This document shows, in pieces, positions 1-39,230 of a stretch of DNA of 39,230 bases. Each line of letters starts with the position of its first letter. Position 1 is the stretch's first letter. The stretch covers positions 1-39,230 of IMG/VR virus record IMGVR_UViG_3300035199_001168. One strand, written 5' to 3'. The translations under genes were made by a program, and so were the position numbers. Under the pieces are notes generated by a model, which searched no databases, was not told where the DNA came from, and saw only the letters and a program-made list of their open reading frames with translations. The DNA comes from a virus.

Positions 1-567
1 ATGTTGACGATGTTCATATTAATCGGCTTCATTGCAGCAATAATCTTTTCAGTCATGATGAACAAACTGAGAAGAAGAAAAGCCACATACAATCTCTTCA
101 AAGTTAGAGACAACTTCATTCTGCTTGTAGCAAAAAACAAACTACCTGAAGACAGTAAATTCTTTCAGTATTTCTACAAACGCATCAACATGTTCTTGGA
201 GCACGCCCCCAACATTGGACTAGATGACGCCCTTAAGTCTTTTTCTTTGTCGCAGAAAGCAGACAAAGCTGGCTTCAAGGCCTCGCTCGAGAAGGCGAGA
301 AGGGACACGGTGTCTATCCTCCGCGCCAAGGAGCTACAGGACCCAGAGGTTGCAGCAGCAGCACAATATTACTATGAGGCATCTAAGGAAATGGTGCTTG
401 CGCATAGCAGCCTTCTGAGAATTGCTTATTACGCGGCCAAAAGTGGTGTCCTAAAGAATACTTTCATTTCGATGCTGCCGAGTAATACACAGAAAGGATT
501 AGCCGTGGTAAAGCTTGCTGGCGAAGAAGCAGAATGCTTATCCCACCGAACAGGATATGCTCACTAA
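1..567 (+). CDS. Small membrane-anchored protein of unknown function (moron-like)
   Basis: The frame is open from the first base of the window, so the true start could be the ATG at 1, the ATG at 10, or a codon further left. Residues 4 to 20 form one strongly hydrophobic helix followed by a basic stretch (KLRRRK), which predicts an N-terminal inner-membrane anchor with the rest cytoplasmic. The remaining 160 residues look helical and contain no motif I know. The first 60 bases are about 35% GC, far below the neighbouring phage genes. This and its orientation opposite to the late operon suggest an independently acquired cargo gene. A strong terminator follows the stop directly. Function unknown. 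Confidence 0.7.
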   Translation: MLTMFILIGFIAAIIFSVMMNKLRRRKATYNLFKVRDNFILLVAKNKLPEDSKFFQYFYKRINMFLEHAPNIGLDDALKSFSLSQKADKAGFKASLEKARRDTVSILRAKELQDPEVAAAAQYYYEASKEMVLAHSSLLRIAYYAAKSGVLKNTFISMLPSNTQKGLAVVKLAGEEAECLSHRTGYAH

Positions 568-598
568 AATAAGCCCGCGATTGCGGGCTTATTCATTA
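568..598. terminator. Bidirectional intrinsic terminator
   Basis: The stem AATAAGCCCGC (568-578) pairs perfectly over 11 bp with 583-593 across a GATT loop. The A/T-rich ends give a short U tract in both directions. It starts at the base after the stop codon of the first gene. Confidence 0.85.
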
Positions 599-674
599 CA
601 GGCCAAAGAAAACGAATCGCTTCCAAGGGCGAATCTGACGGACCTATAACGGCTGAGAAACCAAAAAGTAAATG

Positions 675-705
675 AAGGCCCTAGACTCTCAGGGCCTTTA
701 ACCTT
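675..705. terminator. Second intrinsic terminator, probably bidirectional
   Basis: The stem AAGGCCCT (675-682) pairs with AGGGCCTT (691-698) across an 8-nt loop. On the plus strand it is followed by TTAACCTTTT. On the minus strand it lies about 30 bp after the methyltransferase stop and is followed by TTCATTTACTTTTT. It probably ends the leftward late transcript and backs up the terminator at 568. Confidence 0.65.
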
Positions 706-728
706 TTGGAGTACCGGGGTCGACCGGA

Positions 729-1532
729 TCAGATGCCATCAAGTAACCCTCCAAATGCCGAGGGCGACCAGTTCATGATTACCAGCTCCCCCGTTAATGC
801 AGCCTGTCCCTGCCGCTGATTCGTGTTGCTGTAGCGAATGTCCGTCCGCTCCAGGTGGAAGCCCTCGAACACCCGCAGAATATCTGGGTGATCATTGATG
901 CTGACCATCACCCTCCCCTTGCAGCGCCGCATGAAGTCGGCCATGCGCTCGTAGTTCTCGAAGGGGAAATCCACCCCATAGCCCTCGGTCTGCCAGTACG
1001 GCGGGTCCATGTAGAGGAAGGTGTGCGGCCGGTCATAGCGCTCCGCGCAATCCAGCCAGGGCAGGTTCTCAACGTAGACACCGGACAGCCGCTGCCACGC
1101 TGCCGAGAGGTTCTCCTCAATGCGCAGCAGGTTGATGGCCGGGCCGGTCGTGGCCGTGCCGAACGTCTGCCCCGACACCTTGCCACCAAAGGCATGGTGC
1201 TGCAGGTAGAAGAAGCGCGCAGCGCGCTGGATGTCGGTCAGGGTCTCGGGGCGGGTCATCTTCTGCCACTCGAAGATCTGGCGGCTGGATAGGGCCCATT
1301 TGAACTGGCGCACGAACTCCTCGAGGTGGTTCTGCACCACCCGGTAGAGGCACACCAGGTCGCCGTTGATGTCGTTCAACACCTCAGTGGGCGCTGGCAT
1401 CGGGCGAAGGAAGAAGAGCGCAGCGCCGCCGGCAAACACCTCGACGTAGCACTCATGGGGCGGGAACAGCGGGATAAGACGGTCGGCCAGGCGGCGCTTG
1501 CCGCCCATCCAGGGAACGATCGGATTGGTCAT
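729..1532 (-). CDS. D12-class N6-adenine DNA methyltransferase
   Basis: The 267-residue protein has the D12 (Dam-like) layout. WMGGKRRLA lies at the N terminus, the SAM-binding motif EVFAGGAA is near residues 31-38, and the catalytic DPPY is at 176-179. The family transfers a methyl group from S-adenosylmethionine to adenine N6, often at GATC, but the target cannot be read from the sequence. The ATG at 1532 is preferred over an in-frame TTG nine bases upstream because the AAAGG ribosome binding site lies only one base from that TTG. It is the last leftward gene, after lysis. Phage enzymes of this kind usually protect DNA from host restriction or adjust methylation-sensitive steps. Confidence 0.9.
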   Translation of the reverse strand: MTNPIVPWMGGKRRLADRLIPLFPPHECYVEVFAGGAALFFLRPMPAPTEVLNDINGDLVCLYRVVQNHLEEFVRQFKWALSSRQIFEWQKMTRPETLTDIQRAARFFYLQHHAFGGKVSGQTFGTATTGPAINLLRIEENLSAAWQRLSGVYVENLPWLDCAERYDRPHTFLYMDPPYWQTEGYGVDFPFENYERMADFMRRCKGRVMVSINDHPDILRVFEGFHLERTDIRYSNTNQRQGQAALTGELVIMNWSPSAFGGLLDGI

Positions 1533-1640
1533 TTTGTGCAAGCCTTTACTGTATGAATATCCAGTTGTTAGACTCGCCGCGCTTCGTGCACGAGGCGGGG
1601 AGCCTTGGCTGGGCTTGCAGGTACGGTCTGCGGGTTCAGT

Positions 1641-1674
1641 GGCTGGTTCGGGTGGTGGAACACCCGAACCAGCC
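1641..1674. repeat. Perfect 14-bp inverted repeat (hairpin)
   Basis: GGCTGGTTCGGGTG (1641-1654) pairs without mismatch with 1661-1674 across the 6-nt loop GTGGAA. There is no U tract on either side, so it is not a standard intrinsic terminator. It lies in the 184-bp gap between two divergent genes (1532 minus and 1717 plus), 42 bp before the plus-strand start. Confidence 0.75.
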
Positions 1675-1716
1675 GCTTCTCATGTGTGAGCTGTGTTGAA
1701 AATTCAGGAGGCAGCC

Positions 1717-1977
1717 ATGCGCCGATACGTCAGCCTCAAGTCCCTCATCCTGGTGAAGAGCCCCGAGCATGATTGGGTGCTGACCCCATCCACGGCTGAA
1801 GATCTCGCCGACTTCGGGCTCCGGCTATTGGTTGCCGAGTTGGGCACCGAGGGCGCCCGGCTGTACCTACGCAAGAAGTTCGCGGAGTACCGCCCGGATT
1901 ATCGAGGCGTCAGCCGAGACGACCGACCGCCGGAGAAAGACAAGCAGAAGGCGGACGGCAGGTATGCCCCCTACTGA
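1717..1977 (+). CDS. Small basic protein of unknown function
   Basis: An 86-residue protein. The ATG at 1717 is chosen over an upstream in-frame GTG because GGAGG sits 5 bases before it. The N-terminal half (residues 1 to 50) looks like a compact alpha/beta fold, and the C terminus is highly charged and probably disordered (DDRPPEKDKQK). I see no known motif. It is transcribed against the late operon and its last 7 bases overlap the end of the DUF1353 gene. A single-gene unit behind a long hairpin is typical of phage cargo genes, but the function is unknown. Confidence 0.6.
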   Translation: MRRYVSLKSLILVKSPEHDWVLTPSTAEDLADFGLRLLVAELGTEGARLYLRKKFAEYRPDYRGVSRDDRPPEKDKQKADGRYAPY

Positions 1978-2432
1978 ACCCACCGAGCCTCCAGCGACCG
2001 CTTCAGCGCCGTGGTGCTGGGCTTGGTGATCCGCGCCGCATTGCGGTACAGGTCAACCGCCCCTTGCACAGCAGCCAGTTCCTCCGGCGTGGCACCCAGC
2101 GCCTGCATGGCCACATAGAGCAATCCATCACAGCGTGCACGGGTGATTGCCGCCGGCTGGCCGTCCACCGTCAGCGACAGGTATTCGCACAGCTGGTCGT
2201 GGGTAGCGTAGGCCTGGCCCAGCTTGCCCAACGGCGGCAGCAGCGGGTGGGCCAGCCGAGGGATGGAGCCGCCATCGGTCAAGGTACCGGCCTGGACATC
2301 GACCCACTGCCGGTCACTGAGCATCAGGCGGAACCCCGTCAGTATCCGGTAGTAGTCGCCGCCCAGCGCCTTGCTGGCGGCCGGGTCGTAGCGCAGATCG
2401 AGTGGGCGCGTGAAGTACGGGAAGGCCGTCAT
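1971..2432 (-). CDS. DUF1353 phage protein
   Basis: A 153-residue protein with the DUF1353 signature: a conserved DGGSIPR block followed by a hydrophobic stretch and a histidine-aspartate pair (YATHDQLCEY). The biochemical role of the family is not established. In phages it is commonly found beside lysis or tail-fibre genes, as here. The ATG at 2432 overlaps the endolysin stop by 4 bases, which argues for coupled translation. This start is preferred over one 12 codons upstream, which would extend into the endolysin gene. Confidence 0.8.
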   Translation of the reverse strand: MTAFPYFTRPLDLRYDPAASKALGGDYYRILTGFRLMLSDRQWVDVQAGTLTDGGSIPRLAHPLLPPLGKLGQAYATHDQLCEYLSLTVDGQPAAITRARCDGLLYVAMQALGATPEELAAVQGAVDLYRNAARITKPSTTALKRSLEARWVQ

Positions 2433-2992
2433 GCTGGCACCCCCAACACATGGCGCGCCCGCGACCATATTTCACGGCGCTCGGCCAGGCCATTGGTGCC
2501 ACCGTTAATGATCCGGGTGATACGGGTGAACTCGTTGGCGTCGGCCAAGGTGTTCAGTTCCTTGCAGAACCAGAACCAGCCTGCGGAATGCACCGCCCAA
2601 TCCGGCTCCTCCAGCAGCTGCGGCTCCCTCAACAGCCGGTCATCTTGAAAGAGCGCAAGGCTGCAATTCAGGTAGTTATAGCGGCCCGTCACCTGGATCA
2701 GCCCCCGGCCGCGATAGAACTGACCGTCCCCGTCCGCTTCAGGCGAGTTGCCCAGCCGCTCGGCCAATGGGCCGGTGTCGTACTTGGCCAGGTACTTGGT
2801 GCCGCCCAGCTCACGCACGTACTGCAGGTGTCCTGACTCGTGGCCGACCTGAGCGAGGAATGCCGCCATCCGCTTGGGCGTGTTGATCACCCAGCGCCGG
2901 GCCGCGCCATTGATCGCAGGCGTGAATAGCACCGCCCGCTTGCTGCCCGCGTTCGGCAGGATCTGCAGCAATTGCTCCTTGGTGATTTCCAT
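2429..2992 (-). CDS. Endolysin, glycoside hydrolase family 19 type
   Basis: A 187-residue protein with the GH19 chitinase/muramidase-like fold used by many phage endolysins to cut peptidoglycan at the end of infection. HESGHL (51-56) carries the probable general acid Glu52, and YRGRGLIQVTGR (93-104) is the conserved substrate-cleft block. A conserved NGGTNG is near residue 165. There is no signal peptide or membrane anchor, so export through a holin is expected. GGAGG lies 4 bases before the ATG. The likely holin gene is about 25 kb upstream in the same operon rather than beside it. Confidence 0.9.
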   Translation of the reverse strand: MEITKEQLLQILPNAGSKRAVLFTPAINGAARRWVINTPKRMAAFLAQVGHESGHLQYVRELGGTKYLAKYDTGPLAERLGNSPEADGDGQFYRGRGLIQVTGRYNYLNCSLALFQDDRLLREPQLLEEPDWAVHSAGWFWFCKELNTLADANEFTRITRIINGGTNGLAERREIWSRARHVLGVPA

Positions 2993-3006
2993 GGTCCCTC
3001 CAGAAA

Positions 3007-3031
3007 TGAAAAACCCCGCCGAAGCGGGGTT
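3007..3031 (-). terminator. Intrinsic terminator upstream of endolysin
   Basis: On the minus strand AACCCCGC-TTCG-GCGGGGTT is followed by a T-rich tract. It is an 8-bp GC-rich stem with a very stable UUCG loop. It lies inside the late operon, between the 117-residue protein and the endolysin, and ends about 15 bp before the endolysin start. Confidence 0.85.
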
Positions 3032-3046
3032 GATGGGGTGTGCTGG

Positions 3047-3400
3047 TTACTCGGCCGGAGGCGCGGTCGGCGCCGACAGGGCCTGGTCCCGCTTGGTCGC
3101 GACATGCAAGTAAGCGCTGGCCATAGCCACGTAGAGTTCCTGGTACGTCATGCTGCCGATCACGGCGCCGGTTTCCGGGTGTATCAGGTCGAATGCCTCG
3201 CCGGCATTTCCCGCATTGAACGGCTCGATCAGGTTGCCCAGGGGGATCTGGCTCTCTTCCCCGTCCTTGAGGGTGACCTCCTCCTCGGCGAAGGTCACCG
3301 ATGGGCTGCTGCCAAGGATCGGCCGCGGGTTGTTGATGCCGATGAACTTGCAGCGCACCCACTTGGTGTACTGCCCTGTCTGCTGGTTGTAATCCGGCAT
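3047..3400 (-). CDS. Small fibre-associated protein, function unknown
   Basis: A 117-residue acidic soluble protein directly downstream of the tail fibre gene (3-bp gap). It has a beta-rich N-terminal half (PSVTFAEEEVTLKDGE), then a helix, and a proline/alanine-rich C terminus. The position is where fibre assembly chaperones or trimerisation partners are often found, but no diagnostic motif is visible. A terminator hairpin follows. Role inferred only from location. Confidence 0.7.
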   Translation of the reverse strand: MPDYNQQTGQYTKWVRCKFIGINNPRPILGSSPSVTFAEEEVTLKDGEESQIPLGNLIEPFNAGNAGEAFDLIHPETGAVIGSMTYQELYVAMASAYLHVATKRDQALSAPTAPPAE

Positions 3401-3403
3401 GGG

Positions 3404-5077
3404 TTATTCCTTGATGGTCACAGTGATGGTGATCGCCTTCGACAGGACGTTGGCCGAGTTGCTGGCGAGGTTGGTGACGATGATGTTGCTGGCGTCCGCA
3501 CGGCAGCTGAAGGCATACCCCGCCTCCGCGCAGTTCATCGGCACCGTAAGGCTGCCGGTATCCACGACCGCGTTGATCTTGACGATCTTCCCGCGCGTAA
3601 CGCCGTGAGGGACGTTGACGGAACCACCCTGCGTGCTGGCAGTAGTACCGGTCAGCTCCCGCTCTTGGCGCGCCGTGGCGTTCGCCCCGAGCTGCACGTA
3701 GTCGTTGAACACCTGCTTGGCGGTCCAGGTCTGGACACTGCCGAGGAAGGCGTACTCACTCCACGGACCATAGGTGCCGCTGGCCTGGCGCCGGAGAAAC
3801 TTGCGATTGAGCGTGACCGGCACGTACTCCTGAAAGGCAAAGCCGGCCGAGGCGTTGTCGAAGTGATAGCCGTAGCCGTTGATGTTCAGCGGCAGGATGC
3901 CGAGGCCACCCGCCGTGAAGTTGCAGAACTGCGTCGGGCGGTCGTTGTCGTTCATGGCGCTTTCGGCCACTGGAATGGCCACGCCTCCCAGCCCCCAGGC
4001 GCCCTGGATCAGCAGCGCCAAGGCCGTGGGATCTGAGGTGCTGCTCTGCTTGGGGGTATTGCCCGCGTGCCAGATTTCATAGGCATTGTTGCCCATGGAC
4101 CAGCCACCCACCTTCAGCTTGTTGTCCGTGTCCAGGCCGAAGTACGCGGCATAGATACCGCTGCGGTGCAGGGCGATAAAGGCACCATTGGTGCCGTTGC
4201 CAAACGCCTGCAGTGTTGCCTTGGAGCCCGTAGCGTCACCGATCACCCCGGTGGACGGCGCGAACAGGGTGTTAGTCAGGGTGTCGCCGCCCTTGTTCAG
4301 CGGCGTGTATCCAAGCGCGTTCTGTTTGCTCGCCGGGTCGAAGTTACCCGAGTGCCAGATGGCCGATCCCGCGCTGCTCGCGCAGGTCTTCAGATCGATG
4401 TAGACCCCTCGCGCGCTGTCCCCGGCCTCATAGATCCTGAACTGATCGACAGAGGTATCCAGAGCCACCCGGCGGTTGGTCGGGGAAATCGTGGCGTTGC
4501 CCCCCACCTCGAAGAATAACCGCCCGCCGCCGTTGCCCGAGGGTTGGGTGGCGTTGACGATGAAGTCGAAGACCACCCGCCCCAGGTTCAGGTAGCCGCT
4601 GGCATCCCGCTGCGGCACCGTGAGCGCCCCCGTGGATTGTGAGGCATTCAGCACGGCCACACTGCCCAGACCCAACGTCGTGCGCATAGCCGGTGCATCG
4701 GCGTCATCCAGCAGGGCGCGGGCCTGTACGCTGAAGTCGGCCAGAGCCAGCGCTCCCGCCCCCGTGAAGTACGCCAGCTTATTTGCGGCTCCACCCAGGT
4801 TGGCGAAGGCCGTCAGGTTGATATTCACCGCCTGCTTGCCATCCAGGGCGGTCTGAGTCGCGGTGCTTATCGGCTTGTTGGCGTCGGACGTATTGTCGAC
4901 GTTGTTGATGCCGAGGCTGGACCGGCTCGGCAGGTTCAGCGGGTAGCTGACTATGGTCCCCGTCGAGTTGGTCGCGTACTGGTCGAAACCATTGCCCACC
5001 CGCACCAGGTAGATCGCGTTGGGTTCCAGCACTGCGGGCAAGCTGGCCACCATCTTGTACAGCTTGAGTTCCGCCAT
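3404..5077 (-). CDS. Tail fibre protein
   Basis: A 557-residue fibre. Residues 1 to about 45 (MAELKLYKMVASLP...) are homologous to the N terminus of the neighbouring protein at 5082-5648 and probably attach to the tail tip. Residues 50 to 85 contain the classic fibre repeat NVDNTSDANKPISTATQTAL. The middle has two IWHSGN/IWHAGN blocks typical of fibre shafts. The C-terminal part contains a pyocin-knob-like segment (KFLRRQASGTYGPWSEY) followed by a beta-rich tip. It should recognise the host surface receptor. Confidence 0.88.
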   Translation of the reverse strand: MAELKLYKMVASLPAVLEPNAIYLVRVGNGFDQYATNSTGTIVSYPLNLPSRSSLGINNVDNTSDANKPISTATQTALDGKQAVNINLTAFANLGGAANKLAYFTGAGALALADFSVQARALLDDADAPAMRTTLGLGSVAVLNASQSTGALTVPQRDASGYLNLGRVVFDFIVNATQPSGNGGGRLFFEVGGNATISPTNRRVALDTSVDQFRIYEAGDSARGVYIDLKTCASSAGSAIWHSGNFDPASKQNALGYTPLNKGGDTLTNTLFAPSTGVIGDATGSKATLQAFGNGTNGAFIALHRSGIYAAYFGLDTDNKLKVGGWSMGNNAYEIWHAGNTPKQSSTSDPTALALLIQGAWGLGGVAIPVAESAMNDNDRPTQFCNFTAGGLGILPLNINGYGYHFDNASAGFAFQEYVPVTLNRKFLRRQASGTYGPWSEYAFLGSVQTWTAKQVFNDYVQLGANATARQERELTGTTASTQGGSVNVPHGVTRGKIVKINAVVDTGSLTVPMNCAEAGYAFSCRADASNIIVTNLASNSANVLSKAITITVTIKE

Positions 5078-5081
5078 AGGG

Positions 5082-5648
5082 TCACCAGTTCACACCGCCC
5101 CATTCCATCGGGATCGGGGCGCCGTTGTAGCGAGGAAGGCCACCGGATTCGGTGAACTTGTCCAGGGTCGACTTGTTGGCGTGGCTGTGGGCCATGCCGA
5201 CGGCACTGTCGATCTGGGCCGGCGTGCTGGTGGGTTTCCCCTGCAGCGCGTCCCAGGTCAGGGTCACGTCCATGGACTCGTACTCGGCCACCTTCAGCCA
5301 GCTGGTAGTGGCCGGGTTCCAGGCGTACATCGCGGCGCCGGTCGTCACGGTCGGGTCACCCGAAGCGTTCTGCACCAGGACGAACACCGCCTGTTCCAGC
5401 GAGGGCTCCAGGGCATCCCGTGCGGCGATGTCGGCGGCGAACAGCACCGGAGCGCCGCTGCTGGGCAGGCTGTTCAATGCATCCGCGATCAGGGCGTTGA
5501 TCATGGCGCTGTTGCCCAGCGAGCGCGGCTCGGCGGCCCCCGTGGTCACGTAGGACTCGCAGAACGTCGCGTTCTGGACGAAGTAGATGCTGTCCGCCTC
5601 CAGGGTCGAAGGCAGCGAGGTGACTTTGAAGAACTTCAGTTGGGCCAT
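5082..5648 (-). CDS. Tail tip/fibre adaptor protein, paralogous N terminus
   Basis: A 188-residue protein. Its first 25 residues (MAQLKFFKVTSLPSTLEADS) match those of the fibre gene immediately downstream, so the two share an anchoring module. The middle resembles a carbohydrate- or fibre-binding beta domain (AMYAWNPATTSWLKVAEYE), and the C-terminal segment has a fibre-like linker (AQIDSAVGMAHSHANKSTLDKF). It probably forms part of the distal tail with the main fibre. There is no catalytic motif. Confidence 0.75.
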   Translation of the reverse strand: MAQLKFFKVTSLPSTLEADSIYFVQNATFCESYVTTGAAEPRSLGNSAMINALIADALNSLPSSGAPVLFAADIAARDALEPSLEQAVFVLVQNASGDPTVTTGAAMYAWNPATTSWLKVAEYESMDVTLTWDALQGKPTSTPAQIDSAVGMAHSHANKSTLDKFTESGGLPRYNGAPIPMEWGGVNW

Positions 5649-5672
5649 GGGGCCTCCTTCAAGGACTGCGGG

Positions 5673-5870
5673 TTACCACTCATTGGCCTGCCATTCGGCG
5701 CCGCCGGCACCCGGGCGACCGGGCGGCCCCTGGATGCCGACAGTGACCAGCACAGTGACGGGTTGCTCATGGGTCAGCAGGTGCTGTCCGCCGCCCTCGA
5801 CCAGCACGGGCGGCGTGGCGACCTCGATCACCACGGCGCGGACATCAGGCGGCTGGACGATCTCGCTCAT
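5673..5870 (-). CDS. Small tail protein with short collagen-like tail
   Basis: A 65-residue protein. The N-terminal part is valine-rich and predicted beta. Near the C terminus is a short collagen-like Gly-X-Y run (GIQGPPGRPGAGG), of a kind that promotes trimerisation in phage fibre proteins. The start codon overlaps the preceding stop by 4 bases, implying coupling. Probably a structural linker of the tail tip; exact function unknown. Confidence 0.7.
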   Translation of the reverse strand: MSEIVQPPDVRAVVIEVATPPVLVEGGGQHLLTHEQPVTVLVTVGIQGPPGRPGAGGAEWQANEW

Positions 5871-6448
5871 ACGGTCACCTGCGGCGAGAGGACGACCTCC
5901 CCTTCGGCCCAGCGCTGGACGGTGCCATCGGCAAAGGTCACCTCCAGGTCGTAAACCGCCGCCTGGAAGTCCAGGGCGGCGGTCTGCTCGGCACTGATTT
6001 CGCGATGCAGCGCGCCGGCCGGTTCCAAGGTCAGGCCGGAACCGCTGCTCAGTTCCAGCAGCAGCCGGCCTCCGGGCTTGTCGCGGATCTGCATACGCGC
6101 CGAACAGCCGGTCAGGTCGACCGGGGGTTGGTAGACCAGCTCACCGCCGGCAGGCGACTTACCCGCTGCCGACAGTGCGTTGATCTCCAGGGTGTCGGCA
6201 TCGACACGAATGGCGGGCCAGGGCGGCACCCGCACCGGTTCCCGGTTGATGTCGAGCAGGCCGCGAACCTCACGCACCCAGACCGGCCAGTCCGTGGCGA
6301 GGCCGTGGTCAGCCACCGTCAGGCGCACCGGGCCGGTGGCGCTGATCGCCTGGATGGGCTTGTAGACAAACAGGCCCTGACACAGGCGCAAGGTGTCGCG
6401 GAACGTCGCGCCCTGAATGAGGCGCAGGGTGATAGGCGCAGGCTGCAT
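5867..6448 (-). CDS. Tail tip/baseplate protein
   Basis: A 193-residue protein that starts MQPAPITLRLIQGATF, a pattern common in baseplate-type proteins of siphophages. It then alternates beta segments. The C-terminal half (CSARMQIRDKPGG ... YDLEVTFADGTVQRWAEGEV) reads as an immunoglobulin-like beta-sandwich, similar in layout to BppU N-terminal domains. It is co-oriented and translationally coupled with the collagen-like protein. A structural role at the distal tail is inferred. Confidence 0.65.
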   Translation of the reverse strand: MQPAPITLRLIQGATFRDTLRLCQGLFVYKPIQAISATGPVRLTVADHGLATDWPVWVREVRGLLDINREPVRVPPWPAIRVDADTLEINALSAAGKSPAGGELVYQPPVDLTGCSARMQIRDKPGGRLLLELSSGSGLTLEPAGALHREISAEQTAALDFQAAVYDLEVTFADGTVQRWAEGEVVLSPQVTV

Positions 6449-6501
6449 GGCTGCGGCTCCTTGGATCAGTGAGAAGGAAGCGGTGAAGGCGAGCCGGCGG
6501 C

Positions 6502-6738
6502 TCAGACTTCAATGTCGTACTGCGGCAGGTCAGGTGCAGGACCAGTGATCTGGCCGTCCTCGATGAAGGCCTTGTGGCCCACCGCCACATCCACCCCGCG
6601 CGCGGTGATCTGCACCCCGTTGCGCAAGGCGATCACACTGGTGCCGCTGGCGGTGCTGATACTGACCACCGACCCGACGGTGCGCGCACCGCCGGGCAGC
6701 AGGCTGATGAAGCGTTTCCAGGGATTGACCGAGGCCAT
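6502..6738 (-). CDS. Small conserved tail-region protein, function unknown
   Basis: A 78-residue beta-rich protein (GSVVSISTASGTSVIALRNG) whose ATG overlaps the hub stop by one base (TGATG). The compact all-beta pattern with glycine turns suggests a small OB-like or barrel fold that could plug or cap the tail hub. No known motif. Confidence 0.65.
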   Translation of the reverse strand: MASVNPWKRFISLLPGGARTVGSVVSISTASGTSVIALRNGVQITARGVDVAVGHKAFIEDGQITGPAPDLPQYDIEV

Positions 6739-8633
6739 CAGGCACCTCCGTGGTGGCGTTCGAGGCGCAGGGCCTGCTTAACCCGGGCGGCGCCGATGCC
6801 ATCAGCGCTGATGTCCACCGCCAGGCACAGGCCACGCCAGGTGTCCCCCGGCTCGCGAACCTCGCAGAGCATCGCCGGCTCGATCAGGCCCGGCGCCGAA
6901 CCACCCACCGGGAACAGCGGGATGCTGAGGTTGACCACCTCCTGATCGCCGCCCTTACTCAGCTCGCAGATCCCGCGCGACCGCGCCGGGGCGGTGTCGG
7001 TCACCAGGTCGTCGAACACCTCCGGCGCCCGCAGTTCACCGGCCGTGCCGGCCCGGCGCACGTCGACCGCCACCCCATGGGTGGTGCCGGAGACATAGAC
7101 GCTGTTCCAGGCCGGCTGTGGGCTCCACTCGCCGCCCACCTCACCAATCACCTCGGCGGGGATGATCCGGTCCATCACCGCCTCAGCCCACAGCCACACT
7201 GCTTCGCGATAACGCGGCAGCACGCTGAGGGCATCGGCCTCGCGGGCGGGCCGCACCACAGCGCCCGTGGACTCGGCCACCCGCGCGATCACCTGCAGGG
7301 CTGTCTGGTCCTGGTAGCTGAAGGCGCCGGCCGGCAGAGTCCAATCTTCCGGGCCGATGCCAGTGGCATCCCAGCTCAGGGTGAAGCCGGTGAATTCCAG
7401 CTGTGCCTCGGCGGCCTGGCGGGCATTGATCGGGGCGCTGTTCACTCCGCTGCGCCGGGGCGCGTAGGGCTCGGCCAGCAGTTGGGTGCGACTGGCCCCG
7501 CTGATGCTGTAGCGCTCGCCCGGGAACTTCACCTGCCGGGTGTACCGTTCCACCAGGAACAGCCATTTCCAGCCGTTCACGTCCAGCTCCACGGTCTTGG
7601 GTCCGTTGCCATCCGGGCGCACCAGGTTGAGCGAGGTGCGCCCGAACAGGTCGGCGCTTAACTTCCAGCTGAAGCTGTCGATGTCCAGGCTGGCCTTGAT
7701 ATTCGTAGCATCGAGCGGCGTGCGCGACGGCAGCACCACAAGGCTGACGCTGTTGGCGATCATGTAGGTCTCCAGAATGTCCGGCTCCACGGGCGGGTCG
7801 ATGACCACAATCGGGCCGGGGTAGTCGGGATAGGTGATCCCGGTCGGAATCGGGTCCAGCGGGCGCGCCCGGCCCCACAGCAACCGCCGCCACTGGTTGA
7901 TGATCCGCGCCGGCTGGAAGCGGTCACCCACCCCGCTGTCCACCGGCCGGATGCGACTGGGCGGCGGCACATAGCGAAAGTCAAAGAACACCTGCGGTGC
8001 GGTGGCCGGGGTGTAGCGCCGGCCGCCCAGGTGGAAGTCCAGCGGACCCGGTCCCGGCACGTAGAGGCTGGCCCGGCGGGCCTGTTCGGTGTCGGGGCGC
8101 GGCCCAAATTCGTTGCTGCGCTGGTAGCGCGGCTGCACCTCGGCATCCCTGGCCGGGGTCAGCGGGTTGTAGACCAGGCGCAGCCGCACCTGATCGCGCG
8201 GCCGGCGGTTCGGTTCCCAGCCACTGGCCAGCCCCCGGTCGCGCTCCGGCACTCGGCGCCAGGTATCCGCTGCCGCACTGTTCTGGCCAACTGCCGGGGT
8301 CCAGCCGAGGCTGTCGCCCACATCCGCCGCCGCCACCCGGTCCCAGCGCCCCGCCACCACCAGTCCCTGCGCCCGTGCCCGTTGCCAGCCGGATTCGCAG
8401 GCCAGTTCCTTGGCCACCACTTCGGACCAGGGCGCCCCGGTCTCCGGGGTGTGCCGCTGGCTCGGCCGATGCCAGCGGGCCGTGATGCCCACTACCAGCC
8501 GAGGCAATGGCAGCCCCGGCTCCACCGGCCCGGTAGAGTCGTCGACGAATTCGAAGACCACCGGGTTGGCGGGGACGTAGGGCTCACCCTCGAAGTCGAA
8601 CTGCGGCGCGAGTGGCGGAATGTACTCAGCCAT
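6738..8633 (-). CDS. Large tail hub/baseplate protein
   Basis: A 631-residue protein placed after the long tail proteins and before the fibres, where the central tail hub (gp27-like or lambda J-like role) is expected. Residues 1 to 40 are a proline-rich arm (MAEYIPPLAPQF). Residues 280 to 600 show alternating beta segments with conserved blocks ITYPDYPGPIVVIDPP and DIDSFSWKLSADLF, reminiscent of siphophage hub proteins that connect the tube to the receptor-binding complex. Assignment rests on size, position and fold pattern. Confidence 0.65.
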   Translation of the reverse strand: MAEYIPPLAPQFDFEGEPYVPANPVVFEFVDDSTGPVEPGLPLPRLVVGITARWHRPSQRHTPETGAPWSEVVAKELACESGWQRARAQGLVVAGRWDRVAAADVGDSLGWTPAVGQNSAAADTWRRVPERDRGLASGWEPNRRPRDQVRLRLVYNPLTPARDAEVQPRYQRSNEFGPRPDTEQARRASLYVPGPGPLDFHLGGRRYTPATAPQVFFDFRYVPPPSRIRPVDSGVGDRFQPARIINQWRRLLWGRARPLDPIPTGITYPDYPGPIVVIDPPVEPDILETYMIANSVSLVVLPSRTPLDATNIKASLDIDSFSWKLSADLFGRTSLNLVRPDGNGPKTVELDVNGWKWLFLVERYTRQVKFPGERYSISGASRTQLLAEPYAPRRSGVNSAPINARQAAEAQLEFTGFTLSWDATGIGPEDWTLPAGAFSYQDQTALQVIARVAESTGAVVRPAREADALSVLPRYREAVWLWAEAVMDRIIPAEVIGEVGGEWSPQPAWNSVYVSGTTHGVAVDVRRAGTAGELRAPEVFDDLVTDTAPARSRGICELSKGGDQEVVNLSIPLFPVGGSAPGLIEPAMLCEVREPGDTWRGLCLAVDISADGIGAARVKQALRLERHHGGA

Positions 8634-8650
8634 GCCTGCTACTCCTCCAC

Positions 8651-9943
8651 TTAGGGCTGAACGCCATGCTGCGCCATCAGGTCCAGGTCCAGGGCGTTGG
8701 TCACGGCATGCGCGGTGCCCGGGTGCAGGACCACTTCACCCAGCAGACCGTTGTAGGGGTAGCTGGTCCCCGCCCGCATGCCGATGTACAGCGGGTGGTT
8801 GCCGAACGGCCCCAGCCCTGTGTCGGCCTGCCCCGAATACGAGAGCCCTGCTGTGGTGCCGTTGACCCGCGCCACGGTGGTCTCCTCGCCCGACGCTGCC
8901 AGGTCGAGCACCCCGGCGAACACCGCCGACCAGGGAATACCCGGCCGCCCGGCGGTATGCACGCCACCCGGCAAACTGCCACTGCCCCGCCGGCCGAGGC
9001 CGATGGCGCCGGCCGCCACCTCGCTGACATCGAGCATGAAGGTGCCGGTGGAACCGTAGAACTGCACCGTCGACTCCAGGATGATGCCCATCGCCGTCGT
9101 CAGCGGCCGGAAGGCCAGCCACAAACTCAGCTGGCTGGTAGCCGTCAGGTTCAGCGCGGGCACCTGCAGGAAGCTGTTGGAGCCGTTGAAGCGCACGGCC
9201 GGCGCCGTGCCGATGCGCTGGATGCTCCCACCCTGGACGATGGTCGGTTGCTTACCGACCGTTGCCTGCAGCGCGTGGTGACCATGGCCCGACTGGTCGT
9301 AGAGCTTGGTCACGAAGCCGTTGCCGCTGCCGACGAAGTTCAGCAGCGCCGTCTCGTCCAGCATCCCGTCGACAAAACCGATATCCAGTTCGGTGTTGTC
9401 GCTCTCGCGGCGCACCCGCAGGGCGGCGCCGTTGTAATCCCCTCGCAGCAGGCGACTGGAGCTAAAGGCCAGGGCCGCGCCGGGGAACACGTCCAGCAGC
9501 TTCAGGCCACTGGTCTCCAATGGGATCGGGCCATGGGCCAACGGCTGGTAGTAGCGCACCGCTTCCAGCATGGCCGTGCCGACCGGTTGCGGCGTCTGTA
9601 CGGCATCGCTCCACCAGGCGGGCTCCGCAGCCGGCAACTGGCCGGCCGAGGTCACCCGGTAGAGGAAGCCGATGAAGGTGGAGGGGCGGATGGTGTCCCC
9701 CACCGCCACCGTCATCGACGGCGCCCACGCCTTGCCCCATTCATCCACAGCCAGCGCATACACGCGGCTCTGCTGCGAGGACACTTGCAACATCAGGGTG
9801 GCGTTGCCGCTGGCATCGCTCGCCCCACTGCCACACACCCGCCAGGTGCCATCGGGCCCCTGTTCCACCGCCGCGATCCGGCGGGTGGCCGGCATGCCGG
9901 CCACCCGCACAGTCGCGCCCAAGGTCGAGCCATACATGGCCAT
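8651..9943 (-). CDS. Tail protein with arabinofuranosidase-B-like (GH54-type) domain
   Basis: A 430-residue protein. Residues 1 to 145 form a tail-anchoring part. Residues about 155 to 425 carry the pattern of the alpha-L-arabinofuranosidase B catalytic/ConA-lectin family: AFSSSRLLRGDYNG, ALRVRRESDN, LDIGFVDG, then LYDQSGHGHHA at 214-224. In phages such domains are thought to bind or trim surface polysaccharide. Whether this copy is catalytic cannot be told from sequence. Its start overlaps the upstream stop by one base. Confidence 0.75.
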   Translation of the reverse strand: MAMYGSTLGATVRVAGMPATRRIAAVEQGPDGTWRVCGSGASDASGNATLMLQVSSQQSRVYALAVDEWGKAWAPSMTVAVGDTIRPSTFIGFLYRVTSAGQLPAAEPAWWSDAVQTPQPVGTAMLEAVRYYQPLAHGPIPLETSGLKLLDVFPGAALAFSSSRLLRGDYNGAALRVRRESDNTELDIGFVDGMLDETALLNFVGSGNGFVTKLYDQSGHGHHALQATVGKQPTIVQGGSIQRIGTAPAVRFNGSNSFLQVPALNLTATSQLSLWLAFRPLTTAMGIILESTVQFYGSTGTFMLDVSEVAAGAIGLGRRGSGSLPGGVHTAGRPGIPWSAVFAGVLDLAASGEETTVARVNGTTAGLSYSGQADTGLGPFGNHPLYIGMRAGTSYPYNGLLGEVVLHPGTAHAVTNALDLDLMAQHGVQP

Positions 9944-12900
9944 CAGTCGGCGTCTCCTCTGATCTGCAGGCGGAATTGGTCATCCGCCACGGTGCCCTGC
10001 CCGCTCAGCACCGTGCGGACGATCCACAACGGCCCCAGGCAGCTGTCGGTGTTGAAGCGCACGGCGTTGCCGGCGGCCCAGCCACCGCCCCACCCGGCAG
10101 CGCGCAGGGTGAAGTACGGGGTGCTGGTGGCCGGGTTGATGGGCGAGCAGTCCTCGCCAATGCTGCCGATGGCAATCACCCCCAGCTTTTCCTCGACCAC
10201 CTGGAACTGCGCCGAGCTGGTGAACACCAGCGCCCACTTGCCGGCGATGGCGCCCTTGTTGGTGATCAGCGGCGGGTAGTTCAGTTGGTTGTACTGCGCC
10301 GTGGTGCTGTCCCCGATGGGCTGGTCGGTCCAGTTCGGCGCCCCGCTGTTCCACGTCCGCTGGGTGAACCAGCGATACAACCGCCCCTGCAGGTCGCCCC
10401 AGGTCACCGCGCTGGACACCTGGGTTTCCCCTTCCGGCAGCGACCAGGGCAACGGCGCGCTGAGGCCGAGCACGCCGCTGATCTGCACCTCGGTGCAGAC
10501 CGCCATGTGCTCCACGCGGTCGCGGATGGTCAGCGGCAGGCTCAGCGGGTTGCCTTCTGCGTCCTGCAGGACCAGCGGATTGGACCAGGTGACCCGGCCC
10601 AGCTCGCGGTTGGCAGTGAAGCTTTCGGCCCGCAGCGCCAGGCCGCTGGCATCCACCACACTGATGTCCGCCTGCAGTGCCCGCCCCAACTGAACCGTGC
10701 CGCCGCCCTGCGGGCTGGCCACCACGGTGGAGCCGGTGTGGTGAACCACCAGCACCTCGCCCTCGCGGTAGATCGGCACGCGCCCGTCCGCCGGCAGCCG
10801 CACCGGATCGAGGCCGATCAGGTTGGCGTCCAGCGGCAGGCTGGTGTAGAGCACCGTGTTGTAGCGCAGCAGCAGCGGAATCACCGGGATGTCGCTGGCC
10901 CCGGTGGTGTCCTCCGGATTGCTGGTGAACTGCAGCCGGACAATGCCGGTGGTGATGTCCACCGTGCCCTTGATCACGGGCGAGTCGATCTCCCCGTTCA
11001 TGTCCGCCGCCGCCGTCACCACCTGCGCGGTGTCTGCCCGCACGGCGGTGATCTGCAGGCTGCCCGGCCGCAGCGGTGCCCCCGGCGTGCGGAAGGTCAT
11101 CGCGTTGACGGTGAAGCCGGCGTTGGTGGTCAGGCAGGCCAGCAGGTCCAGTCCGGCGGCTACCCCGGCGGGATAGGTCGTCAGGGTGGCCTGGCGGCCG
11201 GCGTAGTCCACCGTGCCCACCGCCGTGCCGGCGTTGGTCTGGCTGGCGATGTTCTTGTAGAGCACACCGTCGCGGTCGACATAGGTGTCCCCACCCCACT
11301 GCAGCAGCAGCGAGCCAGGGACAATGGGCTCGGCCACATTCGGCAGCAGGTCGAAGGTGACCGGCGGCGCCGGTTGGCTGTCGGCCTGCGCGCCGTAGGA
11401 CAGCCCATTGGGCTGCGCCCGCACGTTGAGCGTGCCGCCGAAGCCTTCCTGCAGGGTGACGTTGGTTCCGACCAGGACCAGCTCGTCCTCGCCCCAGGTG
11501 CCGTGGCTTTTCTTGGTGCTGTAGACGTACTCGGTGAAGGTGTAGCCCGCCTTCACCTTGAGGGTGAAGGCTCCCGTGCTGTAGTTCAGCGTGCCGTCGA
11601 AGCCGCTCCAGCCGCCGTTGCCGTTGTCCGCCGCCTCGCGCGACTGGGTAATCTGCGACTCATAAACCGGCAGGCTGCCGCCGCCCTGCACCACCTTCCA
11701 GTTGATGGCCGGTGCCGGCTGACGCCGGGTCACGCCCCAGCTCACTCGAACGCTGCCCGGCTTCAGCGGGGCGCCCGGGATGATCCCGGAGACGATACCG
11801 GCGCCATCGGCCGACAGGTTCAGCGGGGTGTCGGTGACCGCGCCCTGCTGGTAGCTGTAGGTGATCGCGCTGCCGGCGTCGGGCGTAGCCCCCAGCTGCA
11901 GAGTCAGGTCACCGCTGGCGTAATGGATCACGCCATCCCCGGCGGTACCGCTGAGGGTGCCGTTGCCCTGGTCCACCAGGGTCTTGTTGACCCCGCCAAC
12001 TTTCACGGTGGCGGTCAGCGAGCCGGGAAGAATGCCGTCATGCGGCAGGCGGTGGCGAATCGTCGCCCTGCCCTGCACGCTCGCGCCGTAGCGCTGGGTC
12101 ACCTCGGCATCGTTCTGCCCGACGTACTGGAAGATCAGAGAGCTGCCGACGTCCGGCAGGGCGCTGAGGGTCAGGCTGACGCCGCCGGTCGCAAAGGCGA
12201 TGGTGCCGCTGCCCTCCCCTGTCAGCTCACCGTTGCCGGGATCGCGGATCTCCTGCCACTTGCCCAGCGCCATGTAAGAGATCACCAGGGTGCCGGGGCG
12301 CGGCTTGGCGTCGGCCAGGTTGAGGGTGTAGGCAAAGCCCCGGTTGCCGAGCTGGATGGGCAGCTCACCCGTCACCGCCTGGCCGGTGACCGGTGCGCCG
12401 GGCGTATGCACCGCTGTGGCGGCGCCCGTGAAAGCGGAGCCGGCGCGGGTCGCATTGAGCTCGCCCGTTTCGTAGTCGATCAGGATCTTGTCGAAGCCGT
12501 TGCTGCCGGAGACCAGGCGGAAACCGCCCGTGCGGTCATCCTCGAACACCCCGCCATTCAGGGTCAGGCTGACGCTGCCCGGCACGATCCCGTAACCGAT
12601 GAAGCTGCGCGATTGGCCGCCGCTGACAGTGGCAAAGGTCAGTGCCGACGAACGCGCCGGGCCGCTGGCCAGGATCATCCTGCGCGGGTAGCCACCGAGC
12701 TGGTCGATCAGCGGGGTTTCGCGGGTGGCACTCGGGACCAGCGCGGCATAGACGCTCTGTACTTTCAGGGCGAGGTCGCCCTGGTTCACGCCCTCGGCCA
12801 ATGGGCTGATGCCGTAATAGCGCGCGGCATCGGCCACCTGGGTGCTGAGCACTTGGCTTTTCGGCAGGCTGGTTCCCGAGGGGATGACCTGGCCGCCGGG

Positions 12901-13503
12901 AAAGGTCGACAGCAGCGGCGCACTGATCGACAGGTCCAGCCGGCGCCGGGTCAGGTTGATGAAGTTGCCGTTGCCGTATTCGTAGACGAAAGTCTCCAGG
13001 CGCTGCTCGACGCGGGTGAGGCGCACGTACTGGGTAGAGACGCCATCGACCAGCTGGTAGACCTCGCCGATTTCCGGCAGACGCTGCTCTTCCCGCTGCA
13101 CGCAGGCCAGGGCGCGCTGCCCCTGCAGCTGGTTGCCCAGCAGTTCGAAGGACGAGGCCACGGAGGGCACCACGTAGCTCTCGATGCGGTTGCGCGCATC
13201 GGCGCGTTCGTCGGTCTGGCTGCCGGTGTTGAACAGCACCACCGAGACGCGCGGATCTTCCGGCGCCTTGGTGACGATGCAATGGGCACCCAGGTAGGCA
13301 TCGGCGTTGTCGGTGAGCACGCCGGCAAACGCCTTGCGCAGGTTGATGCGGCCCAGCGTGCGGTCAAGGCGGGAGATGTCCGGGAACAGGTTGTTCATCT
13401 CCTCGTCCGCCACGGCCTGGCCGGTGGCCCGGCCGCCGCCGTCGTCCTCATCAGTGAGGCGCTGGCTTTTCAGCAGTTTCACGTCATCGACGTTGATGGT
13501 CAT
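9943..13503 (-). CDS. Very large tail protein with tandem beta repeats
   Basis: A 1186-residue protein starting MTINVDDVKLLKSQ. An upstream in-frame ATG at 13539 is rejected because it falls in the terminator hairpin, while GGAG lies 7 bases before 13503. Residues 1 to 295 are a helical/beta head. From about 300 to 860 at least six units share the pattern PGSL/V-x-(V/I), then GNG-x-L, then a G-x-(I/V)-x-Y-x-(S/T)-G turn, and read as repeated beta-sandwiches. The C terminus is another beta domain. It follows the tape measure region and probably forms the tail tip or a central spike scaffold. Confidence 0.75.
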   Translation of the reverse strand: MTINVDDVKLLKSQRLTDEDDGGGRATGQAVADEEMNNLFPDISRLDRTLGRINLRKAFAGVLTDNADAYLGAHCIVTKAPEDPRVSVVLFNTGSQTDERADARNRIESYVVPSVASSFELLGNQLQGQRALACVQREEQRLPEIGEVYQLVDGVSTQYVRLTRVEQRLETFVYEYGNGNFINLTRRRLDLSISAPLLSTFPGGQVIPSGTSLPKSQVLSTQVADAARYYGISPLAEGVNQGDLALKVQSVYAALVPSATRETPLIDQLGGYPRRMILASGPARSSALTFATVSGGQSRSFIGYGIVPGSVSLTLNGGVFEDDRTGGFRLVSGSNGFDKILIDYETGELNATRAGSAFTGAATAVHTPGAPVTGQAVTGELPIQLGNRGFAYTLNLADAKPRPGTLVISYMALGKWQEIRDPGNGELTGEGSGTIAFATGGVSLTLSALPDVGSSLIFQYVGQNDAEVTQRYGASVQGRATIRHRLPHDGILPGSLTATVKVGGVNKTLVDQGNGTLSGTAGDGVIHYASGDLTLQLGATPDAGSAITYSYQQGAVTDTPLNLSADGAGIVSGIIPGAPLKPGSVRVSWGVTRRQPAPAINWKVVQGGGSLPVYESQITQSREAADNGNGGWSGFDGTLNYSTGAFTLKVKAGYTFTEYVYSTKKSHGTWGEDELVLVGTNVTLQEGFGGTLNVRAQPNGLSYGAQADSQPAPPVTFDLLPNVAEPIVPGSLLLQWGGDTYVDRDGVLYKNIASQTNAGTAVGTVDYAGRQATLTTYPAGVAAGLDLLACLTTNAGFTVNAMTFRTPGAPLRPGSLQITAVRADTAQVVTAAADMNGEIDSPVIKGTVDITTGIVRLQFTSNPEDTTGASDIPVIPLLLRYNTVLYTSLPLDANLIGLDPVRLPADGRVPIYREGEVLVVHHTGSTVVASPQGGGTVQLGRALQADISVVDASGLALRAESFTANRELGRVTWSNPLVLQDAEGNPLSLPLTIRDRVEHMAVCTEVQISGVLGLSAPLPWSLPEGETQVSSAVTWGDLQGRLYRWFTQRTWNSGAPNWTDQPIGDSTTAQYNQLNYPPLITNKGAIAGKWALVFTSSAQFQVVEEKLGVIAIGSIGEDCSPINPATSTPYFTLRAAGWGGGWAAGNAVRFNTDSCLGPLWIVRTVLSGQGTVADDQFRLQIRGDAD

Positions 13504-13522
13504 GGAGCACTCCAGCCAGAAA

Positions 13523-13549
13523 TGAAAAGCCCCGCTCAAGGGCGGGGCT
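13523..13549 (-). terminator. Intrinsic terminator inside the tail operon
   Basis: On the minus strand AGCCCCGC-CCTTGA-GCGGGGCT is followed by TTTCATTTC. It has an 8-bp GC stem. It sits in the 56-bp gap before the 1186-residue tail protein and ends about 20 bp before that gene's start. Confidence 0.8.
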
Positions 13550-13559
13550 CAGGGTTGGG

Positions 13560-13967
13560 TCAAGGTTCAGGATCGGGCGGCGGCGGCGAGACGCTGATCA
13601 AACGCAGCGTCACCTCCATGTCGGCATCCGGCGGCGGGTTCACTTCGCGGTACAAGGGCACCGCCTCCAGCGGCGCCTCGCCCTCGGCCCGGCGCCACAT
13701 CACGTGGAACTCACGACCATCCGGCAGGACCAGGTGCATCACCTTGCGCACCTGGTCGCGCAGCACCTCCAGCTGGCGCACCACGGACAGCGGCGTCCAC
13801 ACCCCGCCATTGCTGCGCAGGGTGATGTCGCGACCGAAGTGCTTCTGCGCTTCCTGGATCACCAGGTGCCCGGTGATGGAGCGCTCCCGGTCCTGCGCCA
13901 CGGCGTCCCACTCGAACTCATCCACCCATTCGAACTGGTCATCCAGCTCGATGCTGTCGAGCATCAT
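13560..13967 (-). CDS. Tail protein downstream of tape measure, function unknown
   Basis: A 135-residue protein with a very acidic N terminus (MMLDSIELDDQFEWVDEFEW), a central DITLRSNGGVWTPLSVVRQ segment and a proline-rich C terminus. Its ATG abuts the tape measure stop (TAGATG) with GAGGAG 7 bases upstream. It occupies the place of lambda gpM-like tail tip initiators, but no family motif is visible, so only a tail role is inferred. Confidence 0.7.
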   Translation of the reverse strand: MMLDSIELDDQFEWVDEFEWDAVAQDRERSITGHLVIQEAQKHFGRDITLRSNGGVWTPLSVVRQLEVLRDQVRKVMHLVLPDGREFHVMWRRAEGEAPLEAVPLYREVNPPPDADMEVTLRLISVSPPPPDPEP

Positions 13968-16900
13968 CTAGCGACTCCTCAATGCGGCATCCTCAAGGAG
14001 GCCGATCAGGTTGGTTTCGTCCTCGCCAGCGGCCACCGACACATCCACCGCACGGCCACGCCCATCCTCCAGGCGAATGACCTTGGGCGGCGCCGGGGCG
14101 GCGGACTGCGGGGCGGCGGCCTTCACCTCTTCGGCGCGCTTCTGCTGGGCAGTGCGCTCGGCCTGCGCCGAGGTTTCCGCCTCGATCTGGCGCAGCAGGC
14201 TGAGGGAGCGCTGCAGGTTGGCCACCGCGTTGGGGTCGCCCGCCTGCCGTGCATCCTCCAGCTGGGTCTCCAGTTCACGACGGCGCCCGGCAAAGCGGCG
14301 CCGCTCGATGTCGTCCTGGTTGCCCTGCAGTTGGTCCAGTTCGTCCTGCAGGCCGCTGAGGGTCTGTTGACTGCTCTCCCCCAGTTCCCGCATGCGGTCC
14401 TTGGCCGAGGCGATGGCCGACTCCAGGGTGCGCAGGTCCGAGTCGTTGAGCAGGCGCACATTGTTGCGCGCCCACCCTGCTTCCTGGGCGAAGCGCCGCG
14501 CGGTGAGGCTGCCATCCTCATAGCCTTCCATGAGCTGCTGGACCGCCTGTTTCTCCTGCAGGTACTGCACCTGCAGGCGCTGGCTGCGCACCAGGGAGTC
14601 GGTCATGAAGCGCCCGAAGTCGCTCAGGCCGACGGTGTTGGCGGCGGCCTGCATCTGGTCCAGGGCATCCTTGGCCCGCTCCAGCGACACGGTGGTGGCC
14701 TCCAGGCCGCTGGTGTCCAGCGCGAGGTCCACCGTGGTGATGCCCTGCAGCTTGTCGTACGCCGCCAGGGCGGCCTCACTCAGCTGCGCCAGCGGCTCGC
14801 GCGCCCGGGTCATCACACCGCCATAGAAGTCCTCGACGGCGCCCATGTCCTTCTGGGCTTCCTCGGCCCCCTTGCGGCGGTCCTGCATGGCCTGGTCACC
14901 GGCCCGGCGCTCCGCTTCCATGCGCCGGCCCGCCTCGCGGCGCAGGTCCTCGCTGGTCTTGATCGCCTCACGGTCGCTGGCGTTGCGCTCGTCCTGACTC
15001 TTCTTGCCGGCGTCGGTGGCGCCCTTCAGTTCCTTCTGGCGCTGGGCGGCCTTGGCCAGTTCGCTGTTGTACTCGGATGCGGTGATCTTGCCGTCGCCAT
15101 ACAGCTTGCGCAGGGCGGCGCGGATGTTGTTGATATCCACATCCGTCTTGGCATCGCTGATGGCCTGCTGCACTTCGGTCAGGGTGGCCAGTCCATCGTC
15201 CAGGTTGGCCAACTGGGGGTCAGCCGCGCCGGCCGCCGCGCCGAGTTTCTTGATCGCCTCAGCCGTCAGGTTGTGCTGTTGCTGGTACTGCTCCAGGGTC
15301 AGCTTGCGGCCCATGTAGGCCTCCAGCAAAGCAGCCTGGACCGCCTTCAGCTGGGCCACCGAACTGGCCGAGGAGAAGGCTTTCTCCGCATCCTGCAGAC
15401 CGCCGATCTCCACCTTGGCTTCGGCCACGCCGCTGGAGAGCCGGCGGATCTCGTCGTTCGCCTGGTTGTGCTGGGCCTGCCACTGCTCCAGGGACAGCCG
15501 GCCGGCGAAGTATTCCTGGCTCAGCAGTTTCTGCTGAGCGCGCAGGGCGGCCACCGCCGCCTCATTCTGGCGGGTGACATCCACCGAGCGCTCGGCCTCG
15601 CTGACGAAGCCACGCTGCTGCTCCAGGGCGGCCATGGCCTGCTCGAACTGCTCGGCCGTCAGGCGCCCCTCCATCCGGGCGGCCATCAGGCCCTTCTTCA
15701 CCTGTTCCAGCTGCTCCGCCGTCTCGGAGAAGCGGATCGCCGCCATGGCGTTCTCGATGCTGGTGATGTTGCTGCGGAAGTGGTCCTCCACGTCCGCGCT
15801 CATCTGCCCCAGCTGCTGGCTGCCGCGCTTGGCCGCTGCGACCACGGCATCCGCCTGGCGCTCGGCACTGGCCTCGGCCGAGCCGGCCACGCTGTCCCAG
15901 GTGGCCTTGAGGTCCTCGCCATCCTGGGCGACCTGCTGGGCAAAGGACGAACCGATGTCGAGCACCTTGCCGCGGGCCGCTTCCAGGCCCGCCACCAGCT
16001 TCTCGCCGCCAAGGGCGTCCGGCACGGCACGGGCCACCAGGGACATCACGGACAGCGCCGTGGCGCCCAGCGCCGAGAATGCCGTGCCCGCCGAGCTGAC
16101 AAAGCCGGTGAGCAGGTTCCCCGCCACGCGGAATGGCGCGGCCAGCATGGTGGTCCAGCGCACGGCGGTGTCGATCTGCTGGCCAAACTGGCTCAGCCAG
16201 GCGCCAGAGTCCTGGGCCAGTTTGCTGAAGTCCACCTCCAGCAGGCCGGCGGCGAACTCGCGCACCCGCTCCGCGCCCTGCACGAACGCATCCGACAGCC
16301 CCTGCGCCAGTTCCTGCAGACGGCCATCAGCGTCCATCTGTTCGATGGTGGTGATCAGGTTGTCCAGCTGGCCCTTCACGTAGTCCAGGGCACCGGACTT
16401 GGCGATCCGGTCCATGAAGCCCGACCAGATGTCGGACAGGTTGCTGACCAGGCCGGAGAGGCGCGACATGTTCGCCGCTGCCGAGCCCTGCGAGCTGCGG
16501 CCCATCTCGTCGATCAGGGCCTTGATCACGTCGCGGCCAAGCTTGCCCTTGGTGGCCAGGTCCTGCAGCTCGCTGGTGTTCTTGCCGGTGACCTTGGCCA
16601 GCAGGTCCCACACCGGGACGCCGCGCTCAATCAGCTGGAGGACTTCTTCGGTCTGCAGCTTCTCTTTGGACCAGGCCTGACCGAGGGCGGTGGTGATGCC
16701 GGTGAGGCGTTCCATGCCGCCGCCGAGCTTCGACGACTGGTCGGTGATGGCCTGCAGCGTGCCATCCATCGGGTCGAGCCCGAAGGTCTTCAGCAGGGCA
16801 AAGGCCTCGGTCACGTCCGCCACTTCGAGCGGGGTGTCCTTGGCGAATTTCTTGATCCAGGCGGTGGCCTGCTCGCCACCTTCGATGGAGCCCATCAAGG

Positions 16901-17627
16901 CGGTGAGCTGGGTCTCCAGCCCTTCGTACTTGTCGCCGGTCTGCAGCATCGAGGCGATGCCGTCGCGCACCAGGCGCAGCCCGCTGGCGAAGACGCCCAG
17001 CAGGGCATTGACCGACACCACGGCGGCGGCCAGGCCCAGCACGCGGCGCCCAGCCTTGCCGAGGGCTTCCTCAACCGCGCCCGCGCGGGACGCATGGTCC
17101 GAGGCGGCACGGGCGGCGGCGGCCTGCTCGCGCTGCAGCACCTTGAGCTGATCGTTGTTCTCGGCGATAGCCGCCTTGGTCTTGTCGATCTCCTCGGCCA
17201 GGCGCTTCTCTTCGCCGGCCAGGTTACTCGTGTCGAGGCCGGCAGCCTTGGCCGCCTGCTCCTGATCGGCCAGCTGCGTCTTGAGCTTATCCAGGCCGCG
17301 ATTGAGCCGGGAGGCTTCGCGTTCGGCATCGGTCAGCGACTGCGCCAGACCGACGCTGTCGGGGTTCTTGTCCAGAGCATCGCGCAGCTCGACGATGGAG
17401 CCGTTGATGCGGCCGATGGTGGCCTCGGTCTGCTCGATGCTGCGCTTGGTGTTGGCCAAGCCATTGACCAGGCCACGGGCATCCTTGGCGCTGTCCAGGG
17501 CCTGGTTGAGGCCCACGGTCGCTTCCTTCAGTCCCTCAACAGCCTCGGTCGACTGCTGGGCAACCGGCGACAGCTCGTCCCGGCCGCGCAGGATGAACTG
17601 GATCAGGCGATCTTTGAATCCGGCCAT
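13968..17627 (-). CDS. Tail tape measure protein
   Basis: A 1219-residue protein that sets tail length and is ejected at infection. Residues 30 to 190 are coiled coil. Residues 195 to 220 are a hydrophobic segment (VLGLAAAVVSVNALLGVFASG). Residues 230 to 420 match the tape-measure N-terminal domain (KYEGLETQLTALMGSIEGG, FGLDPMDGTLQAITDQSSKL). A second hydrophobic patch is at 495-535. Between about 637 and 866 a 35 to 40-residue module with core G-R-x-(L/I)-T/S-x-E-Q occurs four times. The C terminus is coiled coil again. GAGGGA precedes the ATG. It lies right after the tail tube gene with no chaperone pair between them. Confidence 0.92.
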   Translation of the reverse strand: MAGFKDRLIQFILRGRDELSPVAQQSTEAVEGLKEATVGLNQALDSAKDARGLVNGLANTKRSIEQTEATIGRINGSIVELRDALDKNPDSVGLAQSLTDAEREASRLNRGLDKLKTQLADQEQAAKAAGLDTSNLAGEEKRLAEEIDKTKAAIAENNDQLKVLQREQAAAARAASDHASRAGAVEEALGKAGRRVLGLAAAVVSVNALLGVFASGLRLVRDGIASMLQTGDKYEGLETQLTALMGSIEGGEQATAWIKKFAKDTPLEVADVTEAFALLKTFGLDPMDGTLQAITDQSSKLGGGMERLTGITTALGQAWSKEKLQTEEVLQLIERGVPVWDLLAKVTGKNTSELQDLATKGKLGRDVIKALIDEMGRSSQGSAAANMSRLSGLVSNLSDIWSGFMDRIAKSGALDYVKGQLDNLITTIEQMDADGRLQELAQGLSDAFVQGAERVREFAAGLLEVDFSKLAQDSGAWLSQFGQQIDTAVRWTTMLAAPFRVAGNLLTGFVSSAGTAFSALGATALSVMSLVARAVPDALGGEKLVAGLEAARGKVLDIGSSFAQQVAQDGEDLKATWDSVAGSAEASAERQADAVVAAAKRGSQQLGQMSADVEDHFRSNITSIENAMAAIRFSETAEQLEQVKKGLMAARMEGRLTAEQFEQAMAALEQQRGFVSEAERSVDVTRQNEAAVAALRAQQKLLSQEYFAGRLSLEQWQAQHNQANDEIRRLSSGVAEAKVEIGGLQDAEKAFSSASSVAQLKAVQAALLEAYMGRKLTLEQYQQQHNLTAEAIKKLGAAAGAADPQLANLDDGLATLTEVQQAISDAKTDVDINNIRAALRKLYGDGKITASEYNSELAKAAQRQKELKGATDAGKKSQDERNASDREAIKTSEDLRREAGRRMEAERRAGDQAMQDRRKGAEEAQKDMGAVEDFYGGVMTRAREPLAQLSEAALAAYDKLQGITTVDLALDTSGLEATTVSLERAKDALDQMQAAANTVGLSDFGRFMTDSLVRSQRLQVQYLQEKQAVQQLMEGYEDGSLTARRFAQEAGWARNNVRLLNDSDLRTLESAIASAKDRMRELGESSQQTLSGLQDELDQLQGNQDDIERRRFAGRRRELETQLEDARQAGDPNAVANLQRSLSLLRQIEAETSAQAERTAQQKRAEEVKAAAPQSAAPAPPKVIRLEDGRGRAVDVSVAAGEDETNLIGLLEDAALRSR

Positions 17628-17644
17628 GGCTTCCCTCGGGCATG

Positions 17645-17668
17645 AAAAAGCCCGCCGAGGGCGGGCTT
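17645..17668 (-). terminator. Intrinsic terminator between tail tube and tape measure genes
   Basis: On the minus strand AAGCCCGCC-CTC-GGCGGGCTT is followed by TTTCATG. It has a perfect 9-bp GC-rich stem. It occupies most of the 63-bp gap and ends about 18 bp before the tape measure start. Confidence 0.85.
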
Positions 17669-17690
17669 GGTTCGGTTACAGCACGACGGC

Positions 17691-18443
17691 TCAGGCCGCC
17701 TTGTCCACCAGGACCATCTCGCAGAACTTCGAGATGTCGGTGGCCACCACCAGCGGGTCGGCCAACATCTCCACCGGGCCATCCAGTTTCACGTAGTCCT
17801 GACCCAGCACGGGGAACTCCTGCAGCATGCCGAACTTAGCGCGGCGCACACGCAGGCTATAGGGCTCGCCCGACTGGGCATCGTTGAGGCCGGCGATGAA
17901 CAGCTCCATTTCTACCTGGCTGCCGTTGAGCATCTGCACCGCACTCGCCTTCAGCTTGGTATAGGTGGCCTTGATGCCCGCCGAGGTGATCGCGCTGCTG
18001 GCGGTGACGATCACGCCGTGCGGGGTCAGCAAGTAGTCGGTCCCCGCCACCAGGTTGGCGTCGGCAGCGGTCTTCAGCGTCACCGTGACACTGAGATCCG
18101 GCAGGTTCTTGAAGGGGATCAGCTCGCCCTCGATGGCTTCGCAGGCCAGGACCTCGTCGGTCACGGTGCCGGCGGCGATCTGCTTGATGGTGGAGCGGGT
18201 GACCCTGGCGATGTTGGTCGGAGTCAGGTCGTACATGCCGATGGAGCCGGTCACGTCGGTGGGACGCTCGCGGACGTTGCGGTTGCCGCCGCCGCCCATG
18301 AAGTTGGCCAGGGTCTTGCGGTCGGAGGCGAAGCGGAGGTTGAAGGCATCGCAGTTGCCGAACGGCAACAGGGCGTCCTGGCTCTGGTAGGCGCGGCCGT
18401 AGACGATGCCCTCACCGATGAAGGAGCGGTCAATCAGGGACAT
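17691..18443 (-). CDS. Major tail tube protein
   Basis: A 250-residue protein, close in length to lambda gpV (246). It sits immediately before the tape measure gene, as tail tube genes do. It is mainly beta with the pattern of a tube subunit and a probable extra domain around residues 110 to 160 (DLSVTVTLKTAADANLVAGT), similar to the Ig-like insertions seen in tail tubes. GAGGAA lies 6 bases before the ATG. Terminator hairpins lie on both sides of the gene neighbourhood, consistent with a need for tuned high expression. Confidence 0.8.
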   Translation of the reverse strand: MSLIDRSFIGEGIVYGRAYQSQDALLPFGNCDAFNLRFASDRKTLANFMGGGGNRNVRERPTDVTGSIGMYDLTPTNIARVTRSTIKQIAAGTVTDEVLACEAIEGELIPFKNLPDLSVTVTLKTAADANLVAGTDYLLTPHGVIVTASSAITSAGIKATYTKLKASAVQMLNGSQVEMELFIAGLNDAQSGEPYSLRVRRAKFGMLQEFPVLGQDYVKLDGPVEMLADPLVVATDISKFCEMVLVDKAA

Positions 18444-18469
18444 GGGGTGTTCCTCGAATGGTCAGGGGT

Positions 18470-18700
18470 TCAGTTGGCTTTGGCCGCTTCGGCGTCCGCC
18501 GGGGCGGCGGGCCTGGCCTTGGGCTTGGGTTCGGGCTCAGGATCGATGAAGCCCTTGGCGCGGCCATGGGCAAGGGCCTGAGTGCTGATCGTTTCCTTGC
18601 CGCAGGAGGGGCCTACCGCCCACTCCCCCTTGGAGAAGTGGAAGGTGTCCGCGCCGTGGCGGTAGTTGAAGGGTTCCTTGACGGTCACTTTCTGGGTCAT
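18470..18700 (-). CDS. Small tail-region protein, function unknown
   Basis: A 76-residue protein. The ATG at 18700 has GGAGGT 5 bases upstream. A longer frame further upstream is rejected because it would cross the terminator and the previous gene. The N-terminal 50 residues look like a small folded domain (FNYRHGADTFHFSKGEWAVG). The last 26 are a Pro/Glu/Lys/Ala-rich tail. It has no lambda counterpart at this place, between the U-like and tail tube genes. Confidence 0.7.
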   Translation of the reverse strand: MTQKVTVKEPFNYRHGADTFHFSKGEWAVGPSCGKETISTQALAHGRAKGFIDPEPEPKPKARPAAPADAEAAKAN

Positions 18701-18714
18701 CACGACCTCCAATG

Positions 18715-18738
18715 AAAAGGCCGCCCGGAGGCGGCCTG
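18715..18738 (-). terminator. Intrinsic terminator upstream of the 76-residue protein
   Basis: On the minus strand AGGCCGCC-TCCG-GGCGGCCT is followed by TTTCATT. It has an 8-bp stem and 4-nt loop. It lies between two co-directional late genes and ends about 15 bp before the next start. Confidence 0.8.
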
Positions 18739-18756
18739 GAACGGTTGATGTTGGGA

Positions 18757-19197
18757 TCAGAGGGACTGGGTGTAGGTGATGGCGATGGGAAGCACACGCG
18801 CCGCCCAGCGGCGCCCTTCGGCGGGGTACATGGGCGTCTCCACACCCCATGCCACTTTCACCACCCCAGGCACGGTGAGTCCCGCCTTCAGCCCATTCAG
18901 GGCCTGCTTGATGGCGAGACGCCCAGCCCGCAAGGACTGCGTGTTGTCCAGGCGGCGGGTAATCGCAACGATGCTGAGGTTCAGCGTTTCCTTGCAACTG
19001 GACGTGCCGACCCGCTCGCTCTCCTCCGTGGAGGTCTCCTGCAGGATGATCAGGTTGTCCCCCAGACCCGGGTCTTCAGCATCGAGCAAACGCATGACAC
19101 TGCCCTCCTGCACCGAGGCGCCAAACCCTGGAACGGCGGCAAGCAGCGCCTGCAGCTGTTCGATGATCGCGGACTGCACATCAGGAACAGTGTTCAT
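18757..19197 (-). CDS. Tail terminator/completion protein (gpU-like position)
   Basis: A 146-residue protein with an N-terminal helix (VQSAIIEQLQALLAAVPGF) followed by alternating strands and helices and a C-terminal strand (RVLPIAITYTQSL). This is the usual layout of tail terminator proteins that cap the tail tube. Length is comparable to lambda gpU (131). Its ATG overlaps the preceding stop by one base (TGATG). The family call rests on position and fold pattern. Confidence 0.6.
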   Translation of the reverse strand: MNTVPDVQSAIIEQLQALLAAVPGFGASVQEGSVMRLLDAEDPGLGDNLIILQETSTEESERVGTSSCKETLNLSIVAITRRLDNTQSLRAGRLAIKQALNGLKAGLTVPGVVKVAWGVETPMYPAEGRRWAARVLPIAITYTQSL

Positions 19198-19511
19198 CAG
19201 GGCACCACGTAGAAGGTGATCAGGTGGCCGTCATCCTCGTGGATGCCGTCGATGTGCCAGGTCTTACCGTCCATGCGGAAAGCACCCTGGCGGTCGAAAG
19301 GCTGGAGGCGACGTTTTTGCACGGTGACGGTACGCAAGCGGTCGAGCAGCCCCGACTCCATGTTCGGCCGCTCGATATCGTCCTGAACCTCCACCGGCAG
19401 GGCCTCGGCAATCACCGAGCCCTGCCGGTCGAGATAGGTGGCGGTCCCATCACCAAGCGTTTCGAGGAGGAGCGCATCCACCTCCTCGATCTGGTCGGCG
19501 AAGGAGACCAC
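19197..19511 (-). CDS. Head-tail joining protein (gpFII-like position)
   Basis: A 104-residue protein, similar in size to lambda gpFII (117). It has a mixed beta pattern (TATYLDRQGSVIAEALPVEV, TVTVQKRRLQPFDRQGAF, TWHIDGIHEDDGHLITFYV) typical of small connector proteins that seal the head for tail docking. It starts with GTG two bases after the preceding stop, with GGTGA upstream. Function is inferred from operon position. Confidence 0.6.
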   Translation of the reverse strand: MVSFADQIEEVDALLLETLGDGTATYLDRQGSVIAEALPVEVQDDIERPNMESGLLDRLRTVTVQKRRLQPFDRQGAFRMDGKTWHIDGIHEDDGHLITFYVVP

Positions 19512-19513
19512 GG

Positions 19514-19825
19514 TCAGTCACCGGTCGCGTCGTCGCCACCGGCACCGCCAGCGCCAGGGTTGTCCCCGTTACCGCCGTCAGCACCGTCACCACCTGCAGC
19601 CGGAGTCAGCAGGTCCTGGGTGGCCGGCGCCTGGGGCTTGCGACTCTCGGCGGCGCGGAGCGCGGCCTGAGCCAGCGGATCTTTCAGCGGCGCGATCACG
19701 CCACCCGCCACCAGGTCATCGCGGATCTTGGTGGTGGGCGGGCTGTAGGGATCACCCGGCAGGAAGGTCTCACGACCTTCCTGGATGCAGCCATCAACGA
19801 CGATGAATTCGCCTTTCTTGGCCAT
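19514..19825 (-). CDS. Small head-completion protein (gpFI-like position)
   Basis: A 103-residue protein between the capsid and connector genes, where lambda gpFI (132) is located. Residues 1 to 55 look folded (GEFIVVDGCIQEGRETFLPG). The last 30 residues are a flexible Gly/Asp/Ala-rich acidic tail (GDGADGGNGDNPGAGG). Lambda gpFI also ends in a flexible acidic region and aids packaging. Sequence similarity to gpFI cannot be claimed by eye. Confidence 0.6.
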   Translation of the reverse strand: MAKKGEFIVVDGCIQEGRETFLPGDPYSPPTTKIRDDLVAGGVIAPLKDPLAQAALRAAESRKPQAPATQDLLTPAAGGDGADGGNGDNPGAGGAGGDDATGD

Positions 19826-19826
19826 A

Positions 19827-20858
19827 TCACACCACCTTCGCGTAAACGAACGCGTCGGGTTCGAGGAAGCCGGCCAGGGCAGCGGCCTGCAGTTTCAGCC
19901 AGCGAGCGCTCGGCTCCTGGGTGACCCAGGACTTCGGGAAACGGCGCGCTTCCACCAGGCCGCTCTCGATGGCTTCCAGGTCCTGGATCGCGGCGTAGAG
20001 CATGGCGTTCTGGGTGTTGGTGGAACCGAGGATCAGGCCACCGGCCGGAATCATCGGTTGCTCGTCGCCGGCATCGTCCAAGTACCACTCGTCGTAGCCG
20101 TACAGGTCGACGCCCGGGTCGTTGAGGTAGCCGAGGTAGGTGACACCGTCCGGCAGCTCTTCCGGCTTGATGATGCCCAGGTCAACGCGGCGGGTGTTGA
20201 GTTGCTTCATCACCAGGTCGTTTTTCTGGAAGGCGTCCACCGCCTCACCGCTCAGCACCGCCACGTTGGCCGTGCGGCCGGAATTCTTGGCGATCCGGCC
20301 GCGCTTCCACTGGCGCAGGTTGCCGATGGGATCGGACCCGGCGGCATCCCACTTGTCGGTGGTCAGGGTGATCTTGTGGCTGGCGTCCATCAGGAAGTCG
20401 ATGGTGTCATCCACCCCTTCACCCAGCACACGCACACGGCCGGTGGTCAGCGCCTGGGCGCACATCCACTCTTCGCGACGGGTGATCTCGTCGTCAAGGT
20501 CGGCCAGGTCCTTGCCCAGGATCGCACCCGCGCGCTGCTGCGGGGTCTTGGTGGCAAAGGGGTTCTCGCCGGCCGAGCGCTTCAGCACCAACTCGGCGGT
20601 GGTCTCGCGCTTGGGCTGGATGTACGGCGGTTTGTAGGTGTCCGCGCGGAAGCCTTCACGCAGGGACACACTGCCCGGCAGGCGCGGGTGGACGAAGGGC
20701 GCCATCTTGCGCTTGCCCTTCACGATGTCGATGTCGACAGTGGTGGTGGCAAAGGTGCGCGGGTTGGCGCCGTTGAAGAAGGTGTTGAGCAGGAAGCGGC
20801 GCGCCGGCTTCATCTGCTCCACGGCGTCGAGCATGGTGCGGGTATCGAACAGATCCAT
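19827..20858 (-). CDS. Major capsid protein (lambda gpE family)
   Basis: A 343-residue protein; lambda gpE has 341. It shows the E-family pattern: MDLFDTRTMLDAVEQMKPAR at the N terminus, FFNG near residue 26, the block VDIDIVKGKRKMAPFVHP, a central conserved REEWMCAQALTTGRV, and the C-terminal segment. It polymerises with the scaffold into the procapsid shell. AGGAGC lies 8 bases before the ATG. It is directly downstream of the decoration protein gene. Confidence 0.93.
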   Translation of the reverse strand: MDLFDTRTMLDAVEQMKPARRFLLNTFFNGANPRTFATTTVDIDIVKGKRKMAPFVHPRLPGSVSLREGFRADTYKPPYIQPKRETTAELVLKRSAGENPFATKTPQQRAGAILGKDLADLDDEITRREEWMCAQALTTGRVRVLGEGVDDTIDFLMDASHKITLTTDKWDAAGSDPIGNLRQWKRGRIAKNSGRTANVAVLSGEAVDAFQKNDLVMKQLNTRRVDLGIIKPEELPDGVTYLGYLNDPGVDLYGYDEWYLDDAGDEQPMIPAGGLILGSTNTQNAMLYAAIQDLEAIESGLVEARRFPKSWVTQEPSARWLKLQAAALAGFLEPDAFVYAKVV

Positions 20859-20873
20859 GGGAAGTCGCTCCTA

Positions 20874-21224
20874 TCAGCGCACGAAGATGGACAGGGGGCG
20901 CAGCGCCTTGCGGACAGCTGCCAGGGTGTGGCCGGCGCCGAGGGTCAGGGCCGAGCCCAGCACCTCGCCAGTCAGCAGCAGCGGGGCCGGAGCCGCGCCA
21001 CCCGTGGTGTCGATGTCCTCGTCGAGGATCACGGACGGGGTCTGGGAGCCGTCGCTCGCGGCGCTGGCCGACAGCTTGAACTCACCGGAGGCGGTGACCT
21101 CGCCCAGCACGGCGCCGCGCGAGAGTTGCTGACCGGCCGCGATCACGCCGGAGCGCTTCACAACCGGGAAATCGCCGGCCATCAGTTGGTCCGGCACGTA
21201 GGTGTTGCGTTCGGGGTTCGACAT
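20874..21224 (-). CDS. Head decoration protein (lambda gpD family)
   Basis: A 116-residue protein of the gpD family, which binds as trimers on the expanded capsid and stabilises it against DNA pressure. Visible hallmarks are VKRSGVIAAGQQLSRGAVLG, the SVILDEDIDTTGG segment and the C-terminal AVRKALRPLSIFVR. GAGGAG lies 7 bases before the ATG at 21224; a GTG one codon earlier is possible but too close to the ribosome binding site. It lies between the protease/scaffold and capsid genes as in lambda. Confidence 0.9.
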   Translation of the reverse strand: MSNPERNTYVPDQLMAGDFPVVKRSGVIAAGQQLSRGAVLGEVTASGEFKLSASAASDGSQTPSVILDEDIDTTGGAAPAPLLLTGEVLGSALTLGAGHTLAAVRKALRPLSIFVR

Positions 21225-21235
21225 CACGGATCTCC

Positions 21236-21634
21236 TCAGCGAGCGTTGGCGCCAGCGACGATGTAGTTGACGGCGGCCTTGTGTTCTTGCTCGGCCTTGT
21301 CGCCGGCCGGCGGGGTGGTGGTAGTGGCACCCGTACTGTCCAGCTTGATGCCGGCCAGGGTGATGCCGCGCTCGCCGGCCGCCTTGAACAGCTGCAGGGC
21401 GGTGGCTTCGACAGTGGCGCCGCTGTCGATGGCGGCCTCGATTTCCTTCTCGAAGCCCTTGGAGGCCAGGGCGTTGATGCCCTTCAGGCGCTCGCGCTCG
21501 GTCTTGGCACCTTCGGCGCGGGCTTCAGTGCGGATCTCGTCCAGGTTCGCCCCGGCCGCGATCTCGATGGTGTTCGGGTCGGTGCCGGCAGTAATGGCGG
21601 CACGCAACTCCGCCGTGGTGGTGACGGTGGTCAT
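21236..21634 (-). CDS. Nested scaffold protein (Nu3-like), in-frame internal start
   Basis: An in-frame ATG at 21634 within the protease gene is preceded by GAGGA with about 9-base spacing. It would give a 132-residue protein identical to the protease C terminus, beginning MTTVTTTAELRAAITAG. The segment is rich in Ala/Glu/Lys helices, as expected for an internal scaffold. Lambda C/Nu3 uses the same arrangement. Expression of the short form is inferred from the ribosome binding site and the analogy. Confidence 0.7.
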   Translation of the reverse strand: MTTVTTTAELRAAITAGTDPNTIEIAAGANLDEIRTEARAEGAKTERERLKGINALASKGFEKEIEAAIDSGATVEATALQLFKAAGERGITLAGIKLDSTGATTTTPPAGDKAEQEHKAAVNYIVAGANAR

Positions 21635-22465
21635 GCTGGGTTTCCTCAGGGTGGTTGCGGCCGGTTTGGCCAGTTCGGTGATCAGGGAATCGAGCGAGCC
21701 GAGCCGGTGCGCCAGGCCGTGCTCAACTGCAGCAGCGCCGACCCGCAGGCCGCCCTTGTCGCCCATCTCGGGGAGCTTGGTGACTTCCACGCCGAGGTTG
21801 CGGGCCACCTTGGCCTCGAACACATCGGACAGGGCGTCCACCGTTTCGGCCACCTTGGCGCGGCCTTCTTTGGTGCTTAGGTCGGGGCGTTTGTTCGGGG
21901 CGTTGCGGCTGACGATCTGGTAGCGCCTGCGCCCGCCAGCATCCTCGCCCTCCACTACCGCATCGATGACCGTGCCGATGCTGCCGGCGACCGCCGTGGC
22001 ATCGAGCACGATTTCGCTGGCGGCCGAGGCGATCCAGTAGGCCGCACTTGCCACCGTGCCGCCGCCGTAGGCCACGATGCGCTTGCGCGCCCGGCCTTCG
22101 TAGATCATCTCGGCCAGCTCGTTGATGCCGGAGGCGATGCCGCCGGGACTGTCGACGTTGAGGATGATGGCCTTGATGTTCGGGTCATCCAGGGCGGCGC
22201 GGATATCGGTGGCCAGCACCTGGGTACTGGTCGCTCCGCTGATCTCGGTGAACAGGTTGGCGTAACGGAAGATCGGCCCGACCACCGGGACGATGGCCAC
22301 GCCATCGCGAACGGTCACGGTACGGGCTGTCTCCAGTCGCTGCCCCTGCTTGGTCACCAGTGCGGCCGGATCGCCCATGCGATCAGCGATGGCCAGCAGG
22401 TTATCCAGGGCGTGGGGCAGCATCAGCCAGGGCTGCGAAGCAGCCAGCTCGAATGCGCGGGGCAT
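21236..22465 (-). CDS. Head maturation protease, S49 family, fused to scaffold (gpC-like)
   Basis: A 409-residue protein. Residues about 50 to 260 form an S49 (SppA-like) serine protease domain: NVDSPGGIASG resembles the oxyanion-hole block, and GGTVASAAYWIASAA carries the probable catalytic serine. A catalytic lysine is expected further on. Residues about 277 to 409 are a helical, charged scaffold segment that can also be made alone from an internal start at 21634. In lambda the gpC/Nu3 pair digests the scaffold and is removed from the procapsid. GAGGAA is 6 bases before the ATG, and the portal stop is 2 bases upstream. Confidence 0.9.
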   Translation of the reverse strand: MPRAFELAASQPWLMLPHALDNLLAIADRMGDPAALVTKQGQRLETARTVTVRDGVAIVPVVGPIFRYANLFTEISGATSTQVLATDIRAALDDPNIKAIILNVDSPGGIASGINELAEMIYEGRARKRIVAYGGGTVASAAYWIASAASEIVLDATAVAGSIGTVIDAVVEGEDAGGRRRYQIVSRNAPNKRPDLSTKEGRAKVAETVDALSDVFEAKVARNLGVEVTKLPEMGDKGGLRVGAAAVEHGLAHRLGSLDSLITELAKPAATTLRKPSMTTVTTTAELRAAITAGTDPNTIEIAAGANLDEIRTEARAEGAKTERERLKGINALASKGFEKEIEAAIDSGATVEATALQLFKAAGERGITLAGIKLDSTGATTTTPPAGDKAEQEHKAAVNYIVAGANAR

Positions 22466-22467
22466 GG

Positions 22468-24078
22468 TTATTCCTCGTCGGGTTGTTTCGGCTCAGGAGG
22501 CGCCGACTCGGCGCCCTTGGGCGGGACGTACAGACCAGCCTGGCGCCGCTGCTCGACCTCACGGGCGCGCTGGCGGAACACGACCTGCCAGGGCTCGCCC
22601 GTCATTGCCGCCGTCTCCAGGTGCTCGTTGCTGACGCCGATCTCGATGCGCTTGCCCGCCGCGTTGGCTTCCTTCAGTTCGTCGATGGCACCACGGGCAG
22701 GACCGATCCAGAGCGCCTGCAGGTACGCCCGACGCTTGGCCGGATCACCGTACCCCGGCAGCTCGATCATTCCCCGTGCCACCGCCTCGTCGATCACCAG
22801 CTCGCGGCCGGGCTGGCAGAAGTCGCAGGTCAGCCACCAGCGGCGCAGGCTGTAGAAGCGCCAGGCCTGCAGCATGGCGGCACGAGCGGCGCTGTAGCTG
22901 GTGTTGTAGAGCAGCAGCAGTTCGTCGCGCGGCAACTCCAGCGCCGCCCCGATCTGGGTGACGATGGACAGGAAGAACGGGTCGAACTGCGCATTGGGTC
23001 GCGCCGGGTTGGCAATGATGGGTTCCTCACCCTGGCCCAGGTCGACGATGGCGCCCTCGCCCAGTTCGATGTCACCGGAACCCACGTCATCGGTGCTGGC
23101 CCCGGCGCCCTCATTCACCAGAGCCGATAGCGGCAGGTTGCCGGTCTGGAAGTCCCCGGTCTTCTTGATGAACACCGTGAACATCGCTGACACCACCGCC
23201 GCCATCAGCTCGGCGCTGCTGTAACGCTCCAGCTTCTGCAGTGGCTCAAGGATCGGCGCCAGGTAGGGCGCGCCCCGCTTCTGCCCGGGACGGGTCTTGT
23301 CGGCCATCACATGCAGAACACGCCGCCGGCCGGTAGCCGCCCCGAACACCGGGAGCCGGTCCCAGCTCATCGAGCTGCCGGCGGTCAAGTCGCCGGGGTA
23401 TCCACGGCAGACATGGAAAGCCACCGGAGCACCGAGCCTGTCGAACTCCACCCCATCCACCAGGCCCTCACGATCCGGGGCAAAGCTCGGATTGCTCACC
23501 CGGTCGCCCTCGATCAGCTGCAGCCTGGTGCTGAACACACAGCCCGGGCGTTCCTCGTCCGGCGTAGCCACCAGCAGATCACCGCTGACCATGGACGAGA
23601 CCAGCGCCAGAGCCTGGAGCTGGTAATGGTTGAGCTGGCCTTCGGCATCGCACTCCAACGGGTTGTCGGCATAGATGTTCCACACCCAATCCAGCAGGGC
23701 GTTGAGCCGTTCGGCCTCGGCCTCACTGATACCAAGCGCCGCCTGATCGACCTGTGCCCGACAGACCAGGCCAGTGCCGACCACGTTGGTGCGCAGCCGG
23801 GACATGACGCCACGGGCCAGCAGGTGGTTGCGCATCGCATCGTGCGAGCGCGCGATCAGCATCCGGCGCTCGTTGCTGGGCAGGTCACGGCGGGGACTGC
23901 CAAGGCCCGGAATCCAGCTGGCCATGCTGCGCAGCACCCGGGAGGCACCCCGCCAGCGAGTCTCGACACCACCACCGCCGCCCTGTGCGACGACCTGGCC
24001 CGGCGATGCGGTGGCCTTCGCCAAGCGCAACGCCTCCCGCATGAGCAGCTCAGCGGGGTCCTTCTTGAACAGGCCCAT
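22468..24078 (-). CDS. Portal protein, lambda gpB family
   Basis: A 536-residue protein; lambda gpB has 533. Family features include the N-terminal GASRVLRSMASWIPGLGSPR, the conserved RSHDAMRNHLLARGVMSRLR block, NVVGTGL, and VFSTRLQLIEGDRVSNP in the middle. The C terminus is proline/glutamate-rich. It forms the dodecameric ring at the packaging vertex and interacts with terminase. It lies between the gpW gene (2-bp gap) and the protease. Confidence 0.93.
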   Translation of the reverse strand: MGLFKKDPAELLMREALRLAKATASPGQVVAQGGGGGVETRWRGASRVLRSMASWIPGLGSPRRDLPSNERRMLIARSHDAMRNHLLARGVMSRLRTNVVGTGLVCRAQVDQAALGISEAEAERLNALLDWVWNIYADNPLECDAEGQLNHYQLQALALVSSMVSGDLLVATPDEERPGCVFSTRLQLIEGDRVSNPSFAPDREGLVDGVEFDRLGAPVAFHVCRGYPGDLTAGSSMSWDRLPVFGAATGRRRVLHVMADKTRPGQKRGAPYLAPILEPLQKLERYSSAELMAAVVSAMFTVFIKKTGDFQTGNLPLSALVNEGAGASTDDVGSGDIELGEGAIVDLGQGEEPIIANPARPNAQFDPFFLSIVTQIGAALELPRDELLLLYNTSYSAARAAMLQAWRFYSLRRWWLTCDFCQPGRELVIDEAVARGMIELPGYGDPAKRRAYLQALWIGPARGAIDELKEANAAGKRIEIGVSNEHLETAAMTGEPWQVVFRQRAREVEQRRQAGLYVPPKGAESAPPEPKQPDEE

Positions 24079-24080
24079 GA

Positions 24081-24299
24081 TTAGATCCTGGCGTAGTTGA
24101 TGCGGTTGCGGCCCTTGCCGGCCAATGTCGCCTTCTCGCGAGCGACTTCTTCCTGAGCCTGGGCCAGCAGCATGCGCAAGCTGGCCAGTTCAGCGCGGTC
24201 GAGCTGGCGGTCACCCTTGCGGAACCGCTGGCCCTTGGTCAGCACCTCGTCGATGGAGGCCTGGATGCGCGCCACGCGTTGCTCTGCTTCTGTCGTCAT
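24081..24299 (-). CDS. Head-tail connector gpW-like protein
   Basis: A 72-residue, highly charged, helical protein; lambda gpW has 68. It sits between the large terminase and portal genes, exactly as W does in lambda. gpW-type proteins bind below the portal after packaging and are needed for tail attachment. The helical pattern (RVARIQASIDEVLTKG, ELASLRMLLAQAQEEVAREK) fits the two-helix gpW fold. GAGGT precedes the ATG. Confidence 0.8.
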   Translation of the reverse strand: MTTEAEQRVARIQASIDEVLTKGQRFRKGDRQLDRAELASLRMLLAQAQEEVAREKATLAGKGRNRINYARI

Positions 24300-24308
24300 G
24301 GTGTACCT

Positions 24309-26321
24309 CTATCGGCCTGCGCGGCTGCGGGTGCCACGGCGACCGACCGCGCGGGCCGGCACCGGGGCGGTGGGTTGATCGCCAGCGAACAGCGTGGGCT
24401 GGAGCAGTTGCCGTTCCAGTTGGTCCCATTCGTTGTCGCGAAGCAGGTGCGTTTTCAGGCTGCGCGCGGCGTGCAAGGCATACACCTCGCAGTCGAGCGC
24501 CTCGTTGCGCCGACCAGCTTTTTTCTGCCAGACCATCTTGCTGGGGGTACGCGGGTGCGGGGCGAGCACCTCGTTGGTGAGCTGCTCGTAGTAGTCCGCA
24601 CGGATCTCGCTGTACCAGTGCATCCGCCCAGGTCCCGAGCCCTTCAGACGCAGGCGCCCGTCGATCAGGGTCTTGGCCTTGTGCGTGCCGACGATGTAGA
24701 CCCGCAACCCGTACTTGGCCGCCTTGGTGTTGTCCTGGGTGGTGTCGGCCGTGGCCGGCGGCTTGGTGAAAATTTCCTTGTCCCGGTTGTCCACCGAGGC
24801 GCCCTTGATCGCCATGATGTTGAACTGCTTGCGATCACGGACGTAGGTGTACACCGCGTGGTTGGTGTTGCCGTCCGAGCTGTCGATGCTCATGCCGGAG
24901 ATGGCCAGGCTGTAGCCGGCCTCGCTGGAGATCGGCCGGGCCAACAGCTTGTCCAGGTCGCTCCACACCGGATCATTGGGGTCGATGGGGTTGCCAGGCA
25001 GCTCGCCCCAGTACAACCGCCAGGACTCCTCACCCCGGCCCCAGCCAACGATCACCACCGCCAGGCGGTCGCCCTGAACGTCGACGCCCGCCGTCACCAG
25101 CAGCACGCCCCGGGGCGCGGTCAGTTCGGCATAGGCCTCGGCGCGTTTCTCCAGCTCATCGGTCTTCGGTGCGTCGCTCTTGTAGGCGTAACTCTCGCCC
25201 TTGGAGCTGTTCACGTAGGCGATCATCGGACCGATGTTGCCGCGCGCGGCGGCGTACTCGGCCTGCAGCTTCTTCTCCAGCAGCACGGCAAAGCGCGAGC
25301 CGTAGAAGGTGGCGTACAGCTCGTTGAGGATGTAGCCGGCGATGCCACGGAACTCGGCAGTGGCCAGCCAGCGTCCACGCTGCAGGTTCGCGTTCTTCTG
25401 GTTGTCATCCCAGCTGCAGCCGCAATGCGGACAAGCGTAGTAGGCGGACTCCGGGCGCTTGTGGCCATACACCTCGTGGGTGTAGTCCGGGTCATCCGGG
25501 CACATCAGGTGGTCGAAGCTGAGTGCGTGCTCTTCGCCGCATTCGTGGCAAGGCACCAGGCCAATGCGCTTGTCCGACAGTTCCAGCTCAGCGTCGATGG
25601 CCGAGAGCCCCTCAATGGTGGGCGTGCCGCCGATGATGATCTTGGAGCGGCGGAAGGTTTTCAGACGCTCCTTTGCCAGCTTGATGCTGTCGCCCTGCCC
25701 CCGCAGGTTCAGGTTGCAGTCGTCTGGCTCCTCCACCGCCACACGCGGCACCGGGGTGGACTTCACGCTGGCCGGGCTGTTGGAGCCCACCAGCTTGAGG
25801 AAGCCACCGGGGAACTTCTTGAAGTCCTGCCGTTGCTGCAGCTTGCGGCTGCGCAGGTCGACCTTCTTCTTCAACCGAGGCGTGGCCTCGATCATCGGCT
25901 CCAGCTTCTCAGCCACGTACTGCTTGGCGGCCTCGGCCTTCGGGAACAGGACCAGGATCGGTGACGGGTCGATGTCGATCCACTTGCCAAGAGCGTTGCC
26001 CAGGACGCCGGATGTCCAGGCCACCTGGGCGGACTTGCGGCAGACGATCTCGCTCACCTTCGGGTCGTCCAGGGCCTCCAATGGACCACCGGGCCACACC
26101 AGGTGCGGCGTGACCTGGAAGCGGTACTTGCCAGGGCGAGCCGCTTCTTCAGCGGCCAGCCACCGGTACTTCTCCGCCCACTCGATGATCGACATCCGGG
26201 GTGGCGGGGCCCACTTCTTGGCGGAGCGACGAACACCCTTATTCGCCGTCTTCCTCAGCTGTCTCCGGATCGTCCGGCTCGTCAAAGTCCCCGTCAGACG
26301 GGTCATCGTCATCAGGGTCAT
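24309..26321 (-). CDS. terL: Terminase large subunit, lambda gpA family
   Basis: A 670-residue motor and nuclease that packages phage DNA and cuts cos sites. IEWAEKYRWL at 46-55 aligns with the family N-terminal block. The deviant Walker A KSAQVAWTS is at 97-105. CHEC (258-261) and CPHC (297-300) form a zinc-finger-like pair. The nuclease region includes GVDVQGDRLAVVIVGWG and SIDSSDGN, and the C-terminal RRNEALDCEVYALHA block is diagnostic. It overlaps the small-subunit gene by 83 bases; a downstream ATG at 26195 is possible but would remove a plausible basic N-terminal arm. Confidence 0.95.
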   Translation of the reverse strand: MTLMTMTRLTGTLTSRTIRRQLRKTANKGVRRSAKKWAPPPRMSIIEWAEKYRWLAAEEAARPGKYRFQVTPHLVWPGGPLEALDDPKVSEIVCRKSAQVAWTSGVLGNALGKWIDIDPSPILVLFPKAEAAKQYVAEKLEPMIEATPRLKKKVDLRSRKLQQRQDFKKFPGGFLKLVGSNSPASVKSTPVPRVAVEEPDDCNLNLRGQGDSIKLAKERLKTFRRSKIIIGGTPTIEGLSAIDAELELSDKRIGLVPCHECGEEHALSFDHLMCPDDPDYTHEVYGHKRPESAYYACPHCGCSWDDNQKNANLQRGRWLATAEFRGIAGYILNELYATFYGSRFAVLLEKKLQAEYAAARGNIGPMIAYVNSSKGESYAYKSDAPKTDELEKRAEAYAELTAPRGVLLVTAGVDVQGDRLAVVIVGWGRGEESWRLYWGELPGNPIDPNDPVWSDLDKLLARPISSEAGYSLAISGMSIDSSDGNTNHAVYTYVRDRKQFNIMAIKGASVDNRDKEIFTKPPATADTTQDNTKAAKYGLRVYIVGTHKAKTLIDGRLRLKGSGPGRMHWYSEIRADYYEQLTNEVLAPHPRTPSKMVWQKKAGRRNEALDCEVYALHAARSLKTHLLRDNEWDQLERQLLQPTLFAGDQPTAPVPARAVGRRGTRSRAGR

Positions 26322-26766
26322 AGTTGGAAAGCTCCGTGAGGATTCCCGCGATGGGTTCGCGGATCAGTTCGACATCCACGTCGATGCCGTAGCGGGCGGA
26401 CAGGTCGGCGGCCAGGTTCTCGGGGAAGGTGTTCAGCAGCTCCAGCTTGGCGGCGGTGACCATGGCCTCGAAGCGCTCGATCATTTCCTCCGCCACCACA
26501 ACTTCATCCAGGTCTTTGGCCAGGGCCACCTCTTCGCGGTCTGCCCTGATCCGGTCGAGCCGGTCGCGGGCGCTCTCCTTCTTGCCATTAAGGGCTGCGA
26601 TCTGGATCAGCCAGGCGATCACCTGCTCGGTGTCGTATTGGTTTTCGTTGCCACGGCCCATGCCGTACTCAGCGACCGGCATCCCGTCGTTTTGCCAGCG
26701 GCTCAGGGTGCGTTCATCGCGGCCGACGATCTCGCTCAGCTCTGCCTTGGTGACTCTCTTACCCAT
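26239..26766 (-). CDS. terS: Terminase small subunit, Nu1-like
   Basis: A 175-residue protein; lambda Nu1 has 181. Residues 1 to 40 form a winged HTH (KAELSEIVGRDERTLSRWQNDGMPV) for cos binding. Residues 60 to 130 are helical and probably oligomerise. The C-terminal 25 residues are strongly acidic (DPDDDDPSDGDFDEPDD), which could contact the large subunit. AGGGG precedes the ATG. A 146-bp noncoding stretch lies upstream, the expected cos location. Confidence 0.9.
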   Translation of the reverse strand: MGKRVTKAELSEIVGRDERTLSRWQNDGMPVAEYGMGRGNENQYDTEQVIAWLIQIAALNGKKESARDRLDRIRADREEVALAKDLDEVVVAEEMIERFEAMVTAAKLELLNTFPENLAADLSARYGIDVDVELIREPIAGILTELSNYDPDDDDPSDGDFDEPDDPETAEEDGE

Positions 26767-26912
26767 GCGAAACCCCTGGAAAGACGGACATCCCTGTCAA
26801 AATTTCAGCTAGAGAGAAAACGTGGCTCGAATTACCCGTACCCCCCTCCGGCGCCCGGGGAGGACCCGCCCTACCGGGGTAGCACGTCAGTGCCCCGCAT
26901 CGGGGGCCGGGG
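26767..26912. other. Intergenic region upstream of terS, candidate cos region
   Basis: These 146 bp lack a convincing gene. They hold CTACCGGGGTAG (26871-26882), the near-palindrome GCCCCG-CAT-CGGGGGC (26892-26904) and a GC-rich run CCGGCGCCCGGGGAGG (26848-26863). Lambda-type cos lies just upstream of the small terminase gene, so this is the best place for it. The nick sites themselves cannot be read. Confidence 0.4.
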
Positions 26913-27686
26913 TCACCGACCGCCCCGCCGGAAGCGGGAAGGCGCCCGACCATCGAGGGCGCGCGCGATGGCCTTGTCGATGCTGGCTTCGAGCAGCGCA
27001 TCGTTCTCGGCGGTGCGGCGCACCACGTCATGGAAGCGGAAGCGCTCGCGGTACTGCGGCTGCTTCACGAACGCCAACACCATCACCAGGCTCTTGTCCC
27101 GGCGTTCGGCGATGCCGATGGGGGTCTTGCCCCGGCGCATCACGAAGAACGCCTTAGCGTGCCCCTTGCGCAGAGACCGCGCACTCTCCGAGGCGTTGGC
27201 GGTGTAGCCCTTGGCACCCTCGGCGGCAGACAGACCCGACAGGATCTGGAGCACCTGGCCCCGGCTGAGGTTGCCGTACTGATCCAGCTTGGCGCCGGCA
27301 GCCGGCACGATGAACAGGCCGGCGGGCAGGATGCCCTTGGCGCGCAGCAGGGACTCGGACTTCTTATCGACCCGGCCACCACTGAATACCTGAGGCGCCA
27401 CCCAGTCTTCCGGGGCCAGACCCTTGGAGTTGTTGTCCTTGTCGTCCTTCACCCAGAGCTCAACCTCCAGCTTGCTGGGCGTGGCATTGAAGATCCGCAC
27501 CGCGTTGAGCGTAAAGGGCGTGGGACGGTCGAACACCATGGACATCTCGCGCTGCAGCTCGCGCCGCGCGATGTTGCCTACATGGTTGAGGGCATCGGCG
27601 TGGGCGCGGGCTGGCAGATCGCCGCCCAGCTGCTGGAGCGATGCCAGCGCATCGTCCAGGTCCGCCGCCGAGATGCCGGCTTTCAC
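26913..27686 (-). CDS. Tail completion protein, minor tail Z-like
   Basis: A 257-residue basic protein. It starts at GTG 27686, overlapping the holin stop as GTGA, with GAGGTG 5 bases upstream; longer upstream frames lie within the holin gene and are rejected. The N-terminal block ALNHVGNIARRELQREMS and the C-terminal FRFHDVVRRTAENDALLEAS match the general layout of Z-type tail proteins. In lambda, Z lies between FII and U; here a Z-like gene is instead between holin and terminase. The identification is moderate. Confidence 0.55.
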   Translation of the reverse strand: MKAGISAADLDDALASLQQLGGDLPARAHADALNHVGNIARRELQREMSMVFDRPTPFTLNAVRIFNATPSKLEVELWVKDDKDNNSKGLAPEDWVAPQVFSGGRVDKKSESLLRAKGILPAGLFIVPAAGAKLDQYGNLSRGQVLQILSGLSAAEGAKGYTANASESARSLRKGHAKAFFVMRRGKTPIGIAERRDKSLVMVLAFVKQPQYRERFRFHDVVRRTAENDALLEASIDKAIARALDGRAPSRFRRGGR

Positions 27687-28012
27687 TCTTTCACCTCGCA
27701 CACACCAGCACGCTTGGCCAGCCAACGCTCGAACAGCGCACTGGCCACGTCGGCGCCGAGGGTGGCGATCACGCACATGATCGCGGCAGCGACCAACAGG
27801 TGAGCGCCGGATGCCCAGGCGATCAACCCAGCGGCCAGGCCGAACACGACCGAAGCACCAGCCCGCAGGACGACCCGGTAGAACAGAGCCCAGCCGCGCA
27901 GCCCGGCCTTGTCGGCCCGCCACATCTCGCCGCTGAATCCTGCGACCACCGCGATGACCATGAACGCCCAGATGGGCAGCTCGGCCATCGCCTGCTGTTG
28001 CTCCTGAGTCAT
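27683..28012 (-). CDS. Holin-like membrane protein (LydA/holin superfamily III type)
   Basis: A 109-residue protein with three probable membrane segments: about residues 14-30 (IWAFMVIAVVAGFSG), 48-66 (VVLRAGASVVFGLAAGLIAW) and 70-90. It has a short acidic/glutamine-rich N terminus (MTQEQQQAMAELP) and a charged C terminus. The layout fits phage holins of the LydA class, which form the inner-membrane lesion that releases endolysin. GAGGTG lies 5 bases before the ATG. It is the first gene of the late operon, while the endolysin is near its end. Confidence 0.7.
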   Translation of the reverse strand: MTQEQQQAMAELPIWAFMVIAVVAGFSGEMWRADKAGLRGWALFYRVVLRAGASVVFGLAAGLIAWASGAHLLVAAAIMCVIATLGADVASALFERWLAKRAGVCEVKE

Positions 28013-28020
28013 CGCATCAC

Positions 28021-28049
28021 CTCGAAGAAAAAGCCCGCGTGTCACGGGC
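28021..28049 (-). terminator. Intrinsic terminator directly upstream of the holin ribosome binding site
   Basis: On the minus strand GCCCGTG-ACA-CGCGGGC (one G-U pair) is followed by TTTTTCTT. The U tract runs straight into the holin ribosome binding site. Confidence 0.7.
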
Positions 28050-28085
28050 AACCGCCTCGGCGCAGCCATTCGCCGAGGCCGAAAT

Positions 28086-28111
28086 AGAAAACCCCGCCAG
28101 GTGGCGGGGTT
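28086..28111 (-). terminator. Strong intrinsic terminator after the Q-like gene (tR'-like position)
   Basis: On the minus strand AACCCCGCC-ACCT-GGCGGGGTT is followed by TTCTATTTC. The 9-bp stem is perfect. It lies about 190 bp after the Q-like gene and before the first late gene, the place of lambda tR', which would block late transcription until antitermination. Confidence 0.8.
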
Positions 28112-28303
28112 TGAGGGTGCCGGGGTATCCCCGGCATGACAGCACAGCACAGTGCTGGCGATCCGGTCAGGCGCTACTGTCGAATCGTGCCCACCTTGTA
28201 CCCCCCGAGTGACAAACCGAAAACCCCCTGTTTTCGGTATTTCCTGACGTGGGCTGACGGGGGGCCACCGGGGCGCTACGGCGCCGAGTCGCCCGACGAA
28301 CGG
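28112..28303. promoter_or_regulatory. Q-to-late intergenic region with several palindromes
   Basis: 192 bp between the Q-like stop and the terminator hold two clear hairpins: TGCCGGGG-TAT-CCCCGGCA (28118-28136) and ACCGAAAAC-CCCCT-GTTTTCGGT (28216-28238). By lambda analogy the late promoter and the antiterminator-loading site belong here. A TTGTCA on the minus strand could be a -35 element but lacks a good -10 at the right distance, so I do not place a promoter. Confidence 0.4.
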
Positions 28304-28825
28304 TCACGATTTCTCGCCCTTGAACAGCTCGACACCTCGCGCCCGGTGGGCCGCCTTCGCCTGGCGAACAGCAGCCGCCCGCACCTTCGCACCCTCCCGG
28401 GCAGACTCCCGGCGCCGGCCACGCAGGCGTTCCTGCCTGGCCAGCAGCTCCGCCTGCACCAGGTGATGCAAACGATCCAGGTGGCGGAAGTACGCCCGGC
28501 GAGCCGCATCGCCCTTGCCCAGCTCAAGCACATCGCACTGCTGTTCCAGGGTCAGATCGTTGAGATACCGCGCGCCCGCCAGCCGGTGCAGCACCGCGCC
28601 CTCCTTCGTCGCCAGCAGCGTCGACAGCGCCGCCGTCACCTCGCCGGCCAAGTAGTCCGGTCCGGCGCCGGCCAGCAGCACCTTGTCGCCATACACCCCG
28701 CCCCGGGGCGCGCAGCCGCCGTACTCCATGATGGTGCTCAGGGTGCTGCCCAGGCCTCCGGCCGAGCCGTTGCTGGCGATCTGTTCGGCCCAGTGCCGAA
28801 ACACCCCCTCAATGACCTCGATCAT
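28304..28825 (-). CDS. Putative late antiterminator, Q-like
   Basis: A 173-residue protein. The ATG at 28825 removes a spurious 22-residue extension (GVCWVGGFCVG) that only reads through the repeat region. The pattern WAEQIASNGSAGG ... YGGCAPRGG ... followed by a helical, arginine-rich C terminus (AYFRHLDRLHHLVQAELLAR) resembles phage antitermination Q proteins. The location is the strongest support: end of the early replication operon, directly before the late region, with a tR'-like terminator after it. It should let RNA polymerase read through the terminators of the late operon. Confidence 0.5.
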   Translation of the reverse strand: MIEVIEGVFRHWAEQIASNGSAGGLGSTLSTIMEYGGCAPRGGVYGDKVLLAGAGPDYLAGEVTAALSTLLATKEGAVLHRLAGARYLNDLTLEQQCDVLELGKGDAARRAYFRHLDRLHHLVQAELLARQERLRGRRRESAREGAKVRAAAVRQAKAAHRARGVELFKGEKS

Positions 28826-29165
28826 GCGCGCTCTCCCCGGCCAGAAACCCAACCCAACACAAAAACCCCCAACCCAACACACACCCAACACAGAAAAACT
28901 CCAACAAAAACAAAGTACTGAAACTCTCTGTGTAAGGTGTGTTGGGTTGGTAAGGTTTTTTCAGCCCTCGCGTAAGGAAAAAACGTCGCCTTGCCCGCCA
29001 AGGCATTGCACATAAATATTCGTGCGTACACGTGCGCGCGTGCGTAAACCCAACACACCCTACACACACCTCCATAACCCGCGCCGTTAGCGGCCTCCAG
29101 CTGTGTAAGGTTGCCGAAACCAACCCAACACACAGGCAACACACCCAACACACTATTGGACGTAC
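28826..29165. repeat. Repeat-rich noncoding region, candidate replication origin (iterons)
   Basis: 340 bp without a credible gene. The 9-mer CCCAACACA occurs at 28853, 28873, 28884, 29049, 29124 and 29144, with a variant GGCAACACA at 29135 and one inverted copy at 28938-28946. The 11-mer CTGTGTAAGGT is repeated at 28928-28938 and 29101-29111. The centre holds an AT-rich patch (CATAAATATTCG, about 29011) next to an alternating purine-pyrimidine run (GTGCGTACACGTGCGCGC, 29022-29039). Clustered iterons, an AT-rich segment and position beside a primase-helicase gene suggest an origin; a transcription-related role is also possible. Confidence 0.55.
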
Positions 29166-31940
29166 TCATGCTGCAAGCCCCTTCACGTGGTCCCAGCCGT
29201 CCACACTCCAGCCCGCCAACCGCGCCCGCGCCCGCCATTCGGCAACGTGCTTGCCCAGCTCGGCCGATGTTGGGGAAGGTGGCAGGAAGGATTGCTCGTC
29301 CTTGGGGAAGAAGAACGCCGCGAACCGCCGGTTGTTGCCGTCGGTCCAGGGGATCGCCCGTGTCTTATCGATGCCGGCCGAGCTGATGAACAGACTGAAC
29401 TTCGTCTGGCTCATCGAATGCTCCTTGTTGCGGTGGCACCACTCGAGGAACAGCGCATACAGGTCCGTGGTCAGGCAGGCGCCCCAGATCCCGGCGCCCA
29501 GCTCGCCCGTGCGCCACAAGTGGATGAACGTCTGCCAGGTCGCCCGACTCAGGGCCACCAGCCGTTCCCGGGCCGGCGTCGACGGGGGCTTGGTGCGTTC
29601 GTCGAAGTCGCCCAGGTCCTGGGCCAGCAGCCAGGCATACAGTGCCTCGACGCCGCCACTGGCCAGCTCATGCTTGATCGCCTTCTGCCGATCCTCCGGC
29701 AGCTTCTCTTCAGGCCACATCACCAGGAAGCGCCGGTCATCCTGGCCGATGGGCCACGGCATGATCTCGTTGGAGAGGAACACCGCATTCATGTGCGACG
29801 CTTCCTCCCAGCCGTTCACGAACTTCGATTCGATGCGCACCGTCTGCCCGGTGATCAACTGCTTGATCTTGCCCACCTGGTTGTAGCGCTGGTCGCGCGA
29901 CACCACCTCTTCGAACACCGCCCACAGCTTGCCGCTCTGCCAGGCGTTGAAGTTGCCCTCCAGCTGGGTCTGCCCCACCGTGGCCGAGTACCGGCCGTAG
30001 AGCAGCCCCATCACCACCGAGAACAGCAGGCTCTTGCCCGAGCCCTCCATGGTCGAGTGCATCAGCACCGCCGTGTCCATCTTCGCGCCCGTGTGCTGCA
30101 GGGGGAAGGCCAGCCAGCAGGTCAACCACTGCGCCACGTCGTCGGTGTGGTTGCACAAGAAGTGGATCAGCCAACGCAGGTTCTCGCAGGCCGCATCGTT
30201 GCGCTCGGGCTGCAGCGGCAGGCCGTCGAAGGTGTTGATATACACCTTCGGGTCATGGGTCATCGTCGGATCGAACACGATATGGTCCATGTCCACCACG
30301 CGCCGCTCCGGGCTGTTCAGCCAGAGGCTATAGGCATCGCCCAGGGCCATCTTCACCGCACCCTCGGCGACCCGCCGTTTCTTCGCGTAGTCCCACACGT
30401 CCTTGGTGCCGTCGATGTACACATATCGCACCTGCGGCGGCATGGTGATCTCCCCGACCGCCTTGCCCGCCATGGCCTTGGCCTGCTCGATCTCCCGCAC
30501 CTGCTCTTCGCTGATCCGCTTCTTGCGCTTCGAATCCGTGACGGCGGCCCACTCCTTGAACTTCTCCTTGCCCACGTGGGCCTCGAAGGCGGCGCGCTTC
30601 ATCTTCTTCGACTTGTCGAAGTCCCACACGTGGGTGGTGCCCTCGACCAACGCATACCGACGCAGCAGCGCCGTCAAGCTCAGGCCATCCCCCTGCCCCC
30701 CGGCTTCGGAGCGGCCGGGCTCGGCGGCGGAGTTCTCGGCGGATGGGGTCGGGGGAAGGTCCTGCTGCTCTCCATCGCTGAGCAGTTGGTCCAACACCTC
30801 CACCGCCTCGCGAACACTGGGCGGCATCGTGTCACCCTCGGGCGGCGGACTTGGCGCCCTGGGCGAACGCTGCGCGTCCATGCCCAGCTGCTTCGCGGCG
30901 GCCTTCACTGCCGCGCCCTGGTCGCCGCTGTGCTCGAGGATGCAGAACACATCGAACGGATCATTCATGTGCCCGTTGGCCAGCGGGTCGGAGCCGTGGT
31001 GCGAGTACACCTTGCCCTCTTCGTTGACCGTCACCCCGGGCAAGCCGGTGGTGCTCTGCGGGCAGAGCCACTTGCGCCCACGCTTCTGGTAACCGTGGGC
31101 CTTCAGCAGCGACTCGGCGTCATACGCATTGTTGTAGGCATCGATCACCGACGGCTTTTCGCCGGCCGGCGCCGATGGGCGCTTGGGCTTCGACTTCACC
31201 GGCGGTTTCGCCTTCGGTGCCCAGGGGCAGGCCTCCAGGGCCATGCGCTTGAACACATCCCAATTGCGCCAGATGTTCACCAGGTCGCGCGGCAACTCCG
31301 GCAGGCCATCCGCCGAGGGCGCCGTGCGCCAGTGGTAGGGCTGGCCCGTGTCCGGGTGGATCGACGGCGGCAGCACGTCCTGGACGAGCCCCGCCCGCAG
31401 CTCGAACACCGTGACCGGCGCCAAGGCCTTCGCCTTCGACCGCATCTCCGACTCCAGCGCCGCGTCGCCGGTTTCCTTCGCGCGCTTCGCCGCGGCCATG
31501 GCCAACTTGAACTTGCTGCCGTCCGGGTCCTGCTCATTCGGCCAGGTCAGCGAATGCCGACTGAAGTCGGCGCCCTCGGGCAGGCGGAACATCACGCGGA
31601 AACGCGCCGGGTTGCCCACCACGGTCGGGTGGACCACCGCCAGCGCATCCACGTCCAGGTCCAGCACATCGCGCAGCACCTGCCGGGTGTACTCCACATG
31701 GTCCACGTCCAGCGAGCACAGCCGGCTGGGGCCGTGGACCACGCCCATGTTGTGCTTCGGGTGCTTCTGCCAGAAGGCCTCAGCCTGGGCGGCGTCGGTG
31801 AAGTAGCCGCCAGGCTGGTTCCAGCCGTTGCCCTTGGGGGCCTTCTCGCCCGGTTCGATGGGAACCAGAGCGAGGTTGAAGGTTTCGATGTAGCGCCGCG
31901 CCCATGCGGCAATAGGAGTGGCGTTCCCTGCCTGTGTCAT
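29166..31940 (-). CDS. Bifunctional primase-polymerase and SF3-type helicase replication protein
   Basis: A 924-residue protein. Residues 10 to about 225 form a Prim-Pol domain (WARRYIETFNLALVPIEPG; metal-binding LDVDH at 77-81). Residues about 265 to 353 resemble the helical/zinc-associated domain often following it (LLKAHGYQKRGRKWLCPQST). Residues 428-476 and 504-550 are two copies of a 50-residue module with a GT-x-x-VWD core. Residues 600 to 760 form the SF3-like ATPase: Walker A GSGKS 633-637, Walker B LWAVFEEV 672-679, sensor LSNE near 724 and DDRRF 734-738. GGGAGG lies 7 bases before the ATG at 31940. It should start and unwind phage DNA replication. The adjacent repeats could be its origin. 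Confidence 0.88.
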   Translation of the reverse strand: MTQAGNATPIAAWARRYIETFNLALVPIEPGEKAPKGNGWNQPGGYFTDAAQAEAFWQKHPKHNMGVVHGPSRLCSLDVDHVEYTRQVLRDVLDLDVDALAVVHPTVVGNPARFRVMFRLPEGADFSRHSLTWPNEQDPDGSKFKLAMAAAKRAKETGDAALESEMRSKAKALAPVTVFELRAGLVQDVLPPSIHPDTGQPYHWRTAPSADGLPELPRDLVNIWRNWDVFKRMALEACPWAPKAKPPVKSKPKRPSAPAGEKPSVIDAYNNAYDAESLLKAHGYQKRGRKWLCPQSTTGLPGVTVNEEGKVYSHHGSDPLANGHMNDPFDVFCILEHSGDQGAAVKAAAKQLGMDAQRSPRAPSPPPEGDTMPPSVREAVEVLDQLLSDGEQQDLPPTPSAENSAAEPGRSEAGGQGDGLSLTALLRRYALVEGTTHVWDFDKSKKMKRAAFEAHVGKEKFKEWAAVTDSKRKKRISEEQVREIEQAKAMAGKAVGEITMPPQVRYVYIDGTKDVWDYAKKRRVAEGAVKMALGDAYSLWLNSPERRVVDMDHIVFDPTMTHDPKVYINTFDGLPLQPERNDAACENLRWLIHFLCNHTDDVAQWLTCWLAFPLQHTGAKMDTAVLMHSTMEGSGKSLLFSVVMGLLYGRYSATVGQTQLEGNFNAWQSGKLWAVFEEVVSRDQRYNQVGKIKQLITGQTVRIESKFVNGWEEASHMNAVFLSNEIMPWPIGQDDRRFLVMWPEEKLPEDRQKAIKHELASGGVEALYAWLLAQDLGDFDERTKPPSTPARERLVALSRATWQTFIHLWRTGELGAGIWGACLTTDLYALFLEWCHRNKEHSMSQTKFSLFISSAGIDKTRAIPWTDGNNRRFAAFFFPKDEQSFLPPSPTSAELGKHVAEWRARARLAGWSVDGWDHVKGLAA

Positions 31941-32140
31941 GCAGTGGCCTCCCGAATCGCCTGGCAATGCACGCAGGCCTGACACCCCGGTACCGCCACA
32001 CGGCGCGCCTCGGGAATGTCATCACCGCATGACTCGCACTCCAGTGCGCTCACACCCACATAGCGCACACGCGCATCAATAGCGCGCTGCCGCTCCGCTT
32101 CGGCGGCCTGCTCGGCCATCTCCAGATAGCGCTCATCCAT
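31937..32140 (-). CDS. DksA/TraR-type zinc-finger protein
   Basis: A 67-residue protein. Residues 1 to 28 form a charged coiled helix (MDERYLEMAEQAAEAERQ), and residues 35 to 62 carry a four-cysteine finger (CESC ... CQACVHC), as in the short phage DksA/TraR proteins. Such proteins bind the RNA polymerase secondary channel and modulate promoters. The ATG at 32140 has GGAGGG 8 bases upstream. It overlaps the CII-like gene by 8 bases and the primase gene by 4, so all three are translationally coupled. Confidence 0.8.
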   Translation of the reverse strand: MDERYLEMAEQAAEAERQRAIDARVRYVGVSALECESCGDDIPEARRVAVPGCQACVHCQAIREATA

Positions 32141-32621
32141 CGCAGCGGCCCTCCATGGCGGCCCGCGCACCGGCCATGATGCCCAGCACCGCGCGGATCA
32201 CCTGGTTGCCGTGGTGCTCGAGGAGCGCCACCTCGTGCGGCTTCCACTCATTGTCGGCAGCACCGGCGTGCAGGCTGCCCACGAACTCGCCTTCCTTCTG
32301 CAGCAGCTCGCCCACCGCCTTCAGCGCATCCTTGGTCGCCTTCACAGGCTCCGGGCGATACCAAACGGCGCCCGCCGGGCGGGTCACCGCATCCAGCAAG
32401 CGCGAATCGCGCGTGGCGGCGAGGATCTCTTCCAGCTCATCCGGGGTCGGCCAACGGCGTTCCTCGTCGAGCTTGAGCTTCTTCTGCAGGGTATCGAGGT
32501 CCATGACCAGGTCATGGGCAAGGGCAGTGATCCCGCCCTTGTAGTCGCGCCCGGCGCGGTACAGCGCCTGGCGGATAGAAAGCACCGGACCTGCGTCCGG
32601 CAAAAGGTCAGTGCGGCTCAT
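32133..32621 (-). CDS. Phage CII-like regulatory protein (CP76 family)
   Basis: A 162-residue protein. Residues 10 to 60 contain a HTH-like segment (SIRQALYRAGRDYKGGITAL followed by DTLQKKLKLDEERRWPTPDE), typical of the CP76/CII family of phage regulators. The C-terminal part is helical (KDALKAVGELLQKEGEFVGS). The family regulates lysis-lysogeny promoters. The ATG at 32621 is preceded by a small hairpin (32624-32642) containing AAGGAG, and by the first copy of the duplicated leader with two conserved-loop hairpins. Confidence 0.75.
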   Translation of the reverse strand: MSRTDLLPDAGPVLSIRQALYRAGRDYKGGITALAHDLVMDLDTLQKKLKLDEERRWPTPDELEEILAATRDSRLLDAVTRPAGAVWYRPEPVKATKDALKAVGELLQKEGEFVGSLHAGAADNEWKPHEVALLEHHGNQVIRAVLGIMAGARAAMEGRCDG

Positions 32622-32623
32622 AA

Positions 32624-32780
32624 CCGAAGGACTCCTTCCCGGTCTAGCCATCACGCAAGGTGGCACCCTACGCTATGACCACGACCGCTGATGTGCTGTG
32701 TCGTCATTAGCCCGCCAAGGAGGTCAGAGACCTTGGCAGGCTCCCCCAGTCGCTGCGGGCGGTCAGAAACCCGCAGCGAC
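32624..32780 (-). promoter_or_regulatory. Structured leader 1 of the CII-like gene (paired conserved-loop hairpins)
   Basis: In the leftward RNA the order is hairpin A (32749-32780, 11-bp stem, loop TTTCTGACCG), hairpin B (32714-32737, 7-bp stem, loop TCTCTGACCT), the 13-mer ACGACACAGCACA (32692-32704), and a hairpin over the ribosome binding site (32624-32642) that ends 2 bases before the ATG. The whole block is homologous to the leader at 33226-33383. Neither hairpin has a U tract, so they are not terminators. Confidence 0.6.
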
Positions 32781-32817
32781 CATGTTCTAACTACCGTTGC
32801 TATGAGAAGGACAACTC

Positions 32818-33021
32818 ATGACTCAAAGGACCCCCACCCTAATTACGGTTGGCATGCTCAAGCAGATGCTTGAAATTTACCCGGATGACTACGAACTGGA
32901 CTTCAGTGGGCTGGAGTTCTACCGCCTCAAGCAGCGAGGTCCAGAGCTCCTCCAAGTGGAATTCAACGAGCTGGTTTATCGCGACGGAACAGGTCGCGTG
33001 GTGGTTGAGAACCTCGAATGA
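32818..33021 (+). CDS. Small acidic protein on the opposite strand, function unknown
   Basis: A 67-residue protein that reads like a real small phage protein: MLKQMLEIYPDDYELDFSGL is a plausible helix-strand unit, followed by EFYRLKQRGPELLQVEFNEL and a charged C terminus. AGAAGGA lies 8 bases before the ATG. It is the only rightward gene inside the leftward early region. Its last 59 bases overlap the end of the leftward gene at 32963, so both cannot be strongly transcribed at once without interference. Confidence 0.65.
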   Translation: MTQRTPTLITVGMLKQMLEIYPDDYELDFSGLEFYRLKQRGPELLQVEFNELVYRDGTGRVVVENLE

Positions 33022-33223
33022 GGTGACCAGCGGCAGCCAATGCCATATCGACGCACGCAGGCGCGTAGCTCTCAACCGCCTGCCCATCCTGGCGCACCTC
33101 GAGCACCAACCGCTTGCCGTTGAGCCAGCGGATGGTGACTTCGAGGCCAGCCAGCTCGGCAGAGGGAGCCTCCTCGGCTGTAGGCAAAATGGGCTCACGC
33201 TTTACCATGGCTTTCCTCGTCAT
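32963..33223 (-). CDS. Small early protein of unknown function
   Basis: A protein of 86 residues from ATG 33223, or 81 from ATG 33208. The downstream ATG has the better ribosome binding site (GAGG 6 bases before it). The upstream ATG is reported because its context, hairpin-TT-ATG, is the same as for the CII-like gene. A central beta segment (LEVTIRWLNGKRLVLEVRQDG) and a helical C-terminal part are visible, with no known motif. It is preceded by the second copy of the duplicated leader and lies just after the Cro-like gene. Confidence 0.6.
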   Translation of the reverse strand: MTRKAMVKREPILPTAEEAPSAELAGLEVTIRWLNGKRLVLEVRQDGQAVESYAPACVDMALAAAGHLIRGSQPPRDLFRRDKPAR

Positions 33224-33225
33224 AA

Positions 33226-33383
33226 CCGTAAAAGCTCCCTTTACGGTGTAGCCATCTAGCCGGGCTCGCCCTACTCTATGACTACGACCGATGCATGTGC
33301 TGTGTCGTCGTACGCCGAAGCAAGGAGGTCAGAGACCTTGCCAGGCACCCCGCCGGCGCGGGAGGTCAGAGTCCCGCGCCGGC
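33226..33383 (-). promoter_or_regulatory. Structured leader 2 (paired conserved-loop hairpins)
   Basis: In the leftward RNA the order is hairpin A (33352-33383, 11-bp GC stem, loop ACTCTGACCT), hairpin B (33320-33341, 6-bp stem, loop TCTCTGACCT), ACGACACAGCACA (33296-33308), and a hairpin CCGTAAA-GGGAGCT-TTTACGG (33226-33246) whose loop holds the ribosome binding site. Compared with leader 1, stems A share almost no sequence yet both pair perfectly, and the loops stay the same. Confidence 0.6.
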
Positions 33384-33421
33384 ACCTTACCGACCCGCTC
33401 AAAGTAGGCCGACTTCAGGAT

Positions 33422-33613
33422 TCACTTCGGCGCGTCCTTCTGCGCCACACGCTCAAGGTAGAGCTGCTCGATCCTCTTCCCAATCTCGTACTTCAAATCC
33501 GCCCCACCCATGGCTCGGCAGATCGTCGGCTGGCTAACGCCAGTCAACTCGCCGATCTGGTGCTGGGACAAGCCCGCATCACAGAGGGCCTTGAGCATTT
33601 CAGGAATGGTCAT
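33422..33613 (-). CDS. Cro-like helix-turn-helix regulator
   Basis: A 63-residue protein with one HTH (LCDAGLSQHQIGELTGVSQP, then TICRAMGG). It is divergent from the CI-type repressor and first in the leftward early operon, the position of lambda cro. AAGGG lies 6 bases before the ATG. The leftward promoter and operator O1 lie immediately upstream. It probably represses the repressor gene and tunes early transcription. Confidence 0.8.
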   Translation of the reverse strand: MTIPEMLKALCDAGLSQHQIGELTGVSQPTICRAMGGADLKYEIGKRIEQLYLERVAQKDAPK

Positions 33614-33626
33614 GGAAGACCCTTTT

Positions 33627-33644
33627 CAATTCACAAATGAATTG
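33627..33644. promoter_or_regulatory. Operator O1
   Basis: The 18-bp palindrome CAATTCACAAATGAATTG covers the expected start point of the leftward promoter. An almost identical 18-mer lies at the other end of the repressor gene (34388-34405). Repressor or Cro binding is inferred. Confidence 0.75.
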
Positions 33645-33650
33645 CCACTG

Positions 33651-33679
33651 ATGATACGCATATGAGTAGGCCCGGACAA
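33651..33679 (-). promoter_or_regulatory. Leftward early promoter (PR-like)
   Basis: On the minus strand the -35 element is TTGTCC (33674-33679) and the -10 element is TATCAT (33651-33656), with a 17-bp spacer. It fires toward the Cro-like gene. Operator O1 begins 6 bp downstream of the -10. Confidence 0.6.
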
Positions 33680-33692
33680 TACAATCCTGAAT

Positions 33693-33708
33693 TATTCATT
33701 TGAGAATA
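33693..33708. promoter_or_regulatory. Operator-like site O2 near the repressor start
   Basis: TATTCA-TTTG-AGAATA has the same half-site spacing as O1 and lies 15 bp before the repressor ATG. It is next to a possible repressor promoter -10 TACAAT (33680-33685) that has no clear -35. Autoregulation by the repressor is plausible. Confidence 0.45.
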
Positions 33709-33722
33709 CGGAGCCACCGCGC

Positions 33723-34397
33723 ATGGCAATCTCAGGGCAGCTTATCGGCCGCCTGCTTGCAGACAAGCTCAAGGAATTGGCTTGGTCAGAGGGAGAACTG
33801 GCCCGCAGGTCCGGTGTCCCCCAACCCACTACTCACCGCATCTTAGCCGGCGAGTCGGACAGCCCTCGAATAGATAACATCACCAAGTTAGCCAAGGCGC
33901 TGGGCTTGGACGCTGCCGCTCTTCTGGCAGGCAAGCTCCGCGCCGAGCTCGACAACAATGTGATTGCAGGGCCCGACATTAAGGGTCGAGTACCTCGGAT
34001 TTCTTGGGTGCAGGCAGGCACCCTAAGTGAGGCGATTGATTTGTTTGAACCAGGCTACGCCGAGGAATGGCTGGACTGCCCGTTTCCTCACAGCAAAGGT
34101 GCCTTTTGCCTCGAAGTACGCGGCATGAGCATGTTTCCCGACTACCGTCCAGGCGAATTGATCTTGGTCGAACCTCGCGTTGAGCCCATGCATGACGACG
34201 ACATTGTCGCTAGGACTCCGGACGGCCAAGCCACATTCAAGCGCCTACAGGTAACAGAGGAAGGAACATACCTCCTCGCCGTGAATCCTGAATTCCCGAG
34301 CAGAATCATCCACGTCCCTGAAGGGACCGAGATCTGCGGCGTAGTCACGGGCTCCTGGATGAACAGGAGAAGGCGCTCCCTCCAAAGCAATTCATAA
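33723..34397 (+). CDS. CI-type prophage repressor with S24 autoprotease domain
   Basis: A 224-residue protein. Residues 10 to 65 form a HTH DNA-binding domain (ELARRSGVPQPTTHRILAGE). Residues about 95 to 215 form a LexA/CI-like S24 domain: predicted cleavage at Ala98-Gly99 (SWVQAGTL), catalytic Ser136 in RGMSM and Lys173 in TFKRL. This architecture gives RecA-triggered self-cleavage and prophage induction. Its coding sequence is less GC-rich than the structural genes. Operators flank it on both sides, and O3 covers its stop codon. Confidence 0.92.
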   Translation: MAISGQLIGRLLADKLKELAWSEGELARRSGVPQPTTHRILAGESDSPRIDNITKLAKALGLDAAALLAGKLRAELDNNVIAGPDIKGRVPRISWVQAGTLSEAIDLFEPGYAEEWLDCPFPHSKGAFCLEVRGMSMFPDYRPGELILVEPRVEPMHDDDIVARTPDGQATFKRLQVTEEGTYLLAVNPEFPSRIIHVPEGTEICGVVTGSWMNRRRRSLQSNS

Positions 34398-34405
34398 ATG
34401 AATTG
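34388..34405. promoter_or_regulatory. Operator O3, overlapping the repressor stop codon
   Basis: CAATTCATAAATGAATTG differs from O1 by a single base in the centre. It covers the repressor stop (34395-34397) and the first bases of the rightward promoter -35. A weaker half-site TATTCA lies 10 bp further on inside the promoter spacer. Confidence 0.75.
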
Positions 34406-34432
34406 ACTGCAATCTATTCATGATCGTATTGT
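34403..34432 (+). promoter_or_regulatory. Rightward early promoter (PL-like)
   Basis: The -35 element is TTGACT (34403-34408), the spacer is 18 bp and the -10 element is TATTGT (34427-34432). It overlaps O3, so repressor binding should silence the rightward operon. Confidence 0.65.
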
Positions 34433-34433
34433 T

Positions 34434-34472
34434 CGTCGCGTACCCACTCTCTGACCTCTGGAGTACGCGACG
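34434..34472 (+). promoter_or_regulatory. Conserved-loop hairpin in the rightward early leader
   Basis: CGTCGCGTAC (34434-34443) pairs perfectly with 34463-34472, and an inner CCA/TGG pair leaves the loop CTCTCTGACCTC. The loop contains exactly the TCTCTGACCT found in leaders 1 and 2. The 3' arm contains the GGAG ribosome binding site and ends at the base before the ATG at 34473. The 13-mer ACGACACAGCACA follows at 34479-34491. The RNA starts only a few bases upstream, so this is its first structure. Confidence 0.6.
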
Positions 34473-34658
34473 ATGCAAACGACACAGCACACCCCCAGCA
34501 AATGCCAGGTGCACCTGCACCCATCCGCCAACAACCCCTTCCTTGTATTTGAAGTACGACGCCTGGCGCGTAATGCCGGCTGCCAGTACGTAACCCGCGA
34601 GCAGTCCCGCGCCGCTCGTACCGCCTCCAACGGCCCGTTCGGAGGTGACGCAGCATGA
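34473..34658 (+). CDS. Small leader-operon protein, function unknown
   Basis: A 61-residue basic protein (MQTTQHTPSKCQVHLHPSAN ... EVRRLARNAGCQYVTREQSR). No known motif. Its ribosome binding site lies in the hairpin that precedes it, and its stop overlaps the next start by 4 bases, so translation of the kinase gene is likely coupled to it. As first gene of the rightward operon it holds the position of lambda N, but it shows no clear arginine-rich N-type motif beyond RRLAR. Confidence 0.6.
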   Translation: MQTTQHTPSKCQVHLHPSANNPFLVFEVRRLARNAGCQYVTREQSRAARTASNGPFGGDAA

Positions 34659-35233
34659 ATCAGATCCTCATCGGCCTGCATGGCCTCGCCCGCACCGGCA
34701 AAGACACTGCCGCCAACTACCTGGCCGCGCACTTCGACCTGATCGCCTACGCCTTCGCCTACCCGCTCAAGGTCGCGCTGATGCAGATGTTCAACCTGTC
34801 TTCCGCGCACCTGAATGGCGAGCTGAAGGAGGCGCCGCTGCTCGGCATCGGCAAATCCCCTCGCGAACTGATGCAACTGCTCGGCACCGAGTGGGGCCGG
34901 CAGATGGTCCACCCCGAGCTCTGGCTGCTGCTGGCCCGCCAGCACCTGGACAACATGATCGAGCTCCGGGACGGGCACGCGCCCGGCTTTGTGATCAGCG
35001 ACGTTCGCTACGAGAACGAGGCGCAGTGGGTCCGTGACCTGGGCGGCGTGGTGGTGCACATCCAGCGCCCGGACGCCCAAGCGGTGGCCTCGCATTCCAG
35101 CGAGAGCGGCGTAGCGGTGCACGACAACGACTTCGTCATCCACAACGACGAAGACCTGGCGCACCTCTATAAGCAACTGGATCGGCTGATGGGCCTGCTC
35201 ATCCGCCGCCAGGCCATGCGCAACGCTGCGTGA
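34655..35233 (+). CDS. Deoxynucleoside monophosphate kinase
   Basis: A 192-residue P-loop kinase of the T4 gene 1 (DNK) type. Walker A GLARTGKDTAA is at residues 10-20. The family block LLGTEWGRQMVHPELWLLLAR is split near residue 76, and FVISDVRYENEAQWVRDLGG carries the LID-proximal region. It phosphorylates dNMPs to dNDPs and feeds phage DNA synthesis, possibly including modified bases. The start overlaps the upstream stop as ATGA. Confidence 0.88.
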   Translation: MNQILIGLHGLARTGKDTAANYLAAHFDLIAYAFAYPLKVALMQMFNLSSAHLNGELKEAPLLGIGKSPRELMQLLGTEWGRQMVHPELWLLLARQHLDNMIELRDGHAPGFVISDVRYENEAQWVRDLGGVVVHIQRPDAQAVASHSSESGVAVHDNDFVIHNDEDLAHLYKQLDRLMGLLIRRQAMRNAA

Positions 35234-35241
35234 GGCCCGCC

Positions 35242-35526
35242 ATGAACAGGACGATTCGTGAGGCCGCCCAGGTGCTGGGAGTGCGCGAGAGCTTGCTGCG
35301 CGAGCACCTGCGCGCCACCAACTCCCTGAACAAGGACGGCACCCTGGCAGCAAAGCATGTCGGCGGCGGGAACCTGTTCATGGACCCACGCTCGCGCTGG
35401 AACCCCAAGCTGCAGAAGCACACCCACTACGCCGTGCTGATGGTCACCGAGTCGGGCATTTCCTGGCTGGCCAAGCGGCTGGGCGTGACCGTCACCGTGA
35501 CTAAAACCAAGGAAGACGCGGCATGA
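35242..35526 (+). CDS. Stand-alone KilAC-like (antirepressor C-terminal) domain protein
   Basis: A 94-residue protein: TIREAAQVLGVRESLLREHL is a HTH-like start, followed by KDGTLAAKHV and the conserved C-terminal block VLMVTESGISWLAKRLG. This is the KilAC pattern normally found as the C-terminal half of antirepressors behind an AntA/BRO or Rha domain, missing here. The ATG at 35242 has GAGG 6 bases upstream; the GTG at 35230 lacks a ribosome binding site. Probably a DNA-binding regulator. Confidence 0.7.
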   Translation: MNRTIREAAQVLGVRESLLREHLRATNSLNKDGTLAAKHVGGGNLFMDPRSRWNPKLQKHTHYAVLMVTESGISWLAKRLGVTVTVTKTKEDAA

Positions 35527-35891
35527 AGCCCACCAATCCCATCACCGATGCCATCGGCGTGGTCAAGCTCGCCGACATGCACTTCCGCAACCCCACCGCC
35601 GTGGACGCCGCGACTGTGCGCGACGCCTCCGCCGAGTGCATCCAGCGCCTGGAGGCCATCCGCCCCGAGGCCCTGCACCTGGTGGCGCTGTACACGGCCC
35701 TCCTGTCCGTCACCCCTCTCGGCTGGCTGCCCCACGTCACCCTCACCAACGACCCGCTGCGCCCCTTCGGCGCAGTGATCACCGACGAGGCCGGCAACAT
35801 CGCTGCCCGCGACGTCGGCAAGTCGGTGGAGGGGTTGGTCAGCCTGCTGCGGGCTCGGCTTCCGGCGGGGTGCGGGGAGGTGGCGGCATGA
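35523..35891 (+). CDS. Conserved early protein, function unknown
   Basis: A 122-residue protein with mixed helix and strand pattern (VKLADMHFRNPTAVDAATVR, ALHLVALYTALLSVT, LRPFGAVITDEAGNIAARDV). No known motif. It overlaps its neighbours by 4 bases on both sides and is co-transcribed with the KilAC-like and PrtN-like genes. Confidence 0.65.
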   Translation: MKPTNPITDAIGVVKLADMHFRNPTAVDAATVRDASAECIQRLEAIRPEALHLVALYTALLSVTPLGWLPHVTLTNDPLRPFGAVITDEAGNIAARDVGKSVEGLVSLLRARLPAGCGEVAA

Positions 35892-36127
35892 GCAACACCC
35901 ACACCCAGCTGATGCAGCAGTGGAAAACCAACAGCCTGACCCTGACCGAGGTACGCGAGCACTACTTCACGCACCTCAAGACGGACAAGCGCCTGCGGGC
36001 ACTGATCAAAAGCGGCGAGATCAAGCTGCGCATCTTCAAGCTCACCGAGTCCCGCCTGGAGCGCCCCCGGGTGCGCCTGACGGACCTTGCCGAGTTCCTG
36101 GACACCCACGCCAAACCGGCAGCATGA
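35888..36127 (+). CDS. PrtN-like (pyocin activator family) regulator
   Basis: A 79-residue protein. LMQQWKTNSLTLTEVREHYF followed by LIKSGEIKLRIFKL and VRLTDLAEFLDTH matches the PrtN pyocin activator pattern: two-helix start, a YF pair, a short strand pair and a closing VxLxDLAxxxD helix. In Pseudomonas aeruginosa PrtN activates pyocin genes after DNA damage; phage versions are presumed transcription factors. The ATG overlaps the preceding stop by 4 bases. Confidence 0.65.
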   Translation: MSNTHTQLMQQWKTNSLTLTEVREHYFTHLKTDKRLRALIKSGEIKLRIFKLTESRLERPRVRLTDLAEFLDTHAKPAA

Positions 36128-36133
36128 CCCGGC

Positions 36134-36161
36134 GCCCGGCCGTACCGGGCAACTCTCTGAC
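36134..36161 (+). promoter_or_regulatory. Hairpin plus CTCTGAC motif before the next gene
   Basis: GCCCGG-CCGTA-CCGGGC (36134-36150) is followed after a few bases by CTCTGAC (36155-36161), and GCACAGCACATG leads into the next gene. Here the motif is beside rather than in the loop, so relation to the leader hairpins is tentative. Confidence 0.35.
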
Positions 36162-36186
36162 GATCCACGACCATGAGGCACAGCAC

Positions 36187-36534
36187 ATGAGCAAGAAAGC
36201 ACGACCCTTCATCGACACCCTGCGCGAGATCGAGGCAGGCGGCCTGCTGGACGAACTGAGCGAAGTCCAGCACTCGCTGGTCGACGCCATCCGCCTGACC
36301 GGCAAGGGCGGCGAGTTGACCATCAAGCTCGCCTACAAACCGGACGGCTCCGGTCAGATGACCATCAAGGCTGACGTGAAGGCCAAAGAGCCTCTGCTGT
36401 CGCGCGGCACATCGCTGTTCTTCCTCACTCCCGAGGGCAACCTCACCCGCCGCGACCCACGTCAGCAGGAAATCAACCTGCGCTCGGTCGATGACGACAC
36501 CGGCGCCGCCCCGCTTCGCCAGGTCGCGGAATAA
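36187..36534 (+). CDS. Small phage protein, function unknown
   Basis: A 115-residue protein. A helical N terminus (FIDTLREIEAGGLLDELSEV) is followed by beta strands (GELTIKLAYKPDGSGQMTIK), and the C-terminal segment is short and charged. It resembles small phage early proteins found next to DUF2303 genes, but carries no motif that gives a function. The preceding 60-bp gap contains a hairpin and a CTCTGAC motif; a ribosome binding site is weak (GAGG about 10 bases before the ATG). Confidence 0.65.
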   Translation: MSKKARPFIDTLREIEAGGLLDELSEVQHSLVDAIRLTGKGGELTIKLAYKPDGSGQMTIKADVKAKEPLLSRGTSLFFLTPEGNLTRRDPRQQEINLRSVDDDTGAAPLRQVAE

Positions 36535-36569
36535 CCCCTCTCTGACACCGCTCACAAGGAGCACTACAC

Positions 36570-37385
36570 ATGCAAGAAGCCATCAACCAGCTGGTCACCC
36601 TGTCCCAGGCCCTGGGCAAGCCCTTCAATCATGAGGACGTGCCCGCACCGCTGGCCCTGGTCCCGCACGGCGTTTCGCTGGAGAACCTGGAAAAATACCT
36701 GGACTTCCCGACCCGCACCCGCCAGCACCTGAAGGCTCTGGATGCGGCCAGCTTCATCGCCTATGTCACTCGCTTCGCCAACGAGGCCACCTCGGTGTTC
36801 TGCAACGGCCCTGACGGCCGCACTTTCCGCGCCGTGATCGACTATCACCAGCCGGGTCTGCCGGCCTGGGGCGATCATGCAGTTACCTACTGCTGCCCAC
36901 TCACCGTTGAGTGGGGCCGCTGGAAGGAGTTTGACCGCAAGCGCATGCCCCAGGCCGAGTTCGCCGAGTTCATCGAGGACAACGTCAAGGACATCGTGGA
37001 CAACGGCCCGGGCACCCCGAACGCCGCCGACATGCTGGAGATCAGCCGCACCCTGGAGGCGAAGAAGAACATCAACTTCCGCCAAGGCATCCGCCTCGAC
37101 AACGGCCAGGTCCAGCTCACCTACAACGAGCAGATCGACGGACGGGCCGGCGAGACCGGGCAACTCAACATCCCAGAGCAATTCTTCATAGGCATCAAGC
37201 CCTTCCTCGGCGGCGATGCCTTCCTGATCGCCGCCCGCTTCCGCTACCGCATCACCGAGGGCCGCCTGCAGATGTGGTACGAGCTCGTCCGCCCGGACAA
37301 GGTCCTGGAAGAGGCCTACGCCGCCGTACGCCAGCAGATCGCGGAAGGCATCGGTGAAGTGCCGCTCTACGAAGCAGCCATCTAA
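36570..37385 (+). CDS. DUF2303 family phage protein
   Basis: A 271-residue protein with the DUF2303 layout: VPHGVSLENLEKYLDFPTRT near residue 32, FIAYVTRFANEATSVFCNG around 62, then GRTFRAVIDYHQ and a C-terminal beta block (RFRYRITEGRLQMWYELVRP). The family is widespread in phages of gammaproteobacteria near recombination or replication genes, with no confirmed function. AAGGAG lies 9 bases before the ATG, and CTCTGAC occurs at 36540-36546 just upstream. Confidence 0.8.
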   Translation: MQEAINQLVTLSQALGKPFNHEDVPAPLALVPHGVSLENLEKYLDFPTRTRQHLKALDAASFIAYVTRFANEATSVFCNGPDGRTFRAVIDYHQPGLPAWGDHAVTYCCPLTVEWGRWKEFDRKRMPQAEFAEFIEDNVKDIVDNGPGTPNAADMLEISRTLEAKKNINFRQGIRLDNGQVQLTYNEQIDGRAGETGQLNIPEQFFIGIKPFLGGDAFLIAARFRYRITEGRLQMWYELVRPDKVLEEAYAAVRQQIAEGIGEVPLYEAAI

Positions 37386-37398
37386 CGGAACCGTTCAA

Positions 37399-37438
37399 GC
37401 CCCGCCACCGGACTCTGACGCTATTCCCGGCGGCGGGC
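37399..37438 (+). promoter_or_regulatory. Conserved-loop hairpin in the intergenic leader of the P-loop gene
   Basis: GCCCCGCCACCGG (37399-37411) pairs with CCGGCGGCGGGC (37427-37438), with one bulge and one mismatch. The 15-nt loop starts ACTCTGACG, close to the loop of leader 2 hairpin A. AGGGAG and GACACAGCACATG follow into the next gene. Confidence 0.45.
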
Positions 37439-37459
37439 ACCTACAGGGAGACACAGCAC

Positions 37460-38218
37460 ATGCAGCCAACCACCACCATCCAGCTGCTCGCCGCCGCGCT
37501 GTTCATCAGCCTGTGCGTCTGGCCGCTCATCGCCACCCGCATGGCCCGCAGCGCCCGCTCCGCCGGCTTCGACGAGGGCCACCAGATCGCCCGCGAAGCC
37601 AACGCCGAGCGCATCCACCTGCTCAACATCGACCTCGCCGACCTGGCCCGCAAGCGCGAAGCCGACAGGACCGCCCACCGCCTGGAGCGCGACCAACTCA
37701 TTCAGGACGCAGACCAGCGCATCGCCGCCTACGCCCGCCGCGCCAATCCCTTCACAGAACAGGACCTGTCCGCATTGGCCGGCACCTTGAAGACCCTGGA
37801 GCTGGCCCGCAACACCTTTGCCGGCCTCCAGGCCTTGGACAAGCAGGCCGAAGCCGCCAACCAGTTGGCCAGCACCCGCGATCTGCACGCCCGCCTGCAG
37901 GAAGTGCTGTCGAACCAGAACGCCGAGCAGCCCGCTACCCCGCGCCGACCGATCAAGGGCGCTCCGGCAGCCGTGAGAAGCCTTCTGGTGTACGGCCCAC
38001 AGGGCTGCGGCAAGACCCGCAACGCCCGCGCTATCGCGGATGCCCTGGGCCTGACTGACATCCTCGACGACTGGCACATCGGCATGCCATTCCCGACATT
38101 CAACGTACTGGTGCTGACCTACGAGAACGGCCCATTCACGGGCATCACCCGTCACACCCTCAGCTACAAGAGAGCCATGCAACTGGTCGAAGCCAAGCGC
38201 ACAGAGGTGGCAGCATGA
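37460..38218 (+). CDS. Membrane-anchored coiled-coil protein with C-terminal P-loop
   Basis: A 252-residue protein. Residues 6 to 26 form one membrane helix (TIQLLAAALFISLCVWPLIA). Residues 35 to 160 are charged coiled coil. Residues about 172 to 195 carry a clear Walker A (LLVYGPQGCGKTRNARAIAD). Only about 70 residues follow, so a full AAA ATPase is not present; a Walker B acidic pair could be in DILDDWHIG. Function unknown. The stop overlaps the exonuclease start by 4 bases. Confidence 0.7.
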   Translation: MQPTTTIQLLAAALFISLCVWPLIATRMARSARSAGFDEGHQIAREANAERIHLLNIDLADLARKREADRTAHRLERDQLIQDADQRIAAYARRANPFTEQDLSALAGTLKTLELARNTFAGLQALDKQAEAANQLASTRDLHARLQEVLSNQNAEQPATPRRPIKGAPAAVRSLLVYGPQGCGKTRNARAIADALGLTDILDDWHIGMPFPTFNVLVLTYENGPFTGITRHTLSYKRAMQLVEAKRTEVAA

Positions 38219-38805
38219 GCCTGATCCACGCCCATCACTTCGTCGTCGATCTGGAGACGGAATCCACCGCCCCGAACGCCGGCATCACCGCCATCGGCAT
38301 CGTCTACCTGCATGTGCCGGCGGGCCCGCTGTCGGCCCCAGTGCTGTTCGAGTTCTACACCCGCACCGATCACGGCGGTACCGGCCATGTCGACCCAGGC
38401 ACCCTCGCCTGGTGGGAACAGCAGAGCCCCGAAGCCCGCGCCGAAGTCGACGGCAGCCTGCCGCGCACCGCGCTCGGCGATGCACTGGCCCAGGTCGAGC
38501 AGTTCATGGCCTCGCTGGTGCCGCGCAAGGGGGACCGACTGGTCTGGGGCAATGGCAGCAGCTTCGACAACGTCATTCTGCGCGAAGCCTTCAGTACGCA
38601 CGAACTGAAGGCCCCTTGGGAGTTCCGGAACGACCGCGACCTGCGCACCCTGCTGGCCATCTTCCCCGGTGCCAAGGGCGCTGCCTTCGAGGGCATCAAG
38701 CACCATGCCCTGCACGACGCGAGGCATGAGGCCAAGGCCCTGCTCGCCGGATTGACGGCACTGAACCGCCTTGAGGCCGCCGCTGAAGAGGAGACCACCG
38801 CATGA
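38215..38805 (+). CDS. DEDD-family 3'-5' exonuclease
   Basis: A 196-residue protein of the RNase T/DnaQ superfamily, nearest in pattern to the Rv2179c-like phage exonucleases. Exo I is HHFVVDLETEST (Asp12, Glu14). Exo II is the GNGSSFDNVILREAF block. Exo III is HHALHDARHEA with the acidic residue and histidine. It degrades DNA or RNA from the 3' end and probably serves phage replication or recombination. It is coupled to the genes before and after it by 4-base overlaps. Confidence 0.85.
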   Translation: MSLIHAHHFVVDLETESTAPNAGITAIGIVYLHVPAGPLSAPVLFEFYTRTDHGGTGHVDPGTLAWWEQQSPEARAEVDGSLPRTALGDALAQVEQFMASLVPRKGDRLVWGNGSSFDNVILREAFSTHELKAPWEFRNDRDLRTLLAIFPGAKGAAFEGIKHHALHDARHEAKALLAGLTALNRLEAAAEEETTA

Positions 38806-39230
38806 GCTGGATTCTCACCAACAGCGGCAAGGTCTTCGACCTGCTGATGCCCACCGGCGAAATGATCGAGCCGACTGATCTGGCCCACGCCCTGGCTCAC
38901 ACCTGCCGCTTCAACGGCCACGTGAAGCACCACTACAGCGTGGCGCAGCACAGCCTGCTGGTCTGCGACCTGGTGGAGACGCCCGAGCTGAAGCTGCAGG
39001 CCCTGCTCCACGATGCCCCGGAGGCCTACATCGGCGACATGGTGCGGCCGCTCAAGGCGCTGATGCCGGAGTACCAGTACGTCGATCGGCGCATCTGGCT
39101 GGCCGTCACCGAGCGCTTCGGCCTCCCGGAGGCGCTGGCAACCGAGGTGAAGCACGCCGACCTGGTGGCGCTGGCCACCGAGAAGCGCGACCTGATGCCC
39201 GCCCACCCGGTGGACTGGCCCTGCCTGCAA
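38802..39230 (+). CDS. HD-domain phosphohydrolase, truncated by window end
   Basis: 143 residues are visible and the gene continues past the right edge. The HD superfamily pattern is clear: FNGHVKHHYSVAQHSLLVC contributes the first histidines, ALLHDAPEAYIGDMVRP carries the HD pair, and KHADLVALATEKRDL holds the distal aspartate. It resembles YfbR-type 5'-deoxyribonucleotidases that cleave dNMPs. It would work on the same pool as the dNMP kinase upstream. The ATG overlaps the exonuclease stop by 4 bases. Confidence 0.85.
   Translation, partial: MSWILTNSGKVFDLLMPTGEMIEPTDLAHALAHTCRFNGHVKHHYSVAQHSLLVCDLVETPELKLQALLHDAPEAYIGDMVRPLKALMPEYQYVDRRIWLAVTERFGLPEALATEVKHADLVALATEKRDLMPAHPVDWPCLQ

Follow-up and report, generated by a model that had tools for sequence, protein, structure and literature searches.

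Hairpins and partner motifs on both early transcripts

What do hairpins with nearly the same loop do on both divergent early transcripts of a temperate phage? Such a set lies in the window, by which we mean the entire 39,230-bp virus record analyzed here, whose gene order is that of a lambda-like temperate phage (Table 1). The leftward early operon runs from a Cro-like gene through the hairpins to genes for a CII-like CP76 regulator, a DksA-like protein, a primase and a protein at the place of lambda Q. The rightward early operon encodes, in order, LHP (61 aa), a nucleotide kinase, a KilAC-like protein, p122, a PrtN-like protein, p115, a DUF2303 protein and p252. Judging from the P_L-like promoter sequence, the rightward transcript would start at ~34438–34440, within the 5′ arm of its hairpin. 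This hairpin adjoins the LHP start codon (ATG at 34473) and contains the GGAG Shine–Dalgarno sequence of LHP. The near-identical palindromes CAATTCACAAATGAATTG and CAATTCATAAATGAATTG, at 33627–33644 and 34388–34405, overlap both divergent early promoters and are likely CI/Cro operators.

Table 1 Early-region features of the window, in order of position
Feature	Position	Strand	Remarks
Q-position protein	28304–28891	−	phrog_4300; last early gene; candidate factor
CII-like CP76 regulator	32133–32621	−	directly 3′ of the leaders; candidate factor
Leader 1 partner motif	32693–32701	−	ACACAGCAC; followed by ATC, no start codon
Leader 1 inner hairpin	32711–32740	−	loop TCTCTGACCT
Leader 1 outer hairpin	32749–32780	−	11-bp stem; loop TTTCTGACCG
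86-aa ORF	32963–33223	−	between leaders 1 and 2; no family match
Leader 2 partner motif	33297–33305	−	ACACAGCAC
Leader 2 inner hairpin	33320–33341	−	loop TCTCTGACCT
Leader 2 outer hairpin	33352–33383	−	12-bp stem; loop CTCTGACC
Cro-like HTH gene	33422–33613	−	first on leftward transcript
P_R-like promoter	33651–33679	−	TTGTCC-17-TATCAT; consensus match only
CI-like S24 repressor	33723–34397	+	between both divergent early operons
P_L-like early promoter	34403–34432	+	TTGACT-18-TATTGT; consensus scan; same order in relatives
Rightward 5′-terminal hairpin	34434–34472	+	stem 34434–34443/34463–34472 plus CCA/TGG; loop with CTCTCTGACCTC; orthologues in relatives
LHP	34473–34658	+	61 aa; opens rightward operon; phrog_13491/35204
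LHP partner motif	34482–34490	+	ACACAGCAC; codons 4–6; codon-level constraint
p122	35523–35891	+	phrog_8889; universal; candidate factor
Unpaired class motif CTCTGAC	36155–36161	+	5′ of ACAGCAC (36180–36186) and p115 start (36187)
Unpaired class motif CTCTGAC	36540–36546	+	5′ of DUF2303 gene (start 36570)
Operon hairpin	37399–37438	+	loop ACTCTGACGCTATTC; orthologues with matched loops in other phages
Operon partner motif	37451–37459	+	ACACAGCAC; directly 5′ of ATG at 37460

The TCTGACC copies lay where a first-pass annotation of this DNA had placed them, and all five hairpins described there folded, with minimum free energies of −75.8 for leader 1 (z −4.7), −70.6 for leader 2 (z −2.9) and −28.7 for the rightward hairpin (z −4.5). 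The word occurs 8 times in the window, not an unusual count given an expectation of 5.05 ± 2.12; its unusual feature is its hairpin context, not its frequency. The five loops had been called nearly the same, which needs one qualification, the leader 1 outer loop (TTTCTGACC) being one base off CTCTGACC. A sixth hairpin, at 37399–37438, had been taken for a loose relative; it is in fact the orthologue of a well-conserved hairpin whose loops elsewhere match the class of their phage (see below). New to the present analysis are the two unpaired sites in the rightward operon, the partner motif ACACAGCAC, and the class-specific base that the loops and unpaired sites share.

A family with conserved pairing

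The hairpins belong to a large family that occupies the same places in ~40 related phages. One early transcript begins with such a hairpin and has others ahead of its later genes; the divergent transcript carries its copies in the cro–cII interval. The sites share a core, CU-n-AC, which lies within a hairpin loop of 7–19 nt but is sometimes unpaired. It is mostly followed by ACACAGCAC, which begins ~6–15 nt 3′ of the stem, or of the core where this is unpaired. In the 42 phages formed by the window and its relatives, 69% of the unique CTCTnAC sites located 5′ of ACAGCAC had stems of 7 bp or more, compared with 4.6% (maximum 9%) after shuffling of the flanks and 11% at other CTCTnAC sites. The aeruginosa-type relatives were found by pattern scans and then fetched, and the patterns contain part of the element; many of the contigs are metagenomic fragments.

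An RNA function had been proposed on the ground of stem pairing, and homologous leaders that kept the sequence but lost the pairing would have spoken against it. Instead, the pairing is retained: for 16 leaders of different phages, standard pairs were present in 93.3% of the cells, whereas sliding the partners by 1–3 columns left 40–49%. Changes on both sides occurred in 12 cells, compared with 5.6 ± 1.7 in shuffles. The leader 1 and leader 2 outer stems of the window, GCCGGCGCGGG and GTCGCTGCGGG, had been thought to share little sequence. They differ at only 3 of 11 positions, but compensatory change, the other half of that claim, stands, as all three differences are compensated on the other arm. 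An RNA-level function of the hairpins is therefore well supported.

Two further features lie close to the leftward leaders. A conserved GGTCATAGAGTAGGG-like stretch, at 33256–33296 (−) in the window and present in 34 viral contigs, follows just 3′ of the leader ACACAGCAC, and in many phages forms a minigene of 4–6 codons (MHRS). A 67-aa ORF (phrog_21180; 32818–33021, +) runs antisense between both leftward leaders.

The first-pass annotation knew of no described element with this loop, and our searches agree. Rfam covariance models gave no match up to E = 1 in positions 32000–39230, and a literature search, thin on subscription papers, found no publication describing the element. CsrA/Rsm targets carry GGA in the loop of the transcribed strand, a feature that these loops, reading CUCUGACC, lack. 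By its sequence and parts, the element is thus without a known relative that we could find; by its probable action, it is probably kin to a known kind.

The partner motif is constrained as nucleic acid

Whereas the loop varies between phages, ACACAGCAC is invariant across them. Where it lies within the LHP coding sequence, its conservation could be compared with codon usage. Threonine in LHP codons 2–7 is encoded by ACA in 57 of 107 and 37 of 37 cases in two lineages, but in only 9 of 292 and 10 of 225 cases in the rest of the gene in the same lineages, and the motif is read in different LHP frames in the two. ACACAGC is constrained as nucleic acid. ACACAGCAC is located inside LHP, just ahead of the ATG in genes of the p115 and p252 types, and in leaders that have no conserved start codon; because its placement relative to starts varies, it is not simply start-codon context. 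The leader of phage pAN (L188, 4560–4900, −) carries two copies; beyond the second lies a possible early terminator, a stretch that resembles a hairpin and includes a U-rich run.

The block of LHP, KilAC-like, p122, PrtN-like, YfdP-like, YfdQ/DUF2303 and p252 genes is syntenic in aeruginosa- and stutzeri-type temperate phages (L187 (PG1), L188 (pAN) and L205–L269). At the LHP place of phage Turba (L010, 7536–7841; record OR683412.1), the annotated product is a D-alanyl-D-alanine carboxypeptidase, a name that looks doubtful because the LHP-family proteins here have no such domain. An AlphaFold model of LHP (mean pLDDT 64.8) was too poor for use.

One loop base agrees within a phage and differs between phages

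At nearly all sites of a given phage, the core has the same base n, which differs between phages. The window and its 41 relatives were assigned to classes by this base, the class of some phages resting on 2–3 sites: 17 phages, the window among them, had G, another 17 had C, 4 had an A-type (CCUCUAC), and 4 were mixed or odd. In 36 aeruginosa-type phages with 191 sites, within-phage agreement of n was 0.907, compared with 0.473 (maximum 0.577) after permutation. The bias of the pattern scans favors presence of the element and not agreement of n, because n was left free in the patterns. Related phages are not independent observations, yet the class changes are scattered over the gene trees, with at least seven switches on trees of genes found in all phages. 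U at n was absent from the aeruginosa-type sites (0 of 193), compared with 43 of 259 other CTCTnAC words. The unpaired cores follow the same rule, as the relatives of those at 36155 and 36540 carry the same class base as the hairpins of their phages.

An independent set, collected by searching for the KilAC-like protein and not for the motif, comprised 78 loci, many only ~50% identical. Among 49 P. stutzeri-type and related contigs (including PG1 and pAN), 29 were C, 20 were U and none was mixed, their loops reading CUCACCA or CUUACCA in the leader as well as in the P_L and operon hairpins. In PG1 and pAN, ~69 nt around the P_L hairpin are identical apart from the class base. Across both sets combined, n takes all four bases. 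Two C-class phages (L127, 6522–6559; L179, 14462–14499) have an extra leader pair with CUCUAACC loops, and hence a second class in one genome; this pair was perhaps acquired by recombination.

P. aeruginosa is the recorded host both of the A-class phage LPPA56 and of the C-class phages Turba, Lodos, Meadow and Presto. As both classes occur in this one host species, the class cannot be set by a host factor alone. The agreement of n inside each phage, against constant flanks, leads us to infer a trans-acting phage factor.

Candidate readers of the loop

Near-identical neighbors of different class provide natural experiments, as a protein that is identical across classes cannot be the reader. LHP, favored first as an N-like factor by its place, is ruled out by this comparison, being identical in phages with C and U loops (L220 and L229). 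The KilAC-like and PrtN-like proteins are likewise identical between classes, and p252 is near-identical between the A and C classes. The DksA-like protein is very probably out as well (identical between A and C, one change between C and U). The proteins that do differ in cross-class pairs are the CII-like regulator (5 or more differences in every pair), p122 (3 or more), the Q-like protein (11 or more, in the aeruginosa-type set) and CI (13 or more). By sequence comparison, these four remain as candidate readers.

None of the four has a perfect class-linked residue common to both sets, and no gene family is confined to the G or C class or cleanly tracks class. The Q-like protein appeared class-linked in the window (AUC 0.99), but the match was not clean across phages; its C-terminal tail is very basic, and it is possibly a late antiterminator or activator. 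Gene trees of the aeruginosa set likewise revealed no family with clearly few class switches, an apparent winner having disappeared on a common taxon set. The reader may lie outside the compared genes.

Processive antitermination as the favored action

In phage lambda, nut sites combine a phage-specific hairpin loop with a shared linear motif; one is found where the P_L transcript begins, the other between cro and cII. The first-pass annotation had drawn a conceptual parallel with lambda nut and HK022 put sites, which gains strength from the geometry and from the pairing of a phage-specific loop with an invariant motif; the class pattern speaks against the protein-free action of put. Processive antitermination of the nut kind, involving a reader from the phage and a partner from the host, is the action that we favor, at a probability of roughly 0.45, because the sites share the logic and layout of nut and their distances resemble those of HK022 putL and putR. 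The P_L-like transcript opens with one site, and the divergent one has a tandem pair in the cro–cII interval, ~270–320 nt from the P_R-like start, the promoters being placed by consensus only; the HK022 putR site lies ~270 nt from its promoter, and the stem-loops of put stand near both early promoters at distances very similar to those seen here (PMC9378689).

Both divergent early transcripts carry the element, a bipartite RNA site. Its first part is the phage-specific CU-n-AC, a presumed recognition motif, in a hairpin loop or unpaired, and its second the invariant ACACAGCAC ~6–15 nt past the stem or unpaired motif. In the proposed mechanism, a phage-encoded factor would read the loop base n, a host component common to all these phages would read ACACAGCAC, and RNA polymerase on the early operons would become termination-resistant, as with lambda nut. 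More tentatively, the single loop base (G, C, A-type or U) could serve as a self-identity code at ~3–9 sites per genome, read by a phage protein unrelated to N alongside the host component that reads ACACAGCAC.

Like lambda nut (boxA and boxB, with N), the element is bipartite, joins a phage-specific loop to a shared linear motif, and occurs in early operons at nutL- and nutR-like places. It differs in its loop, which is CU-n-AC and not a GNRA-like pentaloop, and in its partner, which is ACACAGCAC downstream, no boxA of the CGCUCUUACACA type having been found beside the hairpin. The loop core itself resembles a boxA of the form CUCU-u-AC, but u occurs at none of the 193 aeruginosa-type sites. 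There are, moreover, many extra sites, some of them unpaired, and we identified no N-like protein. With a loop unlike boxB, a partner other than boxA and no known N-like reader, the element is not claimed as a member of the nut family. Antitermination has been described in Pseudomonas prophage-like systems of the AlpA and Q type (PMC7969949, PMC9371919), but these antiterminators load at promoter DNA elements, whereas the elements here are RNA hairpins.

Several observations weigh against antitermination. Within a single operon the sites stand in front of several genes, an arrangement that per-gene control would explain at least as well as one-time antitermination; the LHP Shine–Dalgarno sequence lies within its hairpin; no strong intrinsic terminator was found just 3′ of the leaders; no gene family tracks class cleanly; and neither the partner motif nor the loop is of the boxA or boxB type. 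The first two keep translational control alive. A phage RNA-binding protein might read CU-n-AC near early ribosome-binding sites and repress or activate translation like T4 RegA, regulating itself through the 5′ hairpin of the first operon. Copies of the motif do precede LHP, p115, DUF2303 and p252, including unpaired ones near Shine–Dalgarno sequences. Such a post-transcriptional regulon is nevertheless less likely than antitermination: the relation to the start codon varies from inside the LHP ORF to just 5′ of the ATG (p115, p252) to none in leader 1 (ACATC), the constant feature is the spacing from loop to ACACAGCAC, and leaders carry 2–5 tandem hairpins well 5′ of cII.

As in the T4 RegB and RegA systems, a short motif is repeated between genes of early messages, and it might mark a site that a phage endoribonuclease cuts or that is protected from cutting. 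The sites are intergenic in early operons, unpaired or looped, and distributed like those of RegB, but RegB cuts another motif, GGAG/U (PMC3014915). The present sites also differ from those of T4 in their strong hairpins, invariant second motif and divergent nut-like layout. Strong stems and an invariant ACACAGCAC would be unnecessary for cutting, and no nuclease gene was seen to track class, so that mRNA processing is improbable.

Direct action of the RNA on RNA polymerase, which the first-pass annotation had listed among its options, would make the element a protein-free antiterminator like HK022 put. The leftward leader has the put layout of two tandem stem-loops (~70–75 nt, compared with ~70 nt in put) at a putR-like place, and a hairpin stands at the putL-like place, but the rightward site is a single hairpin, and unpaired copies exist. 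The phage-specific classes, which imply a trans-acting factor, and the repeated operon sites set the element further apart from put. This action is disfavored, and to us very improbable, because phages of one host species have different loop bases, each consistent within its own phage, a pattern that a fixed polymerase surface does not explain. Hardly probable at all is a phage antisense RNA, of the kind known from P4/P1 c4-type immunity, that pairs with all loops. A single base change in such an RNA could match all targets and so produce concerted classes, but neither the word nor its complement occurs outside the sense early-operon sites in KT1 (40.0 of 40.6 kb), the G044 fragment or the G007 record, so that no RNA with a perfect 7-nt seed is encoded there.

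To our knowledge, detailed accounts of phage-specific RNA recognition on early transcripts come mainly from lambdoid phages. The family described here provides dozens of naturally occurring variants, with a single base that differs at all the sites of a genome and flanks that stay constant. Such variants amount to a specificity experiment already set up, in which comparing or swapping them could reveal the reader. Identifying it would show how early expression is controlled in Pseudomonas-type temperate phages, for which we found no RNA-based description, and could yield orthogonal RNA–protein pairs.
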